Position numbers and translations under genes: made by a program
Part shown: piece after piece, positions 1 to 64,000 of the stretch
How the letters are laid out: the number at the start of each line of letters is the position of its first letter
Position numbering within the stretch: the first letter of the stretch is position 1
The notes under the pieces: generated by a model
The model's database searches: none
The model's input: the letters and a program-made list of their open reading frames with translations, nothing else
What the model was told of the DNA's origin: nothing
Assembly (NCBI RefSeq): GCF_000956545.1
Contig: NZ_JYIT01000086.1
Location: forward strand, 1-64,000
Length of the DNA stretch: 64,000 nt
Direction: 5' to 3'
Source: Microbacterium azadirachtae
GTDB taxonomy: Bacteria > Actinomycetota > Actinomycetes > Actinomycetales > Microbacteriaceae

Positions 1-1
1 C

Positions 2-424
2 GCGTACTCCGCACCCGCGGCCGCTCCGGCCGCTCCGCAGGGCTACGGACCCCCAGGGCCGTCGCAGCCCGAGCCCTCTCCGTACGGATCGGCACAGGCT
101 CCCGGAGCCCCGCAAGCCCCCGCCCCCTACGCCGTGCCCGCGCCGGTGCCGGGGAAGGGACTCGCGATCGCGGGTCTCATCCTGGCGTTCCTGTTCCCGC
201 TGCTCGGCTTGATCCTGAGCATCGTCGCCGCCGTCAAGCTGCGCAAGGCGCACGCCTCGGCGGGGCTCGCCATCGCCGGCATCATCATCGCGGCGGTGAT
301 CCTCATCGTCGAGATCGTCGCGATCGTCATCGGCGTGATGGTGTTCAGCAACATCGTCCAAATGTGCCTCGAGCTCGGCCCCGGCACCTGGCAGGTGAAC
401 GGGAGCACCTACACCTGCGGCTGA
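2..424 (+). CDS. DUF4190-type small membrane protein, 5' end cut by window
   Basis: This reading frame is open from the window edge, so the true start lies outside. The visible part begins with a Pro/Ala/Gly/Gln-rich, presumably disordered cytoplasmic stretch of about 44 residues. It is followed by GKGLAIAGLILAFLFPLLGL and a second hydrophobic segment (IAGIIIAAVILIVEIVAIVI), two membrane helices joined by a short loop containing KLRKAH. This Pro-rich plus two-helix layout is the usual DUF4190 architecture. The short C-terminus has two cysteines (MCLELG and TYTCG) and is probably outside the membrane. The function of the family is not known. It is convergent with trmD. Confidence 0.75.
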   Translation, partial: AYSAPAAAPAAPQGYGPPGPSQPEPSPYGSAQAPGAPQAPAPYAVPAPVPGKGLAIAGLILAFLFPLLGLILSIVAAVKLRKAHASAGLAIAGIIIAAVILIVEIVAIVIGVMVFSNIVQMCLELGPGTWQVNGSTYTCG

Positions 425-436
425 GCGCACAGACCG

Positions 437-463
437 GGCCGGGTGCGCTGTGCGTGCCCGGCC
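437..463 (+). terminator. Hairpin terminator after DUF4190 gene
   Basis: Perfect 7-bp arms GGCCGGG (437-443) and CCCGGCC (457-463) enclose a 13-nt loop, 13 nt after the stop codon and before the convergent trmD end. There is no U-tract, as is common in high-GC actinobacteria. Confidence 0.5.
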
Positions 464-479
464 TTCGTCGTCGGCGGGT

Positions 480-1181
480 TCAGTCCTCGCCGGCGAGCAG
501 GTCGGGACGACGCCGCCGCGTGCGTTCGACCTGCTGCTCGCGCCGCCAGGCCGCGATCGCGCCGTGGTTGCCGCTGAGCAGGATCGGCGGCACCTCCCGG
601 TCGCGCCATACGGAGGGCTTGGTATAGGAGGGGTACTCCAGCAGCCCGTCCTCGTGGGACTCCTCGACGAGGCTCTCCGGGTTGCCGACCACGCCGGGGA
701 TCAGTCGGCCGATCGCCTCGACCATCGCCATGACGGCGACCTCTCCCCCGTTGAGCACGTAGTCGCCGAGGCTGATCAGCCGCACCTCGCCGAGCTCGGC
801 CGCCTCCTCGAAGACCCGTTCGTCGATGCCCTCATAGCGTCCGCAGCCGAAGATCAGGTGCTCCCGATCCGCGAGCTCGCGCGCCGTGGACTGGTGGAAG
901 ACCTCTCCAGCGGGCGAGGGGAAGATGATGGTGGGACGCGGGCCGCCGTCCGCTCCGGCAGCGAGCTGGTCCAGTGCGAGCCCCCAGGGCTCGGGCTTCA
1001 TGACCATGCCGGCGCCGCCCCCGTACGGGGTGTCGTCGACCGTGCGGTGGCGGTCGTGCGTCCAGTCACGCAGGTCGTGGATCCGCAGATCGAGGATCCC
1101 GGTGCTCTGCGCCTTGCCGAGCAGCGACAGCGTCAGCCCGTCGAAGTACGACGGGAAGATCGAGACGACGTCAATCCGCAC
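480..1181 (-). CDS. trmD: tRNA (guanine-N1-)-methyltransferase TrmD
   Basis: Methylates G37 next to the anticodon of a subset of tRNAs using SAM, which prevents +1 frameshifting. The 233-residue protein is normal for the family. It has the SPOUT knot signatures [12 protein letters not shown] (49-60), [12 protein letters not shown] (112-123) and [11 protein letters not shown] (137-147). It also has the C-terminal catalytic stretch [13 protein letters not shown], with Asp178 at the catalytic position. It is the last gene of the rpsP-khpA-rimM-trmD operon and overlaps the end of rimM by 11 nt, so translation is probably coupled. Identification is firm. Confidence 0.97.
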
Positions 1182-1785
1182 CGGGCGCGTCCTGGTCGGC
1201 GACGTCGACGGGACCGTCCTCGTCGGCGAGCTCCTCGAAGAGCCCCGGAGGAGGCGTGACGACGATCCGGCCTGCGGCGACGTCCACGGTCGGCACGATC
1301 GCGGACACGAAAGGCACCATGATCTCGGAGGTGGCGCCGCCGGTCGAGGTCCGGACGATCAGCAGGTCCTGCGCGGGCAGATGGTCGACGCGGACCACGC
1401 GCCCGACGACGACGTCGTCGCGCACGACGTCGAGTCCGGTGAGCTGATGGTCGTACCAGGCGTCGTCCTCGGGCTCCTCGGTGTCGTCCTGGTCGATCCA
1501 GAGGATCGCCTTGACGAGGCCCTCGGCCGCGGTACGGTCCTCGACGCCGTCGAAGAAGACGACGGAGCTGCCGTTCATCACGCGGTGCTCGCGGACCGTG
1601 ATGGTCTTGCCGTGCCACGGAGATGCCTCGGGCACCTGCAACGTGAACTCGGCGCCGGGCCTGAACCGTCCGGCGGGATCATCGGTGTACAGCTCCAGCT
1701 TGAGGGCGCCCTTGAGCCCGTGCGCCTTGACGAGGCGCCCCACCCGCAGCTGGTTGCGGCCGGATGCGCGGTCGGAGACGGCCAC
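1171..1785 (-). CDS. rimM: 16S rRNA processing protein RimM
   Basis: Assembly factor for the head of the 30S subunit that binds ribosomal protein S19. The 204-residue protein has the N-terminal RimM domain ([18 protein letters not shown], residues 14-31) followed by a PRC-barrel ([12 protein letters not shown] and the segment with [12 protein letters not shown]). The C-terminus ends in an acidic Asp/Glu-rich tail. It starts 2 nt after khpA and runs 11 nt into trmD, so it is internal to the operon. The family is usually about 170-180 residues; the extra length is the acidic tail and a short acidic insert (EEPEDD). Confidence 0.96.
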
Positions 1786-1787
1786 GC

Positions 1788-2018
1788 TCAGTCGTCCGCG
1801 ACGTCGACGCGCACGCGACGTCCGTCCGCGAGCGCGGTGATCAGCGTGCGCAGGGCCTTGGCGGTGCGGCCGCCGCGCCCGATCACGCGTCCTCGGTCGT
1901 CGGGGTGCACGTGCACCTCGAGGACCTCGCCGCGAGGCGACGAGGAGGCGGTGATGGTGACATCCTCCGGGTGATCGACGATCCCCGAGACGATGTGCTC
2001 GAGCGCGGCAGCCAGCAC
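1788..2018 (-). CDS. khpA: KH-domain RNA-binding protein KhpA
   Basis: A 76-residue single KH-domain protein (YlqC/KhpA type) between rpsP and rimM, which is the conserved position of this gene. The GxxG RNA-contact loop is GRGG at residues 47-50 (RVIGRGGRTAKALRTL). In firmicutes KhpA dimerises with KhpB and affects cell-division mRNAs; the role in actinobacteria is less defined. The start is GTG, 6 nt after the rpsP stop. The stop is 2 nt before the rimM start, so it is co-transcribed with the operon. Confidence 0.93.
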   Translation of the reverse strand: MLAAALEHIVSGIVDHPEDVTITASSSPRGEVLEVHVHPDDRGRVIGRGGRTAKALRTLITALADGRRVRVDVADD

Positions 2019-2024
2019 GACGGA

Positions 2025-2459
2025 TTACTCCGCGTCGGTCGCAGCCTCGGCTGCGTCCTCGGCGGCGGCCTCAGCGGCAGCCTCCTCGACGGGGGCCTCC
2101 GCCTTCTTCTCGGCCTTGGGCTTGATGACGGACTTCTTGGCGGTGTCCGCCTGGAAGTCGGCCTTGGCCTCGGCGACCTTGAGGGTGGACTTCGCGTCCT
2201 TGTCGCCCTTGAAGATGCCCCAGTCGCCCGTGATCTTGAGGATGGCGGCGACCTGCTCGGTCGGCTGAGCGCCGACCGACAGCCAGTACTGCGCCCGCTC
2301 GGAGTCGACCTCGATGAACGAGGGCTCCTCGGTGGGGTGGTACTTGCCGATCTCCTCGATCACACGACCATCGCGCTTGGTGCGCGAGTCGGCGACGACG
2401 ATGCGGTAGTACGGCGCGCGGATCTTGCCCAGGCGCTTGAGACGGATCTTGACAGCCAC
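2025..2459 (-). CDS. rpsP: 30S ribosomal protein S16
   Basis: Core domain residues 1-85 ([20 protein letters not shown] at the start, then [14 protein letters not shown] and [19 protein letters not shown]) match S16. The protein is 144 residues because of a Lys/Ala/Glu-rich C-terminal extension of about 55 residues, which is typical of actinobacterial S16. The start is GTG, preceded by AGGAG with good spacing. It is the first gene of rpsP-khpA-rimM-trmD. The 259 nt upstream, up to the divergent ligase gene, must hold the operon promoter, but I could not single out one clear -35/-10 pair. Confidence 0.97.
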
Positions 2460-2718
2460 GATTCTCCTGAATGGTGTGGAAGGAAGACGAACTGATCACC
2501 AGAAGCGTGGGGTGCACACCCGGTGGAAGCTCTGCGGGTGGATCGCGGCCGGATAGAGGGTCGAGCGGCGATCCAGCTGTCCATTCTGCCAGATCCGGCC
2601 CGAACCCGCGAAACGACACCGCGTCGTGTCGATCATGTCGCGCGGCGACACGGAATGAGGGCCCCGGAGCCGGTCATGCGATCATTGGCCGACGATCTCC
2701 GTCCCGAATCGAGGTCAC

Positions 2719-3858
2719 ATGCCGATCGAGTTCACCTCCTCGCGACGCTCCACCGTGGGTCTGGAGTGGGAGCTCATGCTCGCCGATCCCGAATCCGGAG
2801 ATCTCGTCGGCCGCGCGCCCGAGCTGCTGCGCGACCTGGAGCACGCCAGTGCCGACGAGCGGCACACGGTCACGGGCGAGCTGCTGACCAACACGATCGA
2901 GGTCACCAGCGGAGTCGGAGCCACCGTCGCGGACGCCGTGGGCGACATCGCCGCCGCGATCGCCGCGGTGCGCGCGGCGACGGATCCGGCCGGCATCGAG
3001 CTGCTCTCCGCAGGCAGTCACCCGTTCGCGCAGTGGTACGACCAGCAGGTGACGGACAAGACGCGCTACCACTCGCTCATCGAGAAGACGCAGTGGTGGG
3101 GTCGCAACATGATGATCTGGGGCATCCACGTGCACGTCGGCGTGGAGGACAGGGACAAGGTGCTCCCGATCGTCGGCGCGCTGACCGCCTATCTCCCCCA
3201 TCTCCAGGCGCTCGCGGCCTCGAGCCCGTTCTGGGCCGGCGAGCGCACCGGCTACGCGTCGAATCGCGCTCTCGTCTTCCAGCAGCTCCCGACCGCCGGC
3301 CTCCCGTGGCCCCTCGCCGACTGGGCGGCCTATGAGTCGTACCTCGACGACATGGTGCGCACGGGCGTGATGACCGACGCCACCGAGGTGCGCTGGGACA
3401 TCCGGCCCGCCCCGCGCTGGGGCACGATCGAGGTGCGCGCGTGCGACGGCATGTCCACCCTGCGCGAGCTGGCGGCCGTGGCGGCGCTCACCCAGGTGCT
3501 GGTGGAGTCGTTCTCCCGCGACCTCGACGAGGGGCGCGCGCTGCCGACGCTGAGTCCGTGGTTCCATCGCGAGAACAAGTGGCGCGCCGCCCGCTACGGA
3601 CTCGACGCCGAGGTGATCGTGGCCCCCGACGGCACGCAGCGCTCCGTGCGCGCGCATCTGGCGGAGGAGCTCGAGCGTCTCGCCCCCGTCGCCGCAGACC
3701 TGCAGTGCTCCACGCAGTTCCGCGGTGTGGCCGACATCCTCGACGGAGGCGCCAGCTACGAGCGCCAGGTCTCGGTCGCCGACGCGACAGGCGGAGATCT
3801 GCACGAGGTCGTGGGTCACCTCATCCGCGAGTTCCGCTCCGGGCCCGAGACGCTCTGA
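2719..3858 (+). CDS. GCS2-family carboxylate-amine ligase (YbdK-like glutamate-cysteine ligase)
   Basis: A 379-residue protein of the glutamate-cysteine ligase type 2 superfamily, which makes an amide or peptide bond using ATP. Family marks are GLEWELMLAD near the N-terminus (14-23, acidic metal ligands), GIHVHVGV (135-142), SPFWAGERTGYASNR and the C-terminal ENKWRAARYGLDAE. It is shorter than proteobacterial GshA. Actinobacteria make mycothiol rather than glutathione, so the physiological substrate is uncertain; the annotation 'glutamate-cysteine ligase' should be read as a family name. It stands alone, divergent from rpsP and convergent with the SorC regulator. Confidence 0.88.
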   Translation: MPIEFTSSRRSTVGLEWELMLADPESGDLVGRAPELLRDLEHASADERHTVTGELLTNTIEVTSGVGATVADAVGDIAAAIAAVRAATDPAGIELLSAGSHPFAQWYDQQVTDKTRYHSLIEKTQWWGRNMMIWGIHVHVGVEDRDKVLPIVGALTAYLPHLQALAASSPFWAGERTGYASNRALVFQQLPTAGLPWPLADWAAYESYLDDMVRTGVMTDATEVRWDIRPAPRWGTIEVRACDGMSTLRELAAVAALTQVLVESFSRDLDEGRALPTLSPWFHRENKWRAARYGLDAEVIVAPDGTQRSVRAHLAEELERLAPVAADLQCSTQFRGVADILDGGASYERQVSVADATGGDLHEVVGHLIREFRSGPETL

Positions 3859-3888
3859 GGGGCCCGCGCGACGCGCGCGGCGCCTCAG
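3855..3888. terminator. Bidirectional hairpin between GCS2 ligase and SorC regulator
   Basis: Nested arms CTGAGG (3855-3860), CCGCGCG (3864-3870), CGCGCGG (3874-3880) and CCTCAG (3883-3888), with a 3-nt apex, form an almost continuous stem that includes the ligase stop codon. It is placed to end both convergent transcripts. Confidence 0.65.
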
Positions 3889-3900
3889 GAGTCCTCCGGG

Positions 3901-4863
3901 TCATCCCTCCACGAGCTGACGCGCGAGCCCCTCGTCCAGCACGACATCGGTGACGAGGCGCGCGCCGATCGCCGCACGCAGCGACGGCAGCTTCTGCGCA
4001 CCCGCGACGACGCAGAACCTCCGCGCGACCCGCCGCAGGCGATCGAGCCCCGGTCCGGTCGCCCTGGCGTTCACCGCGATGTCCTTCCAGGTGCCGTCCG
4101 CGCGGAAGAACACCGTCGCCACGTCGCCGATCGCACGGTCCTCGCGCAGGCTCCGGTAGTCCTCCCTGCCGAGGTAGCCGCCGACGTACACGCGGCTGGG
4201 CACCTCGGCGCTGGGCGATCCGACGCTGAACACGGCGAGGTCCATCTTCGCCTGCAGGTCCAGCACGCGCAGGGTGCTGCGCTCCCGCCACATCGCCTCG
4301 CGGGTGCGGGGGTCGTCGAAGAACGCCGGCACGGGGAACTGCTGCACCTGCGCGCCGAACGCGGATCCGAAGCGCTGCAGGATCTCGCTCGAGTACTCCA
4401 CACCGCTCGTGAGCGTGTTGCCCGCGCCGTTCAGCTGCACGATGGTCGTGCCGCGCGTCTCCTTCTGACCGAGCTCACGGCTGACCGCGCTGATGGTGGA
4501 TCCCCACGCGAGTCCGACCACCATGTTCGAGTCGATGACCTGAGTCAGCAGACGGCCGGCGGTCAGCGCCACCCGCTCGAGGCGCTCCACCTCGGTGACG
4601 CTCTCCGGCATCGGCACGACGTGCGCGGTGACCTGCAGGCGATCGTGCAGCTGCTGCTCGAGCTCTCCCGCATGCTCGAGCGGCGAGTTGATCCGGATGT
4701 CGACGAGGCCCACCTCGCGGGCGTAGCTGAGCAGGCGCGAGACCGACGATCGCGAGGTCCCGAGCTCCTCGGCGATGACATCCATGGTCTTGTCCTGCAG
4801 GTAGTACAGGCGCGCCGCGGTGAGGGCCGCCGCCGCCTTGGACTGGCGCTTCCGTTCAGACAT
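3901..4863 (-). CDS. SorC/DeoR-type sugar-binding transcriptional regulator
   Basis: A 320-residue regulator with an N-terminal helix-turn-helix (residues about 25-48, DKTMDVIAEELGTSRSSVSR). It is followed by a SorC-type sugar-phosphate-binding domain (VVGLAWGSTISAVSREL, VQLNGAGNT, LAVFSVGSPS, RVYVGGYL, GARLVTDVVLDEGLARQLV). The start is the ATG at 4863, preceded by GAAGGG; the open frame extends further upstream but has no better start. It is divergent from glpD-glpF-glpK, so it probably controls the glycerol genes, with glycerol-3-phosphate or a related phosphate as likely ligand (inference). Classical glp operons elsewhere use DeoR-type GlpR or antitermination, so a SorC-type controller is a variation. 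Confidence 0.85.
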   Translation of the reverse strand: MSERKRQSKAAAALTAARLYYLQDKTMDVIAEELGTSRSSVSRLLSYAREVGLVDIRINSPLEHAGELEQQLHDRLQVTAHVVPMPESVTEVERLERVALTAGRLLTQVIDSNMVVGLAWGSTISAVSRELGQKETRGTTIVQLNGAGNTLTSGVEYSSEILQRFGSAFGAQVQQFPVPAFFDDPRTREAMWRERSTLRVLDLQAKMDLAVFSVGSPSAEVPSRVYVGGYLGREDYRSLREDRAIGDVATVFFRADGTWKDIAVNARATGPGLDRLRRVARRFCVVAGAQKLPSLRAAIGARLVTDVVLDEGLARQLVEG

Positions 4864-4897
4864 TTCCGGCCCTTCGCGTAGTGATCCGACCGATTCT

Positions 4898-4911
4898 TGC
4901 ACATTCGTGCA
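4898..4911. promoter_or_regulatory. Palindromic operator candidate in regulator-glpD intergenic region
   Basis: TGCACATTCGTGCA is an inverted repeat with 5-bp arms (TGCAC/GTGCA) around ATTC. It lies 35 nt from the regulator start and 58 nt from glpD. It is the only clear palindrome in this 105-bp divergent gap, so it is the best candidate binding site for the SorC-type regulator. A TTGACC element at 4918-4923 lies just beside it on the glpD side. Confidence 0.5.
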
Positions 4912-4968
4912 GCTTGCTTGACCATAAGGGCGCCTGGGGGAAAGCTGTGAGAAATCGGGAAGGAGACG

Positions 4969-6681
4969 ATGATGACCGACCACATCCACAACGCCGAGGA
5001 ACGCCCCGAGGTGACCGAGGTCCGCGAGGCCGGACGCACCACGGTGCTGGTGATCGGCGGAGGGATCAACGGCATCTCCACCTTCCGGGATCTCGCCCTG
5101 CAGGGCGTCGACGTCGTGCTGGTCGAGCGCGGAGACTTCGCCTCCGGCGCCTCGTCGGCGTCGAGCCACATGATCCACGGCGGCATCCGCTACCTGGAGA
5201 ACGGCGAGTTCCGCCTGGTCAAGGAGTCAGTCACCGAGCGCAACGGCCTGATCAAGATCGCGCCCCACTACGTCAAGCCGCTGCAGACCACCATCCCGAT
5301 CTACTCGACGTTCTCGGGGATCCTCTCCGCGCCGCTGCGCTTCCTGACGCACAAGTCGGGCAAGCCGCAGGAGCGCGGTGCGTTCCTCATCAAGATGGGC
5401 CTCACCATCTACGACACCTTCTCCCGTGACGGCGGAACGGTGCCGCGGCACAAGTTCCTCGGACGCAAGAAGTCGCTCGCCGAGCTGCCCGCGATGGATC
5501 CGAAGATCAAGTACACGGCGACGTACTACGACGCGTCGATGCACGACCCGGAGCGCCTCGCCCTCGACGTCCTCCAGGACGGGCGCGCGGCCCACCCTGG
5601 CGCGCGGGCGCTCAACTACGTCGAGGCGATCGGCCACGACGGCGACGCCGTGCTGGTGCGCGACCGCGAGAGCGGCACCGAGTTCTCCATCGCCGCCGAC
5701 GTCGTCGTGAACACGTCCGGCCCGTGGACCGACCTCACCAACGAGGCCATGGGCGAGCTGACGCGGTTCATGGGCGGGACCAAGGGGTCGCACATCGTGC
5801 TGGACAACCCGGAGCTGCTCGCCGCGACCCGCGGCCGCGAGATCTTCTTCGAGCACTCCGACGGGCGCATCGTGCTGATCTACCCGCTCAAGGGCAAGGT
5901 CATGGTCGGCACGACCGACATCGACGCGGATCCGCGCGAGGTGCCGCTGTGCACCGAGGAGGAGGTCGACTACTTCTTCGACCTCGTCCACCACGTCTTC
6001 CCGGCCATCGACGTGAACCGCGACCAGATCGTCTACCGCTTCAGCGGCATCCGTCCGCTCCCCCGCCACGAGGACACCGCCCCGGGCTTCGTCTCGCGCG
6101 ACTACCGCGTCGAGGTGGACAACAGCCGCGCCGTCCCGCACCTCAGCCTGGTGGGCGGCAAGTGGACGACGTTCCGCGCCCTCGGCGAGTCGCTGTCGGA
6201 CAAGATCCTGGAACTGCTCGGCCGCACCCGTGTCGTCTCGACGCTCGGCCGCGCGATCGGCGGCGGCAAGGGGTACCCCCAGGGCGACGCCGCCCGCGCC
6301 GCCTGGATCTCGCAGAACCTGCCCGGCGCCGGCGATCGCGCCGAGGCGCTGCTCAAGCGCTACGGCACCCGCGCCGCCGACGTGTGGCAGTACGTCGAGC
6401 AGGGTCCGGACGCGCCTCTGGCGGGCGGTCAGCTGTCCACCCGGGAGCTCGAGTGGATGGTGCAGAACGAGCTGATCGTGCGCCTCGAGGACGTCATCCT
6501 GCGCCGCACCAGCCTCGCGTTCACGGGCGACGTCACCGAGGACATCCTCGAAGAGGTCGCCGAGGCGCTGGCCCCGCTCAAGGGCTGGGACCGCGCGCGG
6601 ACCGCCCGTGAGGTCGAGCTCACCCGCGATCTGCTCAACACCCGCCACGGATTGTCCCTCAGCGCCCGCACCCACGGGTAA
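4969..6681 (+). CDS. glpD: Aerobic glycerol-3-phosphate dehydrogenase
   Basis: FAD-dependent, membrane-associated enzyme oxidising sn-glycerol-3-phosphate to dihydroxyacetone phosphate and passing electrons to quinone. The 570-residue protein has a Rossmann FAD-binding motif (VLVIGGGINGIS, 26-37), the GlpD signature SSHMIHGGIRYLENGEFRLV, a substrate-domain stretch KVMVGTTDIDADP and the C-terminal DAO-C domain. Two start codons are adjacent: ATG 4969 and ATG 4972. AGGAG at 4961-4965 is 3 nt from the first and 6 nt from the second, so 4972 may be the used one. It is first in a glpD-glpF-glpK cluster under the divergent regulator. Confidence 0.96.
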   Translation: MMTDHIHNAEERPEVTEVREAGRTTVLVIGGGINGISTFRDLALQGVDVVLVERGDFASGASSASSHMIHGGIRYLENGEFRLVKESVTERNGLIKIAPHYVKPLQTTIPIYSTFSGILSAPLRFLTHKSGKPQERGAFLIKMGLTIYDTFSRDGGTVPRHKFLGRKKSLAELPAMDPKIKYTATYYDASMHDPERLALDVLQDGRAAHPGARALNYVEAIGHDGDAVLVRDRESGTEFSIAADVVVNTSGPWTDLTNEAMGELTRFMGGTKGSHIVLDNPELLAATRGREIFFEHSDGRIVLIYPLKGKVMVGTTDIDADPREVPLCTEEEVDYFFDLVHHVFPAIDVNRDQIVYRFSGIRPLPRHEDTAPGFVSRDYRVEVDNSRAVPHLSLVGGKWTTFRALGESLSDKILELLGRTRVVSTLGRAIGGGKGYPQGDAARAAWISQNLPGAGDRAEALLKRYGTRAADVWQYVEQGPDAPLAGGQLSTRELEWMVQNELIVRLEDVILRRTSLAFTGDVTEDILEEVAEALAPLKGWDRARTAREVELTRDLLNTRHGLSLSARTHG

Positions 6682-6768
6682 CGAGGTTCCCCCGCCGCCC
6701 TCATCGGCGTCCATCTCGAACACCGCATCGGCAGAGGGGCCGGTGCTCTGCGAAAGGTCAATGGAGAC

Positions 6769-7524
6769 ATGACTGAACCGAATCTCGGACTGTACTTCCT
6801 GTCCGAACTCGTCGGAACGGCGATGCTGCTGCTGCTCGGCTGCGGCGTCGTCGCGAACGTCGCCCTCGCCAAGAACAAGGGCAATGGCGGCGGATTCCTG
6901 ATGGTCAACTGGGGATGGGGCCTGGCGGTCTTCGCCGGTGTGCTCGTCTCGGCGTGCTCGGGTGCGATCCTGAACCCGGCTGTCGGAATCGGCCTGCTGG
7001 TCGCCGGCAAGATCACCTTCACGATGTTCCTCGTCGCCACCGGGGCTGAGCTCCTCGGCGCCATCATCGGCGCCGTGCTGTGCTGGCTCGCGTACAAGCA
7101 GCACTTCGACGAGGAGCCCGACCCGGCCAACAAGCTCGGCGTCTTCTCGACCGGCCCGGCGATCCGCTCCTACGGCTGGAACCTCGTCACGGAGATCATC
7201 GGCACCTTCGTCCTCGTCTTCGTGATCTTCGCGTTCGCGGACTACGGCGACGTCAAGGTCGGCACGCCCGGGGGTCTCGGCCCGCTCACGGCGCTTCCGG
7301 TCGCCCTCCTCGTGGTCGCGATCGGCGCCTCCCTCGGTGGCCCGACCGGCTACGCGATCAACCCCGCCCGTGACCTCGGCCCGCGCATCGCGCACGCGAT
7401 CCTGCCGATCAAGGGCAAGGGCTCGAGCGACTGGGCGTACTCCTGGGTGCCCGTCGTCGGCCCGCTCATCGGCGGTGTCCTCGCCGCGCTCCTCGCCCCG
7501 GTGCTGCTGCACCTCGTGAAGTAA
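6769..7524 (+). CDS. glpF: Glycerol uptake facilitator (aquaglyceroporin)
   Basis: A 251-residue MIP channel with six predicted membrane helices and two half-helices. The NPA boxes are at 69-71 (SGAILNPAVGI) and in the second repeat GYAINPARDLGPRI. The second contains the selectivity-filter Arg and the Asp after it that marks glyceroporins as opposed to water channels. The first box reads SGAILNPAV where E. coli GlpF has SGAHLNPAV, so the pore-lining His is replaced by Ile. The start is ATG, preceded by TGGAG. It is 87 nt after glpD and 29 nt before glpK, so it acts with them in glycerol uptake, phosphorylation and oxidation. Confidence 0.95.
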   Translation: MTEPNLGLYFLSELVGTAMLLLLGCGVVANVALAKNKGNGGGFLMVNWGWGLAVFAGVLVSACSGAILNPAVGIGLLVAGKITFTMFLVATGAELLGAIIGAVLCWLAYKQHFDEEPDPANKLGVFSTGPAIRSYGWNLVTEIIGTFVLVFVIFAFADYGDVKVGTPGGLGPLTALPVALLVVAIGASLGGPTGYAINPARDLGPRIAHAILPIKGKGSSDWAYSWVPVVGPLIGGVLAALLAPVLLHLVK

Positions 7525-7553
7525 CCCGACCCTGATTCAAAGGAGAACAGCAC

Positions 7554-9068
7554 ATGGCTGACTACGTCATCGCCATCGACCAGGGCACGACCTCGAGCCG
7601 CGCCATCATCTTCGACCGCAAGGGCAGCATCATCGCCACCGGCCAGAAGGAGCACGAGCAGATCCTGCCGCAGGCCGGCTGGGTCGAGCACGACGCTTCG
7701 GAGATCTGGGCCAACGTCCAGGAGGTCATCGGTCTCGCCCTCACCCGCGCGCACCTGACCCGCCACGACATCGCGGCGGTCGGCATCACCAACCAGCGCG
7801 AGACCGCCGTGGTCTGGGACAAGACGACCGGCAAGCCGGTGTACAACGCCATCGTGTGGCAGGACACGCGCACGCAGCCCATCGTCGACCGCCTCGCGGC
7901 GGACGGCGGCGTCGAGCGGTTCAAGCCGGTCGTCGGTCTGCCCCTGGCGACCTACTTCTCGGGCACCAAGATCGCCTGGATCCTGGAGAACGTCGAGGGC
8001 GCGCGCGAGAAGGCCGAGGCGGGAGACCTGCTCTTCGGCACGACCGACTGCTGGGTCCTGTGGAACCTCACCGGCGGCGTGAACGGCGGCGTGCACGCGA
8101 CGGACGTCACCAACGCCTCGCGGACCATGTTCATGGACCTCGAGACGCTGCAGTGGCGCGACGACATCCTCGAGGCGTTCGGCGTGCCGAAGTCGATGAT
8201 GCCGTCGATCCGCTCCTCCTCCGAGGTGTACGGCGCGGCGGAGGACTCCTCGCTGCTGCGCGAGACCCCGATCGCCGGCATCCTCGGCGACCAGCAGGCG
8301 GCCACGTTCGGCCAGGCGGCGTTCAACACCGGCGAGAGCAAGAACACCTACGGCACGGGCTGCTTCCTGATCTTCAACACGGGCGAGGAGATCGTCCACT
8401 CGAAGAACGGTCTTCTCACCACCGTGGGCTACAAGCTCGGCGACGGTCCGACGCACTACGCGCTCGAGGGCTCCATCGCCGTCACGGGATCCCTGATCCA
8501 GTGGCTGCGCGACCAGCTCGGCATCATCGACTCGGCCCCGCAGGTCGAGGAGCTGGCCGACAAGGTCGAGGACAACGGCGGCGTGTACATCGTCCCGGCG
8601 TTCTCGGGCCTGTTCGCGCCGTACTGGCGTCCCGACGCCCGCGGCGCCATCGTCGGTCTGACGCGCTATGCGAACAAGAACCACATCGCCCGCGCGGCGC
8701 TCGAGGCCGTCGCCTTCCAGACGCGCGACGTGCTCGACGCGGTCAACGCCGACGCCGGCGTGGACCTCACCGAGCTCAAGGTCGACGGCGGCATGGTCGC
8801 GAACGACGCGCTCATGCAGTTCCAGGCCGACGTTCTCGGCGTGCCGGTCGTGCGCCCCGTGGTCGCCGAGACCACGGCGCTGGGAGCGGCCTACGCCGCC
8901 GGCCTCGCCGTCGGGTTCTGGACGGGTCTGGACGACCTGTCCGCGAACTGGCAGGAGGACCGCCGCTGGGAGCCGACCATGGACGCCTCGGAGCGCGATC
9001 GCCAGCTGCGCCTGTGGCACAAGGCCGTCACGAAGTCGATGGACTGGGTGGACGAGGACGTCAAGTAA
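7554..9068 (+). CDS. glpK: Glycerol kinase
   Basis: FGGY-family kinase that phosphorylates glycerol to sn-glycerol-3-phosphate with ATP and so traps glycerol entering through GlpF. The 504-residue length is standard. Motifs are [13 protein letters not shown] (9-21) for ATP binding, [13 protein letters not shown], the substrate region [16 protein letters not shown], the FGGY signature [14 protein letters not shown] and the C-terminal [23 protein letters not shown] lies 12 nt before the ATG. It is the last gene of the glp cluster, closed by a strong hairpin. Confidence 0.98.
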
Positions 9069-9083
9069 GCACGCTCTCCGACA

Positions 9084-9123
9084 AGAGGCCCCAGGCCCCG
9101 CTCCGGCGGGACCTGGGGCCTCT
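9084..9123. terminator. Strong bidirectional terminator between glpK and GH85 gene
   Basis: Perfect 12-bp arms AGAGGCCCCAGG (9084-9095) and CCTGGGGCCTCT (9112-9123), plus an inner CCCGC/GCGGG stem (9097-9101, 9106-9110) with a 4-nt loop, then TCTCCCCTCT. It lies between convergent genes and is one of the longest stems in the window. Confidence 0.85.
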
Positions 9124-9141
9124 CCCCTCTGATCCTCGGGT

Positions 9142-11262
9142 TCAGCCGCCGAGCGCGGCCTTCACGGGCGCGCTCCGCGAGCCGTCTGCACCGAACGCGA
9201 CGAGCTGGAACCGCGTCCCGGCGGCGACGTCCACGGACTCGGCGAAGAACACGTCCCGGTGCACCCTGCCCAGCCAGTTCTGGCCGGATCCCGTCAGCTG
9301 GAACACGTCGTAGCCGGTCGCGTCGTCCTGCAGCGTCCAGGAGAATGTGAGGTGGCGGCGCGCCGATCCCGCATCGCCCGCATCCGCGACGGAGAACGCG
9401 GCGGGCTTCGCGGGCTTGGCAGGCTTCCCCGCGGCCCGCAGGACGATGCGCCCCAGCCGGCCGTCGCCGCTCGTGCGCAAGGAGATCCGCGCGATGCCGC
9501 GACCGCGCACGTCCAACTCCGCGCCCCACTGAGCCCACCCGGATCCGTCGTCCGCGGCGTTCAGCCGATGCCAGTCGATCTGCGCCGGCGCGTCCTTCCA
9601 CGTGATGCCGAGCTCGACGGCCTGGACGCCCTGCGCGCGCAGGTCCGCGACCATCGACTTGGGGGTCGTCAGATCCGTCTTGAAGAGGTGGACGACACCG
9701 GATCCGCGCAGGGTCAGGCTGTGCCCGCTGCCGTACGACGCGGTCTCGTCGAGCGCGACGGCAAGACCGCCCTCCGTCCAGTACTGCCAGGTCAGGGAGC
9801 GGTCGGCGCACCCCATGTTGTCCCACCCCGAGCTGCGCACCTGAGCGCCCTCGAGCCAGAACCCCGAGCCGACCCCGATGTTGAAGTCGGTGGCGATCGG
9901 AAGCTCTCCGTACGGGGACCGCTCGGTGATCCAGTGCGCGATGCCGTCCCACTGCCGGTAGTTCAGCACATCGGTGCGGTACGGCGGCGTGCGCGGTTCG
10001 AGCCGGCCCGAGGAGTGCGGATCGCCCGTCGGCCCGGACCAGAACCGCTGCTCCAGATCCCGGTAGGTGCGACGGCCCTCGACCGTCGACGTCGTCCCGT
10101 CCCACGATGCGTCGAGCCAGATCTGCGAATCCACGAAGAGGGCGACCGAGGTGGGCGCCGCGCGTCCCGGGCCCGCGACCCGGCCGAAGTCCTCCTCCGG
10201 CCGGAAGCCGCCCTTCTGGTGCTCCACGCCGGCGAAGCCGACCACGTGCGGATCGCGCCCGGCCGCCTGCGCCGACGCGGCGCTCAGGCTGAGGTCCGGA
10301 TCGGCCCCGCCGTCCTCCGCCTGCCACCAGTAGTTCATGAAGATCGAGTCGTAGATCGGCTCATCCGGCGTGCCGAGCCAGCGAAGATTGTTCTCGCTCA
10401 GCCGGTTCTCGTAGGTGACGACGCCGGTGTCGAAGTCCGCGGAGTCGTAGCCCTGCAGATAGAAGTCCGGATCGGTGCGCTTGATGTACCGCAGCAGATC
10501 CTGGAACTTCGCGATCTGCGCGGCGGTGACCGTCCCCTCCTGGTTGATGAAGAGACCGTCGAAGCCGAAGTACCTGCGGATCTCGATCATCTTGTCGCCG
10601 ACCGGGAACGAGCCGTCCGCGTTCTGCACCAGGAAGGAGTCGAAGTCGACTGGACGGGGCCAGAACCAGCCCCCGATCGACCGCGCGCCGTTCTTGTGCG
10701 CCGCCTCGGTCCAGCCCGGGTTCGGGATGTCGATGACGCCGTAGGGACGCCCGGGCGCGCGCTGGCCGTCGACCATCTCGATCGGTGCCGATCCCTTGAC
10801 CTGCCCGTGCCACGTGCCCCAGATGTCGATGTACGACCAGTACCGCTGCGTGTAGACCTGCGGCTCCAGGCCGATCGGCTGGTTGTGCCCCTCGTAGATG
10901 CTGCCCGCGTCGTCGATCGTCAACGTGGACAGCCGGGTCGCGGGATCCAGATCGGGATGCGCCTGGGTCGCCGCGAACGGCGCGATGCGCGTCGCCCGCG
11001 GGATCAGGCAGCGCAGGTGCGGCCCCCAGGGCGTCGCCGCGGGGTCGAAAGCGAGCAGGTCGTCGGCTGCCCATCCGAAGGTGTACGGTCCCGGCGGCGT
11101 CCCCCCGGAGGCCGGCACCGGGGCCGCTGCGGCCTCGGCCATCGGGCGCCCCATCGCGACACGGCTCGCGGCGGACGCGGGCGGGGCCGAGGCCCCGACG
11201 AGGAGCGCTCCGAGTCCGGCACCTCCCACGGTCAGGAATGTTCTGCGGCTGAATTCGGCCAT
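9142..11262 (-). CDS. Tat-exported GH85 endo-beta-N-acetylglucosaminidase
   Basis: A 706-residue secreted enzyme predicted to cut the chitobiose core of N-linked glycans, leaving one GlcNAc on the protein. The N-terminus has a twin-arginine signal (FSRRTFLTVGG, Arg6-Arg7, then a hydrophobic run and ASA cleavage near 31). The GH85 catalytic barrel follows; YFGFDGLFINQEG (231-243) supplies the Asn240 and Glu242 pair that is catalytic in this family. The C-terminal ~90 residues look like a fibronectin-type-III module. I chose ATG 11262, with GGAGG 8 nt upstream, rather than an in-frame TTG five codons earlier. It stands alone behind an operator-like palindrome. Confidence 0.88.
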   Translation of the reverse strand: MAEFSRRTFLTVGGAGLGALLVGASAPPASAASRVAMGRPMAEAAAAPVPASGGTPPGPYTFGWAADDLLAFDPAATPWGPHLRCLIPRATRIAPFAATQAHPDLDPATRLSTLTIDDAGSIYEGHNQPIGLEPQVYTQRYWSYIDIWGTWHGQVKGSAPIEMVDGQRAPGRPYGVIDIPNPGWTEAAHKNGARSIGGWFWPRPVDFDSFLVQNADGSFPVGDKMIEIRRYFGFDGLFINQEGTVTAAQIAKFQDLLRYIKRTDPDFYLQGYDSADFDTGVVTYENRLSENNLRWLGTPDEPIYDSIFMNYWWQAEDGGADPDLSLSAASAQAAGRDPHVVGFAGVEHQKGGFRPEEDFGRVAGPGRAAPTSVALFVDSQIWLDASWDGTTSTVEGRRTYRDLEQRFWSGPTGDPHSSGRLEPRTPPYRTDVLNYRQWDGIAHWITERSPYGELPIATDFNIGVGSGFWLEGAQVRSSGWDNMGCADRSLTWQYWTEGGLAVALDETASYGSGHSLTLRGSGVVHLFKTDLTTPKSMVADLRAQGVQAVELGITWKDAPAQIDWHRLNAADDGSGWAQWGAELDVRGRGIARISLRTSGDGRLGRIVLRAAGKPAKPAKPAAFSVADAGDAGSARRHLTFSWTLQDDATGYDVFQLTGSGQNWLGRVHRDVFFAESVDVAAGTRFQLVAFGADGSRSAPVKAALGG

Positions 11263-11337
11263 GAATGCACCCTCCAAGGTTGCGCGACATTGCGTTCGAC
11301 CCCCCGTGCCGACCGGCGATGCAGGGGCTTGCCGAGA

Positions 11338-11366
11338 GACTATAGCGTTTTAGTCAGCCTGAGCAA
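11338..11366 (-). promoter_or_regulatory. Promoter of GH85 gene with embedded LacI-type operator
   Basis: Read on the minus strand, TTGCTC (11366-11361) and TATAGT (11344-11339) are spaced by 16 nt. The palindrome GACTATAGCGTTTTAGTC (11338-11355, 7 of 9 pairs matching) covers the -10 box. Its form, GACTA with a central CG and TAGTC, resembles actinobacterial LacI-family operators for sugar genes. Confidence 0.6.
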
Positions 11367-11456
11367 CCGTCTCCTCGTCCGGGCACTCGAGAGGCGATAG
11401 AGTGGCGACCCACGATCTCGCCGCGCCGACGGCGGACGACGTCAGGGGGTACGCCG

Positions 11457-11858
11457 ATGAGCACGCCGAGCTCCGACGAGGTGCACGCACTCGAACAGCT
11501 TCTGAGCGCGAACGTGTTCGACGTCTCGGCGCGGCTGTTCGTCGCGACGTTCGGGCCCGGCACGGCTTCGAAACCCGGCCGCGAGATGAGAGCGGTGCAC
11601 GAGGCACTCGCCCAGCAGGCTGGCCTCCCGCGGATTGGCCTCCTCGGCCCGCGGGACGATCGCGCCCTCATGGTCGCCCTGGAGTGCGTGCTCCTCTGGG
11701 AGCGCTCGCTGCTGGCCGCGCGCGGCTGGTCGGGCGACCATGCGACGCCGACCGTCCGGCTGCTTCGCCGCGGCGAGAGCGTGCGCGCGAGCGCCGACCC
11801 CCTCACGGGGGCGAGGGCCGCCCTCGGCAACCTGGTGCTGCCTGGGACCCCGGGCTGA
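11457..11858 (+). CDS. Hypothetical protein, 133 aa
   Basis: I do not recognise this protein. It is a soluble, mostly alpha-helical, Ala/Leu/Arg-rich sequence without signal peptide or membrane segment. Codon usage is strongly GC-biased at the third position, as in neighbouring genes, which supports a real gene. AGGGGG lies about 6 nt before the ATG. A TAGAGT -10-like box at 11398-11403 would give a roughly 47-nt 5' leader. It is divergent from the GH85 gene and convergent with ffh, so context gives no functional clue. Confidence 0.6.
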   Translation: MSTPSSDEVHALEQLLSANVFDVSARLFVATFGPGTASKPGREMRAVHEALAQQAGLPRIGLLGPRDDRALMVALECVLLWERSLLAARGWSGDHATPTVRLLRRGESVRASADPLTGARAALGNLVLPGTPG

Positions 11859-11911
11859 CCCGCGGCGACGACGCGGCGCTCAGCCGCTCATCGGAGAGGG
11901 CTCGACCGACC

Positions 11912-13462
11912 TCAGTTCTTGCCGAAGAGCTTCTGGATCTCGGCCAAGTCGGCCTCGGAGGGCGCCTTCTGGCCGCCCAGGCCGAAGCCCGTGCCCGTCG
12001 GGGACGGGTTCGCGGCAAGACCGGCGTTCTCGGCGGCGCGCTTCGCGGGGTTGCCGGAGCGGGAGCCGGAGGACTTGCCCTTCTTCCCCCGCTTGGACGA
12101 GGCGCCCGGACGCCCCATGCCGGCCATGGGACCCATGCCGGGGATGTTGGGGGTTCCGCCGCGTGCCACCGTCTTCATCATCTTGGCCGCCTGCTCGAAG
12201 CGCTGCACGAGCTGGTTCACGTCGGTCACGGTCATCCCGGAACCGCGCGCGATGCGCAGGCGGCGCGAGCCGTTGAGGACCTTGGGGTTGCGTCGCTCGC
12301 CCGGCGTCATCGACCGGATGATGGCCTCGGTGCGGTCGATCTCGCGCTCGTCGAAGTCCTCGAGCTGCTGCTTCATCTGGCCCATGCCCGGGAGCATCCC
12401 GAGCATCTTCTTCATCGAGCCCATCTTCTTGAGCTGCTGCATCTGCTCGAGGAAGTCCTCGAGGGTGAAGGTCTCGGTGGCGAGCTTCTCCGCGACCTTG
12501 AGCGCCTCGGCCTCGTCGAACGCCTGCTGCGCCTGCTCGATCAGGGTGAGGATGTCGCCGAGGTCGAGGATCCGGCTCGCCATGCGGTCCGGGTGGAACG
12601 GCTCGAGGTCCTCGAGGCGCTCGCCGGTCGACGCGAACATGATGGGGCGCCCCGTGATCGACGCGACCGACAGCGCGGCACCGCCTCGGGCATCGCCGTC
12701 GAGCTTGGAGAGCACGACGCCGGTGAAGTCCACACCGTCCTGGAACGCTTTAGCGGTGTTGACCGCGTCCTGACCGATCATCGCGTCGATGACGAACAGG
12801 ACCTCATCCGGATCCACGGCCTTGCGGATGTCGGCGGCCTGCTTCATCAGCTCGGCGTCGACGCCGAGCCGTCCCGCGGTGTCGATGATGACGATGTCGT
12901 GCTGCTGGCGGCGGGCGTGCTCGACGCCGTCGCGCGCGACGCGCACGGGATCGCCGACGCCGTTGCCCGGCTCCGGCGCGAAGATGGTGGCTCCGGCCTG
13001 CTCCGCGACGACGGTCAGCTGAGTGACGGCGTTGGGGCGCTGGAGGTCGGCGGCGACGAGCAGGGGCGTGTGCCCCTCCCCCTGCAGCTGCTTGGCGAGC
13101 TTCCCGGCGAAGGTGGTCTTTCCGGAGCCCTGCAGACCCGCGAGCATGATGACCGTCGGCGGGTTCTTCGCGAACTCCAGTCGGCGCTGCTCGCCGCCGA
13201 GGATGGCGATGAGCTCCTCGTTGACGATCTGCACGACCTGCTGCGCCGGGTTCAGCGCCTTGTTGACCTCGTCGCCCAGCGCACGCTCGCGCACCTTCGC
13301 TGTGAAGTCCTTGACGACCGGGAGCGCGACGTCGGCGTCGAGCAGCGCGCGGCGGATCTCGCGGACGGTGCCGTCGACGTCGGAAGCGGACAGCTTGCCC
13401 TTCGTGCGCAGATTGCGGAAGGTCTCGGTGAGCCGATCGGAGAGCGTGCCAAAAGTAGCCAT
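11912..13462 (-). CDS. ffh: Signal recognition particle protein Ffh (SRP54)
   Basis: GTPase that binds signal sequences and 4.5S RNA and targets nascent membrane proteins to FtsY. The 516-residue protein has the N domain, then the G domain with GLQGSGKTT (109-117), DTAGRLGVD, TKLD-like SKLDGDARGGAALS and GERLEDLEPF. The Met-rich M domain includes KKMLGMLPGMGQMK and ends in a basic Gly/Ser/Lys tail. The RNA-binding SGM signature is present as RIARGSGMTVTDVN. It appears as a single gene; ftsY and smc are 3 kb away on the same strand. Confidence 0.97.
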   Translation of the reverse strand: MATFGTLSDRLTETFRNLRTKGKLSASDVDGTVREIRRALLDADVALPVVKDFTAKVRERALGDEVNKALNPAQQVVQIVNEELIAILGGEQRRLEFAKNPPTVIMLAGLQGSGKTTFAGKLAKQLQGEGHTPLLVAADLQRPNAVTQLTVVAEQAGATIFAPEPGNGVGDPVRVARDGVEHARRQQHDIVIIDTAGRLGVDAELMKQAADIRKAVDPDEVLFVIDAMIGQDAVNTAKAFQDGVDFTGVVLSKLDGDARGGAALSVASITGRPIMFASTGERLEDLEPFHPDRMASRILDLGDILTLIEQAQQAFDEAEALKVAEKLATETFTLEDFLEQMQQLKKMGSMKKMLGMLPGMGQMKQQLEDFDEREIDRTEAIIRSMTPGERRNPKVLNGSRRLRIARGSGMTVTDVNQLVQRFEQAAKMMKTVARGGTPNIPGMGPMAGMGRPGASSKRGKKGKSSGSRSGNPAKRAAENAGLAANPSPTGTGFGLGGQKAPSEADLAEIQKLFGKN

Positions 13463-13508
13463 GGTGGTGCAATTCTACGCGAGCCGATCCCCCGCCCGCG
13501 CAGGGCGC

Positions 13509-14096
13509 TCAGCCCCAGTGCAGGTCGGCGATCCGCGGCAGGGCGTGGCGCAGCTGCCCCAGCGGGGAGCCGTGCCCCGCGCCGCCCTCGGCCCACGCTC
13601 GCAGGGAGGACAGCACGACGACCGCGTAGGCGGCGCCCAGCACGTCGGCGCGGATGCGCTCGACGCCCGCGCCGCGCGCGGCGTCGGACAACGCGGCGGC
13701 GAGGCGACCCTGCCGCAGCGCGGACTCGCGCTGGAGCTCCTCCTCCAAGCCCATCGCCCGGGCGTTGCCGAAGGCGAGCGCGAGCGGATCGGGTTCCACC
13801 CCGTCGAGGATGGCGGAGAGCACGGCCTCGACCCGCTCCGGATCTGCGCCGGCCGACGGCTCGGCGAGGGCCGCGACCGCGCGATCGAGGCGCTCGTCGA
13901 AGCCCGACCACAGCACATTGCTCTTGGACGTGAAGTAGTTGAAGAAGCTCGAGCGGCTGACCCCTGCACGCTGTGCGATGTCGGCGATCGACGTTCCCTC
14001 GTAACCGGACTCGAGGAACAGCTCGCAGGCCGCCTCGGCGATGGTCGCGCGCGAGGAGACGCGGGGGCGGCCGACGCCGCGGGCGGGGGTGCTCAC
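13509..14096 (-). CDS. TetR-family transcriptional regulator
   Basis: A 195-residue repressor with an N-terminal TetR helix-turn-helix (residues 35-54, [20 protein letters not shown]) and an all-helical ligand domain. I chose GTG 14096 rather than an upstream ATG because the latter would run through the lipB start, and because TACGGT lies exactly 6 nt before this GTG, the leaderless pattern seen elsewhere in this window. It is divergent from lipB-lipA. The target could be itself, lipBA or a distant gene; the ligand is unknown. Confidence 0.85.
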
Positions 14097-14102
14097 CCCG
14101 CC

Positions 14103-14108
14103 ACCGTA
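14103..14108 (-). promoter_or_regulatory. -10 box of tetR, leaderless arrangement
   Basis: TACGGT on the minus strand, 6 nt before the GTG start at 14096. No -35 match is convincing. Confidence 0.5.
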
Positions 14109-14143
14109 TCGCGCAGCGCACGGGTCGCGTTTCACCCCTATTA

Positions 14144-14158
14144 TTGAACTGCATTCAA
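14144..14158. promoter_or_regulatory. Inverted repeat between tetR and lipB
   Basis: TTGAACTGCATTCAA has perfect 5-bp arms (TTGAA/TTCAA). It overlaps a TATTAT element (14139-14144) that could be the lipB -10 box, and it begins 36 nt beyond the tetR -10 box. Its position suits binding by the divergent TetR protein. Confidence 0.5.
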
Positions 14159-14181
14159 CAACTCGATCAGAAGGATCGGTC

Positions 14182-14820
14182 ATGCTCGACATCCAGACGG
14201 CGGGACTCGCTCCCGACTTCGTCCCCTACCTCGAGGGATGGGACCTGCAGCGACGGATCCATGCCGACGTCGTCGCGGGGACGCGCCCCGACACCCTGCT
14301 GCTCCTGGAGCACGAGGCCGTCTACACCGCGGGCAAGCGCACCGAGCCGCAGGAGCGGCCTCAGGACGGCACGCCCGTCGTCGACGTCGACCGCGGCGGC
14401 AAGATCACCTGGCACGGGCCCGGCCAGCTGGTCGGCTACCCGATCGTGCGCCTGCCCGAGCCCATGGACGTGGTCGCGCACGTGCGCCGGTTGGAGCGGC
14501 TGCTCATCGAGGTGCTGCATCCGCTGGGCGTCGAGGGCTATCAGGTCGACGGGCGCAGCGGCGTCTGGGTGCGCCGTCCGCTCAGCGAGGACAAGGTCGC
14601 GGCCATCGGCGTCCGCGTGCAGCAGGGCGTCACGATGCACGGCTTCGCGATCAACTGCGACAACACCCTCGCGGGGTTCCGCGGGATCATCCCGTGCGGC
14701 ATCACGGACGCCGGCGTGACGACGGTGAGCGAGGTCGTCGGCCGCGAGATCTCCCCCGCCGACATCGTCGACGCCGTGTCCGCGGGGTTCGCCGCCGAGT
14801 ACGCGGAGGTGGCCGCATGA
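14182..14820 (+). CDS. lipB: Octanoyltransferase LipB
   Basis: Transfers octanoyl from acyl carrier protein to the lipoyl domains of 2-oxoacid dehydrogenases and GcvH; LipA then inserts sulfur. The 212-residue protein carries [49 protein letters not shown] and GIIPCGI, the last with the catalytic Cys. The start is ATG 14182 with AGAAGGA upstream; the frame is open to 14041 but that part overlaps tetR. The stop overlaps the lipA start as ATGA, so the two are translationally coupled. Confidence 0.97.
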
Positions 14821-15806
14821 GCGCCGCGCCCGAGGGACGCAAGCTTCTGCGTCTGGAGATCCGCAACGCCGAGACCCCCATCGAGCGCAAGCCCGAGTGG
14901 ATCAAGACCAAGGCCAAGATGGGCCCCGAGTACAAGGCGCTGCATTCGCTCGTCAAGGACGAGGGCCTGCACACGGTGTGCCAGGAAGCCGGCTGCCCGA
15001 ACATCTTCGAATGCTGGGAGGACAAGGAGGCCACCTTCCTGATCGGCGGCTCCCAGTGCACGCGGCGGTGCGACTTCTGCCAGATCGACACCGGCAAGCC
15101 CGCCGACTACGACACCGACGAGCCCCGCCGCGTGGCGGAGAGCGTGCAGCAGATGGGCCTGCGCTACGCGACGGTCACGAGCGTCGCCCGCGACGACCTC
15201 CCCGACACGGGCGCGTGGCTCAACGCGGAGACCGTCCGCAAGATCCACGAGCTCAACCCGACCACGGGCGTCGAGCTGCTCGCCAACGAGCACAACGCCG
15301 ACCCCGCCTTCCTGGGCCAGATCTTCGACGCCCGTCCCGAGGTGTTCGCGCACAACGTCGAGACTGTTCCGCGCATCTTCAAGCGGATCCGCCCCGCGTT
15401 CCAGTACGAGCGCTCGCTCAACGTCATCACGCAGGGGCACGAGGCGGGACTCATCACCAAGTCCAACCTCATCCTCGGCATGGGCGAGGAGCCGGAGGAG
15501 GTCGTCCAGGCGCTGCAGGACCTGCACGACGCCGGCTGCGACATCATCACGATCACGCAGTACCTGCGGCCCACGCCACGGCACCTGCCGGTGTCCCGGT
15601 GGGTCAAGCCGGACGAGTTCGTCGCGTTCAAGCAGGAGGCCGAGCGGATCGGGTTCCTCGGAGTTCTCGCCGGCCCCCTCGTCCGCTCGTCCTATCGCGC
15701 CGGCCGGCTGTGGGCGCAGTCGATGATCTCGAAGGGTCGCGAGATCCCGCCGCACCTGGCGCACATCGCCGAGGGTGCGGATCTGGGCTTCGCCCAGGCC
15801 GTCTGA
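14817..15806 (+). CDS. lipA: Lipoyl synthase LipA
   Basis: Radical SAM enzyme that inserts two sulfurs into protein-bound octanoyl groups. The 329-residue protein has both iron-sulfur cluster motifs: the auxiliary [12 protein letters not shown] (C-x4-C-x5-C) and the radical-SAM CTRRCDFC (C-x3-C-x2-C). LipA-specific stretches NHNVET-like [16 protein letters not shown] and [10 protein letters not shown] are also present, and the C-terminus contains [10 protein letters not shown] with the conserved RSSY serine. It is coupled to lipB by a 4-nt overlap and followed by a strong hairpin. Confidence 0.98.
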
Positions 15807-15831
15807 GACGCACGCCCGGGGCCGTCCGAGC

Positions 15832-15872
15832 GGTCCGCGCCTGAGGTCGCCGAGCGAGCCCAGGCGCGGACC
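15832..15872. terminator. Hairpin terminator after lipA
   Basis: Perfect 12-bp arms GGTCCGCGCCTG (15832-15843) and CAGGCGCGGACC (15861-15872) with a 17-nt loop, between convergent genes. There is no T-run. Confidence 0.75.
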
Positions 15873-15882
15873 CGAGCCCGCG

Positions 15883-16383
15883 TCAGTCGGCGCTCATGAC
15901 CGACAGCACGGAGCCGTCGGACCCGAAGTTCACCAGCAGCACGTCGTCGTCGCCGTCGGCGTCGAGGGCGTACTCGAGCACGGCGAACGGCTCGCTGCCG
16001 CCGTGCTCATCGACGAGCAGCGTCATGCTCATCAGGCGGAGCGAGCGGATGATGTCGACGGCCGCATCGCCGCTGACGTCGACGAGATAGTCCGTCAGCT
16101 CGTCGCCGTACTCCTCCTGCTGCTGCAGGATGTACTCGGTGACCTCGCTCGTGCGGTCGTCCACCTCGGCGAGCATCCCGCGACGGGCCTTGTCGTCGAT
16201 GGCCTCGAGTCCGGAGACGAAGGCGGCGGCGATGTCGAGCGACTCGGACGACACGTCGTCCTGGTCCGGCGCGGTCAGATCCACGGTCAGGGCGTGGTCG
16301 CCGAACTCGACCGTCTCGGACCAGAAGATCGATCCGTCCGGTCCCGAGGACAGCAGTCCGAAGAAGTCGTGTTCGATCGCCAT
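15883..16383 (-). CDS. Acidic hypothetical protein, possibly DUF2004-type
   Basis: A 166-residue, very acidic soluble protein (many Asp/Glu, few Lys) with no signal peptide or membrane helix. It has a predicted alpha/beta region and ends with LLVNFGSDGSVLSVMSAD. It resembles proteins I recall as DUF2004, but I am not certain. The ATG at 16383 has no Shine-Dalgarno; an AT-rich TTTTATAG tract ends 6 nt before it, suggesting a leaderless or near-leaderless start. It lies between lipA and ftsY. No function can be assigned. Confidence 0.65.
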   Translation of the reverse strand: MAIEHDFFGLLSSGPDGSIFWSETVEFGDHALTVDLTAPDQDDVSSESLDIAAAFVSGLEAIDDKARRGMLAEVDDRTSEVTEYILQQQEEYGDELTDYLVDVSGDAAVDIIRSLRLMSMTLLVDEHGGSEPFAVLEYALDADGDDDVLLVNFGSDGSVLSVMSAD

Positions 16384-16403
16384 AGGGCTATAAAACCAGC
16401 CTT

Positions 16404-16435
16404 GCGCGCGGGGCGGTAGTCCGCGCGGCGCGCGC
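16404..16435 (-). terminator. GC-rich hairpin after ftsY
   Basis: Arms GCGCGCG (16404-16410) and CGCGCGC (16429-16435), 18-nt loop with a short inner CGG/CCG pairing. It lies downstream of ftsY on the minus strand and upstream of the acidic protein gene. Confidence 0.4.
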
Positions 16436-16451
16436 CGGGAAACGGCTCGGA

Positions 16452-17327
16452 TCAGGAGCCGACCAGGGCCTGCACGAAGACGTGCGGGGTGAAGCCGGTG
16501 AGGTCGTCGATGCCCTCTCCCTGCCCCAGGAGCTTGACCGGGATGCCGGTGCGCTCCTGCACGGCGAGCACGAATCCGCCCTTGGCGGAACCGTCGAGCT
16601 TGGTGAGCACGAGGCCGGTCACGCCGGCATGCTCGAGGAACGCCTCCGCCTGCATCACGCCGTTCTGCCCGGTCGTCGCGTCGAGCACCAGCAGCACCTC
16701 GCTGATCGGGGCCTGCTTCTCCACGACGCGGCGGATCTTGGACAGCTCGTCCATCAGGCCGCCCTTCGTGTGCAGCCGGCCGGCGGTGTCGATGATCGCG
16801 ATCTCCGTGCCGTTGTTCTTCGCGTACTCGACCGTCTGGAACGCGACGGACGCCGGATCCTGGCCCTGCTGCTGCGGGCGGACGATCGCGGCCCCTGCCC
16901 GCTGCGCCCAGGTGCCCAGCTGCTCGACGGCGGCGGCGCGAAACGTGTCGGCCGCTCCGACGACGACGGATCGCTGATACCCGCGCAGGAACTTCGTGAA
17001 CTTGCCGATCGTCGTCGTCTTGCCGACCCCGTTCACGCCCACCACGAGAACCACCGCCGGCCGCTCCGTGAGCTTCAGGGTGGTGTCGAACTTCGCGAAG
17101 TGCTCCTCGAGCGTCTCGCGGAGCATGCGCTGCAGATCCTTGGGGTCGGTCGTTCGATAGCGCTCCACTTTGGCGCGCAGCTCGTCGACGAGGCGCTCCG
17201 TGATGTCGGGCCCGAAGTCGGCCGTGAGCAGCGCGGTCTCGAGGTCGTCCCAGGTGTCGTCATCGATCGTGGGCTTGACGAACATGCCGCGCAGCGCGCG
17301 ACCGAGGGACCAGGACTTCTCCGCCAT
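16452..17327 (-). CDS. ftsY: Signal recognition particle receptor FtsY
   Basis: Membrane-associated SRP receptor GTPase, partner of Ffh. At 291 residues it is the compact form without the long acidic A domain. The N domain is followed by the G domain with GVNGVGKTTTIGK, DTFRAAAVEQL, DTAGRLHTKGGLMDEL, TKLDGSAKGG and the C-terminal GQGEGIDDLTGF. The start is ATG 17327. TAGGCT sits 7 nt upstream with no Shine-Dalgarno, so ftsY seems to have its own leaderless promoter, although it lies only 60 nt downstream of smc. Confidence 0.97.
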   Translation of the reverse strand: MAEKSWSLGRALRGMFVKPTIDDDTWDDLETALLTADFGPDITERLVDELRAKVERYRTTDPKDLQRMLRETLEEHFAKFDTTLKLTERPAVVLVVGVNGVGKTTTIGKFTKFLRGYQRSVVVGAADTFRAAAVEQLGTWAQRAGAAIVRPQQQGQDPASVAFQTVEYAKNNGTEIAIIDTAGRLHTKGGLMDELSKIRRVVEKQAPISEVLLVLDATTGQNGVMQAEAFLEHAGVTGLVLTKLDGSAKGGFVLAVQERTGIPVKLLGQGEGIDDLTGFTPHVFVQALVGS

Positions 17328-17334
17328 GGCACCC

Positions 17335-17340
17335 AGCCTA
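17335..17340 (-). promoter_or_regulatory. -10 box of ftsY, leaderless arrangement
   Basis: TAGGCT on the minus strand, 7 nt before the ftsY ATG. Transcription would begin at or next to the start codon. Confidence 0.5.
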
Positions 17341-17387
17341 CGGGGCGGGCGCGAGCGGATCCGTCGTGTTCGCCGAGGGCGCGCGGG

Positions 17388-20300
17388 TCAGACCGCGGCG
17401 GCGGCGCGATCGCCGACGCGCTGGCCGACGACCGCCGAGACGCCGTCCTGGCGCATCGAGACGCCGTACAGGGCGTCCGCGATCTCCATCGTGCGCTTCT
17501 GATGCGTGATGACGAGCAGCTGCGAGCTGGCGCGGAGCTGCTCGAACACGGTGAGCAGGCGCCCGAGGTTCGCGTCGTCGAGCGCCGCCTCGACCTCGTC
17601 CAGGATGTAGAACGGGCTGGGGCGGGCCTTGAAGATCGCGACGAGGAGCGCGACGGCGGCCAGCGACCGCTCGCCGCCGGAGAGAAGCGACAGTCTCTCG
17701 ATCTTCTTGCCCACGGGACGGACGGCGACCTCGATGCCGGTGTTCAGCAGGTCGTCGGGGTTCGTGAGCGAGATGCTGCCGGCGCCGCCCGGGAACAGCA
17801 GCGGGAACACCTCGCCGAACGCCTGGCGGGTGTCCTCGAACGCCGAGGCGAAGATCGTCTGCATCCGCTCGTCCAGCTCGGCGATGATCGTCAGGAGATC
17901 CTGCCGGGTCTTGGTCAGATCTGCCAGCTGCTCGGTGAGGAACGCATGCCGCTGCTCGAGAGCGGCGAACTCCTCCAGAGCGAGCGGATTCACGCGCCCG
18001 AGCTGTCCGAGCTTGCGCTCGGCCTCCTGAAGCCGCCGCTGCTGGATGCGGCGATCGTACGGGATCCCGGTCGGGACCGGGTCCTGCTCGACCGCGTCGT
18101 CCTCCGCCGCGTCCACGAGATCGGCGGGCTCGGCCGCGACCGCCAGGACGTCGCGGGGAACGAGCTGATCAGGTCCGTATTCGGCGATGAGGATGTCCTC
18201 GTCCAGGGCGAGCTCGGACTGCACCCGCTCGAGCAGGCTGGTCAGGTGCAGCTTCTTCTCGTGGATCTGCAGCTCGAGGCCGTGCACGCTCTCGGTGAGG
18301 CCTGTCAGACGCTCGCGGATCGACGCGTCCTGGCGGCGCAGCGCGCTCAGCTCCTCGTTCTGCGCGGAGCGGGCCGATTCGGCCGCGGCCAGCGCCAGCC
18401 GCGCCTCTGCGACGGAGCGGTCGAGGGAGTCGAGGATCCGGGGAAGCTCTGCGGCCACGCCCGACGCGGTCTCGCGCTGCGCGCGCCGGATCACGGCACG
18501 GCGGGCGGCCTCCGCCGCTGCCTCGCGCTCGCGCTCACGCTGTCGCTCCAGCGAGGAGACCCTGCTCTGGGCCGCACGGACCCGCTCGCGCAGGGTCTCG
18601 ATACCCAGGCGCGCCTCGACCTCCGCCTCCCGGGCCGCTTCGAGGGCCTCCAGGAGCCCGTCGCGCGCCGAGGCGTCGAGCACCGGCCGGGGGGCCGCCT
18701 CGGCGTCGGCCAGGGCCTGCTTCGCAGCGTCGGCATTGCGCTCGGCATCCGCCACCGCGGACTGCGCCTGCGAGAGGCCGGTCTCGAGCCGGTCGCACTC
18801 GGCGATCGCCGACTCGTGCTGCACCGTCACGCGGTTCACCTGCTCGGTGTGCGCCGCGAGCGCGGCATCGTGCTCGCGCAGGGTGCGCAGTGCGTCCCTG
18901 GAGGTCCGCCGCGCGGTCTCCAGCTTCTCCGTCCCGTCTTCGCGTGCCTCGCGCAGGGAGTCGACGACGACGCGCACCTCGCTCAGGCGGTCGACGGCGG
19001 CGTCGCGCTCGGCGATGAGCTCGAGCCGCGACCGCTCGCCGCCCGAACCGGTGTGCAGGGTGTGCGCCGTGAGCACCTCGCCCGCCTTCGTGACCACGGT
19101 GAGCGGCACGCCGGCCGCCGCGGCCGCCGCGGCGTGCGCCGATCGCGCGGCCGTCAGGTCCTCCACGATCACCACGTGCGACAGGACGCCGAGGACTCCC
19201 GCCGGGGCCGTCACCACGTCCGTCGCGGGAGTGGCACCGGCGATCCGTGCGTCGGACACCGCGGTGGCCGCACCCTCCGCGATCACGATGTCGTAGGCGC
19301 CCGCCGTCACGTCGTCGGCGGCGAGCGCGAAAGCCGCCGCCACGTCGTCGACGAGTACGCCTTCGGCAAGAGGTCCGAGCACCGCCGCGATCGCGGCCTC
19401 GTACCCGGGCGTGACCTGCACGGCGTCGCCCACGAGCCCGCGCACGCCGGAGAGCCCCGCCGCCACGATCTCGGCCGCGCCGCCGGTCACGGCGATGGCA
19501 CTGCCGAGCGCCGAAGCCTTGGCGGTGAGGGCTTCCGACTCGCGCTCCGCGGCGTGCAGCCGTTCGCGCAGCCCTTCGAGCTCGGTCTCGGCGGCGACGG
19601 CGCGGGCCTGCGCATGCTCGTACGCCTCCGCGTGCTCGGCGGCAGTGCCCTCGGGAGCCTCGCCCTCCTCGATCCGCTCACGGGCCTCGGCGGCTTCGCG
19701 CCGACGCTGATGCGCGGCCTCGAGCGCATTCTCCTGCCGCAGCACCGCGCCGCGCACCGCGGCCAGCGCCGATGCCGCCGCCTCGGCCTGACCGCGCAGG
19801 GTGGTCAGGCGCATGTCATGAGCCGACACGAGTGCGCTCTGCTCGGCGATGTCCACGTCGAGCGCGTCGAGCTCGGCACGCGCTTCGGCGACGGCGCGCG
19901 TCGCCTCCTGCGCCACGTCCTGCGCGCGCCCGATTCCGGACGAGATCTCCTCGACCTCGTCCTTCGCCTCGTCGATCGTCGCCTGCGTCACGGTCACGGC
20001 CGTCACCGCGGCGTCGTCCTCCTCGGATCCGAGCAGGGCGAGCCTCTGATTCGCGAGGGTGAACAGCCCTCGCATGCGCTCCTGCACCTGCTCGAGCCCG
20101 AACGCGATCCGACGGGCCTCGTCGACGGCGGCCGAGTTCTGCAGCGCCTCCAGGCGCGTGATGTCGGCGCGGATGCGGTCGGCTTGCTCGCTCAGCACCA
20201 CGCGTTCGGCATGGCGCTCGTGCTCGTTGCGCGTGTGGTCGGCCAGCGCCGAGCGCAGCTGCACCACGTCGTCCGCGAAGATGCGCGCCTTCGCATCGCG

Positions 20301-20966
20301 CACCACTGCGGCGATGGTCTGCGCCTCGCGCGCGATCTCAGCCTGGCGGCCGAGCGGCTTCAACTGCCGGCGGATCTCGCCCGCCAGATCGCTGAGGCGC
20401 GTGAGATTGGTCTCCATCGCGTCGAGCTTGCGGAGGGTCTTCTCCTTGCGGCGCCGGTGCTTGAGGATCCCGGCCGCCTCCTCGATGAACCCTCGACGGT
20501 CCTCCGGGGATGCCTGGAGCACCGTGTCGAGCCGGCCCTGGCCGACGATGACGTGCATCTCCCGCCCCAGGCCGGAGTCGCTCAACAGCTCCTGGACGTC
20601 GAGGAGCCGGCAGCCCTCCCCGTTGATGGCGTACTCGCTCGACCCGTTGCGGAACAGGGTGCGGCTGATCGTCACCTCGGCGTACTCGATCGGCAGCGCG
20701 CCGTCGCTGTTGTCGATCGTCAGCTGCACCTCGGCGCGTCCGAGCGGGCCGCGCGTCGACGTGCCGGCGAAGATGACGTCCTCCATCTTGCCGCCGCGCA
20801 GGGTCTTGGCTCCCTGCTCCCCCATCACCCAGGCGAGCGCGTCGACGACATTGGATTTGCCGGATCCGTTCGGTCCGACGATGCAGGTGACGCCGGGCTC
20901 GAAGGCGAACGTGGTCGGCTGCGCGAAGGACTTGAACCCTTTGAGGGTCAGGCTCTTCAGATGCAT
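17388..20966 (-). CDS. smc: Chromosome segregation protein SMC
   Basis: ATPase of the SMC-ScpAB condensin that compacts and separates chromosomes. The 1192-residue protein has the usual five-part layout: N-terminal ATPase half with GPNGSGKSN (31-39), a long coiled coil, the hinge (around 495-650, VRGLVGDAVQVTPGYEAAIA), a return coiled coil, and the C-terminal ATPase half with LSLLSGGERSLAA and the Walker B stretch FYILDEVEAALDD. I chose ATG 20966; a GTG two codons upstream is less likely. It is followed by ftsY, the common smc-ftsY order, but rnc is 5.6 kb away. Confidence 0.98.
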   Translation of the reverse strand: MHLKSLTLKGFKSFAQPTTFAFEPGVTCIVGPNGSGKSNVVDALAWVMGEQGAKTLRGGKMEDVIFAGTSTRGPLGRAEVQLTIDNSDGALPIEYAEVTISRTLFRNGSSEYAINGEGCRLLDVQELLSDSGLGREMHVIVGQGRLDTVLQASPEDRRGFIEEAAGILKHRRRKEKTLRKLDAMETNLTRLSDLAGEIRRQLKPLGRQAEIAREAQTIAAVVRDAKARIFADDVVQLRSALADHTRNEHERHAERVVLSEQADRIRADITRLEALQNSAAVDEARRIAFGLEQVQERMRGLFTLANQRLALLGSEEDDAAVTAVTVTQATIDEAKDEVEEISSGIGRAQDVAQEATRAVAEARAELDALDVDIAEQSALVSAHDMRLTTLRGQAEAAASALAAVRGAVLRQENALEAAHQRRREAAEARERIEEGEAPEGTAAEHAEAYEHAQARAVAAETELEGLRERLHAAERESEALTAKASALGSAIAVTGGAAEIVAAGLSGVRGLVGDAVQVTPGYEAAIAAVLGPLAEGVLVDDVAAAFALAADDVTAGAYDIVIAEGAATAVSDARIAGATPATDVVTAPAGVLGVLSHVVIVEDLTAARSAHAAAAAAAGVPLTVVTKAGEVLTAHTLHTGSGGERSRLELIAERDAAVDRLSEVRVVVDSLREAREDGTEKLETARRTSRDALRTLREHDAALAAHTEQVNRVTVQHESAIAECDRLETGLSQAQSAVADAERNADAAKQALADAEAAPRPVLDASARDGLLEALEAAREAEVEARLGIETLRERVRAAQSRVSSLERQREREREAAAEAARRAVIRRAQRETASGVAAELPRILDSLDRSVAEARLALAAAESARSAQNEELSALRRQDASIRERLTGLTESVHGLELQIHEKKLHLTSLLERVQSELALDEDILIAEYGPDQLVPRDVLAVAAEPADLVDAAEDDAVEQDPVPTGIPYDRRIQQRRLQEAERKLGQLGRVNPLALEEFAALEQRHAFLTEQLADLTKTRQDLLTIIAELDERMQTIFASAFEDTRQAFGEVFPLLFPGGAGSISLTNPDDLLNTGIEVAVRPVGKKIERLSLLSGGERSLAAVALLVAIFKARPSPFYILDEVEAALDDANLGRLLTVFEQLRASSQLLVITHQKRTMEIADALYGVSMRQDGVSAVVGQRVGDRAAAAV

Positions 20967-20995
20967 GGGCACGCTCGGTGGTCGGCGGAGTTCAC
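20957..20995 (-). other. Possible 12-codon leaderless upstream ORF overlapping smc start
   Basis: On the minus strand, TAGCGT (21008-21003) lies 7 nt before GTG 20995. That GTG opens a frame of 12 codons (VNSADHRACPCI) whose TGA falls 8 nt inside smc in another frame. If the promoter is real, the mRNA would start at this GTG. The peptide itself is probably unimportant; the overlap could couple initiation. Speculative. Confidence 0.2.
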
Positions 20996-21071
20996 GGCGT
21001 CTACGCTATCGCGACCGTCTCGCGCGGCGGTGCGGGAAACGCCCGAGGTCCAGGGATTTCTGAGTGTCGGC

Positions 21072-21101
21072 TTGACGCTTCCTGTGAACCTCCGCTAGCG
21101 T
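21072..21101 (+). promoter_or_regulatory. Strong sigma-70-type promoter
   Basis: TTGACG (21072-21077), 18-nt spacer, TAGCGT (21096-21101): the best -35/-10 pair I found in the window. Predicted transcription start is near 21108, giving a leader of about 370 nt before the 92-residue protein gene. Confidence 0.7.
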
Positions 21102-21134
21102 GACAAACCCGAGCCGAGAAAGGAGGTTGCCGAC

Positions 21135-21227
21135 ATGATGAGCACTCGCACCGCATTCACCCCATTCCGTGGGATCGATGCGTCTTCGGCGACTTCCGCC
21201 GGCCTCCGCGCGCGTCACGCCGCGTAG
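21135..21227 (+). CDS. Small ORF (30 aa) with consensus Shine-Dalgarno in leader
   Basis: AGGAGG (21121-21126) lies 8 nt before ATG 21135 (a second ATG follows directly). The 30-residue peptide starts MMSTRTAFTPFRG and ends LRARHAA; it is rich in Ser, Ala, Arg and Thr and has no hydrophobic segment. A strong promoter and near-perfect ribosome site argue that it is translated. I do not recognise it, and it lacks the runs of one amino acid expected of a classical attenuation peptide. It could be a leader peptide for the coupled genes below, or an independent small protein. Confidence 0.5.
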   Translation: MMSTRTAFTPFRGIDASSATSAGLRARHAA

Positions 21228-21478
21228 CAGGCGCATCCTCCCTCGCCCCGGCCTCCGGCCGGCCTGACGCTTCGTGCGTCTGCGATCCGATCCGCGAACC
21301 GCGCGTCGATCACTGATCGCCCTCCCGATCCGGGGCGCCGTGTCCCTGGATCCTGCCGGTCCGCACACCGTGTGCCGGATCCGTCTCCCCCTCCGTGACA
21401 CGTCGCGGCGTCCTACCGGACGATCCTCGGCGTGGCGCGAAACCGCCTTTCCGGCACGACCAACGAAAGCGAATCACC
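21228..21478 (+). other. Structured untranslated leader, no gene seen
   Basis: The 251 nt between the 30-codon ORF and the GTG of the 92-residue protein hold no convincing ORF. It has several short hairpins, including GCACA/TGTGC with a CCG loop (21363-21375) and GGCC-rich stems near 21251-21264. It reads as transcribed leader RNA of the promoter at 21072. Confidence 0.4.
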
Positions 21479-21757
21479 GTGAACACCGCATTGCACGCTT
21501 CGCCTCCCACCGAGTCGAAGCAGCGCGCTCAGAACGAGCGCGACCTGTCCATCCAGCTCCCCCGCGAGGAGGAGCTCCGCAACCTGTCGCTCGCCCAGCG
21601 GCTGGCCCTGCGCGTCGCCCTGCATCTCATCGTGCGGACGCGGCACACCGCGCAGGACCGTGCCGAGGACGCGCACCGGAACGCAGAGCGCATCCGCGTG
21701 CTCCAGCAGTACGAGGCCGCCCGGCTGGCCGGCGCCGCCTCCCGGCAGGTGCTCTGA
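21479..21757 (+). CDS. Small helical hypothetical protein coupled to GNAT gene
   Basis: A 92-residue protein from GTG 21479. Its middle is amphipathic and charged (LPREEELRNLSLAQRLALRV), followed by an Arg/His/Ala-rich helix to the end; there is no signal or membrane span. I do not recognise it. Upstream of the GTG only GAAAG resembles a ribosome site. Its TGA overlaps the ATG of the next gene by one base, so the two are coupled. It probably acts with the acetyltransferase, but its role is unknown. Confidence 0.6.
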   Translation: MNTALHASPPTESKQRAQNERDLSIQLPREEELRNLSLAQRLALRVALHLIVRTRHTAQDRAEDAHRNAERIRVLQQYEAARLAGAASRQVL

Positions 21758-22878
21758 TGACGACCGCTCAGAACGAGACCCCGTTCGTCATCGACCTTCC
21801 CTCCGGCGCGACCCTGCATCCGCTCGTGCTCCCCGCACGGGCGGATGCAGGTCGCGACGGGGCTCTCCTCGCCTACGCGGATGTCCGCAACCGCTGCCTC
21901 GAGGAGGCGTCGGGACGCGACGACGACGCCTTCTCCGCGGAGGAGCTGCTGCCGCTGCTCACCTCGGACAGCCACACCACCCGCCGCCAATGGCGCATCC
22001 TCCACGGAGAGCGCACGGTCGGCGTGGTCGTCTTCACCGTGCTGCACGATGACGGCGGCGCGACCGCGGTGAGCGTGATCAGCGTGCTGAAGCAGGCGCA
22101 GGGCCGGGGCATCGGCACCGCGGTCGCGGCTCACCTGGAGCACCTCGCCCGCACCGAGGGCGTGCGCACGCTCCAGGTCTGGACCGAGCACGTGCCCACG
22201 GAGGATCCCGTGCTGGTGCCGCCCACCGGATTCGGGAGCATCCCGCGCGATCACACCTCGAGGTTCCTGCTCGCTCAGGGCTGGACGCTCGAGCAGGTCG
22301 ACCGGGTCAGCGAATACCGCTGGAGCACGGGCGACGACCAGATGCCGGCCCTCCGCGCGCAGTACGAGACCGCGCAGGCCGCCGCGACCGGTTACCGCGT
22401 CGTGCAGTGGCTGCTCCCGACTCCGGACGAACGCCTCGCGGGCTACGCGTGGATGAAGTCGCGCATGTCCACGGACGCTCCGGACGCGGACATGGGCTCC
22501 CCCGAGGAGACCTGGGACGCGGACCGCGTCCGCGAGCAGGACGAGCGCTGGCTCGACATGGGATACACGGTCCAGGTGACCGCGGCGGAGCACATCGCCA
22601 CCGGCGAGCTCTGCGCGTACAACGAGCTCTCGCTGAAGGGCGCGGACGACTCGGTCACCGAGCAGAACGACACCCTGGTGCTCGCCGAGCACCGCGGTCA
22701 TCGACTCGGCCTGCTCGTGAAGACCGCCGGCCTGCTGAGCTGGCACGAAGGCCACCCTCGCTCCACGCGGGTGATCACGTACAACGCCGAGGAGAACCGT
22801 CCCATGCTCTCCATCAACGAGCAGATCGGCTTCGTGCCGATCGGCTACGGCGGCGCGTGGAAGAAGGCGCTGGCGTGA
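21757..22878 (+). CDS. Tandem GNAT-family N-acetyltransferase
   Basis: A 373-residue protein with two GNAT folds. The first (about 60-140) contains the acetyl-CoA loop QAQGRGIGTAVAAHL; the second (about 200-373) has LAEHRGHRLGLLVKTA and the typical end TYNAEENRPMLSINEQIGF. Tandem GNAT proteins of this size include mycothiol synthase (MshD), and the second-domain motifs are of that general style, but identity with MshD is not supported. Substrate unknown. It overlaps the small protein gene by 1 nt and is followed by a perfect 17-bp hairpin. Confidence 0.8.
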   Translation: MTTAQNETPFVIDLPSGATLHPLVLPARADAGRDGALLAYADVRNRCLEEASGRDDDAFSAEELLPLLTSDSHTTRRQWRILHGERTVGVVVFTVLHDDGGATAVSVISVLKQAQGRGIGTAVAAHLEHLARTEGVRTLQVWTEHVPTEDPVLVPPTGFGSIPRDHTSRFLLAQGWTLEQVDRVSEYRWSTGDDQMPALRAQYETAQAAATGYRVVQWLLPTPDERLAGYAWMKSRMSTDAPDADMGSPEETWDADRVREQDERWLDMGYTVQVTAAEHIATGELCAYNELSLKGADDSVTEQNDTLVLAEHRGHRLGLLVKTAGLLSWHEGHPRSTRVITYNAEENRPMLSINEQIGFVPIGYGGAWKKALA

Positions 22879-22933
22879 CGTCCGTGTCAGCGCCGCTCCG
22901 CCTGCTCGCGCTCGCGAAGGGGCATTCTCCGCT

Positions 22934-22973
22934 CTGAGCGTGCGGTCATCCTGAAGGATGACCGCACGCTCAG
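22934..22973. terminator. Perfect 17-bp hairpin after GNAT gene
   Basis: Arms CTGAGCGTGCGGTCATC (22934-22950) and GATGACCGCACGCTCAG (22957-22973), loop CTGAAG. It lies 55 nt after the GNAT stop and 54 nt before the ABC transporter ATG. Most likely a terminator, but it also lies where a promoter or operator of the ABC operon could be. Confidence 0.75.
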
Positions 22974-23027
22974 GATCTCCGCCTCCAGGCCGACGATCCC
23001 GAGATCGCGCCCGGCGAGGCTGGAAGC

Positions 23028-23723
23028 ATGAGCAACACGGTCATCCACGCACACGGCCTGATCAAGGCCTTCGGTCCCACCCGCGCCCTCGCCGGCATCG
23101 ACCTGGACATCGCCGTCGGCGAATCGGTCGCCATCATGGGCGCATCCGGATCCGGGAAGACGACACTGCTCCATGTGCTCGCCGGGATCACCCGGCCCGA
23201 CGCCGGACAGGTCGTCTACACGCCGCCGTCCGGTGGTCCCGTCGACGTCAGCGCGCTCGGTGAGTCCGCCCGCTCCCGGCTCCGCCGCGAGTCGTTCGGC
23301 TTCGTGTTCCAGCAGGGCCTGCTGATGCCGGAGCTCACCGCGGTCGAGAACGTCGCACTCGCCGCGATGATCACCGGTGTCTCGCGCGCGGAGGCGACCC
23401 GGCGCGCCGCCGGCTGGCTCGCCGCCCTCGGCCTGCAGGGCATGGAGGATCGTCGCATCGGCGAGTTGTCCGGCGGGCAGGCGCAGAGGGTGGCGATCGC
23501 CCGGTCCCAGGTCACCGGCGCGGGCGTGGTGTTCGCCGACGAGCCGACCGGCGCCCTCGACTCGGTGACCTCGTCCGAGGTGATGGACGCCCTCCTGTGG
23601 TCCACCACCGGTCAGGGCCGCACGCTGGTCGTCGTCACGCACGATCCCCAGGTAGCCTCCCGCTGCTCCCGTGTCATCGCCGTCCGCGACGGCCGCGTGC
23701 AGAACTCGGCGGTCGCCGCGTGA
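23028..23723 (+). CDS. ABC transporter ATP-binding protein (MacB/LolD-like)
   Basis: A 231-residue ATPase subunit driving the adjacent permease. It has Walker A GASGSGKTT (38-46), the Q-loop in FGFVFQQGLLMPELT, the signature LSGGQAQRVAIARS and Walker B VVFADEPTGALDS. The sequence belongs to the lipoprotein-release/MacB/antimicrobial-peptide exporter group. It overlaps the permease gene by 4 nt (GTGA). Substrate unknown; in actinobacteria such pairs often export peptides or antibiotics, but no regulator or resistance gene lies next to it here. Confidence 0.92.
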   Translation: MSNTVIHAHGLIKAFGPTRALAGIDLDIAVGESVAIMGASGSGKTTLLHVLAGITRPDAGQVVYTPPSGGPVDVSALGESARSRLRRESFGFVFQQGLLMPELTAVENVALAAMITGVSRAEATRRAAGWLAALGLQGMEDRRIGELSGGQAQRVAIARSQVTGAGVVFADEPTGALDSVTSSEVMDALLWSTTGQGRTLVVVTHDPQVASRCSRVIAVRDGRVQNSAVAA

Positions 23724-25036
23724 ACGCCGCCACCCTCCGGCTGCTTCTGCGTCTCGCACCGGGCTCGGCGGGGGTGGTCGTGATCCCCGCCGTCGCCTTC
23801 GCGATCGTGTCCGCCCTCGTGCTCACCGTCGTGGGTGGCGCACAGGCGTTCTGGGCATGGGACGACGAGTACGCGACGATCTATCAGGTGCTCGCCGCCG
23901 TGGCCCTCGTCCTGCTCGTGCTGCCGCTGGCGTCGCTCGGCGGCGCGGCGGCGCGACTGTCGGCCCGCCGCCGCGACGAGCGGCTCTCGACGCTCCGGCT
24001 GCTGGGCGTCAGCGGATTCGGCGTCGGTGTGATCGCGGTCGTCGAGGCCACCCTCGTCGCCGCGGCCGGCGTGATCGCCGGCGTCGTGCTCTCGATCGGG
24101 ATCGCGCCGCTCGTGGGGCTCATCCCCTTCCGCGGCGCGCCGCTGGGCGCCGCCGTGATGCTGCCTCCGCTGACGACCGCGGCGATCGCTCTCGGCACCG
24201 TGCTGCTCGCGACGGTCAGCGCCGTCGTCGGTCTGCGGCGGGTGGTGATCTCGCCGCTCGGCGTGCGCACCAGGACCACGCCCCGCACGCCGCACTGGGT
24301 GCGGGCCGTCGTGGCGGTCGCCGCGATCGCGGCCGGGTTCATCGCGGGCAACGTGGTCCCCGGCATCGGGGGCACCATCGCGATCATCACGGGTCTCGCC
24401 GCGATCTTCGCGGTCGGGCTCCTCGTCCTGAACCTCATCGGCCCCTGGGTCCTGACGGTGGGGGCGCGGATGCAGCTGCGCCGCGCGAAGACCCCCGCGC
24501 GCCTGCTCGCCGCGCGCATCGTGCTGGACGACGCCAAGGGCGCCTGGCGCCAGGTGAGCGGCGTCGCGATGTCGAGCTTCATGGCCGTGTTCGCCGGCAC
24601 CGGCGTGGCCCTGATGAACGTGCTCGGCAGCGAGAACGCACGGACCGACGACCTCGCTCTCGTCGCCGACATGCGGACGGGTCTGATCATCACGCTGGTG
24701 GCGTCGTTCCTCATGGTCGCGTGCTCCGTGGCGGTGACCCAGGCGTCCGACATCCTCGACCAGCGCGACCTGCACCGGAGCCTGCACTACCTCGGCGTCC
24801 CCGCCGACACGGTGGATGCCGCGCGACGCCGTGCGGTGATGTCGCCGCTGCTGGTGACGTCGCTCGGGGCGGCGCTGTGCGCGGCCGTGCTGATCTTCCC
24901 GCTCCTCGGGATCGCGCTGATCACCGCGCCGGTCTCGCTCCTCACGATCGCCGCCGTGCTCGCCGCCGGCGTGGCCCTCGTCTGGATCGCGACGCGGTTG
25001 ACCCGTCCGATCCTGCTGCGCGCCTTCGCCGGCTGA
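23720..25036 (+). CDS. ABC transporter permease (FtsX-like)
   Basis: A 438-residue polytopic membrane protein with a clear N-terminal helix, a block of helices around 50-190, another pair around 195-250, and a C-terminal FtsX-type domain whose last helices span about 315-430. The segment RDLHRSLHYLGVPADTVDAARRR just before the last helices is typical of FtsX-like permeases. The start is GTG 23720, inside the stop of the ATPase gene. No large extracellular MacB-type domain is visible, so it resembles single-component peptide or antibiotic exporters. Confidence 0.88.
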   Translation: MNAATLRLLLRLAPGSAGVVVIPAVAFAIVSALVLTVVGGAQAFWAWDDEYATIYQVLAAVALVLLVLPLASLGGAAARLSARRRDERLSTLRLLGVSGFGVGVIAVVEATLVAAAGVIAGVVLSIGIAPLVGLIPFRGAPLGAAVMLPPLTTAAIALGTVLLATVSAVVGLRRVVISPLGVRTRTTPRTPHWVRAVVAVAAIAAGFIAGNVVPGIGGTIAIITGLAAIFAVGLLVLNLIGPWVLTVGARMQLRRAKTPARLLAARIVLDDAKGAWRQVSGVAMSSFMAVFAGTGVALMNVLGSENARTDDLALVADMRTGLIITLVASFLMVACSVAVTQASDILDQRDLHRSLHYLGVPADTVDAARRRAVMSPLLVTSLGAALCAAVLIFPLLGIALITAPVSLLTIAAVLAAGVALVWIATRLTRPILLRAFAG

Positions 25037-25048
25037 TCCCCGGGGTGC

Positions 25049-25085
25049 GGTCGCGGCCGTCGTCGTCATCCCGACGGCCGCGACC
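25049..25085 (+). terminator. Hairpin terminator after ABC permease
   Basis: Perfect 14-bp arms GGTCGCGGCCGTCG (25049-25062) and CGACGGCCGCGACC (25072-25085), 9-nt loop, 12 nt after the permease stop. Confidence 0.85.
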
Positions 25086-25163
25086 GACGTCGCAGCGTCA
25101 CCGCACGGCACAGCTGGGAGAGAATGAGCAGGACCATCGCCGCCCGTACCGAGGAGCCCCTGC

Positions 25164-25625
25164 ATGAGCACCATCGTCGACTTCGTCACCGTCTCGACCG
25201 CCGGGCTCGAGTCCTCCCCCGTCGCCGAGGCGCTGGCCGGACTGCGCGCGAACGAGGCCCGCTACATCACCAACAAGTACGGAACGCCGTTCACCGTCAG
25301 CACGCCCGACGAGGATCCCGAGACGCTCCGCTGGGTGACCGGGATCCTGCACGACGAGCGCAGCATCGACATCGAGAGCCCGGCGCTGGAGATCAGCGGC
25401 TTCGAAGCAGACGGGATCCGGTTCGGCTACGTGTTCTACGCCTCCGGACTCGCCGTCAACGTCATGTACACGCTCGCGGAGGGCGGCAAGCGCGCCGTCG
25501 GCTTCAAGCTCTCGCTCGGCATGGACGTCCCGGCCGAGCTGTCGGCCTTCAAGTTCGCGCGGCAGCGCTCGAAGCTCGCCGGCGAGATCCGCGGCTCCTA
25601 TTTCGTCATCAAGGGAGAGCACTGA
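25164..25625 (+). CDS. Hypothetical protein, 153 aa
   Basis: I do not recognise this protein. It is soluble, with no signal peptide or membrane helix; mixed alpha/beta with a central FGYVFYASGLAVNVMYTLAEG and a Lys/Arg-rich stretch FKFARQRSKLAGEIRG near the end. GAGGAG lies about 8 nt before the ATG and codon bias matches neighbours, so it is likely real. It stands alone between the ABC terminator and the convergent mutM gene. Confidence 0.65.
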   Translation: MSTIVDFVTVSTAGLESSPVAEALAGLRANEARYITNKYGTPFTVSTPDEDPETLRWVTGILHDERSIDIESPALEISGFEADGIRFGYVFYASGLAVNVMYTLAEGGKRAVGFKLSLGMDVPAELSAFKFARQRSKLAGEIRGSYFVIKGEH

Positions 25626-25647
25626 CAGGGAGGGCCTTGTCGGCCGC

Positions 25648-26556
25648 TCAGCCTCGTCGTCGCTGGCACCGAGGGCAGTAGTGGCTGGATCGGTTCATGA
25701 ACGACTCGCGGCGGATCGGGCCGCCGCACCGTGCACAGAGCTCGCCCTCCCGCCCGTAGGCGTTCAGCGAGTGCGCGAAGTAGCCGGCCTGGCCGTTGAC
25801 GTTCACGTACTGCGCGTCGAAGCTGGTGCCGCCCTCCGCGAGAGCCTTCTCGAGCACCGCCCGCACCTCGGCGAGCAGCCGGTTCACGGCCACGGTCGAC
25901 AGCGCCGACGCCGGTGTCTCGGGGTGGATCCGCGCCGCCCAGAGCGACTCGTCCGCGTAGATGTTGCCGACGCCGCTGATCACGCCCTGATCCAGCAGCA
26001 CGCGCTTGATCGCGCTCGATCGGGTGCGCAGTGCCGCGCGGAACGCGCGATCCTGGAACTCATCGTCCATGGGATCCCGCGCGATGTGCGCGACCTGCGA
26101 GGGGATCAACGGCTCCACGCTCCCCCAGCCCGCTGCGCGCCCGTCCCCCGTGGGCACGAGCGCGTCGACGGCGAGCGAGCCGAACGTCCGCTGATCGGCG
26201 AAGACGACCGCGAGCTCACCGTGCTGCGGATGCTCCACGTACAGCCGGATCCGCTCGTGCCGCTCCGCCGCCGCGTCGGGCCGGCGCAGCAGCAGCTGAC
26301 CAGACATCCCGAGGTGCCCCACGATCGCCGAACGCGCCTCGCCACCCGTCGCGGCGAGCGGCATCCAGAGGAACTTGCCGCGCCGGGCGACCGTCGCGAC
26401 CTCGGCTCCTTCGGTGCGCGCGACGAAGTCGGCGGCGCCGGCGGAGTGCCTGGTCAGCGCGCGCTCGTCGTGCACCGCGACGGACAGGATGCGCGCGCCG
26501 GTCATCGCCGGCGCGAGCCCCGCCCGGACCACCTCGACCTCGGGGAGTTCAGGCAC
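25648..26556 (-). CDS. mutM: Formamidopyrimidine-DNA glycosylase (Fpg/MutM)
   Basis: Base-excision enzyme removing 8-oxoguanine and formamidopyrimidines, with AP-lyase activity. The 302-residue protein starts [10 protein letters not shown] with the catalytic Pro2 and Glu3. It has the conserved Lys near 60 (GKFLWMPL), the helix-two-turn-helix with [16 protein letters not shown], and the C-terminal zinc finger [10 protein letters not shown]...CPRCQ with four cysteines. Its start lies within the last codons of rnc (8-nt overlap), so it is co-translated. It is the last gene of the yceD-rpmF-rnc-mutM run. Confidence 0.97.
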
Positions 26557-27262
26557 GGTCGCTGAGCAGCTGCCAGGCGGCCAGGGCGGCGGCCATCTCG
26601 GCGGTCTTCTTGCTGGTGCCCGTGCCCGTCGCCGAGAGCTCGCCCGCGGTCACCGTGGCCGTGAAGCGCCGATCGTGGTCAGGGCCGGTCGACGCCACAG
26701 CGTAGGCCGGAGCGCTGAGGCCCTGGCGCGCCGAGAGCTCCTGCAGCGCGGTCTTCGGATCCATGGCGGCGCCGTAGCGCTCGGGATCCGCGAGCAGCGG
26801 TTCGATGAGGCGCAGCACGAGCGAGGTCGCCTGCTCCGGCCCCGCCGACAGGTAGGTGGCGCCGAAGACCGCCTCCATCGTGTCCGCGAGGATCGAGTCC
26901 TTGTCGCGTCCGCCCGTGCGCTCCTCGCCGTTGCCGAGGAGGATGTGCGCGCCGAGGCCGATGCCGCGGGCGACCTCCGCGAGGGCGACCGTCGACACCA
27001 CGCTGGCGCGACGCTTCGCCAGCGATCCCTCGTCGAGATCGGGCAGCGTCGTGTAGAGCATGACCGTCACGGCCTGGCCGAGTACCGAGTCGCCGAGGAA
27101 CTCCAGGCGCTCGTTGTGCGGGATGCCGCCGTTCTCGTACGCGTACGAGCGATGCGTGAGCGCACGCTGAAGCAGCTCGGGGTCGATGTCGACTCCGAGC
27201 TGCTCAGAAAGGGGGCGCTGCTCCCGGGACCCGCCGGCGGGCGGGACGGGGACTTCTGCCAT
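26549..27262 (-). CDS. rnc: Ribonuclease III
   Basis: Double-strand-specific endoribonuclease that matures rRNA and processes structured mRNAs. The 237-residue protein has the RNase III signature [11 protein letters not shown] (50-60), the second acidic cluster [12 protein letters not shown], and a C-terminal dsRNA-binding domain (about 165-235, [18 protein letters not shown] and [16 protein letters not shown]). I chose ATG 27262; the frame is open upstream but that part lies within rpmF. It is 14 nt after rpmF and overlaps mutM by 8 nt. Confidence 0.96.
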
Positions 27263-27276
27263 GATCGACGGATCGA

Positions 27277-27486
27277 TCAGATGTCGGCGACCTTGCGGCC
27301 CTTGTACTCGAGGAACAGCTCGGTGCCCTGCGAGTCGGTGACGACCTTCGCCTGGTGCGGGCGGCTGTAGACGACCTTGCCGTTCTCGATGGTCTTGACG
27401 AGGGCAGGAGCCTCCGCCTTCCACTGCGCGCGACGCGAGCGGGTGTTGGAACGGGAGACCTTGCGCTTCGGGGGGTTACCGGCCAT
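27277..27486 (-). CDS. rpmF: 50S ribosomal protein L32
   Basis: A 69-residue ribosomal protein with the L32 start [20 protein letters not shown]. It lacks the Cys4 zinc motif found in many L32 proteins (no Cys at all), so it is the zinc-independent actinobacterial type. It is 32 nt after yceD and 14 nt before rnc. The yceD-rpmF pairing is very widely conserved. The [13 protein letters not shown] segment and the C-terminal KGRKVADI are less conserved. Confidence 0.96.
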
Positions 27487-27518
27487 GGTTGCTTACCTTC
27501 TGTGTTCTGGGCGCGCAG

Positions 27519-28052
27519 CTATTCCGCTGCGTTTCCTTGGTCTGTGATCTGCTGGAGCGCGGCCCACCGAGGATCGACGGGAGCGACCTGCTCTTTCCCG
27601 GCGCTTTCGGTCAGCCGCTCACCGGTCTCGGGGTCGAGACCAGGGCAATCCGGCTGACACACCGGCTGAAACGGGAGCGACAGTACGACCGCGTCCCTGA
27701 CCAGAGTTTCAAGATCCACGTGGTCGTCTTGAACCTCGAAGTCGTTCGCTTCCTCTCCAGGGTACGCGAAAAGCTCCTGAAACTCGACTTCGACAGGCGC
27801 GTCGATCGGATTGAGGCATCGTCCGCACTCTCCCCGGTACGTGGAATCGGCCTCTCCGGTCACGAGGATGCCCTCGTGCACGGACTCCAGGCGCACATCG
27901 AGGTCGAGCTCTTCGCCCTGCACGACGGAGACGAGGCCCTCGCCCCACTGCTCCGAGAGACGGATCGTCAGACGGTGCTCTCGCATCTCGCCGGGTCGCC
28001 GAACGATGTCGTGCACAGGCAGCACGAACGGTCCATTGCGTCGGGTTTTCAC
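27519..28052 (-). CDS. YceD family protein (DUF177), rRNA accumulation factor
   Basis: A 177-residue DUF177 protein; homologues are linked to 23S rRNA accumulation and sit directly before rpmF, as here. Four cysteines are paired as CGRC (CGECGRCLNPI region) and CQPDC (FQPVCQPDCPGLDP), the usual potential metal-binding pattern. The start is GTG 28052 with TAGAGT 6 nt upstream and no Shine-Dalgarno: a leaderless start that defines the 5' end of the yceD-rpmF-rnc-mutM transcript. Confidence 0.92.
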   Translation of the reverse strand: MKTRRNGPFVLPVHDIVRRPGEMREHRLTIRLSEQWGEGLVSVVQGEELDLDVRLESVHEGILVTGEADSTYRGECGRCLNPIDAPVEVEFQELFAYPGEEANDFEVQDDHVDLETLVRDAVVLSLPFQPVCQPDCPGLDPETGERLTESAGKEQVAPVDPRWAALQQITDQGNAAE

Positions 28053-28058
28053 CGGTCC

Positions 28059-28064
28059 ACTCTA
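28059..28064 (-). promoter_or_regulatory. -10 box of yceD-rpmF-rnc-mutM, leaderless
   Basis: TAGAGT on the minus strand, 6 nt before the yceD GTG. Confidence 0.6.
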
Positions 28065-28132
28065 TCGGCTGCACCTGTACGAGGGCCGGGCGGGTCGGTC
28101 CGCGCGCCGAGCCTGCGCGGCGTGCTGCGCGC

Positions 28133-28630
28133 TCAGATCCCGCGGGCGCCCGTGTCCAGGAACCGGGAGACGGCGGGCGGCACGAACGGCGACACGTCAC
28201 CGCCGAGCGCCGCGACCTGGCGCACGAGAGAGCTGGAGACGAGGGCGTGCGCCGGATCCGGCAGCAGGAACACCGTCTCGATGTCGGCGAGGTGACGGTT
28301 CACGATCGCCATGGGCGACTCGTACGCCACGTCGACCTGCGAGCGGATGCCCTTGACCAGCACGCCGGCGTTCACGTCCCGCGCGTAGTCCACGAGCAGT
28401 CCCATGCTCCAGGATCCGACGATCACGGTGCCTGCGACACCGGCCTCCGCGATCGACTCCTCGAGGAGGGTCAGACGCTGGGCCACGGGCAGCATGGCCT
28501 GCTTGTCAGGGTTGTGCACGACGAGCACGTGGAGCTCATCGTAGAGCGCGGCGGCGCGTCGGATGACGTCCAGATGCCCGAGGGTGGGCGGGTCGAAGGA
28601 ACCGGGGACGACGGCGATCCGAGCGCTCAC
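28133..28630 (-). CDS. coaD: Phosphopantetheine adenylyltransferase
   Basis: Fourth step of coenzyme A synthesis: 4'-phosphopantetheine plus ATP gives dephospho-CoA. The 165-residue hexameric enzyme carries the nucleotidyltransferase T/HxGH motif in [13 protein letters not shown] (11-23) and the substrate loop [14 protein letters not shown]. It also has [18 protein letters not shown], where the SSS(x)VR motif closes the active site. It lies between recG and yceD but has its own spacing (90 nt and 80 nt), so co-transcription is not certain. Confidence 0.98.
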
Positions 28631-28720
28631 TTCGTCTCCTCACGTCGCTCAGTGCATCGCATGCGCCTCAGCCTAGCGGCGCGATCCTCTGCAGACGCCG
28701 AGTCGGCCGGCCCCGAGTGC

Positions 28721-30895
28721 TCAGTTCTTGGCGAGCGCCGCACGATCCTCGATGCTCAGGCGCTGCGCCATCGCCTCGCGGAGGCCCTCATGCCGCTCGA
28801 GCGCGGGATCCGCCTCGATGACGTCCTCGGCGATGGCCCTGGCCTGCGCGATGAGATCCGCGTCCTTGATGACGCGCAGGAGCTTCAGCGACGACTTCGC
28901 GCCGGACTGCCGGGCCCCGAGCACGTCTCCCTCGCCGCGCAGATCGAGGTCGACCTCGGCGAGCACGAACCCGTCGAGGGTCGCGGCGACCGCGTCGACC
29001 CGATCGCGCGCAGGAGTGCCCTGCTCCGCCTCGGTGACCAGCAGGCACAGACCGGGCACCCCTCCGCGGCCGATGCGCCCGCGCAGCTGGTGCAGCTGCG
29101 AGACCCCGAACCTGTCGGCCTCGAGGACGATCATGGTCGAGGCATTGGGCACGTCCACGCCGACCTCGATCACCGTCGTCGCCACGAGCAGGTCGATCTC
29201 GCCGCGGGCGAAGGACTGCATGATCGCATCCTTCTCCTCCGCCGCCATCCGGCCGTGGAGCCCGGCGACGCGCAGCGAGCCCAGCTTCGGGTGCGTGGCG
29301 AGCGCGGCCAGCAGCTGGACCACGCCCCACTTGGGTCCCCGGCTCTCCTCCTCGTCCTCGAACCGCTCCTGGTCGGCCTCCTCGGCCCCGTTGTCGGTAT
29401 CGATCGCGGCGCACACGGCGAAGACCTGGCGTCCCTTCGCGATCTCCTCCGCCGCGCGCTCCCACACCCGGGCGAACCACCCGGGATGATCGGCGAGCGG
29501 AGCCACGAAGGTCTCGATGCCCGCCCGGCCGCTCGGCATCGTGCGGATCACCGAGGTGTCGAGGTCGCCGAACACGGTCATCGCGACGGTGCGCGGGATC
29601 GGCGTGGCCGTGAGGACGAGCGCGTGCGGGCTCGTGCCCTTGGCCCGCAGCGCCTCGCGCTGCTCGACGCCGAAGCGATGCTGCTCATCGACGACCACCA
29701 GGCCCAGATCGGCGAACGTGGTCTTCTCGCCGAGGAGGGCGTGCGTGCCGACCACGATGAGCGCCTGCCCTGCCGCGACCCGGAGTGCCGCCTTGCGCCG
29801 TTCCGGCGCCGACATCTGGCCGGTGAGCAGGGTCGGCATCACGAGCGGCGCGAGCGCGGGGCCGAGCATCCTGGTGATCGAGCGCAGATGCTGTGCGGCG
29901 AGCACCTCGGTCGGCGCGATGAGCGCCGCCTGCCCGCCGGACTCCGCGACCTGCAGCATCGCCCGCAGCGCCACCAGCGTCTTTCCGGATCCGACCTCGC
30001 CCTGCACCAGCCGGTTCATCGGCGCCCCGCCGATGAGATCCGCCGCGATCGTCTCTCCCACCGACCGCTGGTCCTCGGTGAGCTCGAAAGGCAGCGAGGC
30101 GTCGAAGCGCTCCAGCAGGCCGCCCGGCCGCGCCGGACGGGCCGTGGCGTCGAGCATCCGCACCAGGTAGCGCTGCTGCACGAGCGCGGTCTGCAGCGTC
30201 AGCGCCTCCTGCATGCGCAGGGTGCGGATGGCGGGCGCGATCTCGTCCTTGGTGCTCGGCCGGTGCACGCGTTCGAGCGCCGTGCGCGCGTCGAGCAGCC
30301 CCTCCTCCCGGCGCACCTCGTCGGGAAGCGGTTCGGCGACCGGGCCGAGCTCATCCAGCACCGTGCCGATCATCTTCTCGATCTGCCAGGTGGTGAGGCT
30401 CGCGGTGGCCGGATAGATCGGCAGCGGCGTGGAGACCAGGACGTCGGCCTGGGTGCGCGCGCGCAACTCGTCGTCGAACATCTCGTACTGCGGGTGCGCG
30501 AACTGGGTGACCCCGCGGTAGTCGCCGACCTTGCCGGTGAACACGCCGCGCCGGCCGACGCGCAGCTCCTTCTCACGCCACTCCAGCTGTCCCCGGTACT
30601 TGGCGAAGAACGTGAGGACCATCCGGCCCACGCCATCGCCGATGTCGACGGTCATCATCGCGCCGCGGCGGTTCTTCATGTCGCGCACGCTCACCGACAT
30701 GACCTCGGCGACGATCGTGACGGTCTCGCCCTTCGGCAGATCCAGGATCGGGGTGAGCTCTCCGCGGTTGGCGTACCGGCGCGGGTAATGCGTCAGCAGA
30801 TCGCCGGCCGTGACCATGCCGAACGCCTTCTGCAGCGCTTTCGCGTTGCCGTCGCCGACCGCGACGGCGAGCGGCGAGTCGAGGCGGAGCGGCAT
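28721..30895 (-). CDS. recG: ATP-dependent DNA helicase RecG
   Basis: Branched-DNA helicase that remodels stalled forks and Holliday junctions. The 724-residue protein has the N-terminal wedge (OB-fold) domain up to about 250, motif I GEVGSGKTLVALRAML, motif II DEQH (VVVDEQHRFGVEQRE), motif III LTATPIPRT and the C-terminal helicase half with ATTVIEVGVDVPNAS and QLRGRIGRG. All RecG motifs are intact. It is upstream of coaD on the same strand and downstream of a hydrolase gene. Confidence 0.98.
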   Translation of the reverse strand: MPLRLDSPLAVAVGDGNAKALQKAFGMVTAGDLLTHYPRRYANRGELTPILDLPKGETVTIVAEVMSVSVRDMKNRRGAMMTVDIGDGVGRMVLTFFAKYRGQLEWREKELRVGRRGVFTGKVGDYRGVTQFAHPQYEMFDDELRARTQADVLVSTPLPIYPATASLTTWQIEKMIGTVLDELGPVAEPLPDEVRREEGLLDARTALERVHRPSTKDEIAPAIRTLRMQEALTLQTALVQQRYLVRMLDATARPARPGGLLERFDASLPFELTEDQRSVGETIAADLIGGAPMNRLVQGEVGSGKTLVALRAMLQVAESGGQAALIAPTEVLAAQHLRSITRMLGPALAPLVMPTLLTGQMSAPERRKAALRVAAGQALIVVGTHALLGEKTTFADLGLVVVDEQHRFGVEQREALRAKGTSPHALVLTATPIPRTVAMTVFGDLDTSVIRTMPSGRAGIETFVAPLADHPGWFARVWERAAEEIAKGRQVFAVCAAIDTDNGAEEADQERFEDEEESRGPKWGVVQLLAALATHPKLGSLRVAGLHGRMAAEEKDAIMQSFARGEIDLLVATTVIEVGVDVPNASTMIVLEADRFGVSQLHQLRGRIGRGGVPGLCLLVTEAEQGTPARDRVDAVAATLDGFVLAEVDLDLRGEGDVLGARQSGAKSSLKLLRVIKDADLIAQARAIAEDVIEADPALERHEGLREAMAQRLSIEDRAALAKN

Positions 30896-30953
30896 GCTCA
30901 GAGTCTACGGCGGAGGGCGGACGCCGCTCCCCCGCGCTGCCGGCGGAGCCGGG

Positions 30954-31754
30954 TCAGTCCTCCTGGAGGAACTCCAGGGCGGCCTCCCGGAACGCCTTCG
31001 CCCCCGGCGCGTTGAAGTGATGCCGGCCGGGGATCTCGAAGAACCGCCCCTGCGGCGTCGCCTCCGCGAGTCGCACGGAGCCGGCGATCACCGAGTCCTC
31101 GGAGCCGGTGGCGAAGAGCACCGGCTGCGTCGGCGCGGTGGCCGGATCCGGATCCATCGAATCCGACTCGCGCATCCCCTGAGCGAGCGCGATCAGCGCG
31201 CTGAGGTCGTTGCCCGGCACCCGCTCCGTGAGGGCGATGTAGTTCTGCGTGACCCGGTCCGTGACCGGCGTGCCGTCATCGATGAAGCGGCGGACCTGGT
31301 CCAGATCCAGCCGGCCGAGCGGGATCCCGTCCGGCACGCCGCCGAGGACGGCTCGCGGGATGCGGTCGCCGAGATCGCGCAGCACCTGCCACCCCACGCG
31401 TGCGCCCAGCGAATAGCCGACGTAGAACGCGTCGTCGACGAGGTAGGTGTCGAGCACCTGTTCGACATCCGCCGCGAGCGTGCGCACGTTGTAGCCGGCC
31501 GCCTCGTGCGGCTTCTCGCTCGCCCCGTGCCCGCGCTGATCGACGCCGAGCACGCCGTAGCCGGCCTGCTGCAGCATGCGGATCCACCCGGTGAGCACCC
31601 AGTTGTCGCGCGTGCTGGAGGCGAAGCCGTGCACGATCAGCACCACGGGACCTTCGAGATCGCCCCAGACGTAGGTGGCGATCGCGACGCCCTCCCCCGC
31701 CTCGATGAACTGGGGCTGCGGCATACGGGTCAGATCGGCGAGGCTCTCGGGCAC
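30954..31754 (-). CDS. Alpha/beta hydrolase
   Basis: A 266-residue serine hydrolase. The oxyanion region is VLIVHGFASSTRDNW, the nucleophile elbow is GYSLGA (Ser in G-x-S-x-G), the acid is probably in ATGSEDSVIAG and the His in PGRHHFNAPGA, so the catalytic triad is complete. No signal peptide. Substrate unknown. I chose GTG 31754; CAGGAT ends 6 nt upstream, a weak leaderless arrangement, and MPQPQF 10 residues later is an alternative. It is divergent from rsmD across 50 nt. Confidence 0.85.
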   Translation of the reverse strand: MPESLADLTRMPQPQFIEAGEGVAIATYVWGDLEGPVVLIVHGFASSTRDNWVLTGWIRMLQQAGYGVLGVDQRGHGASEKPHEAAGYNVRTLAADVEQVLDTYLVDDAFYVGYSLGARVGWQVLRDLGDRIPRAVLGGVPDGIPLGRLDLDQVRRFIDDGTPVTDRVTQNYIALTERVPGNDLSALIALAQGMRESDSMDPDPATAPTQPVLFATGSEDSVIAGSVRLAEATPQGRFFEIPGRHHFNAPGAKAFREAALEFLQED

Positions 31755-31792
31755 GCTCCTATCCTGCTCCCTTCCCCGCCCTCCGCGGCGCA

Positions 31793-31798
31793 TAGGGT
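31793..31798 (+). promoter_or_regulatory. -10 box of rsmD, leaderless
   Basis: TAGGGT, 6 nt before the rsmD ATG; no Shine-Dalgarno lies between. Confidence 0.6.
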
Positions 31799-31804
31799 GA
31801 ACGG

Positions 31805-32395
31805 ATGACGAGAATCATCGCGGGCGCCGCGGGCGGGACCCGGCTCGACGTCCCCGGTCAGGGCACGCGCCCGACGAGCGATCGGGTGCGCGAGTCGCTC
31901 TTCGGCGCCCTCGAGTCGATGGACGCGATCGGCAACGCGCGCGTCCTCGACCTGTACGCCGGATCCGGCGCGCTGGGCCTGGAAGCGCTCAGCCGTGGCG
32001 CACGCAGCGCCGTGCTCGTGGAGCGCGGACGTCCTGCCGCCGCCGTGATCCGCCGCAACGTCGCCGCGGTGCGGAAAGCCCTCGCGACGTCGACGGACAG
32101 CGATGCAGGCGCTCGGGAGCCGACGGTCGTCGAGAGCGCCGTGCACGCCTACCTCACTCGCGCGACCGGCCCCTTCGACCTGGTGTTCACCGATCCGCCG
32201 TACGACCTGTCCGACGCCGACATGACGGCCGACCTCGTCGCGGTCGCGCCGCTGCTCTCCTCGGACGCCGTCGTGGTCATCGAGCGGGCACGTCGGGCGA
32301 CCCCTCCGGACCTGGGCGCCGCGGGCCTCTCGCTGATCCGCGAGCGCTCCTACGGCGACACGGCGCTGTGGTGGGCGGAGCCGTCCACCCGGTGA
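31805..32395 (+). CDS. rsmD: 16S rRNA (guanine966-N2)-methyltransferase RsmD
   Basis: SAM-dependent methyltransferase acting on the small-subunit rRNA. The 196-residue protein starts MTRIIAGAAGGTRL and has GTRPTSDRVRESLFGAL, the SAM-binding DLYAGSGALGLEALSRGA and the N6/N2-MTase motif FTDPPYDL (Asp-Pro-Pro-Tyr). Length and motifs are standard. In many bacteria rsmD is next to coaD; here they are 3 kb apart with recG and the hydrolase between. It appears to be translated from a leaderless mRNA. Confidence 0.95.
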   Translation: MTRIIAGAAGGTRLDVPGQGTRPTSDRVRESLFGALESMDAIGNARVLDLYAGSGALGLEALSRGARSAVLVERGRPAAAVIRRNVAAVRKALATSTDSDAGAREPTVVESAVHAYLTRATGPFDLVFTDPPYDLSDADMTADLVAVAPLLSSDAVVVIERARRATPPDLGAAGLSLIRERSYGDTALWWAEPSTR

Positions 32396-32448
32396 GGCGG
32401 CTGTGTTGCGCAGAGGCCCGCTGACCGTGCGCACCCGGGCCGTCCCGC

Positions 32449-33483
32449 TCAGTCGCTGACGTCGGCGCCCGCGTCACGGTACGGATCCCAGCCGAGGGCG
32501 CCCACCGGTTCGCCGTCGTACAGCACCGCGGCCCCGTCCTGCCGCGGCACGACCGATCCGATGCGTCGGAATCCCGGCGGCAGCGCTCCCGCGGGGAACG
32601 TGGCCAGCAGCGCGTGGTCCTCGCCGCCTGCCAGCGCGCGCCGCGGGTGTGCGCCGAGGGCCGACTGCTCGAGGGCGATCGTCACTCCGGACGCGTCCGC
32701 CATGCGCCCGGCATCCAGTGCCAGTCCGTCGGACACGTCCATCATCGCGGTCGCGCCGGCCAGTGCCGCGACCGGTCCGAGACCGATCGGAGGCACGGGC
32801 CGCAGCTGCGCCGCGATCGCATCCGCCTCGCCCTCGCCGAGCACGGCGGGATCGACCGCCACCGCCGCCCCCGCGGGATGGAAGCGTCCGAACAGCACGG
32901 AGAGCCCGTGCGCCGCGTGCCCCATCTCGCCCGCGATCGCGACGTCCTCTCCCACGCGCGCGCCCGCGCGGGTCACCGCAGCCCGCCCCTCGAGGTCGCC
33001 GAGGGCCGTTACGGCGATCATCAGCGTCGCCGACGCCGTCAAGTCGCCTCCCACCACCGCGCATCCGGGCGCGAGGGCCTCGCAGGCGTCGCGGAGGCCG
33101 TCGGCCACCGCCGCGACGAACGACAGCCGCCGGTCCTTCGGCACGGCAAGGGCGACGAGCAGCGCCGTGGGGCGGGCCCCCATCGCCGCGATGTCGGCCA
33201 GGTTGACCGCCGCCGCCTTCCAGCCCAGGTCGTAGCCGCTCGACCAGGCCGCCCGGAAGTCCGGCCCCTCGACCAGGGTGTCGGTGGTCGCGACCACGGA
33301 TCCGGAGGGAGCTGCCACCACGGCGGCGTCGTCGCCGGGGCCGAGCAGCGCGTCGCGGCCCTCCGGCGTCCGCGCGAGGATCGTCCGGAGCACGCGCCCC
33401 TCACTCACCTCGCCGACCGTCGGATCCTCGGATCCCACGACGTCCGTGGCTCCGACGGGTCCTGGAGCTGAAAGATCCACCAT
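32449..33483 (-). CDS. thiL: Thiamine-monophosphate kinase
   Basis: Last step of thiamine diphosphate synthesis: TMP plus ATP gives TDP. The 344-residue AIR-synthase-fold protein has GDDAAVVAAPSGSVVATTDTLVEG (Mg/ATP Asp cluster), KAAAVNLADIAAMGARPTAL, VVGGDLTASATLMI and MMDVSDGLALD. The C-terminal region FRRIGSVVP is also family-like. Start ATG 33483. On the minus strand TACCGT lies 7 nt upstream and there is no Shine-Dalgarno, so it seems leaderless, with a -10 box overlapping that of the divergent lipoprotein gene. Confidence 0.96.
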   Translation of the reverse strand: MVDLSAPGPVGATDVVGSEDPTVGEVSEGRVLRTILARTPEGRDALLGPGDDAAVVAAPSGSVVATTDTLVEGPDFRAAWSSGYDLGWKAAAVNLADIAAMGARPTALLVALAVPKDRRLSFVAAVADGLRDACEALAPGCAVVGGDLTASATLMIAVTALGDLEGRAAVTRAGARVGEDVAIAGEMGHAAHGLSVLFGRFHPAGAAVAVDPAVLGEGEADAIAAQLRPVPPIGLGPVAALAGATAMMDVSDGLALDAGRMADASGVTIALEQSALGAHPRRALAGGEDHALLATFPAGALPPGFRRIGSVVPRQDGAAVLYDGEPVGALGWDPYRDAGADVSD

Positions 33484-33490
33484 GACGTCA

Positions 33491-33500
33491 ACGGTAGCCT
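33491..33500. promoter_or_regulatory. Overlapping divergent -10 boxes of thiL and DUF3515 gene
   Basis: Within ACGGTAGCCT, the plus strand gives TAGCCT (33495-33500), 6 nt before the ATG at 33507. The minus strand gives TACCGT (33496-33491), 7 nt before the thiL ATG at 33483. The two hexamers share the central TA. Confidence 0.6.
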
Positions 33501-33506
33501 GGAGGG

Positions 33507-34031
33507 ATGCCCCGTCGTCTCGCCGTCGTCCCCGTCCTCGTGCTCGCGGCCGGACTGCTGGCCGGATGCAGCTCGACCGTGCATCTCGATGCGGCGGACG
33601 ACGCGAACGACCCGCGCTGCGCGGACGTCACGGTGCGCCTGAAGAACGTGCCGTCGATCGATGGGCACGACCGGCGCTGGACCGACGCCCAGGCGACGGC
33701 GGCGTGGGGCGATCCCTCGGTGGTGCTGCTCACGTGCGGCCTGCCCGAGGCGGAGCCCACCAGCACCCTCCAGTGCATCTCGCTGCAGGGGATCGACTGG
33801 CTCGTCGACGACTCGAAGAGCCCGTACCTGACGCTGACGACCTACGGCCGCAAGCCCGCCGTGCAGCTCTACATCAACAGCAAGCCGGACGAGCCGAACA
33901 AGGGCGTGAGCGCCAACGACGTCATCGGCAACAAGAGCCTGGCCGCGGCGATCGCGACCATCCCGGCCACCCACGCGTGCACCGAGCGGCCCGGCGCCGA
34001 GAGCACGCCTGCGCCGAGCCCGGCCGGCTGA
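33507..34031 (+). CDS. DUF3515 family lipoprotein
   Basis: A 174-residue predicted lipoprotein: signal MPRRLAVVPVLVLAAGLLAG with lipobox LLAGC (Cys21). The body contains DPRCADVTVRLKNVP, TCGLPEAEPTS, CISLQGIDWLVDD, PYLTLTTYGRKPAVQLYI and a final HACT. The four Cys after the lipobox probably form disulfides outside the membrane. DUF3515 proteins are common beside thiL or ddl in actinobacteria; their function is unknown. GGAGGG lies directly before the ATG but also within the leaderless TAGCCT arrangement, so the mode of initiation is ambiguous. Confidence 0.88.
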   Translation: MPRRLAVVPVLVLAAGLLAGCSSTVHLDAADDANDPRCADVTVRLKNVPSIDGHDRRWTDAQATAAWGDPSVVLLTCGLPEAEPTSTLQCISLQGIDWLVDDSKSPYLTLTTYGRKPAVQLYINSKPDEPNKGVSANDVIGNKSLAAAIATIPATHACTERPGAESTPAPSPAG

Positions 34032-34059
34032 CCGTCGATCGCACGGCCACGCCGGAGGC

Positions 34060-34623
34060 TCAGGCCGCGCCCGAGTGCACGGTCGCGTCGATACGCTCCT
34101 GATCCGCCGATGTATCGCCCCACGGCCTCTGCAACGCGATCTCCGCGAGCGCCGGGATCCAGACGAGGCTGCCGAGCTGGATCGTCAGCCAGGCGCCGTG
34201 CGGCGTCCCGACACCGACGAGGAGGGCCGCGCCGACCGGCACCCCGATCAGCAGGATCAGCGAGGGGATGCCCGCCAGCAGCCGCACCCACCGTCTGCTC
34301 CGTCGGGAGAACAGGAACCCGGCTCCGACGAACGCGCCCAGCAGCGGCAGCGTCGCGGGGTCCGCGACCATCGCGAACGGCGCCAGGGCCAGCCATGCAG
34401 CGCCCCGCCGCCGGCCCGCGATCCGCCGGGCGAACGCCCACCCGAAGAGGACTCCCATGGCCGTCCCGGGGATCAGGATGAACCCGAAGGTGCCGAGCCA
34501 GTGGAACTCCGAATCGGGGCCGGCCAGCTGCGCCATCATGCCGCGCATCGACGCGGCCCAGGCCAGGCCGGCGATCGCGCCCGCCCCGATCGCCGGCAGG
34601 ACCTGCCGAAACGAGGATGACAT
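34060..34623 (-). CDS. Hypothetical polytopic membrane protein
   Basis: A 187-residue protein with about five membrane helices: 9-28, 43-65, 76-103 (probably broken by a proline turn), 112-132 and 140-158. The C-terminus is hydrophilic and acidic. I do not recognise the family. I chose ATG 34623, preceded by AAGGAG at good distance. It is convergent with the DUF3515 gene and separated from the LysR gene by a strong terminator, so it is transcribed alone. It may be a small transporter or envelope protein; nothing visible decides. Confidence 0.7.
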   Translation of the reverse strand: MSSSFRQVLPAIGAGAIAGLAWAASMRGMMAQLAGPDSEFHWLGTFGFILIPGTAMGVLFGWAFARRIAGRRRGAAWLALAPFAMVADPATLPLLGAFVGAGFLFSRRSRRWVRLLAGIPSLILLIGVPVGAALLVGVGTPHGAWLTIQLGSLVWIPALAEIALQRPWGDTSADQERIDATVHSGAA

Positions 34624-34700
34624 CGCCACTCCTTCCCGCCCGGGGACGCCGCACCGCGCGTCACCGGGCCTCGCTCACGGTCTACCAGGAGAGCCCGCCA

Positions 34701-34739
34701 CGAGGAGGACCGTTTCCGGGAAGGAAACGGTCCTCCTCG
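34701..34739 (-). terminator. Perfect 17-bp terminator after LysR gene
   Basis: Arms CGAGGAGGACCGTTTCC (34701-34717) and GGAAACGGTCCTCCTCG (34723-34739) with loop GGGAA. It lies 13 nt after the LysR gene end (minus strand) and 77 nt before the next gene start. Confidence 0.88.
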
Positions 34740-34752
34740 CGATCTGGAACGC

Positions 34753-35676
34753 TCAGGGCCAAGCGGGTTCCGCCGCACGCGTGATCGTCTCCGTGAAGTC
34801 GGAGAACAGCCGCACCATCGCCAGGAGCTCGGGCCGTACATCCTCCGCACGGTGATGCATCTGGTATCCGCAGGCGGGCACGCCATCGAGCTCCACCCGG
34901 CGCAGCGCCGGCGGCAGCGCTCCCGCCAGCGCCGCCGGGATGACCGTGATCCCCCGTCCGGTGAGCAGCTGACCCGCGACGTCGGAGGTGCGCGATGCCG
35001 GCAGCCGGACCAGGACGGCGTCGGCGAGCGGCCGGACATCGGCCAGGACGAACGGATCCATGTAGCTCGCCGGCAGCTCGGGCGAGTACAGCAACGGCTG
35101 CCGGGCGAACTCGGCGACCGGGACACTGCGCCGGCGTGCGAACGGGTGCCCCGCGGGAACCAGCCCGACTCGCCGCAGCTCCCCGAGACGCGTCGACACG
35201 ATGCCCTCGGTCTCCGAGACGCCGAACGTGAGCACCGCATCCACCCGTCCCGCGACGAGGTCGGGATCGAGCCGGTCGAACAGTGTCGGCACGAGGACGA
35301 CCCCGACGCCGGGGTGGGCGTGCGACAGGGCCAGCTCGAGGGTGGCCAGCGCCGCGGGCAGGAGCGGTGCCACCGCGTCCACCCCGGCGGGGACGGCCAC
35401 GCGGAGCCTCTCCGCGGGCTCCGCGGCGACCGCGAGCTGAGCGGTCTGCACCGCTTCCAGCACACGCGGCGCGAACTGCAGGAATCGGCGACCGGCCGGG
35501 GTGAGCCCCAACACGCCCCCGGAGTCCCGCTCGAGGAGAGGGATCCCGAGCTCCGCCTCCAGCCGCTGCACACGCTTGGTCACGGCGGAGACCGACACGC
35601 CCAGCTCGGCCGCGGCGTGGCCGAAATGGCCGTGCCGGACGACCGCGAGGAAGGCGGTCAGCGTGACGATGTCCAC
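34753..35676 (-). CDS. LysR-family transcriptional regulator
   Basis: A 307-residue LysR protein with the winged helix-turn-helix at the N-terminus (FGHAAAELGVSVSAVTKRVQ, about 18-37) and a periplasmic-binding-protein-like effector domain (LRVAVPAGVDAVAPLLP onward). The start is GTG 35676 with GGGAGG upstream. No divergent gene is present: the neighbours on both sides are on the same strand, so the usual LysR-divergent-target rule gives no target here. Effector unknown. Confidence 0.88.
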   Translation of the reverse strand: MDIVTLTAFLAVVRHGHFGHAAAELGVSVSAVTKRVQRLEAELGIPLLERDSGGVLGLTPAGRRFLQFAPRVLEAVQTAQLAVAAEPAERLRVAVPAGVDAVAPLLPAALATLELALSHAHPGVGVVLVPTLFDRLDPDLVAGRVDAVLTFGVSETEGIVSTRLGELRRVGLVPAGHPFARRRSVPVAEFARQPLLYSPELPASYMDPFVLADVRPLADAVLVRLPASRTSDVAGQLLTGRGITVIPAALAGALPPALRRVELDGVPACGYQMHHRAEDVRPELLAMVRLFSDFTETITRAAEPAWP

Positions 35677-35749
35677 CGCATCCTCCCTCGGCGCCGGTGT
35701 CGCAGAGCGCCAGGATGCTCCTTCGCGGGCGAACGCGCAAGGCGTCGGG

Positions 35750-36832
35750 TCAGCGGCGCAGGCCCGCCTCGATGAGCTCGGTGATGAGGTCGCGGTAGCT
35801 GAGCCCGGAGGCGATCCAGCACTTGGGGAACATCGAGATCGGCGTGAACCCCGGCATCGTGTTCAGCTCGTTCACCACGAGGGAGCCGTCCGCCTGCAGG
35901 AACATGTCCACGCGGGCGAGCCCGCGCCCGTCCACCGCCTCGAACGCACGGACGCCCGCGTCCTGGATCGCGGCGATCTCCTCGGCCGAGAGCTCGGCCG
36001 GGCACACCACGTCCACCCCGTCGCCGCCGAGGTACTTGCCCTCGAAGTCGTAGAAGCCGCGGGAGGTCAGCACGATCTCCCCCGGCACCGAGGCCCGCGG
36101 GCCGTCCGCGCCCTCGAGGATGGCGACCTCGATCTCGCGCCCGACCACGCCCGTCTCCACGAGCACCCTGTCGTCCTCGGCGAGGGCGATCCGCATGGCC
36201 TCGTCGAGCTCGGCGGGATCCGTGACCTTGGAGACGCCGACGCTCGAGCCGGCACGGGCAGGCTTGACGAACAGCGGCAGGCCGAGCTCGGCGACCGCCG
36301 CCCGCACGCCGTCGGGGTCCTGCGACCACTGGCGCGCCCGCACCGTGATCCACGGCGCCACCGCGATCCCGGCCGCCTGCAGGGCGATCTTCATGAAGTG
36401 CTTGTCCATGCACAGCGCGGAGTCCAGCACGCCGCCGCCGGCGTACGGCACCTCGAGGGTGTCGAAGTACCCCTGCAGCGTGCCGTCCTCGCCGTGCGGG
36501 CCGTGCAGCAGCGGCAGCACCACGTCGATCGGGCCGAGGTCCTCCCCCGTGCCGTCGGCGCGCGTCACGCGCAGCGTGCGGACGCCACCCGGCTCCGGCC
36601 ACTGGATCCGCGTGCCGTTGTCGACCACCTCCGGCAGATGCGCGGCGTCGAGCGGGAACTTGTCCGGCTCGTCGTCCTCGAGCACGAACGCGCCCTCGCG
36701 GGTGATCCCGACGGGGATGACGGCGTAGCGCTCCCGGTCAAGGGCGCGCAGCACCCCTCCCGCCGTGGCGGAGCTGATCGAATGCTCGCTGGAGCGCCCG
36801 CCGAAGAGCACCACCACCGTCTGCTTGTCCAT
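35750..36832 (-). CDS. ddl: D-alanine--D-alanine ligase
   Basis: ATP-grasp enzyme making D-Ala-D-Ala for peptidoglycan. The 360-residue protein has VVLFGGRSSEHSIS at the N-terminus, LLHGPHGEDGTLQGYFDTLEVPYAG, FVKPARAGSSVGVSKV and the C-terminal ARVDMFLQADGSLVVNELNTMPGFTPISMFP. It is vancomycin-sensitive-type by the general Ddl pattern, but I cannot be sure of side-chain specificity. Its start lies 95 nt inside gpsA in another frame, with a GGGGGAAGGG ribosome site also inside gpsA. It is last in the leuC-leuD-murA-plsC-gpsA-ddl run. Confidence 0.97.
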   Translation of the reverse strand: MDKQTVVVLFGGRSSEHSISSATAGGVLRALDRERYAVIPVGITREGAFVLEDDEPDKFPLDAAHLPEVVDNGTRIQWPEPGGVRTLRVTRADGTGEDLGPIDVVLPLLHGPHGEDGTLQGYFDTLEVPYAGGGVLDSALCMDKHFMKIALQAAGIAVAPWITVRARQWSQDPDGVRAAVAELGLPLFVKPARAGSSVGVSKVTDPAELDEAMRIALAEDDRVLVETGVVGREIEVAILEGADGPRASVPGEIVLTSRGFYDFEGKYLGGDGVDVVCPAELSAEEIAAIQDAGVRAFEAVDGRGLARVDMFLQADGSLVVNELNTMPGFTPISMFPKCWIASGLSYRDLITELIEAGLRR

Positions 36833-37889
36833 TGCCCGTCCCTTCCCCCTGAGGGGTGTCGTCGTCGGTGGTCAGATGGGGGGCGATGTCGCGCGGATCC
36901 ATGGCGCCGTCCAGCACCATCTTGACCTGCTCGACGATCGGCATCTCCACGCCGGCGGCGCGGGCCAGCTGCAGGATCGGCGCGACGGAGGCGAGCCCCT
37001 CGGCCGTCTGCTGCATCTGCTTGACCACGTCCTGGAAGCTGTACCCCTGGCCGAGCAGGCGCCCGGCCGTGTTGTTGCGACTGAGCGGCGACTGGCACGT
37101 CGCGATCAGATCGCCGAGCCCGGCGAGCCCCTGCAGGGTGCCCGGCTGGGCGCCGTTCGCCACGGCGAAGTCGGTCATCTCGACCAGGCCACGGGTGATG
37201 ATCGACGCCTTCGTGTTCTCGCCGTAGCCGACGCCGTCGACGATGCCGATGGCGACGGCGATCAGGTTCTTCAGCACACCGCCGAACTCGGTCCCGATCA
37301 CGTCGGTGTTCACGAAGCTGCGGAAGTAGCGGTTGCGCGCCGTGCGGGCCACGATGTCCGCGGTCTCCTGGCTGTTGGAGGCGATGACCGCGGCAGTCGG
37401 CTGCTCGCGGGCGATCTCGAGTGCGAGGTTGGGCCCGCTCGCGACGGCGATCCGGTCGGGATCGCAGCCGAGCTCCTGCTCGATGACCTGGCTCATCCGC
37501 AGCCCGGTGCGCTTCTCGACGCCCTTCATCAGGCTGACCACGGGCACGTCCGAGTTCTGCAGCAGCGGACGCAGCGCCTTGAGGTTCTCCCGCAGGGTCT
37601 GGCTCGGCACCGACAGATACACCTGCTCGGCACCGCGGATCGCCTCGTCCAGGTGGTGCGTGGCGGTCATCGTGCGCGGCAGGTTGATCCCGGAGAGGTA
37701 CTGCGAATTGCGCTTCGCCTCCGCGATCTCGTGCGCCAGCTCCTGCCGTCGGGCCCACATCGTCACCTGCGCGCCGCCGTCGGCGAGGATCTTGCCGAAG
37801 GTGGTCCCCCAGCTGCCCGCGCCGATCACCGTGACACGGGGACCGAGGGGAATCGTGGCGGTGCGCGGGGCCGCGTTCCTAGGAGTCAA
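36738..37889 (-). CDS. gpsA: Glycerol-3-phosphate dehydrogenase [NAD(P)+]
   Basis: Makes sn-glycerol-3-phosphate from dihydroxyacetone phosphate for phospholipids; next to plsC it forms a phospholipid-precursor pair. The 383-residue protein has the NAD site VTVIGAGSWGTTFGKIL, GVEKRTGLRMSQV, SGPNLALEIA, and the catalytic KNLIAVAIGIVDGVGYGENTKA. The C-terminal ~45 residues (after DIAPHLT) are Gly/Arg-rich and mostly lie in the 95-nt overlap with ddl. The start is a TTG at 37889 with AAGGAG 10 nt upstream, 11 nt inside plsC; no ATG or GTG precedes the NAD motif in frame at a sensible place. Confidence 0.95.
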   Translation of the reverse strand: MTPRNAAPRTATIPLGPRVTVIGAGSWGTTFGKILADGGAQVTMWARRQELAHEIAEAKRNSQYLSGINLPRTMTATHHLDEAIRGAEQVYLSVPSQTLRENLKALRPLLQNSDVPVVSLMKGVEKRTGLRMSQVIEQELGCDPDRIAVASGPNLALEIAREQPTAAVIASNSQETADIVARTARNRYFRSFVNTDVIGTEFGGVLKNLIAVAIGIVDGVGYGENTKASIITRGLVEMTDFAVANGAQPGTLQGLAGLGDLIATCQSPLSRNNTAGRLLGQGYSFQDVVKQMQQTAEGLASVAPILQLARAAGVEMPIVEQVKMVLDGAMDPRDIAPHLTTDDDTPQGEGTGNGQADGGGALRRALQRAFDQLRHGGRGAARP

Positions 37890-38631
37890 GGCGTCCCGTC
37901 TCCTTCTGACCGTGCTCGGCGGGATTCCACCGCTGCGCAGGCGCCTTCTCGCCGCGCACCTCTTCGAGAAGCGCGGTGATCGCCGTCATGAGCCGGTCGG
38001 TGGCCTCGACGAGCGCGGCGTTCTCGCCCGCCCGGTCGTACAGGTCCGAGATGTCGACGGGATCGCCGATCACGACGTCGATCCTCTTGCGCGGCGGCCA
38101 GAGGCTCAGGCCCTTCTGGTAGCGGCCCATGATGTTCTGGGTGCCCCACTGCGCCATCGGGATGAGCGGGATGCGCCCCGCGAGGGCGAGGCGCACGGCG
38201 CCCGACTTGCCGCGCATCGGCCACAGGTCGGGGTCGCGCGTGAGCGTGCCCTCGGGGTACACGATCACGCCGCGGCCGTGCTCGACGAGCTCCTTGGACT
38301 GGGCGATCGTCTGCTTGGCCGCCGCGACCGATGTCGCGCGTGCCACCGGGATCATCCCGGTGCCGCGCAGGGCCCAGCCCAGCACCGGCACCCGGAACAG
38401 GCTCTCCTTGGCCATGAAGCGCGGCGCACGACCCAGCCGCCACACGGCGACCGCGACGATCAGCGGATCGAACTCCGAGTAGTGGTTGGGTGCCAGCACG
38501 TAGGCGCCGGAGCGCGGCAGCTTCTCACCCCCGCGGAACCGGATCTTCGCCAGGAACGACACGAACGGCACCACGAAGACCGCCAGGAACCAGAACAGGC
38601 TCGGGCGGGTCTTCTCGGCGGTCGCGCGCAT
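37879..38631 (-). CDS. plsC: 1-acyl-sn-glycerol-3-phosphate acyltransferase (PlsC family)
   Basis: A 250-residue acyltransferase placing the second acyl chain on lysophosphatidate to give phosphatidate. It has an N-terminal membrane anchor (FWFLAVFVVPFVSFLA), the HX4D motif in NHYSEFDPL, the FMAKESLFRVP stretch and YPEGTLTRD. The start is 2 nt after the murA stop and the end overlaps the gpsA start by 11 nt, so all three are co-transcribed. Position next to gpsA supports a phospholipid role, although several PlsC paralogues are usual in actinobacteria. Confidence 0.92.
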   Translation of the reverse strand: MRATAEKTRPSLFWFLAVFVVPFVSFLAKIRFRGGEKLPRSGAYVLAPNHYSEFDPLIVAVAVWRLGRAPRFMAKESLFRVPVLGWALRGTGMIPVARATSVAAAKQTIAQSKELVEHGRGVIVYPEGTLTRDPDLWPMRGKSGAVRLALAGRIPLIPMAQWGTQNIMGRYQKGLSLWPPRKRIDVVIGDPVDISDLYDRAGENAALVEATDRLMTAITALLEEVRGEKAPAQRWNPAEHGQKETGRLDS

Positions 38632-38633
38632 CC

Positions 38634-39992
38634 TCAGCCGATCACGTCGAAGTCGGCGCCCAGCGCGGTGAGCTTGTCGAGGAACTTCTCGTAGCCGCGG
38701 CTGAGGATGTCGACACCGGAGACCTTCGACTCGCCGGTCGCGGTGAGCGCCGCGATGACGTGGCTGTAGCCGCCGCGGAGGTCCGGCACCACGATGTCGG
38801 CGCCGTGCAGCGGCGTCGGGCCCGTGATGACGGCCGCCTGCTCCAGATCGCGACGGGCCACACGACGCGGACCGTCCTGCAGGCCGTGCGGGTGCACGAC
38901 GATGTCGGCCCCCATCTTCACGAGAGCCTGGGTGAAGCCCATCCGGTTCTCGTAGACCGTCTCGTGCACGACCGAGCGCCCGTGGGCCTGCGTGAGGGCG
39001 ACCACGAGTGGCTGCTGCCAGTCGGTCATGAAGCCGGGGTGCACGTCGGTCTCGACGATCACCGGCTTGAGCTCGCCGTCGCGGCGGAACAGGATCCCGT
39101 CCTCGCGCACGTCGAACCAGCCGCCCGCCTTGCGGAACACGTTGAGGAACGTCAGCATCTCCTGCTGCTTCGCACCGCCGACGAAGATCTCGCCGTCGGT
39201 CGCCAGCGCGGCGCAGGCCCAGGAGGCGGCCTCGTTGCGGTCGAAGATCGAACGATGGTCGTAGCCGCGCAGCGTGGAGACGCCCTCGATGAGGATGACG
39301 CGGTTCGGCTCGTAGGAGATGATCGCGCCCATCTTCTGCAGCACGGCGATCAGATCCATGATCTCGGGCTCGATGGCCGCGTTGCGCAGCTCGGTCTGCC
39401 CCTGGGCGCGCACCGCCGTGAGGAGCACCTGCTCGGTCGCCCCCACGCTCGGGTACGGGAGGTGGATGTTGGCGCCCTTCAGCCCGTTCGGAGCCGACAG
39501 GCGGATGCCGCTGGGCAGCTTCTCGACGACCGCGCCGAACTTGCGCAGCGCGTCGAGGTGGAAGTCGATGGGGCGGTCGCCGATGCGGCAGCCGCCGAGG
39601 TCGGGGATGAACGCCTGGCCCAGGCGGTGCAGCAGCGGGCCGCAGAACAGGATCGGGATCCGGGAGGCCCCCGCGTGCGCGTCGATCTCCTCGAAGTGCG
39701 CCGACTCCACGTCGCTCGGGTCGAACACCAGGGCGCCGGGCTCGTCGCCCTCGGTGACCCGCACGCCGTGCACCTCGAGCAGCGAGCGCACCACGGCGAC
39801 GTCGCTGAGGTCGGGGACGTCGCGGAGCGTGCTCGCGGTCTCACCGAGAAGGGTCGCGACCATCGCCTTGGTCGCGAGGTTCTTCGCCCCCTTCACGTCC
39901 ACGCGGCCGTGCAGTGGACGCCCGCCGCGGATTGCCAGGACATCGCCCGAAGGCTTCGAAGCGAGCGTGGTCTCGTGCAGCGGTGTCGTCAT
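38634..39992 (-). CDS. murA: UDP-N-acetylglucosamine 1-carboxyvinyltransferase MurA
   Basis: First committed step of peptidoglycan synthesis; transfers enolpyruvate from PEP to UDP-GlcNAc. The 452-residue protein has VDVKGAKNLATKAMVATLL (the K-x-N substrate motif varies as KGAKN) and the active loop LGGCRIGDRPIDFHLDAL. Cys is present at the catalytic position, so fosfomycin sensitivity is expected on this ground. It has a 14-residue N-terminal extension before DVLAIRGG. AGAGG lies about 7 nt before the ATG. It follows leuD by 75 nt. Confidence 0.95.
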   Translation of the reverse strand: MTTPLHETTLASKPSGDVLAIRGGRPLHGRVDVKGAKNLATKAMVATLLGETASTLRDVPDLSDVAVVRSLLEVHGVRVTEGDEPGALVFDPSDVESAHFEEIDAHAGASRIPILFCGPLLHRLGQAFIPDLGGCRIGDRPIDFHLDALRKFGAVVEKLPSGIRLSAPNGLKGANIHLPYPSVGATEQVLLTAVRAQGQTELRNAAIEPEIMDLIAVLQKMGAIISYEPNRVILIEGVSTLRGYDHRSIFDRNEAASWACAALATDGEIFVGGAKQQEMLTFLNVFRKAGGWFDVREDGILFRRDGELKPVIVETDVHPGFMTDWQQPLVVALTQAHGRSVVHETVYENRMGFTQALVKMGADIVVHPHGLQDGPRRVARRDLEQAAVITGPTPLHGADIVVPDLRGGYSHVIAALTATGESKVSGVDILSRGYEKFLDKLTALGADFDVIG

Positions 39993-40067
39993 TCAGGGCC
40001 TCTTCTTGTGGAACGGGCGCGGCCGGAGCCGCCGGGCGGTTGCCCTGGGCTCACGGCCGCGTCCGGT

Positions 40068-40700
40068 TCAGAGAACAGGAAGCGTACGCGGCCGCCACGA
40101 CTCGCGGCGGGCCTCGAACTGCGCGATCTTGTCTTCGTTGCGCAGCGTGAGCCCGATGTCATCGAGCCCTTCGAGGAGCCGCCATCTAGTGTAATCGTCG
40201 ATCCCGATGGAGGTCTGGAAGACGGGCTGGTCCGTCGCCTGTCCCGAGCGTGTCGAAGGGCCGATCGTGGCGGTGCGCGCCTCGAGGTCGACCGTGATCT
40301 CGCGGCCGGGATCCTCGTCGATCAGCGCCCAGATCCGCTCGACGTCGGCCTCGTCGACGGTGGCCGCGAGCAGGCCCTGCTTGCCCGAATTGCCGCGGAA
40401 GATGTCGGCGAAGCGCGGGCTCAGCACCACCTTGAAGCCGAAGTCGCGCAGCGCCCAGACGGCGTGCTCACGGCTGGATCCGGTGCCGAAGTCGGGGCCG
40501 GCGACGAGCACCGACGCACCCTGGAACGGCGCCTGGTTGAGCACGAAGTCGGGGTCCTGCCGCCAGGCGTGGAAGAGCGCGTCCTCGAATCCGGTCTTGG
40601 TGACGCGCTTGAGGAACACCGCAGGGATGATCTGGTCGGTGTCGACATTCGAGCGCTTGAGCGGAGCGGCGACTCCGGTGTGCGTGGTGAACTTCTCCAT
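40068..40700 (-). CDS. leuD: 3-isopropylmalate dehydratase small subunit LeuD, with in-frame insertion
   Basis: Small subunit of isopropylmalate isomerase, second step of leucine synthesis, partner of LeuC. The 210-residue protein contains [52 protein letters not shown] and the conserved C-terminus [22 protein letters not shown]. Between DLEARTATI and VFQTSIGID it carries 13 extra residues ([13 protein letters not shown], 147-159) encoded by a REP-like palindrome. This surface loop is short in relatives, so the insertion is probably tolerated. It starts 2 nt after leuC. Confidence 0.96.
40240..40261. repeat. REP-like palindromic element inside leuD
   Basis: TGTCCCGAGCGTGTCGAAGG followed by GC; the complementary strand reads GCCCTTCGACACGCTCGGGA then CA. 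This strongly resembles the CCCTTCGACAGGCTCAGGG family of intergenic repeats known in many bacterial genomes. It is the only copy I saw in the window and lies within the coding frame of leuD. Confidence 0.7.
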
Positions 40701-40702
40701 GA

Positions 40703-42142
40703 TCAGGCCTCCTGCCCGTTCTCGACGAGGTCGCTCGGACTCGAGAGCGTGCCGCGCACGGCGGTCGCCGCGGCGACGAGCGGCGACACCAGGTGGGTGC
40801 GCCCTCCCTTGCCCTGCCGACCCTCGAAGTTGCGGTTCGAGGTCGAGGCGCAGCGCTCCCCCGGCGCGAGCTGGTCGGGGTTCATCCCCAGGCACATCGA
40901 GCAGCCGGCGAACCGCCACTCCGCGCCGAAGTCGGTGAAGACCTTGTCCAGGCCCTCCGCCTCGGCCTCGAGACGTACGCGGGCCGAGCCGGGAACGACC
41001 ATGACGCGCACACCCTCGGCCTTCTTCTTGCCCTTGATGACCGACGCGAAGGCGCGCAGATCCTCGATCCGGCTGTTGGTGCACGAGCCCATGAACACGG
41101 CGTCGACCTTCACGTCCTTCAGGGGCGTGCCGGGCGTGAGGTCCATGTACTCCAGGGCCCGCTCGGCGGCACTGCGCTCGTTCGGGTCGGCGATCTCCGC
41201 CGGATCCGGCACCGACGACGACAGCGAGCTGCCCTGGCCGGGGTTGGTGCCCCAGGTGACGAAGGGCTCCAGAGCATCGGCGTCGATGAAGACCTCGGCG
41301 TCGAAGACCGCGCCCTCGTCGGTGGGGAGCGTGCGCCAGTACGCGACCGCATCCTCCCAGTCCTGACCCTGCGGCGCGTGCGGCTTGCCCTGGACGTACG
41401 CGAACGTCGTCTCGTCCGGGGCGACCATGCCGGCGCGGGCGCCGGCCTCGATCGACATGTTGCAGATCGTCATGCGGCCCTCCATGCTGAGGGCCCTGAT
41501 CGCGCTGCCGCGGTACTCGAGCACATAGCCCTGGCCGCCGCCGGTGCCGATCTTGGCGATCACGGCCAGGATGATGTCCTTCGCCGTGACCCCGGGGCGC
41601 AGGGTCCCCTCGACGTTGATCGCCATGGTCTTGAAGGGCTTGAGCGGCAGGGTCTGCGTCGCCATGACGTGCTCGACCTCGCTGGTGCCGATCCCGAAGG
41701 CCATCGCGCCGAACGCGCCGTGCGTGGACGTGTGCGAATCGCCGCACACCACCGTGATGCCCGGCATCGTCAGTCCCAGCTGGGGTCCGACGACATGCAC
41801 GATCCCCTGCTCCGCATCGCCCAGCGAATGCAGCCGCACGCCGAACTCCTCGGCGTTGCGGCGCAACGTCTCGATCTGGGTGCGGCTGGTCAGGTCGGCG
41901 ATGGGCTTGTCGATCGCGAGGGTCGGAGTGTTGTGATCCTCCGTGGCGATGGTCAGGTCGAGCCGGCGCAGCGGCCTCCCCTCGGCGCGCAGACCGTCGA
42001 ACGCCTGCGGGCTGGTGACCTCGTGCACGAGGTGCAGATCGATGTAGATGAGATCGGGTTCGCCGTTCTCGCCCTTCACCACAAGGTGGTCGTCCCAGAC
42101 CTTCTCGGCCAGGGTGCGGGGTCGGGGGGCTGCGTCGTTCAT
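40703..42142 (-). CDS. leuC: 3-isopropylmalate dehydratase large subunit LeuC
   Basis: Aconitase-type large subunit converting 2- to 3-isopropylmalate with LeuD. The 479-residue protein has [51 protein letters not shown] and the three cluster cysteines ([29 protein letters not shown]). It begins with GGAG 9 nt before ATG 42142. Upstream lies a 15-residue leucine leader peptide whose Leu codons are complementary to this ribosome site. It ends 2 nt before leuD. Confidence 0.98.
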
Positions 42143-42185
42143 GTGCTGCTTCTCCAGAGGGTCAAGGTGCGGCCCACGCGAGACA

Positions 42186-42223
42186 CCGCGGCGAGAGAGG
42201 CCTAGATCGAGGTCTCGCCGCGG
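42186..42223 (-). promoter_or_regulatory. Hairpin after Leu codons of leuC leader
   Basis: Perfect 11-bp arms CCGCGGCGAGA (42186-42196) and TCTCGCCGCGG (42213-42223), 16-nt loop. In the minus-strand RNA the 5' arm begins just after the Leu codons of the leader peptide and the 3' arm just after its stop codon. The leuA leader has the same arrangement. Confidence 0.7.
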
Positions 42224-42249
42224 CCGCTAAGGAGAAGCACCGCCTGCAT
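42202..42249 (-). CDS. Leucine leader peptide of leuCD
   Basis: A 15-residue peptide, [15 protein letters not shown], with three consecutive Leu codons (CTT CTC CTT). TAAACT lies 7 nt before its ATG and no Shine-Dalgarno exists, so the mRNA is probably leaderless. The leuA leader is clearly homologous (shared LLLS-x-R pattern and shared DNA around the Leu codons). The RNA UGCUUCUCC, spanning the Leu codons, is perfectly complementary over 9 nt to GGAGAAGCA, the leuC ribosome site. A ribosome waiting at the Leu codons would prevent this pairing and expose leuC. Confidence 0.75.
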
Positions 42250-42256
42250 GCGGACG

Positions 42257-42262
42257 AGTTTA
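42257..42262 (-). promoter_or_regulatory. -10 box of leuC leader transcript
   Basis: TAAACT on the minus strand, 7 nt before the leader peptide ATG. The expected -35 position (GAAACA, 42285-42280) falls in the loop of a large palindrome. Confidence 0.55.
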
Positions 42263-42269
42263 CCCCCGG

Positions 42270-42298
42270 CCAGGGTGGGTGTTTCCCACCCACCCTGG
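42270..42298. repeat. Perfect 12-bp inverted repeat upstream of leuC leader
   Basis: Arms CCAGGGTGGGTG (42270-42281) and CACCCACCCTGG (42287-42298) with 5-nt loop TTTCC. It covers the -35 position of the leuC leader promoter and lies 115 nt upstream of the divergent MetY-like gene. A regulator site is more likely than a terminator, because no transcript is expected to end here. Confidence 0.6.
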
Positions 42299-42412
42299 GC
42301 CCGTGCGGGACGCCGGATCCCGCGTCCGGATGACGCCGGATTACCCCCGCCGTCCGCCGCGGCGACCCGCCGTGGCACGCTGAACGTCCACGATCCGCTC
42401 GAGAGGTGCCGC

Positions 42413-43708
42413 ATGTCCGTCGAGACCGCCCGTTTCGCCACCACGGCGGTGCACGCCGCCCGGAATCACGCGCCCGCGGCGTCGCGCGCGACGCCCGTCT
42501 ACCTCACCGCGGGATTCGAGTTCGAGGACTTCGACCACGCGGCGGACCACTTCGGGAGCGGAGACGGCTTCGGCTACAGCCGCACCGGCAACCCGACGGT
42601 GCGCGCGGTGGAGCGGCAGCTGGCCGCGCTCGAAGGCGGCGCCGACGCCCTGCTGCTGGCCAGCGGGCAGGCCGCCGTCGCGACCGCTCTGCTCTCGGTC
42701 GCGGGCGCCGGTGATCACATCGTGGCCTCTGAGCACATCTACGAAGGCAGCCGCGGCCTGCTCGTCGACAACCTCGCACGGCTCGGGATCGAGACCACCT
42801 TCGTCGACGACATCGCGGATCCGGAGGCGTGGAGATCCGCCCTCCGTCCCTCCACGCGCGCACTGTTCGCCGAGTCGATCGCCAACGCCCGCAACGACGT
42901 GCTGGACGTGTCCGCGATCGCGGCGGTCGCGGACGCCGCGGCGATCCCGCTGATCGTCGACAACACGCTCGCGACTCCGTACCTGCTCCGTCCGCTCGAG
43001 CGCGGGGCGTCGATCGTCGTGCACTCCGCCTCGAAGTTCCTCGCCGGTCACGGATCGGTGCTGGGCGGCGTCATCGTCGACGACGGCCGGTTCGACGCGG
43101 CGAAGGCCGGTCACAACGCGGCGCACCTCGTGCTCCCCGGGCGGGGCGGCGCTCCCAGCGTCGCCGCACGGCACGGAGGGCTCGCGCGGATCGCCTACGC
43201 GAGGGCGTCGGTCGCGCCGCGGTTCGGCGCCACGCCGTCGCCGCTGAACGCGTTCCTGATCGGTCAGGGCGCAGAGACCCTCGGACTGCGCGTGGAACGG
43301 CAGTCCCGCAACGCCCTCGCGGTGGCGCGCTGGCTCGCCGAGCACGACGCCGTGGAGAGCGTCGACCACGTGGGCCTCCCCTCGCACCCCGACCACGACA
43401 CGGCGGTCCGCTACCTGCACGGCGGGTACGGATCCGTCTTCACCGTCACCCTGCGCGGCGGACTCCCTGCCGCGAAGTCGTTCGTGGAGGGGGTGCGGGT
43501 CTTCACCCACATGACGCACATCGGCGACGTGCGCTCGCTCGTGCTGCACCCCGCGTCCACGAGCCACGTGCTCCGCACGGCTGAGGAACGCGAGCGCCTC
43601 GGCATCCGGCCCGGCACGGTGCGCCTGTCGATCGGGATTGAGGACATCGACGATCTCATCGAGGATCTCGCCCAGGTTCTGCAGCCGGCACGGGAGGTCG
43701 TCCGATGA
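42413..43708 (+). CDS. Cys/Met-metabolism PLP enzyme (MetY-like O-acetylhomoserine sulfhydrylase type)
   Basis: A 431-residue PLP enzyme of the Cys/Met metabolism family. Marks are FGYSRTGNPTVRAVERQLAALEGG, ASGQAAVATALLSV, IVDNTLATPYLLRPLERGA and the PLP lysine in VHSASKFLAGHG (Lys208), then NAFLIGQGAETLGLRVERQ. It is closest in style to O-acetylhomoserine aminocarboxypropyltransferase (MetY), which makes homocysteine from sulfide; cystathionine synthase-like activity cannot be excluded. GAGAGG precedes the ATG. It overlaps the monooxygenase gene by 4 nt (ATGA), which suggests sulfur released from organosulfur compounds is fixed at once. Confidence 0.88.
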   Translation: MSVETARFATTAVHAARNHAPAASRATPVYLTAGFEFEDFDHAADHFGSGDGFGYSRTGNPTVRAVERQLAALEGGADALLLASGQAAVATALLSVAGAGDHIVASEHIYEGSRGLLVDNLARLGIETTFVDDIADPEAWRSALRPSTRALFAESIANARNDVLDVSAIAAVADAAAIPLIVDNTLATPYLLRPLERGASIVVHSASKFLAGHGSVLGGVIVDDGRFDAAKAGHNAAHLVLPGRGGAPSVAARHGGLARIAYARASVAPRFGATPSPLNAFLIGQGAETLGLRVERQSRNALAVARWLAEHDAVESVDHVGLPSHPDHDTAVRYLHGGYGSVFTVTLRGGLPAAKSFVEGVRVFTHMTHIGDVRSLVLHPASTSHVLRTAEERERLGIRPGTVRLSIGIEDIDDLIEDLAQVLQPAREVVR

Positions 43709-45018
43709 CCACGCAGCAGCACTTCGGCTGGTTCCTGGCCCGCGGCTTCGGGCCGCAGGGCTGGGGCTACCCCTCCCTGGACTGGGACTACGACTGGACC
43801 CGGCCCGAGATCTACCAGGAGGCTGCTCGCACGCTCGAGCAGGCCGGGTTCGACCTCGTCATCATCGAGGACGCCCCCTCGCTCGGATCGGCCGAGACCA
43901 TCGATCTGCGGGTGCGCCACGCCTTCGGCGGGCCGAAGCACGATCCGCTTCTGCTCGCGCCGTATCTGTTCCAGGCGACGACCCACCTCGGCGTCGTCCC
44001 GACCGTCAACCCGGCGGCGTACCTGCCGTACACCGCCGCACGCCAGTTCGCGACCCTTCAGCACCTGAGCGGTCACCGGCTCGGCCTCAACGTCGTGACC
44101 GACACCGGCAGCGCGCGTCACTTCTCCGACGCCGCGCAGCTCGGGCACGATGAGGCGTACGACCGGGCCGAGGAATGGCTCGCAGGCGTCCGCGCGCTCT
44201 GGCGCAGCTGGGAGCCGGATGCGCTCGTCGCCGATCGCGACACCGACGTCTACGCCGACGGCTCTCGGATGAACGCGGTGCGCCATCGCGGCCAGTACTT
44301 CGCGTTCGACGGTCCGCTGAACGCCCTCCCGTTCCCGAACGGCGAACCGGCGATCGTCTCCCCCGGCGGCTCCGGACGTGGGCTCGGCTTCGCGGGCGCG
44401 AACTCCGACGTGCAGCTCGCCCTCGCGCCGCTGCACGAGGAATCCGTGCGCGCCTACCGGGCCAAGATCCACGATGCCGCGATCGCGGCAGGTCGTCGTC
44501 CGTCCGACATCAAGATCCTGTTCGCCATCCAGCCGGTCATCACGTCCTCGGCCGAAGAGGCCGACCGCGTCGTCGCCGCCTCGGCGCATCCCGACGACGC
44601 GGCCCTCGTCCAGATCGCGCGCAAGCAGTCGAGCGACCTGGAGACCGATCTCACCGCGCTGGACCTCGACCGGCCGCTCGATCCTGCGGTCTTCGGCCCG
44701 CACGTCTCGCGGGGCAGCATCCAGCGGCTGATCGGCGACCGGGGCGAGGACGCGCCGCTGCGCGCCCACCTCACCGCGCTGGCGCGCGCCGGCCGCATCG
44801 CCGATCGAAGCGGATTCGTCGGAACCGCCGAGGAGTTCGCGGATCTCATCGAAGAACTGGGCGAGTGGGGCAACGACGGCGTGCTGCTGTGGGGCGACTT
44901 CCACCCGGTGACCCTGCACCGCACGCTCGACGAGCTCGTACCGGTGCTGCGCCGCCGCGGGATCCTGCGCCGCGAGTACGCCGACGGAGGCCTGCAGGCG
45001 AACCTGCGCGCGTTCTGA
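43705..45018 (+). CDS. FMNH2-dependent monooxygenase (NtaA/SnaA/DszA family)
   Basis: A 437-residue flavin-dependent, luciferase-fold monooxygenase. It begins FGWFLARGFGPQGWGYPSLD and has HLGVVPTVNPAAYLPYTAARQFATLQHLS, GHRLGLNVVTDTG and a C-terminal region ending LVPVLRRRGILRREYADGGL, all typical of the NtaA/SnaA/DszA group. Members attack sulfonated, sulfone or nitrilo compounds using reduced FMN made by a separate reductase; none is adjacent. Translational coupling to a MetY-like gene points to organosulfur use. The substrate cannot be read from the sequence. Confidence 0.9.
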   Translation: MTTQQHFGWFLARGFGPQGWGYPSLDWDYDWTRPEIYQEAARTLEQAGFDLVIIEDAPSLGSAETIDLRVRHAFGGPKHDPLLLAPYLFQATTHLGVVPTVNPAAYLPYTAARQFATLQHLSGHRLGLNVVTDTGSARHFSDAAQLGHDEAYDRAEEWLAGVRALWRSWEPDALVADRDTDVYADGSRMNAVRHRGQYFAFDGPLNALPFPNGEPAIVSPGGSGRGLGFAGANSDVQLALAPLHEESVRAYRAKIHDAAIAAGRRPSDIKILFAIQPVITSSAEEADRVVAASAHPDDAALVQIARKQSSDLETDLTALDLDRPLDPAVFGPHVSRGSIQRLIGDRGEDAPLRAHLTALARAGRIADRSGFVGTAEEFADLIEELGEWGNDGVLLWGDFHPVTLHRTLDELVPVLRRRGILRREYADGGLQANLRAF

Positions 45019-45056
45019 TCGGGACGCATCCTGGGCGGACGGATCGGAGGGCTATC

Positions 45057-45086
45057 ATGCCGACGAGCCTCGGCATAGTATGCCGA
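45057..45086 (+). promoter_or_regulatory. Promoter region with three ATGCCGA motifs
   Basis: ATGCCGA (45057-45063), its inverse TCGGCAT (45070-45076) and a third ATGCCGA (45080-45086). TAGTAT (45076-45081) lies 6 nt before the ATG at 45088, so a leaderless start is likely. The inverted pair looks like an operator upstream of the -10 box. Confidence 0.5.
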
Positions 45087-45087
45087 T

Positions 45088-45942
45088 ATGTTGCACAGGA
45101 ACCTCCGCCGGCGAAGCCTGGCGCTGCTCGCCGTCTCGCTCTGCGCACTCGGATTCGCGTCGGCTCCTGCCGCCTCCGCGGAGATCCGCCCCGTCCCTGA
45201 TGCCTACGGATACGACTACAGTCCCGGCGAGCCGACGATCTGGGCGGCCGTCGGCGGCACTGCGGGCGCGTATTTCGACAGAGCCTGCACGGGAGGCTAC
45301 GCGATCGCAGGGGATTCGGGGTTCTTCCTCACCACGGCCGACATCTGCAGCCCCTGGCCGATCTCGTTGCCGGTCCGAGGAGATGCCGGCTACTACGCGG
45401 ACGGCTTCTACCGCCGCTCCGATGATCCGGTCGTCCTGTTGCAGATGCGGGATGGCAACGACGCCCACCAGATCCTGGCGGACCCGACCACGGGGTCATA
45501 TCCAGGCAACGGCCAGATCGTGGGGTGGACTCCCAGCGATCAGCAGCCGGTCGGTCTGCTGATCGGCAAGATGGGGATCGACACCGGGTGGACCGAAGGA
45601 CAGATCCTCGGCACGGCGGACGGCATGCACGGCGAGCAGCTCCTGTGCACCGACGCATCCGCGTCGTACGGCGATGTCGGGGGTCCGGTGTGGCGCATGG
45701 ACGAGAACGGCCTCCGTGCCCTCGGTACGGTGGCAGGCATCACCGCCGACGGCGGCGCGTGCTACCGCCCGATCCAGGAGACCCTCTACCGCTACGGCGC
45801 CTCGCTGCCGTCGTACGGCCCCGACCAGGGCCGCCCCGGCCCCGGCACTTTCGCGCCCGGAATGGTCGCCTACGACGGCGCCGTCAACGTGCGCAGCGGA
45901 GGCCGCTCCATCGACAAGGGCGACGAATGGCGTCTCGGCTGA
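45088..45942 (+). CDS. Secreted chymotrypsin-fold protein lacking catalytic residues
   Basis: A 284-residue exported protein: signal peptide 1-31 (ends AASA). The body follows the bacterial S1 (alpha-lytic-type) pattern: ACTGGYAI (Cys67), FFLTTADIC (Cys87), an Asp-rich SDDPVVLLQM segment, LLCTDASASYGDVGGPVW and GACYRPI (Cys187/Cys225). Where active enzymes have HC, this reads IC; where they have GDSGGP, this reads GDVGGP (Val197). Thus both His and Ser of the triad are missing while structural cysteines remain. It is probably a non-catalytic binding protein. An extra ~45-residue C-terminal tail is hydrophilic. Confidence 0.75.
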   Translation: MLHRNLRRRSLALLAVSLCALGFASAPAASAEIRPVPDAYGYDYSPGEPTIWAAVGGTAGAYFDRACTGGYAIAGDSGFFLTTADICSPWPISLPVRGDAGYYADGFYRRSDDPVVLLQMRDGNDAHQILADPTTGSYPGNGQIVGWTPSDQQPVGLLIGKMGIDTGWTEGQILGTADGMHGEQLLCTDASASYGDVGGPVWRMDENGLRALGTVAGITADGGACYRPIQETLYRYGASLPSYGPDQGRPGPGTFAPGMVAYDGAVNVRSGGRSIDKGDEWRLG

Positions 45943-45976
45943 GTGCGCCGCGGGGCTGATCCGCTCCGGTCGACCG

Positions 45977-46978
45977 CTACTCCGCGAGCGCGCGCTCCTG
46001 GCGCTTCTCGCGGCCGGAGGCGATGAGGCTCGCTCCGGTCGCGCCCAGCATCGCGACGACGATCACGGTGAGCGACAGCCAGATCGGCACGTCCGGCGCC
46101 CACTCGATGGGCTTGCCACCGTTGATGAACGGGACGGTGTTCTCGTGCATCGCGTGCAGCACGAGCTTGACGCCGATGAAGGCGAGGATCACGGCGATGC
46201 CGTAGTGCAGGTAGCGGAGCCGGTCGAGCAGGTCGCCGAGGAGGAAGTAGAGCTGGCGCAAGCCCATCAGGGCGAAGATGTTGGCGGTGAACACGAGGAA
46301 GCTGTTCTGCGTGATGCTGAAGATCGCCGGGATGGAGTCGATCGCGAACATCAGATCCGTCACGCCGATCGTGACGAAGACGATGATCATCGGCGTCCAC
46401 ACGCGCTTGCCGTCGACGACGGTGCGCAGCTTCGGGCCGTCGAACTCATCGCTGACCGGGACGAGGCGGCGCACGAGACGGACGGCGAAGCCCTCCTTCG
46501 CGGCGGTCTCGTCCTCCTGCTCCTTCTCCGGCATCGCCTGACGGATCGCCGTCCAGATGAGGAAGGCGCCGAAGAGGTAGAAGACCGGCGCGAAGTTCTC
46601 GATGATCGTGACGCCGAGCAGGATGAAGACGCCGCGCAGCACCAGGGCGATGATGATGCCGACCATCAGCACCTCCTGCTGCAGCTTCCGAGGCACGGAG
46701 AACTGCGCCATGATCAGCACGAACACGAAGAGGTTGTCGATCGAGAGGCTGTACTCGAGCGCCCATCCGGTGAGGAACTCGCCCGCGTGCCTGCCGCCGG
46801 CCACGGCGAGCAGGAGGCCGGCGAATCCGAGGGCGAGCGCGACGTAGAAGACGACCCAGAGGGTGGACTCCTTGGTCGAGGGGATGTGCGGGCGCCACCG
46901 CACGATCAGCAGATCGCCGATCAGGATCAGCAGCAGGACGGCGAGCGAGACGATTTCGAACCAGACGGGAACGTCCAC
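45977..46978 (-). CDS. TerC-family integral membrane protein (probable Mn2+ exporter)
   Basis: A 333-residue TerC/Alx-type protein with about nine membrane helices. The two family Asp motifs are in LEYSLSIDNLFVFVLIMAQF and DLMFAIDSIPAIFSIT. The cytoplasmic loop in the middle is charged (MPEKEQEDETAAKEG). TerC proteins of the Alx/MeeF/YkoY kind export manganese, and the Mn riboswitch found upstream supports this here. I chose GTG 46978, with GAAAGG upstream; longer forms would read through the riboswitch. It faces the HNH gene across a 289-nt gap. Confidence 0.92.
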   Translation of the reverse strand: MDVPVWFEIVSLAVLLLILIGDLLIVRWRPHIPSTKESTLWVVFYVALALGFAGLLLAVAGGRHAGEFLTGWALEYSLSIDNLFVFVLIMAQFSVPRKLQQEVLMVGIIIALVLRGVFILLGVTIIENFAPVFYLFGAFLIWTAIRQAMPEKEQEDETAAKEGFAVRLVRRLVPVSDEFDGPKLRTVVDGKRVWTPMIIVFVTIGVTDLMFAIDSIPAIFSITQNSFLVFTANIFALMGLRQLYFLLGDLLDRLRYLHYGIAVILAFIGVKLVLHAMHENTVPFINGGKPIEWAPDVPIWLSLTVIVVAMLGATGASLIASGREKRQERALAE

Positions 46979-46995
46979 GAGGGCCTTTCGAGGGG

Positions 46996-47106
46996 GTCGG
47001 TCAACGGCCGAAAGTCTCTTCCCCGCCCGATGGCGGTCACGCGCCCGGAGGCCCGGCGGCGGGCCTCGTGATGACGATCGCGTGAAGTCGGAATACTCCC
47101 CTTCGC
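46996..47106 (-). ncRNA. yybP-ykoY manganese riboswitch upstream of TerC gene
   Basis: On the minus strand the leader has, in order, GGGGAGTA (47101-47094), CGTCATCACGA (47076-47066) and GAGACTTTCGG (47018-47008), the conserved loops of the yybP-ykoY class. A Mn2+ ion binds between the two loops, and the RNA commonly precedes TerC-type exporter genes. A TAGACT -10 box lies at 47118-47113, so transcription starts just before the riboswitch. It ends about 18 nt before the terC-type GTG, so it probably controls translation by hiding the ribosome site. Confidence 0.85.
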
Positions 47107-47267
47107 GGGGACAGTCTACCGGACGCGAGCAGACGATTCGTCGTTCCCTTCCGGCACTTCGGCACCGATCGCCCTCCACATCGGAACGGTCGAAGCAGCT
47201 TTCCACAGAACAGAACAGCCTTCTGATCAGGGATTCAAATGTCGGTGGCCCGATGGAGAATCGACTC

Positions 47268-48740
47268 ATGACGACGTTGGAAGCGATCGCGGCTCAGATC
47301 CCGACCCTGGCAGGGCGGATCTCGGCCGGCGCGACCACGTCCGACGTGCAGGCGATCATCGCGGGCCTCGGGGATGCGGACGCGGTCGCGACGTGCCGCG
47401 CGGCGGTCGAGATCGGTCGTCTCGCCGAGCAGATCCAACTGCTCTGCGCCGGACTGATCGCACGCCGCTCCGGAAGGACGGCAGGGCACGCAGGTCTGGC
47501 ACAGTCACGAGGGCATCGATCCGCGGCGTCGCTGATCCAGGAGCTCTCCGGCACCACCAAGGGCGAGGCTGCACGCAAGGTGCGCGTGGGACAGGCGCTC
47601 CTCGAAGACGAGGAACATCCCGAAAGCGGCACGGGGATCGCCGACGCGACCGCCTCCGGTGCACCGGACCAGTCGCCGCCGGCCCTCTCGTCCTCGCGCG
47701 AATGGCGCGAGACGCTTCGGACGGGGCTGCGGACGGGGGTACTGACCTCGGTGCAGTTCGACGCGATCCGCCGCGGACTCGGCGACCCGCCGCAGGGAGC
47801 CGCGGAAGCCTGGGCGACGGCCGCGGCACAGTTGATCGACGAGGCATCCCATCGCACGGTGGAAGAGCTGAGGGCGGCGGCGCGCACCCTCCGTGACCTG
47901 CTCGACCCGGAGGGTGCCGGGGCCCGCTTCGCCGCCCGGTACGAGCGCCGTTCATTTCGGACCTGGTTCGACGATGAGGGCGTGCGACATGCGTCCGCCG
48001 TGTTCGATGACGAGGGCGGAGCCTTCCTCGAGACGATCCTCGCGGCTGCGCTCCGTCCACGCCGGGGCGGTCCGCGCTTCGTCGACGAGGACGAGAATGC
48101 GCGGGCTGAACGTCTTGCGGCCGATCCTCGCACGAACCAACAGCTCTCGTACGACCTGTTGCTGGATCTGGTCCGCGCCGGCGCGCTCGCCGAACCGGCG
48201 TCCGTCTTCGGCACCCGGCAGGCCGGACTGCGGCTGGTGCAGGCCGTTGACCGGCACGGCGTCCCCGCCCCGATCGCACTCACAGAAGACGGTCTGACGA
48301 CACTCCCGGCGGCAGTAGCCGAGCGGCGGGTCTGCGAAAGCGGCGCCGTGCCGGTGACAGTAGACGTGAGCGGCAACCCACTCGATGTCGGTCGTGAGTC
48401 CCGACTGTACACACCTCGACAGCGCATCGGCTTGGCCGTTCGCGACGGCGGTTGTCGGTGGCCCGGATGCGACCGGCCCGCGTCATACTGCGAAGCGCAT
48501 CACATCGACGAATGGGCGCGCGACGACGGGCGCACCGACGTCGACCGAGGGATCCTGCTCTGCCGGTTCCACCACATGCAACTCCACCATCGCGGATGGC
48601 GGATCACGCGCGCCGGAACGGACGAGTTCGTACTGCACGACCCGGGTGGCGGACAGACCATGCTCCGTCCCCGGCTTGCCGTTCGCTACGCCTGGGGCGA
48701 CATCGATCCGCCCCCGAGACGGTTCGCTCCCGCTGCCTGA
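47268..48740 (+). CDS. DUF222 and HNH endonuclease domain protein
   Basis: A 490-residue protein with an N-terminal helical DUF222 region (roughly 15-330) and a C-terminal HNH nuclease: CRWPGCDRPASYCEAHHIDE, then DRGILLCRFHHMQLHHRGW, with the CxxC...CxxxHH zinc and catalytic histidines intact. Family members are numerous in actinobacterial genomes and partly mobile; their role is unclear (possibly repair or defence). I prefer ATG 47268 (GGAGA 7-8 nt upstream) over the in-frame ATG at 47253. The third codon position is less strictly GC than in core genes, which could suggest transfer. It is convergent with uppS. Confidence 0.88.
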   Translation: MTTLEAIAAQIPTLAGRISAGATTSDVQAIIAGLGDADAVATCRAAVEIGRLAEQIQLLCAGLIARRSGRTAGHAGLAQSRGHRSAASLIQELSGTTKGEAARKVRVGQALLEDEEHPESGTGIADATASGAPDQSPPALSSSREWRETLRTGLRTGVLTSVQFDAIRRGLGDPPQGAAEAWATAAAQLIDEASHRTVEELRAAARTLRDLLDPEGAGARFAARYERRSFRTWFDDEGVRHASAVFDDEGGAFLETILAAALRPRRGGPRFVDEDENARAERLAADPRTNQQLSYDLLLDLVRAGALAEPASVFGTRQAGLRLVQAVDRHGVPAPIALTEDGLTTLPAAVAERRVCESGAVPVTVDVSGNPLDVGRESRLYTPRQRIGLAVRDGGCRWPGCDRPASYCEAHHIDEWARDDGRTDVDRGILLCRFHHMQLHHRGWRITRAGTDEFVLHDPGGGQTMLRPRLAVRYAWGDIDPPPRRFAPAA

Positions 48741-48830
48741 CCCCTTGTCGCGAGCAGCACCGCGCCTCCAGTTCGCGTGAAACGCCGGCTCAGCGACCGG
48801 ACACGCCTACGCGGCGACAGGCCCGACGGA

Positions 48831-49640
48831 TCAGGTCTCGTCGAGCGCGTCGGGCGTGTCGACGGCGCCGCCGAAGCGCCGGTCACGGGACAGGTAGATG
48901 CCGATCGCGCGCCACAGCTCCTCGCGGGAGAAGTCGGGCCACAGCGTGTCGAGGAAAACCATCTCGGCGTACGCCGACTGCCAGAGCAGGAAGTTCGAGG
49001 TGCGCTGCTCCCCCGAGCTCCGCAGGAAGAGGTCCACGTCGGGCATGTCCGGGATGTAGAGGTGCCGGCGGATCGCCTTCTCCGTGATGGCGCCGGGACG
49101 CATCCGGCCGGCCTTGACGTCCTCGGCGATCGCGCGCATCGCGTCGACGAGCTCCACCCGGCCCCCGTAGTTGATGCACATCGTGAGGGTGAGAACGTCA
49201 TTCCCGCGGGTGAGCTCGGCGGCGTATTCGAGCTCCTTGATGACCGAGCCCCACAGCCGCGGCTTGCGACCCGCCCACCGGATCCGCACACCCCACTCGT
49301 TCAGCTGGTCGCGGCGTCGATGCAGCACGTCGCGGTTGTACCCCATGAGGAAGCGAACCTCCTCCGGCGAACGCGCCCAGTTCTCGGTCGAGAAGGCGTA
49401 CACGCTGAGGTGCTTGACCCCCGCCTGGATCGCCCCGGCGACGACGTCGAGCAGCACCTCCTCGCCCGCCTTGTGCCCTTCGATCCGGTTCAGGCCGCGG
49501 CGGTTGGCCCACCGCCCGTTGCCGTCCATCACGATCGCGACGTGGTTCGGCACCGCCCGGAACACCGGAGGCTGCACGCCCGTCCAGTCCAGCGGGCGAT
49601 ACGGGACGGCGTCCTTGTGGGTGTACGGCTTCGGGCTCAC
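48831..49640 (-). CDS. uppS: Isoprenyl transferase (undecaprenyl/decaprenyl diphosphate synthase)
   Basis: cis-Prenyltransferase making the polyprenyl carrier for peptidoglycan and polysaccharide. The 269-residue protein has [19 protein letters not shown] (catalytic Asp), [50 protein letters not shown] and [23 protein letters not shown]. The start is GTG 49640, overlapping the recO stop (GTGA). Product chain length, and whether the donor is GPP, E,Z-FPP or FPP, cannot be read from the sequence. Confidence 0.96.
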
Positions 49641-50365
49641 CGGCTTCCTTCCACGAGCGAGAGCGAGCGGATCCCCCGCTCGAGGTGCCACTGGGCGTAG
49701 GCGGCGATGACACCCGACGCCGCCGCCGTGTCGCGGTCGGGGGCGGAGTCGACGCGCTCCCAGTCCCCCGCGATCAGCGCACGCAGCACCTCGAAAGCCG
49801 AGGCGGGCAGCCGCGGGCTCCCGACCGGGGCGCAATCGTCGCAGACGATGCCGCCCATCTGGGCGACGAACACGGTGTGCGATCCCGGCCTGGCGCAGCG
49901 TGCGCAGTCGGTGAACGACGGCGCCCACCCGGACAGGGCCATCACGCGCAGAAGGTACGAGTCGAGGATGCTGCGAGCGGCATGCTCGCCCCGCGCGAGG
50001 GCGCGGAGTCCGCCGACGAGCAGCAGATACTGCTCCGGCGTCGCCTCGGCGTCGTTGAGACGGTCGGCGGTCTCCACCATCGCGTTCGCCGCCGTGTAGC
50101 GGTCGTAGTGCAGGGCGATGTCGGCGCCGTAGGAGCCCAGCGACTCCGCCTGCTGCACGATGTCGAGGGAGCGCCCCTGGTACAGCTGCACGTCCGCCAC
50201 CATGAACGGCTCGAGGCGCGAGCCGAACTTCGACGACGTGCGGCGCACACCCTTCGCCACGGCACGGACCTTGCCGTGCGCGCGGGACAGCATCGTGACG
50301 ATCCGATCCGCCTCGCCGAGCTTGTGGGTGCGCAGGATCACCGCTTCGTCTCGGTAGGTGGGCAT
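49637..50365 (-). CDS. recO: DNA repair protein RecO
   Basis: Recombination mediator that loads RecA with RecR at gaps. The 242-residue protein has the N-terminal OB fold ([20 protein letters not shown]) and [22 protein letters not shown], a helical middle, and a four-Cys zinc finger ([10 protein letters not shown] and VCDDCAP). It is coupled to uppS by a 4-nt overlap. GAGGA lies directly before the ATG, too close for normal use, so initiation may be leaderless from GATGAT, 6 nt upstream. It is divergent from the TRIC-type gene by 35 nt. Confidence 0.96.
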
Positions 50366-50400
50366 TCCTCGATCATCCCACTCCCAGGGACAATAGAGCT

Positions 50401-51087
50401 GTGACCGAACCGACCTTCACCATCCCGCTGTGGGCCGATCTTCTGGGCGTGGGCCTGGGCGGCGTGCAGGGGGCGATGTTCGCGAGCGGGTTCCGCGGTG
50501 AGCGCCGCCTGGACCTGCTCGGCGTCGCCATCATCGGGATCATGATCGGCATGGGCGGCGGCCTCATCCGCGACATCCTGCTCGGCCAGCCGCCCGCGTC
50601 CCTGCACAGCAACTGGTACCTGCTCACGGCCGCCGGAGCCGCACTGGTCGGCATGCTCCTGGCAGGGCTGTTCCAGCGCCTCAACGCCGTGGTCGTCGGC
50701 CTCGACGCCGTCGTGATCGGCATGTTCGGCGCCTTCGGCACGAGCAAGGCGATCGCGTTCGGCCTCCCGGAGGTGCCGGCCGTCTTCATCGGCGTGTGCG
50801 CTGCGGCCGGCGGCGGCGTGCTCCGCGACATGCTCATGGGCCTGCCCGTGTCGATCATGCACGTCGGATCGCTGTACGCCGTCGCCGCCGGCGCCGGCTG
50901 CGCGTTCATCGTGGTCTCGCATGGGATGGGACTGGGCATCGTGCCCGCGGCGATCATCGGCATCGTCGTGACCGCCGTCATCCGGGTGCTCGCCGTCGTC
51001 TTCGACCTGTCCCTCCCCGAGCAGCGCGCCCTGTACCGCCGTCGGGTGGCGGCGGAGACCGGGATGATCCCGATCATCCGCCCCTGA
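50401..51087 (+). CDS. TRIC-type channel protein (YadS/UPF0126 family)
   Basis: A 228-residue membrane protein with seven predicted helices, built from two copies of the UPF0126/TRIC domain. The diagnostic repeats are [17 protein letters not shown] and [17 protein letters not shown]. Bacterial and archaeal members form trimeric cation or anion-permeable channels; the physiological role is not settled. The start is GTG 50401 without Shine-Dalgarno; CAATAG lies just upstream. It is followed by a complex hairpin before leuA. Confidence 0.88.
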
Positions 51088-51131
51088 GGCCGGGGCGAGC
51101 GCGCGGCCGGCAGGCGCACGGTCGGCACACG

Positions 51132-51178
51132 CCTGCGCCCCGGGCCACGGCAGGATCTGCCGGGCGCCGGGGCGCAGG
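51132..51178. terminator. Nested hairpin between TRIC gene and leuA
   Basis: Outer arms CCTGCGCCCCGG (51132-51143) and CCGGGGCGCAGG (51167-51178), both perfect; an inner CGGCAG/CTGCCG stem (51148-51153, 51157-51162) with loop GAT. It lies between convergent genes. Confidence 0.75.
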
Positions 51179-51256
51179 TGCAGTCACGCGGACGGTTGCG
51201 CCGCGGACGAGCCCTCCGCACACGGGGTGTCGGTGCGGAGACGTTCGGTGGGAGGG

Positions 51257-53032
<1,776 letters not shown>

Positions 53033-53061
53033 TCAGGTGTGGGAGCGGGCCAACACGAACA

Positions 53062-53101
53062 CCGCGACGAGTGGGGCCCTCAGATACGGGACTCGTCGCG
53101 G
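53062..53101 (-). promoter_or_regulatory. Hairpin after Leu codons of leuA leader
   Basis: Perfect 11-bp arms CCGCGACGAGT (53062-53072) and ACTCGTCGCGG (53091-53101), 18-nt loop holding the leader stop codon. It matches the position and part of the sequence of the leuC leader hairpin. Confidence 0.7.
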
Positions 53102-53133
53102 CAGCTAAGAAGGAGCAGACCGCCTGCGCGCAT
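53080..53133 (-). CDS. Leucine leader peptide of leuA
   Basis: A 17-residue peptide, MRAGGLLLLSCRDESRI, with four consecutive Leu codons (CTG CTC CTT CTT). TAGCAT lies 6 nt before its ATG; no Shine-Dalgarno, so probably leaderless. The RNA UGCUC-C-UUCU over the Leu codons pairs with AGAAGAGCA in front of leuA (9 bp, one bulged C). This parallels the leuC leader and implies release of leuA translation when ribosomes wait at Leu codons. Leader-peptide control of leuA has been proposed for actinobacteria. Confidence 0.78.
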   Translation of the reverse strand: MRAGGLLLLSCRDESRI

Positions 53134-53139
53134 GCGCCC

Positions 53140-53145
53140 ATGCTA
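53140..53145 (-). promoter_or_regulatory. -10 box of leuA leader transcript
   Basis: TAGCAT on the minus strand, 6 nt before the leader ATG. Confidence 0.55.
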
Positions 53146-53274
53146 GCACGGCGCGTCGGACTCCTCGCCGCCGCGTCACGCGGCCGAGAAGCGGACCGGA
53201 ACCTGCGAGAATCGTGGGACGCGGATCCGCGTCGTGCACGCCGATCCGAGACCCCGACTTCCGAGGAGCAGCTC

Positions 53275-54696
53275 GTGCAGTACATCTCCACCCGCGGCGG
53301 CGGCGACCCGAAGACCTACAGCGAGGCCCTGCTGGAGGGACTCGCCGTCGACGGCGGCCTGCTCGTGCCCGAACAGCTGCCGACGGTGGATGCGGCGACG
53401 CTCGAGTCCTGGCGCGACCTCGGCTACGCGGACCTGGCCACCGAGGTGCTGGGGCTGTTCGCCACCGACATCCCGCGCGACGACCTCGCCGCCCTGTGCG
53501 CGGCCGCGTACTCCCCCGACACCTTCGCCGCGCCCGTGCCGCTCACGCCGATCGGCGGCGGGATCACGCTCGTCGGGCTCTCCGAGGGACCGACGCTCGC
53601 GTTCAAGGACATGGCGATGCAGTTCCTCGGACAGGCCCTCGAGTACGCGCTCGAGTGCACCGGCGGCGTGCTGAACATCGTCGGCGCGACGTCGGGCGAC
53701 ACCGGATCCGCAGCCGAGCACGCGCTCCGCGGCAAGGAACGGATCAGCGTCTTCATGCTGTCGCCGCAGGGCCGGATGAGCGCCTTCCAGCGCGCGCAGA
53801 TGTACTCCCTGCAGGACGCGAACGTGCACAACATCGCGGTCGAGGGCGTGTTCGACGACTGCCAGAACCTGGTGAAGGATCTCGCCGGCGACCTCGACTT
53901 CAAGCGCGCGCAGCACCTCGGCGCCGTCAACTCGATCAACCTCGCACGCATCACCGCGCAGGTCGTCTACTACTTCTGGGCCTGGCTGCGCGCCACCGAT
54001 TCGCTCGCCCCGGCGGAGCGCGAGGGCTTCGAGGTCTCGTTCGCCGTGCCGTCCGGCAACTTCGGCAACATCCTCTCCGGGTTCTTCGCCCGCGGCATGG
54101 GGCTGCCGATCCGCCGCCTCGTGCTCGCCGCGAACGAGAACAATGTGCTCGACGAGTTCTTCCGCACCGGTGTGTACCGCCCGCGCAGCGCGGCGCAGAC
54201 GCTCGCGACCTCGAGCCCCTCGATGGACATCTCCAAGGCGTCGAACCTGGAGCGCTTCATCTTCGAGCTGGTGGGACGCGAGCCGCAGCGCGTGGTCGCG
54301 GCCTGGGACCAGCTCACCCTCGCCGGCGCCTTCGACTTCGCCGCGGATCTGCCGCGCTTCGCCGACGAGTTCGGGATCGTGAGCGGCACCAGCACCCATG
54401 ACGACCGCCTCTCGACCATCCGTGCCGTGTACGAGCAGAGCGGCACCGTGATCGACCCGCACACCGCCGACGGGGTGAAGGTCGCCCGCGAGTTCCTCGA
54501 GGACGGCGTCCCCATGCTCGTGCTGGAGACCGCGAAGCCCGAGAAGTTCGGCGAGACCATCACGGAGGCGCTCGGCATCGAGCTCCCCCTCTCCGACGAG
54601 CTGAAGGCGCTGCTCGCCGCGCCGCAGCGCGTCACCGAGATCCCCAACGACGAGAGCGCGCTGCGCACGATCATCGAGACGAGCGCACTGCACTGA
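53275..54696 (+). CDS. thrC: Threonine synthase (long form)
   Basis: PLP enzyme converting O-phosphohomoserine to threonine. The 473-residue protein is the fungal/enterobacterial long type. It begins with QYISTRGGG and has the PLP lysine in LAFKDMAMQFLGQALEYAL, then GATSGDTGSAAEHAL, FAVPSGNFGNILSGFFARGMGLP and the SMDISKASNLERF stretch. The start is GTG 53275, with GAGGAG 6-11 nt before it; the frame is open further upstream, but that segment contains the leuA promoter region. It is divergent from leuA. Confidence 0.97.
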   Translation: MQYISTRGGGDPKTYSEALLEGLAVDGGLLVPEQLPTVDAATLESWRDLGYADLATEVLGLFATDIPRDDLAALCAAAYSPDTFAAPVPLTPIGGGITLVGLSEGPTLAFKDMAMQFLGQALEYALECTGGVLNIVGATSGDTGSAAEHALRGKERISVFMLSPQGRMSAFQRAQMYSLQDANVHNIAVEGVFDDCQNLVKDLAGDLDFKRAQHLGAVNSINLARITAQVVYYFWAWLRATDSLAPAEREGFEVSFAVPSGNFGNILSGFFARGMGLPIRRLVLAANENNVLDEFFRTGVYRPRSAAQTLATSSPSMDISKASNLERFIFELVGREPQRVVAAWDQLTLAGAFDFAADLPRFADEFGIVSGTSTHDDRLSTIRAVYEQSGTVIDPHTADGVKVAREFLEDGVPMLVLETAKPEKFGETITEALGIELPLSDELKALLAAPQRVTEIPNDESALRTIIETSALH

Positions 54697-54728
54697 ACGC
54701 GCAGACGCGCCGGATCGCGGGCGGCGGA

Positions 54729-54734
54729 TAGTCT
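54729..54734 (+). promoter_or_regulatory. -10 box of DUF2207 gene, leaderless
   Basis: TAGTCT, 6 nt before the ATG at 54741; no Shine-Dalgarno. Confidence 0.55.
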
Positions 54735-54740
54735 GGCCGC

Positions 54741-56528
54741 ATGACGGCTCGACCGCGCGCCCGCCTGCTCGCCCTGCTCGGCGCTCTCGCACTCGTTCTG
54801 GCCCCGCTGCTCGCGGCCCCCGCCGCGCACGCCGACACGAACGACTTCTCGTACGCGTCCTGGGACGCGCAGTACCGGCTCGGGCGCGACGCGGACGGAC
54901 GAGCCGCCCTCGAGGTGACCGAGACGCTCGTGGCCGACTTCCCGGAGTTCGATCAGAACCACGGCATCCTCCGCGGCCTCCCCACCTGGTACGACGGCGC
55001 CCCGCTCCGGCTGCACATCGTCTCCATCACCGACGGCGCGGGCAAGGCGCTGCCGTACGACGACAGCGAGACCGACAACGGGATCCGTCAGCTCAAGATC
55101 GGCGATCCGGACGTCTTCGCGCACGGCCGCACGACGTACGTCATCCGGTACACGATGCGCGACGTCGTGCACCGCCCCACGGACCGGCCGATCGACGAGT
55201 GGTACTGGAACCTGCTGCCGCTGAGCTCGCAGCAGCCGATCGCGCACTTCTCCGCCGCGCTCTCCTTCGCTCCCGAGGTGGGCGCGGCCATGATCGCAGA
55301 GCCGTCCTGTTACGCCGGCCCCCCTGGTTCCACGACACCGTGCCCGCTCTCCCCCGCCGCGGGAGGCGGATTCGCGGTGTCCCAGGATGACGTCCCCGCC
55401 GGCTCCGGCGTCACGGTCTCGTTCCCGATGAAGGCGGGCACGTTCGCGCAGGCCCCCGCCCGGGAGCCGGATCCGATGACGGACGTGGCGCCGTATCCTC
55501 TCGCGGGTCTCGCCGCGCTGCTGGCCATCGGCGGCCCGTTCCTCGGGATCGGCCTGCTGCGCCGGAAGGGCCGCCGCAGCGGCCGCGGCATCGTGGTCGC
55601 GCAGTACGACGTCCCCGACGGGCTTCCCCCCGTGCTCGCCGCGGAGGTCGAGGGCCGGAAGAGCGCAGCAGACTCTGCCGAGATCGTGCACCTCGCGGTG
55701 CGCAAGGCGATCCGCATCTCGGACGGCGCGAGCAAACCCGTGCTCGAACTGGTCGACCCGTCGATCGCCCCCGACGCGCTCGACGCGGAGGCGCTCGGGG
55801 CGCTGTTCCCGGGATCCCCGGTCGGGACGACCCTGCATCTCGAGGTGCCGGACGACGCCCTGGTGACGAGGCTCAAGGCGCTCTCCGGATCCGCGCACGT
55901 GGCGGCGTTCGACCGCGGCCTGCTCACCCGGCGGCGTTCAGTGCTCGCCGTGGTCCTGAGCGCGATCGGACTCGCGGCGGGCCTCGGCGCTGTCGCACTC
56001 GCCGTCCCCGGCATGGTGGTCGGACGACCGGCCGCGATCGCGACGTTCGTCGTCGGCATCGTCGCGTCTGTGGTCGCGCTCGTCGCGGTGCTCGTCTCCC
56101 TGCCGCGCCGCACCGTGCTCACACCGCACGGCGCCGAGACCCGCGAGTACCTGCTCGGCGTGCAGGAGTACATCCGGCTGGCGGAAGCTGACCGGATCCG
56201 GATGCTGCAGTCGTACCGGGGCGCCGAACGACGGGCTGACGGTCGCGCCGACGTCATCGTGCTGTACGAGCGGCTGCTGCCGTACGCGATGCTGTTCGGG
56301 CTCGAACGCGAATGGGGTCAGGTGCTCGCCGTGCAGTACGAGCGCGACCACATCACGCCCGGCTGGTACTACGGATACACCGGGGCGAGCTTCGCGAACT
56401 CGCTCAGCGGCATGAACAGCTCCCTCAGCCCCACCCCCACGCCCAGCGCGTCGTCGAGCTCCAGCGGATCCTTCGGCGGAGGCTTCTCCGGGGGCGGCGG
56501 TGGCGGCGGCTCCTCGGGCGGGTGGTGA
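54741..56528 (+). CDS. DUF2207 family membrane protein
   Basis: A 595-residue exported and membrane-bound protein. A signal peptide (cleavage near AHA, residue 31) is followed by the extracellular DUF2207 beta-domain (YASWDAQYRLGRDADGRAALEVTETL through about 230). A membrane helix (about 252-273) and a cytoplasmic region come next, then two adjacent helices (about 400-455). The C-terminal segment contains LLGVQEYIRLAEADRIRML and LLPYAMLFGLEREWGQVL. It ends with a Ser-rich then Gly/Ser-rich low-complexity tail. Function is unknown; the family is common in actinobacteria. It seems leaderless. Confidence 0.9.
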   Translation: MTARPRARLLALLGALALVLAPLLAAPAAHADTNDFSYASWDAQYRLGRDADGRAALEVTETLVADFPEFDQNHGILRGLPTWYDGAPLRLHIVSITDGAGKALPYDDSETDNGIRQLKIGDPDVFAHGRTTYVIRYTMRDVVHRPTDRPIDEWYWNLLPLSSQQPIAHFSAALSFAPEVGAAMIAEPSCYAGPPGSTTPCPLSPAAGGGFAVSQDDVPAGSGVTVSFPMKAGTFAQAPAREPDPMTDVAPYPLAGLAALLAIGGPFLGIGLLRRKGRRSGRGIVVAQYDVPDGLPPVLAAEVEGRKSAADSAEIVHLAVRKAIRISDGASKPVLELVDPSIAPDALDAEALGALFPGSPVGTTLHLEVPDDALVTRLKALSGSAHVAAFDRGLLTRRRSVLAVVLSAIGLAAGLGAVALAVPGMVVGRPAAIATFVVGIVASVVALVAVLVSLPRRTVLTPHGAETREYLLGVQEYIRLAEADRIRMLQSYRGAERRADGRADVIVLYERLLPYAMLFGLEREWGQVLAVQYERDHITPGWYYGYTGASFANSLSGMNSSLSPTPTPSASSSSSGSFGGGFSGGGGGGGSSGGW

Positions 56529-56543
56529 CGCCCCGAGGGCGTC
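56527..56543. terminator. Compact hairpin between DUF2207 and MDR genes
   Basis: GACGCCC (56527-56533), loop CGA, GGGCGTC (56537-56543): a perfect 7-bp stem filling the 16-nt gap between convergent genes and overlapping the DUF2207 stop codon. Confidence 0.65.
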
Positions 56544-56544
56544 T

Positions 56545-57486
56545 CTAGGGGATCAGCGCGAGCTTTCCGCCGGGATGCTCCCGGGCGAGGAAACGCGTCG
56601 CCTCCCGCGCGTCGGTCAGCGGATACGTGCGCGAGAGCGGCACCGTCAGCAGTCCCTCGTCGGCGAGGCGGACGAGCTCGCCGCGGATCCCGTCGCGGAG
56701 CGCGGCGCTCGCCGGCTGGGAGCCGGCGATGCTGAGGAACCCGTGCTCCGCCGCACGGCCGGGAGCGGCGATCGTGACGATGCGGCTGCGGTCCGCCACG
56801 AGGGCGAGGGAGACGTCCACCGCCTCGTCGGTGCCGACGGCGTCGAGCGCGGCCCGGACGGGGAGGTCGAGCGCGCGCACCCGCTCAGCGAGTCCAGCGC
56901 CGTATGCCACGGGGATGCCCCCGAAGCGTCGCACCCGCTCGCTCCCCGCCTCGCTCGTCGTGCCGATGACCCGCACGCCGCGCAGCGCGGCCAACTGCAG
57001 CACCATCACGCCGACGGCGCCGGAAGCACCGTGCAGCAGGAGGGTGTCCCCGGACCGCGCATGCACCCGCTCGAGCATCTCCGCGGCCGTGGTGCCCGCC
57101 AGGAGCAGGTTGGCCGCCTGGGCGTGCGACAACGGCGCGGGCTTGCGGAACGCCTTCTCGGCGGCGAGCGTGAGCGCGGTCGCGTATCCGCCCTGCACGC
57201 GGAAGGCGATCGCCTCGACGCCGACCTCGGCCTCGCCGGATCCGATCCTCGTGTCGGGGCCGATCGCGACGATCTCGCCCGAGACCTCGTAGCCGATCGG
57301 CACCGGCAGCGAGACGCCGGGGCGGGGAGCCGCGACGTGCTTCCGGTCGGCGGGGTTCATGCCCGCGGCGCGCACCCGGATCGTGACCTCTCCGGGCCCC
57401 GGATCCGGCACGATCGTCTCGACCAGCCGCCACTGCTCCGGCGGCCCCCACGCGGGGGCCACCCAGTGCCGGGCGTCGAGTGCCAT
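56545..57486 (-). CDS. NAD(P)-dependent MDR oxidoreductase (quinone reductase-like)
   Basis: A 313-residue zinc-free medium-chain dehydrogenase/reductase. The N-terminal GroES-like domain has VTIRVRAAGMNPADRKHVA and VPIGYEVSGEIVAIG, and the Rossmann domain has LLHGASGAVGVMVLQLAALRGVRVIGTTS. There are no catalytic zinc cysteines. These features match NADPH:quinone reductases and related alkene reductases; the substrate is unknown. I chose ATG 57486, 2 nt after the era stop, so it is the last gene of the hrcA...era run. Confidence 0.85.
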   Translation of the reverse strand: MALDARHWVAPAWGPPEQWRLVETIVPDPGPGEVTIRVRAAGMNPADRKHVAAPRPGVSLPVPIGYEVSGEIVAIGPDTRIGSGEAEVGVEAIAFRVQGGYATALTLAAEKAFRKPAPLSHAQAANLLLAGTTAAEMLERVHARSGDTLLLHGASGAVGVMVLQLAALRGVRVIGTTSEAGSERVRRFGGIPVAYGAGLAERVRALDLPVRAALDAVGTDEAVDVSLALVADRSRIVTIAAPGRAAEHGFLSIAGSQPASAALRDGIRGELVRLADEGLLTVPLSRTYPLTDAREATRFLAREHPGGKLALIP

Positions 57487-57488
57487 CG

Positions 57489-58406
57489 TCAGAACCCCAG
57501 CCGCCCGAGCTGCTTCGGGTCGCGCTGCCACTCCTTGGCGACCTTCACGTGCAGGCCGAGGAACACCCGCGTGCCGAGGAGCTCCTCGATCCCCGCGCGC
57601 GCAGTGGCGCCGACCTCGCGCAGACGTGCGCCCTTGCGACCGATGATGATGGCCTTCTGGCTGTCGCGCTCCACGACGATCGAGGCGTGCACGTCGGTCA
57701 GGTCCGAGTCCTCGCGGGGGGCGATGTCGTCGACGACGACGGCGATCGAGTGCGGGAGCTCGTCGCGCACGCCTTCGAGCGCGGCCTCGCGGATCATCTC
57801 GGCGATGCGGTCCTCCGTGGACTCGTCGGTGACCACGTCGTCCTCGTAGAGGGACGGCCCTTCGGGCATGAGCGCGAGCACCTCATCGGCGAGCACGTCG
57901 AGCTGCACGCGGGTGAGCGCGGACAGCGGGATCACCGCGGCCCAGTCCTCGCGCAGCGAATCGACCTCCATGAGGCGCTCCGTGATCTCGTCGCGCTCGG
58001 CGACGTCGACCTTCGTGACGATCGCGATCTTCTTCGCGCGCGGATAGCCGTCCAGGGACGCGGCGATGCGGCGATCGCCGGGGCCGACCTTCTCGGTCGC
58101 CGGAACGCAGAACCCGATCACGTCCACATCGCCGAGCACCTGCTCGACGAGGTCGTTGAGCCGCTCGCCGAGGAGCGTGCGCGGGCGATGGATCCCGGGG
58201 GTGTCCACGATCACGAGCTGCCCGTCGGGCCGGTTCACGATGCCGCGGATCGCCCGCCGCGTGGTCTGCGGCTTCTCGCTCGTGATCGCGATCTTCTCGC
58301 CGACCAGGGCGTTCGTCAGCGTGGACTTGCCGACGTTCGGGCGTCCGACGAACGTCACGAAGCCGCTGCGGTGCACACCCTCGTTCGCATCGCGCTCATC
58401 GCTCAT
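57489..58406 (-). CDS. era: GTPase Era
   Basis: Essential GTPase that binds the 3' end of 16S rRNA and assists 30S assembly. The 305-residue protein has G1 GRPNVGKST (21-29), the effector TTRRAIRGI, G3 DTPGIHRP, G4 TKVD and a C-terminal KH domain (ASIVVERDSQKAIIIGRKGARLREVG). The start is ATG 58406; the open frame upstream lies inside the CBS protein gene, with which it overlaps by 11 nt. It is part of the conserved phoH-ybeY-CBS-era gene series. Confidence 0.97.
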   Translation of the reverse strand: MSDERDANEGVHRSGFVTFVGRPNVGKSTLTNALVGEKIAITSEKPQTTRRAIRGIVNRPDGQLVIVDTPGIHRPRTLLGERLNDLVEQVLGDVDVIGFCVPATEKVGPGDRRIAASLDGYPRAKKIAIVTKVDVAERDEITERLMEVDSLREDWAAVIPLSALTRVQLDVLADEVLALMPEGPSLYEDDVVTDESTEDRIAEMIREAALEGVRDELPHSIAVVVDDIAPREDSDLTDVHASIVVERDSQKAIIIGRKGARLREVGATARAGIEELLGTRVFLGLHVKVAKEWQRDPKQLGRLGF

Positions 58407-59712
58407 CGTGGTTCTCCTTGCTGGACCTCTCGGGCCCGTCGTGATCCTCCGTGAGCGGCTCCTCGGCCCGCTCCACGAAGACGTATTCGATGCCGCGCCC
58501 GCGACCGCGCGACGCGCCGCCGGTGAGGAGGAGCCCGCGCACGACGGCCTTCGCGCCGGGAGTGGGGATGCGACCGATCTCCTTGCCGAGCAGACCGCCG
58601 ATCGAGTCGACGTCGTCGTCCTCGAGCTCGACGCCGAACAGCTCGCCCACGTCCTCGAGATCCATCCGGCCACTGACCCGGTAGCGACCCGGTTCGAGCT
58701 CGACGACCTCGGAGTTCGGCCGGTCGTACTCGTCGGAGATCTCGCCGACGAGCTCCTCGATGAGGTCCTCCAGCGTCACGAGCCCCGCGATGCCGCCGTG
58801 CTCGTCGATCACGACGCACACGTGCACGGCATCGCGCTTCATCTGCTGCAGCAGCGTCTCCGCCCGCATCGACTCGGGGACGAAGACGGCGGGGCGCGCG
58901 ATCTGGCGCACCGAGGCCGCACGCCAGCTGCGGTCGTCGCGGTAGGCGAACTGCACCAGATCCTTGAGGTAGAGCACGCCGACGACGTCGTCCGCCTCGT
59001 CGTCCACGACCGGGATCCGCGAGATCCCTCGGGTCAGGAAGAGGTCCATGGCCTCCGACGTCGTCGCCGTGGCGTCGACCGTGACCATGTCGGTGCGCGG
59101 CACCATCACGGCCCGCACGAACTGGTCGGTGAAGTCGAAGACGGAGTGGATCAGCTCGCGGTCGTCGGCCTCGATGAGGTCGTGCGAGGCGGCCTCGTCC
59201 ACCATGCTGAGCAGCTGCGTCTCGCTGGCGAACGTGCTGCGCCCGGTGCCGGGCGTGACCCGGCTGCCGAAGACGGCGAGCCCCTGCGCGATCGGGCCCA
59301 GGATCAGGCGCACGGCGCGGATGGTCGGCGCGCACACGCGCAGCATCGCGTCGGCGTGCTGCCGTCCGAAGGAGCGGGGGCTGGCGCCGACGAGGACGAA
59401 CGTGATGCCCGTCATGATGACGGCGGCCGCCAGCATCGCCCACCAGATCTGGTCGTCGAACAGCAGCACCAGCGCCACGGTCACGAGCACGGCCGCCGCG
59501 GTCTCCACGAAGACGCGCATGAACGCGACCGCGTTCGCGTGCGGCTCGGGGTCCGCGGCGATCCGCGCCAACGCGGGGGCGTTGCGGCCTTCGGATCCCA
59601 TCTCCTCGAGGTCGGCGCGCGACGTCACCGACAGCGCGGCGTCGATCGCCGCCATGAGGCCGCCGAAGGCGACGAGCAGGACCGCGCCGGCGAGCAGCAG
59701 GAATGGAGTCAT
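58396..59712 (-). CDS. CNNM/CorC-type membrane protein (DUF21, CBS pair, transporter-associated domain)
   Basis: A 438-residue protein with an N-terminal DUF21 region of about three to four helices (5-22, 65-85, 88-108) and a tandem CBS domain pair (VMVPRTDMVTVDATATTSEAM; IDEHGGIAGLVTLEDLIEEL). A C-terminal CorC_HlyC FAD-like domain follows (RYRVSGRMDLEDVGELFGV). Members are linked to magnesium and cobalt efflux or magnesium homeostasis. The gene overlaps ybeY by 4 nt (ATGA) and era by 11 nt, the classical arrangement. Confidence 0.93.
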   Translation of the reverse strand: MTPFLLLAGAVLLVAFGGLMAAIDAALSVTSRADLEEMGSEGRNAPALARIAADPEPHANAVAFMRVFVETAAAVLVTVALVLLFDDQIWWAMLAAAVIMTGITFVLVGASPRSFGRQHADAMLRVCAPTIRAVRLILGPIAQGLAVFGSRVTPGTGRSTFASETQLLSMVDEAASHDLIEADDRELIHSVFDFTDQFVRAVMVPRTDMVTVDATATTSEAMDLFLTRGISRIPVVDDEADDVVGVLYLKDLVQFAYRDDRSWRAASVRQIARPAVFVPESMRAETLLQQMKRDAVHVCVVIDEHGGIAGLVTLEDLIEELVGEISDEYDRPNSEVVELEPGRYRVSGRMDLEDVGELFGVELEDDDVDSIGGLLGKEIGRIPTPGAKAVVRGLLLTGGASRGRGRGIEYVFVERAEEPLTEDHDGPERSSKENHDER

Positions 59713-60173
59713 CGACCGTGGGAGCGCTCGTCGGCCGCGAAGCCGGCGATGAGCTCGCGCTGCAGGCCGAACATCTCCTTCTCGTCCTCGGGCTCGGCGT
59801 GGTCGAATCCGAGAAGGTGCAGCAGACCGTGCGTGGTGAGCAGGATGAGCTCGTCCATCAGCGTGTGCTTCGCGGTGGCCGCCTGCGTCTCGGCGACCTG
59901 CGGACACAGCACGATGTCGCCGAGCAGACCCGGAGGCGTCGGGCGGTCCATCGTGCCGGGGCGCAGCTCGTCCATCGGGAAGCTCAGCACATCGGTGGGT
60001 CCCGGCTCGTCCATCCACTGCACGTGCAGCGCCTCCATGGCGCCTTCGTCGACGAGGACGATGGCGACGTCGGCGTCGGGGCTGACGTTCAGCTGCGCCA
60101 GGTTGCGCTCGGTGAGGCGCAGGAGCACGGTCTCGTCGATCGCGATGGCCGACTCGTTGTTGATCTCGATCAC
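59709..60173 (-). CDS. ybeY: Endoribonuclease YbeY
   Basis: Zinc-dependent RNase needed for 16S rRNA 3'-end maturation and ribosome quality control. The 154-residue protein carries the zinc-binding motif HGLLHLLGFDH (H-x3-H-x5-H) in its C-terminal half and PTDVLSFPMDE in the middle. The N-terminus MIEINNESAI is typical. It overlaps phoH by 4 nt and the CBS gene by 4 nt, so it is tightly coupled to both. Confidence 0.97.
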   Translation of the reverse strand: MIEINNESAIAIDETVLLRLTERNLAQLNVSPDADVAIVLVDEGAMEALHVQWMDEPGPTDVLSFPMDELRPGTMDRPTPPGLLGDIVLCPQVAETQAATAKHTLMDELILLTTHGLLHLLGFDHAEPEDEKEMFGLQRELIAGFAADERSHGR

Positions 60174-61255
60174 TTCAGGCCTCGTTTCGGCATGCGGTCT
60201 CGGGGGCCGGGGCGGAGCCCGGCACGGCGCTCGGCCCGGTTGGCGAACTCCGACGCCTGCTCGCGCTCCGCGCGGGCGGCCGTGCGCTGCTCGTCGTATT
60301 CGGTGTACGCGTCCACGATCCTGCCGACCAGCGAGTGACGCACGACGTCGTCGCTGGTGAGCCGGGAGAAGTGGATGTCGTCGATGTCCTTCAGCACGCG
60401 GGTGACCACCCGCAGGCCCGACGCGCCCGTCGGCAGGTCGATCTGGGTGATGTCGCCTGTGACGACCATGCGCGTGCCGAAGCCGAGGCGGGTGAGGAAC
60501 ATCTTCATCTGCTCGGGAGTGGTGTTCTGCGCCTCGTCCAGCACCACGAACGAGTCGTTGAGGGTGCGTCCGCGCATGTACGCGAGGGGCGCGACCTCGA
60601 TCGTGCCGCTCGCCATGAGACGGGGCACGATCTCCGGATCCATCATCTCGTTGAGCGCGTCGTAGAGCGGACGCAGGTACGGGTCGATCTTGTCGGTCAG
60701 GGTGCCCGGCAGGAAGCCGAGCCGCTCCCCCGCCTCGACCGCCGGACGGGTCAGGATGATCCGCTCGACCTCCTTGCGCTGCAGCGCCTGGACGGCCTTC
60801 GCCATCGCGAGATACGTCTTGCCGGTTCCGGCGGGGCCGATGCCGAACACGATCGTGTTCTCGTCGATCGCGTCGACGTACTCCTTCTGGCCGAGGGTCT
60901 TGGGGCGGATGACGCGACCTCTGGTCGAGAGGATCGCTTCGCCGAGCACCTCGCTCGGGCGCACCCCCTCCCGCTCGAGCATGCGCGCGGACTGCGCGAC
61001 GTCGCTCGGGTGCAGCGCGTGCCCGGTGCGGGTCAATTCGATGAGCTCGTCGACGAGCTTCTGCGCCGCGCGGACGGCCGCGGGGGCGCCGGTCAGGGTG
61101 ACCTCGTTGCCGCGCACCAGCACGTCGACCTCGGGGTGCTCCTTCTCGAGCATGCGCAGGAGGCGGTCCTGCGGACCGAGCAGCTGCACCATCGCGACGC
61201 CGTCCACCTCGATGCGTGCGGTGGTGATCGATTCGGCCGTTTCGTCAGAAGCCAA
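60170..61255 (-). CDS. phoH: PhoH-like ATPase
   Basis: A 361-residue PhoH-type protein with an N-terminal KH-like region (VLVRGNEVTLTGAPAAVRAAQKLV) and an ATPase domain with Walker A GPAGTGKTYLAMAKAV and Walker B VVLDEAQN. The family is linked to RNA metabolism and is usually next to ybeY, as here. The start is a TTG at 61255, with GGAG about 12 nt upstream, 11 nt inside the HIT gene; a GTG further on would remove part of the first domain. The end overlaps ybeY by 4 nt. Confidence 0.93.
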   Translation of the reverse strand: MASDETAESITTARIEVDGVAMVQLLGPQDRLLRMLEKEHPEVDVLVRGNEVTLTGAPAAVRAAQKLVDELIELTRTGHALHPSDVAQSARMLEREGVRPSEVLGEAILSTRGRVIRPKTLGQKEYVDAIDENTIVFGIGPAGTGKTYLAMAKAVQALQRKEVERIILTRPAVEAGERLGFLPGTLTDKIDPYLRPLYDALNEMMDPEIVPRLMASGTIEVAPLAYMRGRTLNDSFVVLDEAQNTTPEQMKMFLTRLGFGTRMVVTGDITQIDLPTGASGLRVVTRVLKDIDDIHFSRLTSDDVVRHSLVGRIVDAYTEYDEQRTAARAEREQASEFANRAERRAGLRPGPRDRMPKRGLK

Positions 61256-61592
61256 CGAGCTTGTTCTCCTCGAGGTTGCCGAGCACATGGGCGTGCACGT
61301 GGAAGACGGATTGCGCGACGCTCGCGCCGTTGTTGAAGATCAGCCGGTACTCACCGTTGGCGTGGTCGTCGGCGATCCGCTTGGCCGCGGCGACGAGCTT
61401 CGCCAGCAGGGCGGGATCCCCGGCGGCCAGCTCGGTGACGTCGCGGAACTGCTCGGACTTGGGGATCACGAGCACGTGCAGCGGCGCCTGCGGGTTGATG
61501 TCGCGGATCGCGAAGACGTCGTCGGTCTCCAGCAGGATCTCGCCGGGGATCTCCCCGTCCAGGATGCGGGTGAAGATCGAGGGTTCGCTCAT
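61245..61592 (-). CDS. HIT-family (Hint-like) nucleotide-binding protein
   Basis: A 115-residue histidine-triad protein, probably a purine nucleoside phosphoramidate hydrolase. It has IFTRILDGEIPGEI near the start, the NPQAPLHVLVIPK strand and the catalytic HVHAH (SVFHVHAHVLGNL). Length is standard for Hint proteins. It overlaps phoH by 11 nt and lies 39 nt after rsmE, so it belongs to the same transcript. Confidence 0.95.
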   Translation of the reverse strand: MSEPSIFTRILDGEIPGEILLETDDVFAIRDINPQAPLHVLVIPKSEQFRDVTELAAGDPALLAKLVAAAKRIADDHANGEYRLIFNNGASVAQSVFHVHAHVLGNLEENKLVGF

Positions 61593-61631
61593 GGGCTCAG
61601 TCTATCCGCGCGATGTCGCGGGACGGCGGAC

Positions 61632-62360
61632 CTACCAGCGGCCCCGCGCCACGTTCAGCACCGCGATCGCGGCGGGGCCGGCCGTCGAGGTGCGCAGCAC
61701 GGTGTCGCCGAGCAGCACACGCTCCGCGCCCGCCGCCACGAATCGCTCCACCTCTTCAGGCGCGATGCCTCCCTCGGGGCCGACGACGAGCACGACGTCG
61801 CGCTCGTCCGGTGCGATCGCCGAGAGCCGGACGGTCGCCGTCGGATCCAGGATCAGCACGCGCTGGGCCCCGGCGCGTCGCACGAGGTCGGCGGTGCCCT
61901 CGACCGCGGCGACCTCGGGGATCCACGACCGGTGCGCCTGCTTCGCCGCCTCGCGCACGATCGTCGCCCAGCGCTCGCGCCCCTTGGCCGCCTTCGCGCC
62001 CTCCCAGCGGGAGACGCTGCGGACCGCCTGCCACGGCACGATCTCATCCACGCCGAGCTCGCACGCCGCCTGCACGGCGAGCTCGTCGCGGTCGCCCTTC
62101 GCGAGCGCCTGCACCAGCACGATCCGCGGATCCGGTCGCGGGTCTTCGCGACGCGCCACCACGCGCACCTCGACGAGCGACGGCGCCGCGGAGGCGACCT
62201 CCCCCTCGAGCCAGACACCCGCGCCGTCGCCGAGGGTGATCGGCTCGCCGACCCGCACCCGGCGCACCACGGCGGCGTGCTTGGCCTCGGCGCCGGTGAG
62301 CGAGACGACGGATCCGGCCGTCGCCCCGGTCGCCTCAGGCGTCACGAAGTGCAGCGCCAT
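61632..62360 (-). CDS. rsmE: 16S rRNA (uracil1498-N3)-methyltransferase RsmE
   Basis: SAM-dependent SPOUT methyltransferase of the 30S subunit. The 242-residue protein has an N-terminal PUA-like domain (LTGAEAKHAAVVRRVRVGEP) and the knot (VLVVGPEGGIAPEEVE and VLLGDTVLRTSTAGPAAIAV) with the SAM loop LGDTVLRTSTA. It starts 4 nt after dnaJ. The order dnaJ-rsmE-HIT-phoH-ybeY is the usual one in actinobacteria. Confidence 0.95.
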   Translation of the reverse strand: MALHFVTPEATGATAGSVVSLTGAEAKHAAVVRRVRVGEPITLGDGAGVWLEGEVASAAPSLVEVRVVARREDPRPDPRIVLVQALAKGDRDELAVQAACELGVDEIVPWQAVRSVSRWEGAKAAKGRERWATIVREAAKQAHRSWIPEVAAVEGTADLVRRAGAQRVLILDPTATVRLSAIAPDERDVVLVVGPEGGIAPEEVERFVAAGAERVLLGDTVLRTSTAGPAAIAVLNVARGRW

Positions 62361-62364
62361 GACG

Positions 62365-63474
62365 TCAGCCGCGGAACCGGTCGCGCAGCTTCGAGAACAG
62401 CCCCTGGTGGAACTCGGCCAGCTTCGGCTCGGGAGCCTTGGTGCGCTTGGCGAAGTCCTCGATGAGCTGCCGCTGCTTGTGGTCGAGCTTCGTGGGCGTC
62501 AGCACCTGCACGCCGACCCGCAGGTCGCCGCGCTGGCTGCCGCGCAAGGGCGTGATGCCCCGGCCCTTGATCGTCAGCACATCGCCGGACTGGAGTCCCT
62601 GGCGGATCTCGAGCTCCACCGGGCCGTCGAGCGACTCGATCGTCGTCGTGGTGCCCAGGATGGCGTCGCTCATCGCGACCTCGAGGGTCGCCAGCAGGTC
62701 GTCGCCCTCGCGGCTGAAGCGCGGGTGCGGCGTGACCGTGACCTCGACGTACAGGTCTCCGTTCGGGCCGCCCGCACGCCCGACCTCGCCGGATCCGGGC
62801 AGCTGCAGGCGCAGACCCGTCTCGACGCCGGCGGGGATGTCGAGCCCGACCGTCCGGCGCGAACGCACCCGGCCCTGTCCGTTGCAAGTCTGGCACGGGA
62901 ACGGGATCGTGGTTCCGAAGCCCTCGCACGAGCCGCACGGCGCGGTCGTGATGACGTTGCCGAGCAGGCTGCGCACCTGCTGCTGCACGTGACCGGATCC
63001 GCCGCAGATGTCGCAGGTGACGGGCGAGGTGCCCTCCGCGCAGCAGGATCCCTGGCACGTCTCGCAGAGCACGGCCGTGTCGACCTCGATGTCCCGGTGC
63101 ACGCCGAACACGACGTCGGCGAGGTCCAGGGTCACGCGGACGAGGGCGTCCTGGCCGCGCTCACGACGCGACCGGGGACGCGCCGCACGCGCCCCGCCGC
63201 CCCCGAAGAACGTCTCGAAGATGTCGCCGAAGCCTCCGAACCCGCCGAAGCCGCCGTTGCCGTTCTGGTCGCCGCCCATGTCGTAGCGGCGCCGGGAGTC
63301 GGCGTCGCTGAGGACGTCGTAGGCGTGCGTCACGAGCTTGAACCGCTCCGCCGCCTCCTCGCTCGGGTTCACGTCGGGGTGCAGCTGCCGCGCGAGCCGC
63401 CGGTACGCCTTCTTGATCTCGTCCTCGCTCGCATCGCGCGAGACGCCGAGGACCTCGTAGTGATCCGTCACCAT
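62365..63474 (-). CDS. dnaJ: Chaperone DnaJ
   Basis: Hsp40 co-chaperone of DnaK. The 369-residue protein has a J domain with HPD at 32-34 ([11 protein letters not shown]), a Gly/Phe-rich linker ([19 protein letters not shown]) and the zinc domain with four CxxCxGx repeats ([32 protein letters not shown]). The first repeat ends in Cys rather than Gly. The C-terminal substrate domains follow. It is placed directly after hrcA, so it is the heat-shock DnaJ2-type copy rather than that of a dnaK-grpE-dnaJ operon. Confidence 0.97.
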
Positions 63475-63517
63475 CGCCTTTCCGGGCCGCCAGCGGCGGC
63501 GTGTGTTCTGCGGCCGA

Positions 63518-64000
63518 TCAGCGGCCGGACTCGTCTTCTTCGAGCAGCCGCGACAGGTAGCGGGCCACGGCCCGTGCCGCCGCGAGGTTGCTCTGATAGT
63601 CCATCCGGGTGGGGCCCATCACGCCGACGCGTGCGGTCCCCGAGTGGGTGAGATAGTCGCTCGCCACGATGGAGGCCTCGCCGAGGCCGAACGCGGCGTT
63701 CTCGGTGCCGATGCTCGCGGCGAGCCCGTGCTCGTCGACGCGCATCTCGCTCATGAGCCGCAGCAGCGTCACCTGCTCCTCGATCGCCTCGAGGAGCGGA
63801 TGGATGCTCCCGCGGAAGTCGTGCTCGCGACGGGCCAGCGTCGCGGCGCCCGCCATCACCAGGCGCTCCTGCCGGAACTCGGCGAGCTCCTCGGCGACCG
63901 CCCGCAGCAGCGCCGCCCTCGCGGCGTCGACGCGCGGGCCGAACGCGGTCTCGCCCGCGTCCTGGACGCGTTCCGCACCGCGCCGCACCGAGCGGCCGGT
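63518..64000 (-). CDS. hrcA: Heat-inducible transcription repressor HrcA, N-terminal part cut by window
   Basis: C-terminal part of HrcA, the CIRCE-binding repressor of class I heat-shock genes. The visible 160 residues lie in the GAF-like and C-terminal domain: [38 protein letters not shown] and the typical end [32 protein letters not shown]. The frame continues past the window edge, where the helix-turn-helix should lie. The neighbour dnaJ, 43 nt downstream, supports the call. Confidence 0.95.

Follow-up and report, generated by a model that had tools for sequence, protein, structure and literature searches.

A probable copy of the actinobacterial LEU element before leuC in Microbacteriaceae, with leucine codons complementary to the leuC ribosome-binding region

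The closest described relative of the element considered here is the LEU element of actinobacteria, reported before leuA by Seliverstov et al. (2005, PMC1262725) as a leader open reading frame (ORF) that carries Leu codons, together with a pseudoknot and a base stem joining those codons to the Shine-Dalgarno (SD) region. The passages of that paper drawn on here leave the mechanism at leuA open and prefer a bound protein, with the ML1624 family as a candidate. They cite mutations of the S. coelicolor leuA leader as having some effect that is inconsistent with classical attenuation, and in another passage Leu-codon mutations are without influence on leuA regulation. The words leuC, leuB and leuD are absent from the paper's main text. 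In S. lividans, the leuA leader LeuL1 (MRFGLLLLSCRGEGL) has 15 residues, is leaderless by RNA-seq and lacks a typical terminator (PMC8079986, in the part used here). The leuA leader of C. glutamicum has four consecutive Leu codons and is treated as a transcription attenuator in the relevant part of PMC4046766. Mycobacteria provide two further systems, both from passages of PMC13236596: cysteine-responsive leaderless poly-Cys ORFs, described there in terms of translation attenuation of cysteine genes (Canestrari 2020, cited therein), and the ilvB1 transcription attenuator of M. tuberculosis, with sensor codons in a leader ORF and a Rho-independent terminator.

The locus lies in a stretch of 64,000 nt from Microbacterium azadirachtae, the whole of which I will call the window. 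The features of the leuC region are as follows.

42257..42262, minus strand: TAAACT, -10-like box of the leuC leader, read from the letters
42202..42249, minus strand: leader ORF of 15 residues, probably leaderless, ATG at 42249 and stop TAG at 42204-42202
42231..42239, minus strand: Leu-codon strand of the base stem, DNA TGCTTCTCC, RNA UGCUUCUCC (letters and fold)
42213..42223, minus strand: 5' arm of hairpin H1, CCGCGGCGAGA (letters and fold)
42198..42202, minus strand: proposed pseudoknot strand GGCCU in the H1 loop, overlapping the leader stop (family coevolution; window pairing by eye)
42186..42196, minus strand: 3' arm of hairpin H1, TCTCGCCGCGG (letters and fold)
42171..42175, minus strand: proposed downstream pseudoknot strand GGGCC (family coevolution; window pairing by eye)
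42147..42155, minus strand: SD strand of the base stem, GGAGAAGCA (letters and fold)
40703..42142, minus strand: leuC, 3-isopropylmalate dehydratase large subunit (TIGR00170, 744 bits against a cut-off of 560.25), ATG at 42142
40068..40700, minus strand: leuD, directly 3' of leuC (TIGR00171 over 40068-40682), start MEKFTTH at 40700

Read along the minus strand from 42262 to 42142, the order is TAAACT, 7 nt, the 15-codon ORF, a hairpin holding the leader stop in its loop, GGAGAAGCA, and the leuC ATG. The initial annotation of this DNA had noted a 15-residue minus-strand ORF with three Leu codons in a row after TAAACT, a perfect 9-nt complementarity between the RNA of those codons and the leuC SD region, an SD 9 nt before the leuC ATG, and an 11-bp hairpin between codons and SD. 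All four can be read directly from the sequence: the codons are CTT CTC CTT and the ATG lies 7 nt past the box, UGCUUCUCC is the exact complement of GGAGAAGCA, GGAG ends 9 nt upstream of the leuC ATG, and the hairpin arms occupy 42223-42213 and 42196-42186. Leader control of leuA in actinobacteria had, as the annotation stated, been proposed earlier, in the form of the LEU element (PMC1262725, in the passages used). What the annotation missed, sound as its observation was, is the homology to that leuA element, the co-varying pseudoknot, the probable leaderlessness, and a leuA copy in the same window.

The divergent gene upstream is an O-acetylhomoserine sulfhydrylase homologue, scoring below the curated cut-off for every family among the best 25 of 44. 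A consensus scan called no sigma-70-type promoter at the leuC leader, because the scan requires both hexamers. No Rfam family reached its gathering cut-off across the window, and at E <= 1 the segment 42050-42320 gave two matches, both far under cut-off. A match to Scr6925 at the leuC leader (26.1 bits against a cut-off of 50) was taken as chance. Just 5' of the leader box, at 42270-42298 (minus strand), lies an inverted repeat, perfect over 12 bp and enclosing a loop of 5 nt (CCAGGGTGGGTG ggaaa CACCCACCCTGG), a possible operator; none of 10 relatives has an inverted repeat of at least 7 at that position.

Judged by sequence comparison, the window element is homologous to the LEU element of actinobacteria, and I call it a copy at a new gene rather than the leuA LEU element because of its location before leuC. 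The leader ORF with its Leu run, the base stem between Leu run and SD, the pseudoknot, and the homology to leuA elements are all present; the reported location before leuA, which is not part of the fold, is where it differs. Apart from the gene, the difference from the account of the leuA element in the passages of PMC1262725 is one of interpretation, those passages favouring a bound protein and the present data favouring leader translation. Pairing of codons with the SD is therefore not new as a design, having been published for leuA in the same source. LeuL1 of S. lividans comes close to the leuC leader peptides in length, in leaderlessness (probable at leuC) and in the missing terminator, but stands before leuA, and the other leucine leader listed in the part of PMC8079986 used here precedes leuS, with none before leuC. 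The C. glutamicum leader (PMC4046766, in part) is likewise short with a Leu run but precedes leuA, the likeness being one of leader length and codons. The mycobacterial poly-Cys ORFs (passages of PMC13236596) share the leaderless sensor ORF (probable at leuC) but respond to another amino acid; the ilvB1 attenuator from the same passages shares sensor codons in a leader ORF, while its terminator is without counterpart at leuC. The open-access literature searched, with subscription papers and preprints outside it, yielded no leuC leader in actinobacteria, which is weak evidence of absence. The leuC copy, its restriction (over the leuC loci checked) to Microbacteriaceae, the constraints on frame and spacing, and leader-SD covariation did not turn up in that literature.

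To describe the distribution of the element I used LeuC matches at E <= 0.001, found in 148 of 150 Microbacteriaceae genomes among the matches listed, a few of them weak. The sample drawn from these listed matches comprises 144 upstream regions from 143 genomes (G036 twice) and 82 genera, with weaker or second LeuC copies mostly left out and with no more than about 600 nt of upstream sequence for each of the loci L051-L164. A strict hairpin pattern matches 92 of the 144 loci. From these 92 leaders, 72 were chosen for a covariance model of sequence and hairpin, R1, after nine aberrant rows and L060 were dropped and then ten near-copies or odd rows. R1 matches at E <= 0.01 at 97 of the 144 loci (72/100 plus 25/44), 72 of the 97 being training rows that match by construction and 25 being independent of training; the remaining 47 loci are without the element. 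By genus, 57 of 82 have it, four of them mixed, and 25 do not.

A set of 80 leuC loci from named genomes includes 27 from Microbacteriaceae, as judged by titles and by a LeuC tree. The element is present at 19 of the 80, all 19 within these 27: Microbacterium 8, Agromyces, Cryobacterium and Leucobacter 2 each, and single cases in Leifsonia, Glaciibacter, Rathayibacter, Terrimesophilobacter and one MAG of the family. It is present at none of the 53 other named leuC loci, which include the unplaced L268, beside Rhodoluna in the tree. A LeuC protein tree built from the window and the 80 named loci places the window within Microbacterium and requires six changes in the label of presence or absence, a pattern that fits, without proving it, an early gain in Microbacteriaceae followed by losses.

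A few individual loci deserve mention. L004 and L016 carry seemingly decayed leuC elements in which the hairpin is retained but a boxed start is missing; L004 also lacks the Leu run, although its congener L010 has an intact element. In L051 and L060 about 250 nt separate the element from the conserved LeuC start, a stretch that holds repeats and is perhaps an N-terminal extension of LeuC.

With the leuC copies there is now a second collection of elements that allows a joint view of ORF frame, codon choice and SD pairing. The leader ORF is intact in 95 of the 97 R1-positive leuC leaders, the exceptions being L004 and L016. Loss of the ORF or of its Leu codons in close relatives, one of the two refutations that the initial annotation had named, is not borne out by these leaders. 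Leader starts were picked by box spacing and by an ORF open into the hairpin; phase was not used. Seven loci also hold a boxed candidate start in a different phase, which was passed over for a spacing further from typical. In the 95 leaders the start codon is ATG in 61 and GTG in 34, and it follows a TANNNT box by 6 nt in 69, 7 nt in 25 and 8 nt in one. This spacing, 6-8 nt past the box, suggests that the leuC leader transcripts are leaderless. The distance from start codon to H1 is 20 nt in 2 leaders, 23 in 10, 26 in 50, 29 in 29 and 32 in 4, hence a single phase in 95 of 95, and the stop lies 16-31 nt past the start of H1. The longest Leu run is two codons in 11 leaders, three in 52 and four in 32.

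The choice of codons within these runs is far from that of the genes they precede. CTT accounts for 185 of the 368 leader Leu codons (50%), whereas in 30 leuC genes its share of the 1049 Leu codons is 1.8%. This bias fits both pairing and sensitivity, because purine-rich SDs pair with CTT as well as with CTC and because CTT is a rare codon. The Leu codons CUC CUU are similar to the 16S rRNA anti-SD, and CTC CTT (42236-42231 in the window) equals the anti-SD core, which makes these codons a ready-made lock on an SD. That likeness may be the reason that such locks arose with leucine.

Given this resemblance, some complementarity between leader and SD is expected, and a single match carries little weight: in the window sequence alone, a perfect complement of at least 9 nt arises 22 times when the SD side is put through 5000 dinucleotide shuffles. 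The case for the leuC element is one of conservation and covariation, not of the single match in the window. Coevolution was assessed on 94 of the 97 leaders (three have no recognisable 3' arm), taken one per genus (n=55), a reduction that leaves some relatedness in the sample. True leader/SD partners pair at -13.47 kcal/mol, shuffled partners at -11.93 (z -4.80, a value that 0 of 2000 shuffles equalled). The covariation between leader codons and SD that the initial annotation had proposed to look for in relatives, and whose lack it would have taken as refutation, is there. Controls in the same test gave z +0.24 for a promoter segment and +2.56 for the reversed leader; further controls gave -0.93 for leader against the segment just after H1, -1.18 for N-terminal codons against SD, +0.29 for the H1 loop against SD, +1.78 for leader against reversed SD, and +2.49 for the reversed leader. 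The 13-nt Leu run alone against the SD reaches z -3.71 or -2.74, depending on the SD window, and scoring by contiguous helix gives -3.53, although the contiguous helix is shorter than 7 bp in 38 of 94 leaders. Much of the complementarity is generic, since the SD regions of the 46 element-free leuC genes pair with leaders at -12.4, and foreign element-bearing partners do so at -12.5. The share due to coevolution is only about 1.5 kcal/mol.

The pseudoknot gives a comparable signal. The H1 loop against the segment 8-24 nt past the hairpin has z -5.15 (0 of 2000 shuffles; reversed-loop control +1.11), a test that is partly fitted because its windows were set after a first result with wider windows (z -2.5, 16 of 2000 shuffles). 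H1 itself is nearly constant: 8 of the 11 pairs counted are invariant, and one of the 11, an added outer pair, is unpaired in 62 of 72 leaders. Twenty-one cells, in two pairs, are changed on both sides, which none of 500 shuffles matched; by the number of pairs with both-sided change, H1 does no better than shuffles (337/500).

The minimum free energy (MFE) structure of 42249-42137 (-49.8 kcal/mol) holds all nine pairs of the base stem together with H1. In a longer fold, extending 37 nt further into leuC and starting one base late, the base stem is absent from the MFE, and the pairing probability is only about 0.33 for most SD bases. Stretches of the longer fold were also blocked in imitation of a ribosome: the inner SD bases, paired at about 0.33 when free, are paired at 0.01-0.04 with bases 1-28 blocked and, once bases 19-62 are blocked, at 0.76-0.99. 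This direction agrees with the model given below, yet I do not count it as support, because the change does not lie in the base stem.

Comparison among the leaders thus documents, as properties of the sequences, the ORF and its frame, the box spacing, the homology to leuA elements, and covariation within the base stem, within H1 and within the pseudoknot. The interpretation I consider probable is a leucine-responsive translational attenuator, a LEU-element copy before leuC in which stalling frees leuC. The first transcribed base would probably be the A of the leader's ATG, and ribosomes would therefore load on a leaderless ORF. With Leu-tRNA plentiful, they would reach the stop in the H1 loop and leave, whereupon H1, the pseudoknot and the base stem would fold and the Leu-codon run would mask the leuC SD. 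With Leu-tRNA short, a ribosome held on CTT/CTC would cover the base stem's 5' strand, leaving the leuC SD open, with a presumed effect on both LeuC and LeuD. The sensor codons would themselves be the anti-SD strand, the lock. Supported by comparison, such a mechanism is plausible. The initial annotation had likewise read the locus as translational control through codon/SD pairing; covariation and the missing terminator fit that part of it, and the leuA mutants cited in the passages of PMC1262725 weigh against its simple version.

Classical transcription attenuation at leuC was set aside since no terminator-like site was found in 42050-42420. The same finding, together with its parallel at the leuA leader in the part of PMC8079986 used here, sits well with a different account, in which masking of the leuC start sets Rho termination and the main output is the mRNA level. 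The co-varying partner of the leader, however, is the SD region, and I regard polarity as the chief output as unlikely. Polarity on untranslated mRNA is a general phenomenon. A protein-binding RNA with a secondary leader ORF, as Seliverstov et al. preferred for leuA with the ML1624 family in mind, would account for the pseudoknot and for an H1 so highly conserved, and the leuA codon mutants cited in the passages of PMC1262725 speak in its favour, S. coelicolor leader mutants at odds with attenuation being among those authors' own grounds. These mutants are hard to read, because a codon change in such a lock changes the pairing as well. Against such a protein site, which alone needs no frame, stand the single phase in 95 of 95 leaders, the ORF intact in 95 of 97, Leu runs kept through length changes of whole codons, and CTT at 50% versus 1.8%, so that I find it quite improbable. 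Frame and codon bias appear instead to speak for leader translation as the sensor; the leuC copies argue for that role, in an element whose mechanism at leuA was left open in 2005.

Two readings do without any response to leucine. The spacing typical of a leaderless start would also suit a leader that serves leaderless loading, re-initiation or RNA stability; conservation and co-variation of the Leu run and the SD pairing count against this, as does the gathering of matches at leucine genes (79 of 125 before leuA in 59 multi-hit genomes), and it seems to me very unlikely. As for a chance resemblance without function, the likeness of CUC CUU to the anti-SD lends it a starting point, but R1 matches (E <= 0.01) at 97 of 144 loci and co-varying partners make it scarcely credible.

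In the window's own genome, R1 finds leuC at 74.2 bits and, 10.9 kb away in the same window, an element before leuA.

53009..53133, minus strand: second LEU element, before leuA (R1 match of 71.3 bits; letters)
53133-53080, minus strand: leuA leader MRAGGLLLLSCRDESRI, 6 nt past TAGCAT
53101-53092 and 53071-53062, minus strand: H1 arms of the leuA element, CCGCGACGAG and CTCGTCGCGG
53025-53017, minus strand: SD side of the leuA element, AGAAGAGCA, with the leuA ATG at 53011-53009
51287..53011, minus strand: leuA, 2-isopropylmalate synthase, stretch scanned (TIGR00970)

In the MFE structure of the leuA element, AGAAGAGCA pairs with TGCTCCTTCT with one bulge. A weak third match (C54:18410-18496, minus strand, locus L226; 31.3 bits, E 7e-4) stands just before a leuA paralogue at C54:16623-18293, and four more matches in the genome all have E above 0.05.

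Though built from leuC leaders only, R1 matches 30 of 30 leuA loci of relatives, and it has a match in 225 of 246 genomes of the class. Outside Microbacteriaceae, 59 class genomes have at least two matches, 125 in all, of which 79 stand before leuA (in 59 of 59 genomes) and 46 elsewhere; none of the 125 stands before leuC, and leuC itself was found in 58 of the 59. I read 20 of the 46 (L311-L330): 17 have a same-strand LeuB start motif downstream and three do not. I lean, if only slightly, towards the view that a leaderless ORF whose sensor codons are the anti-SD lock has been copied within the pathway, to leuA throughout the class, to leuC in Microbacteriaceae and to the neighbourhood of leuB in other families, giving a leucine regulon of one RNA element with no shared protein. 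A cis-acting RNA element at a further gene of the leucine pathway makes a co-regulated leuA/leuC set testable in harmless soil bacteria. The distance from the LEU-like hairpin to leuB is 154-672 nt in 16 loci and 1892 nt in a 17th, and masking of the leuB SD seems unlikely at such a distance. Most of the leuB-associated loci are cut too close upstream to show a leader start; two that have a promoter box in register encode the leaders MRKQLVLIACRGRTS and MARQLVILSSRGEFR, with Leu, Val and Ile.
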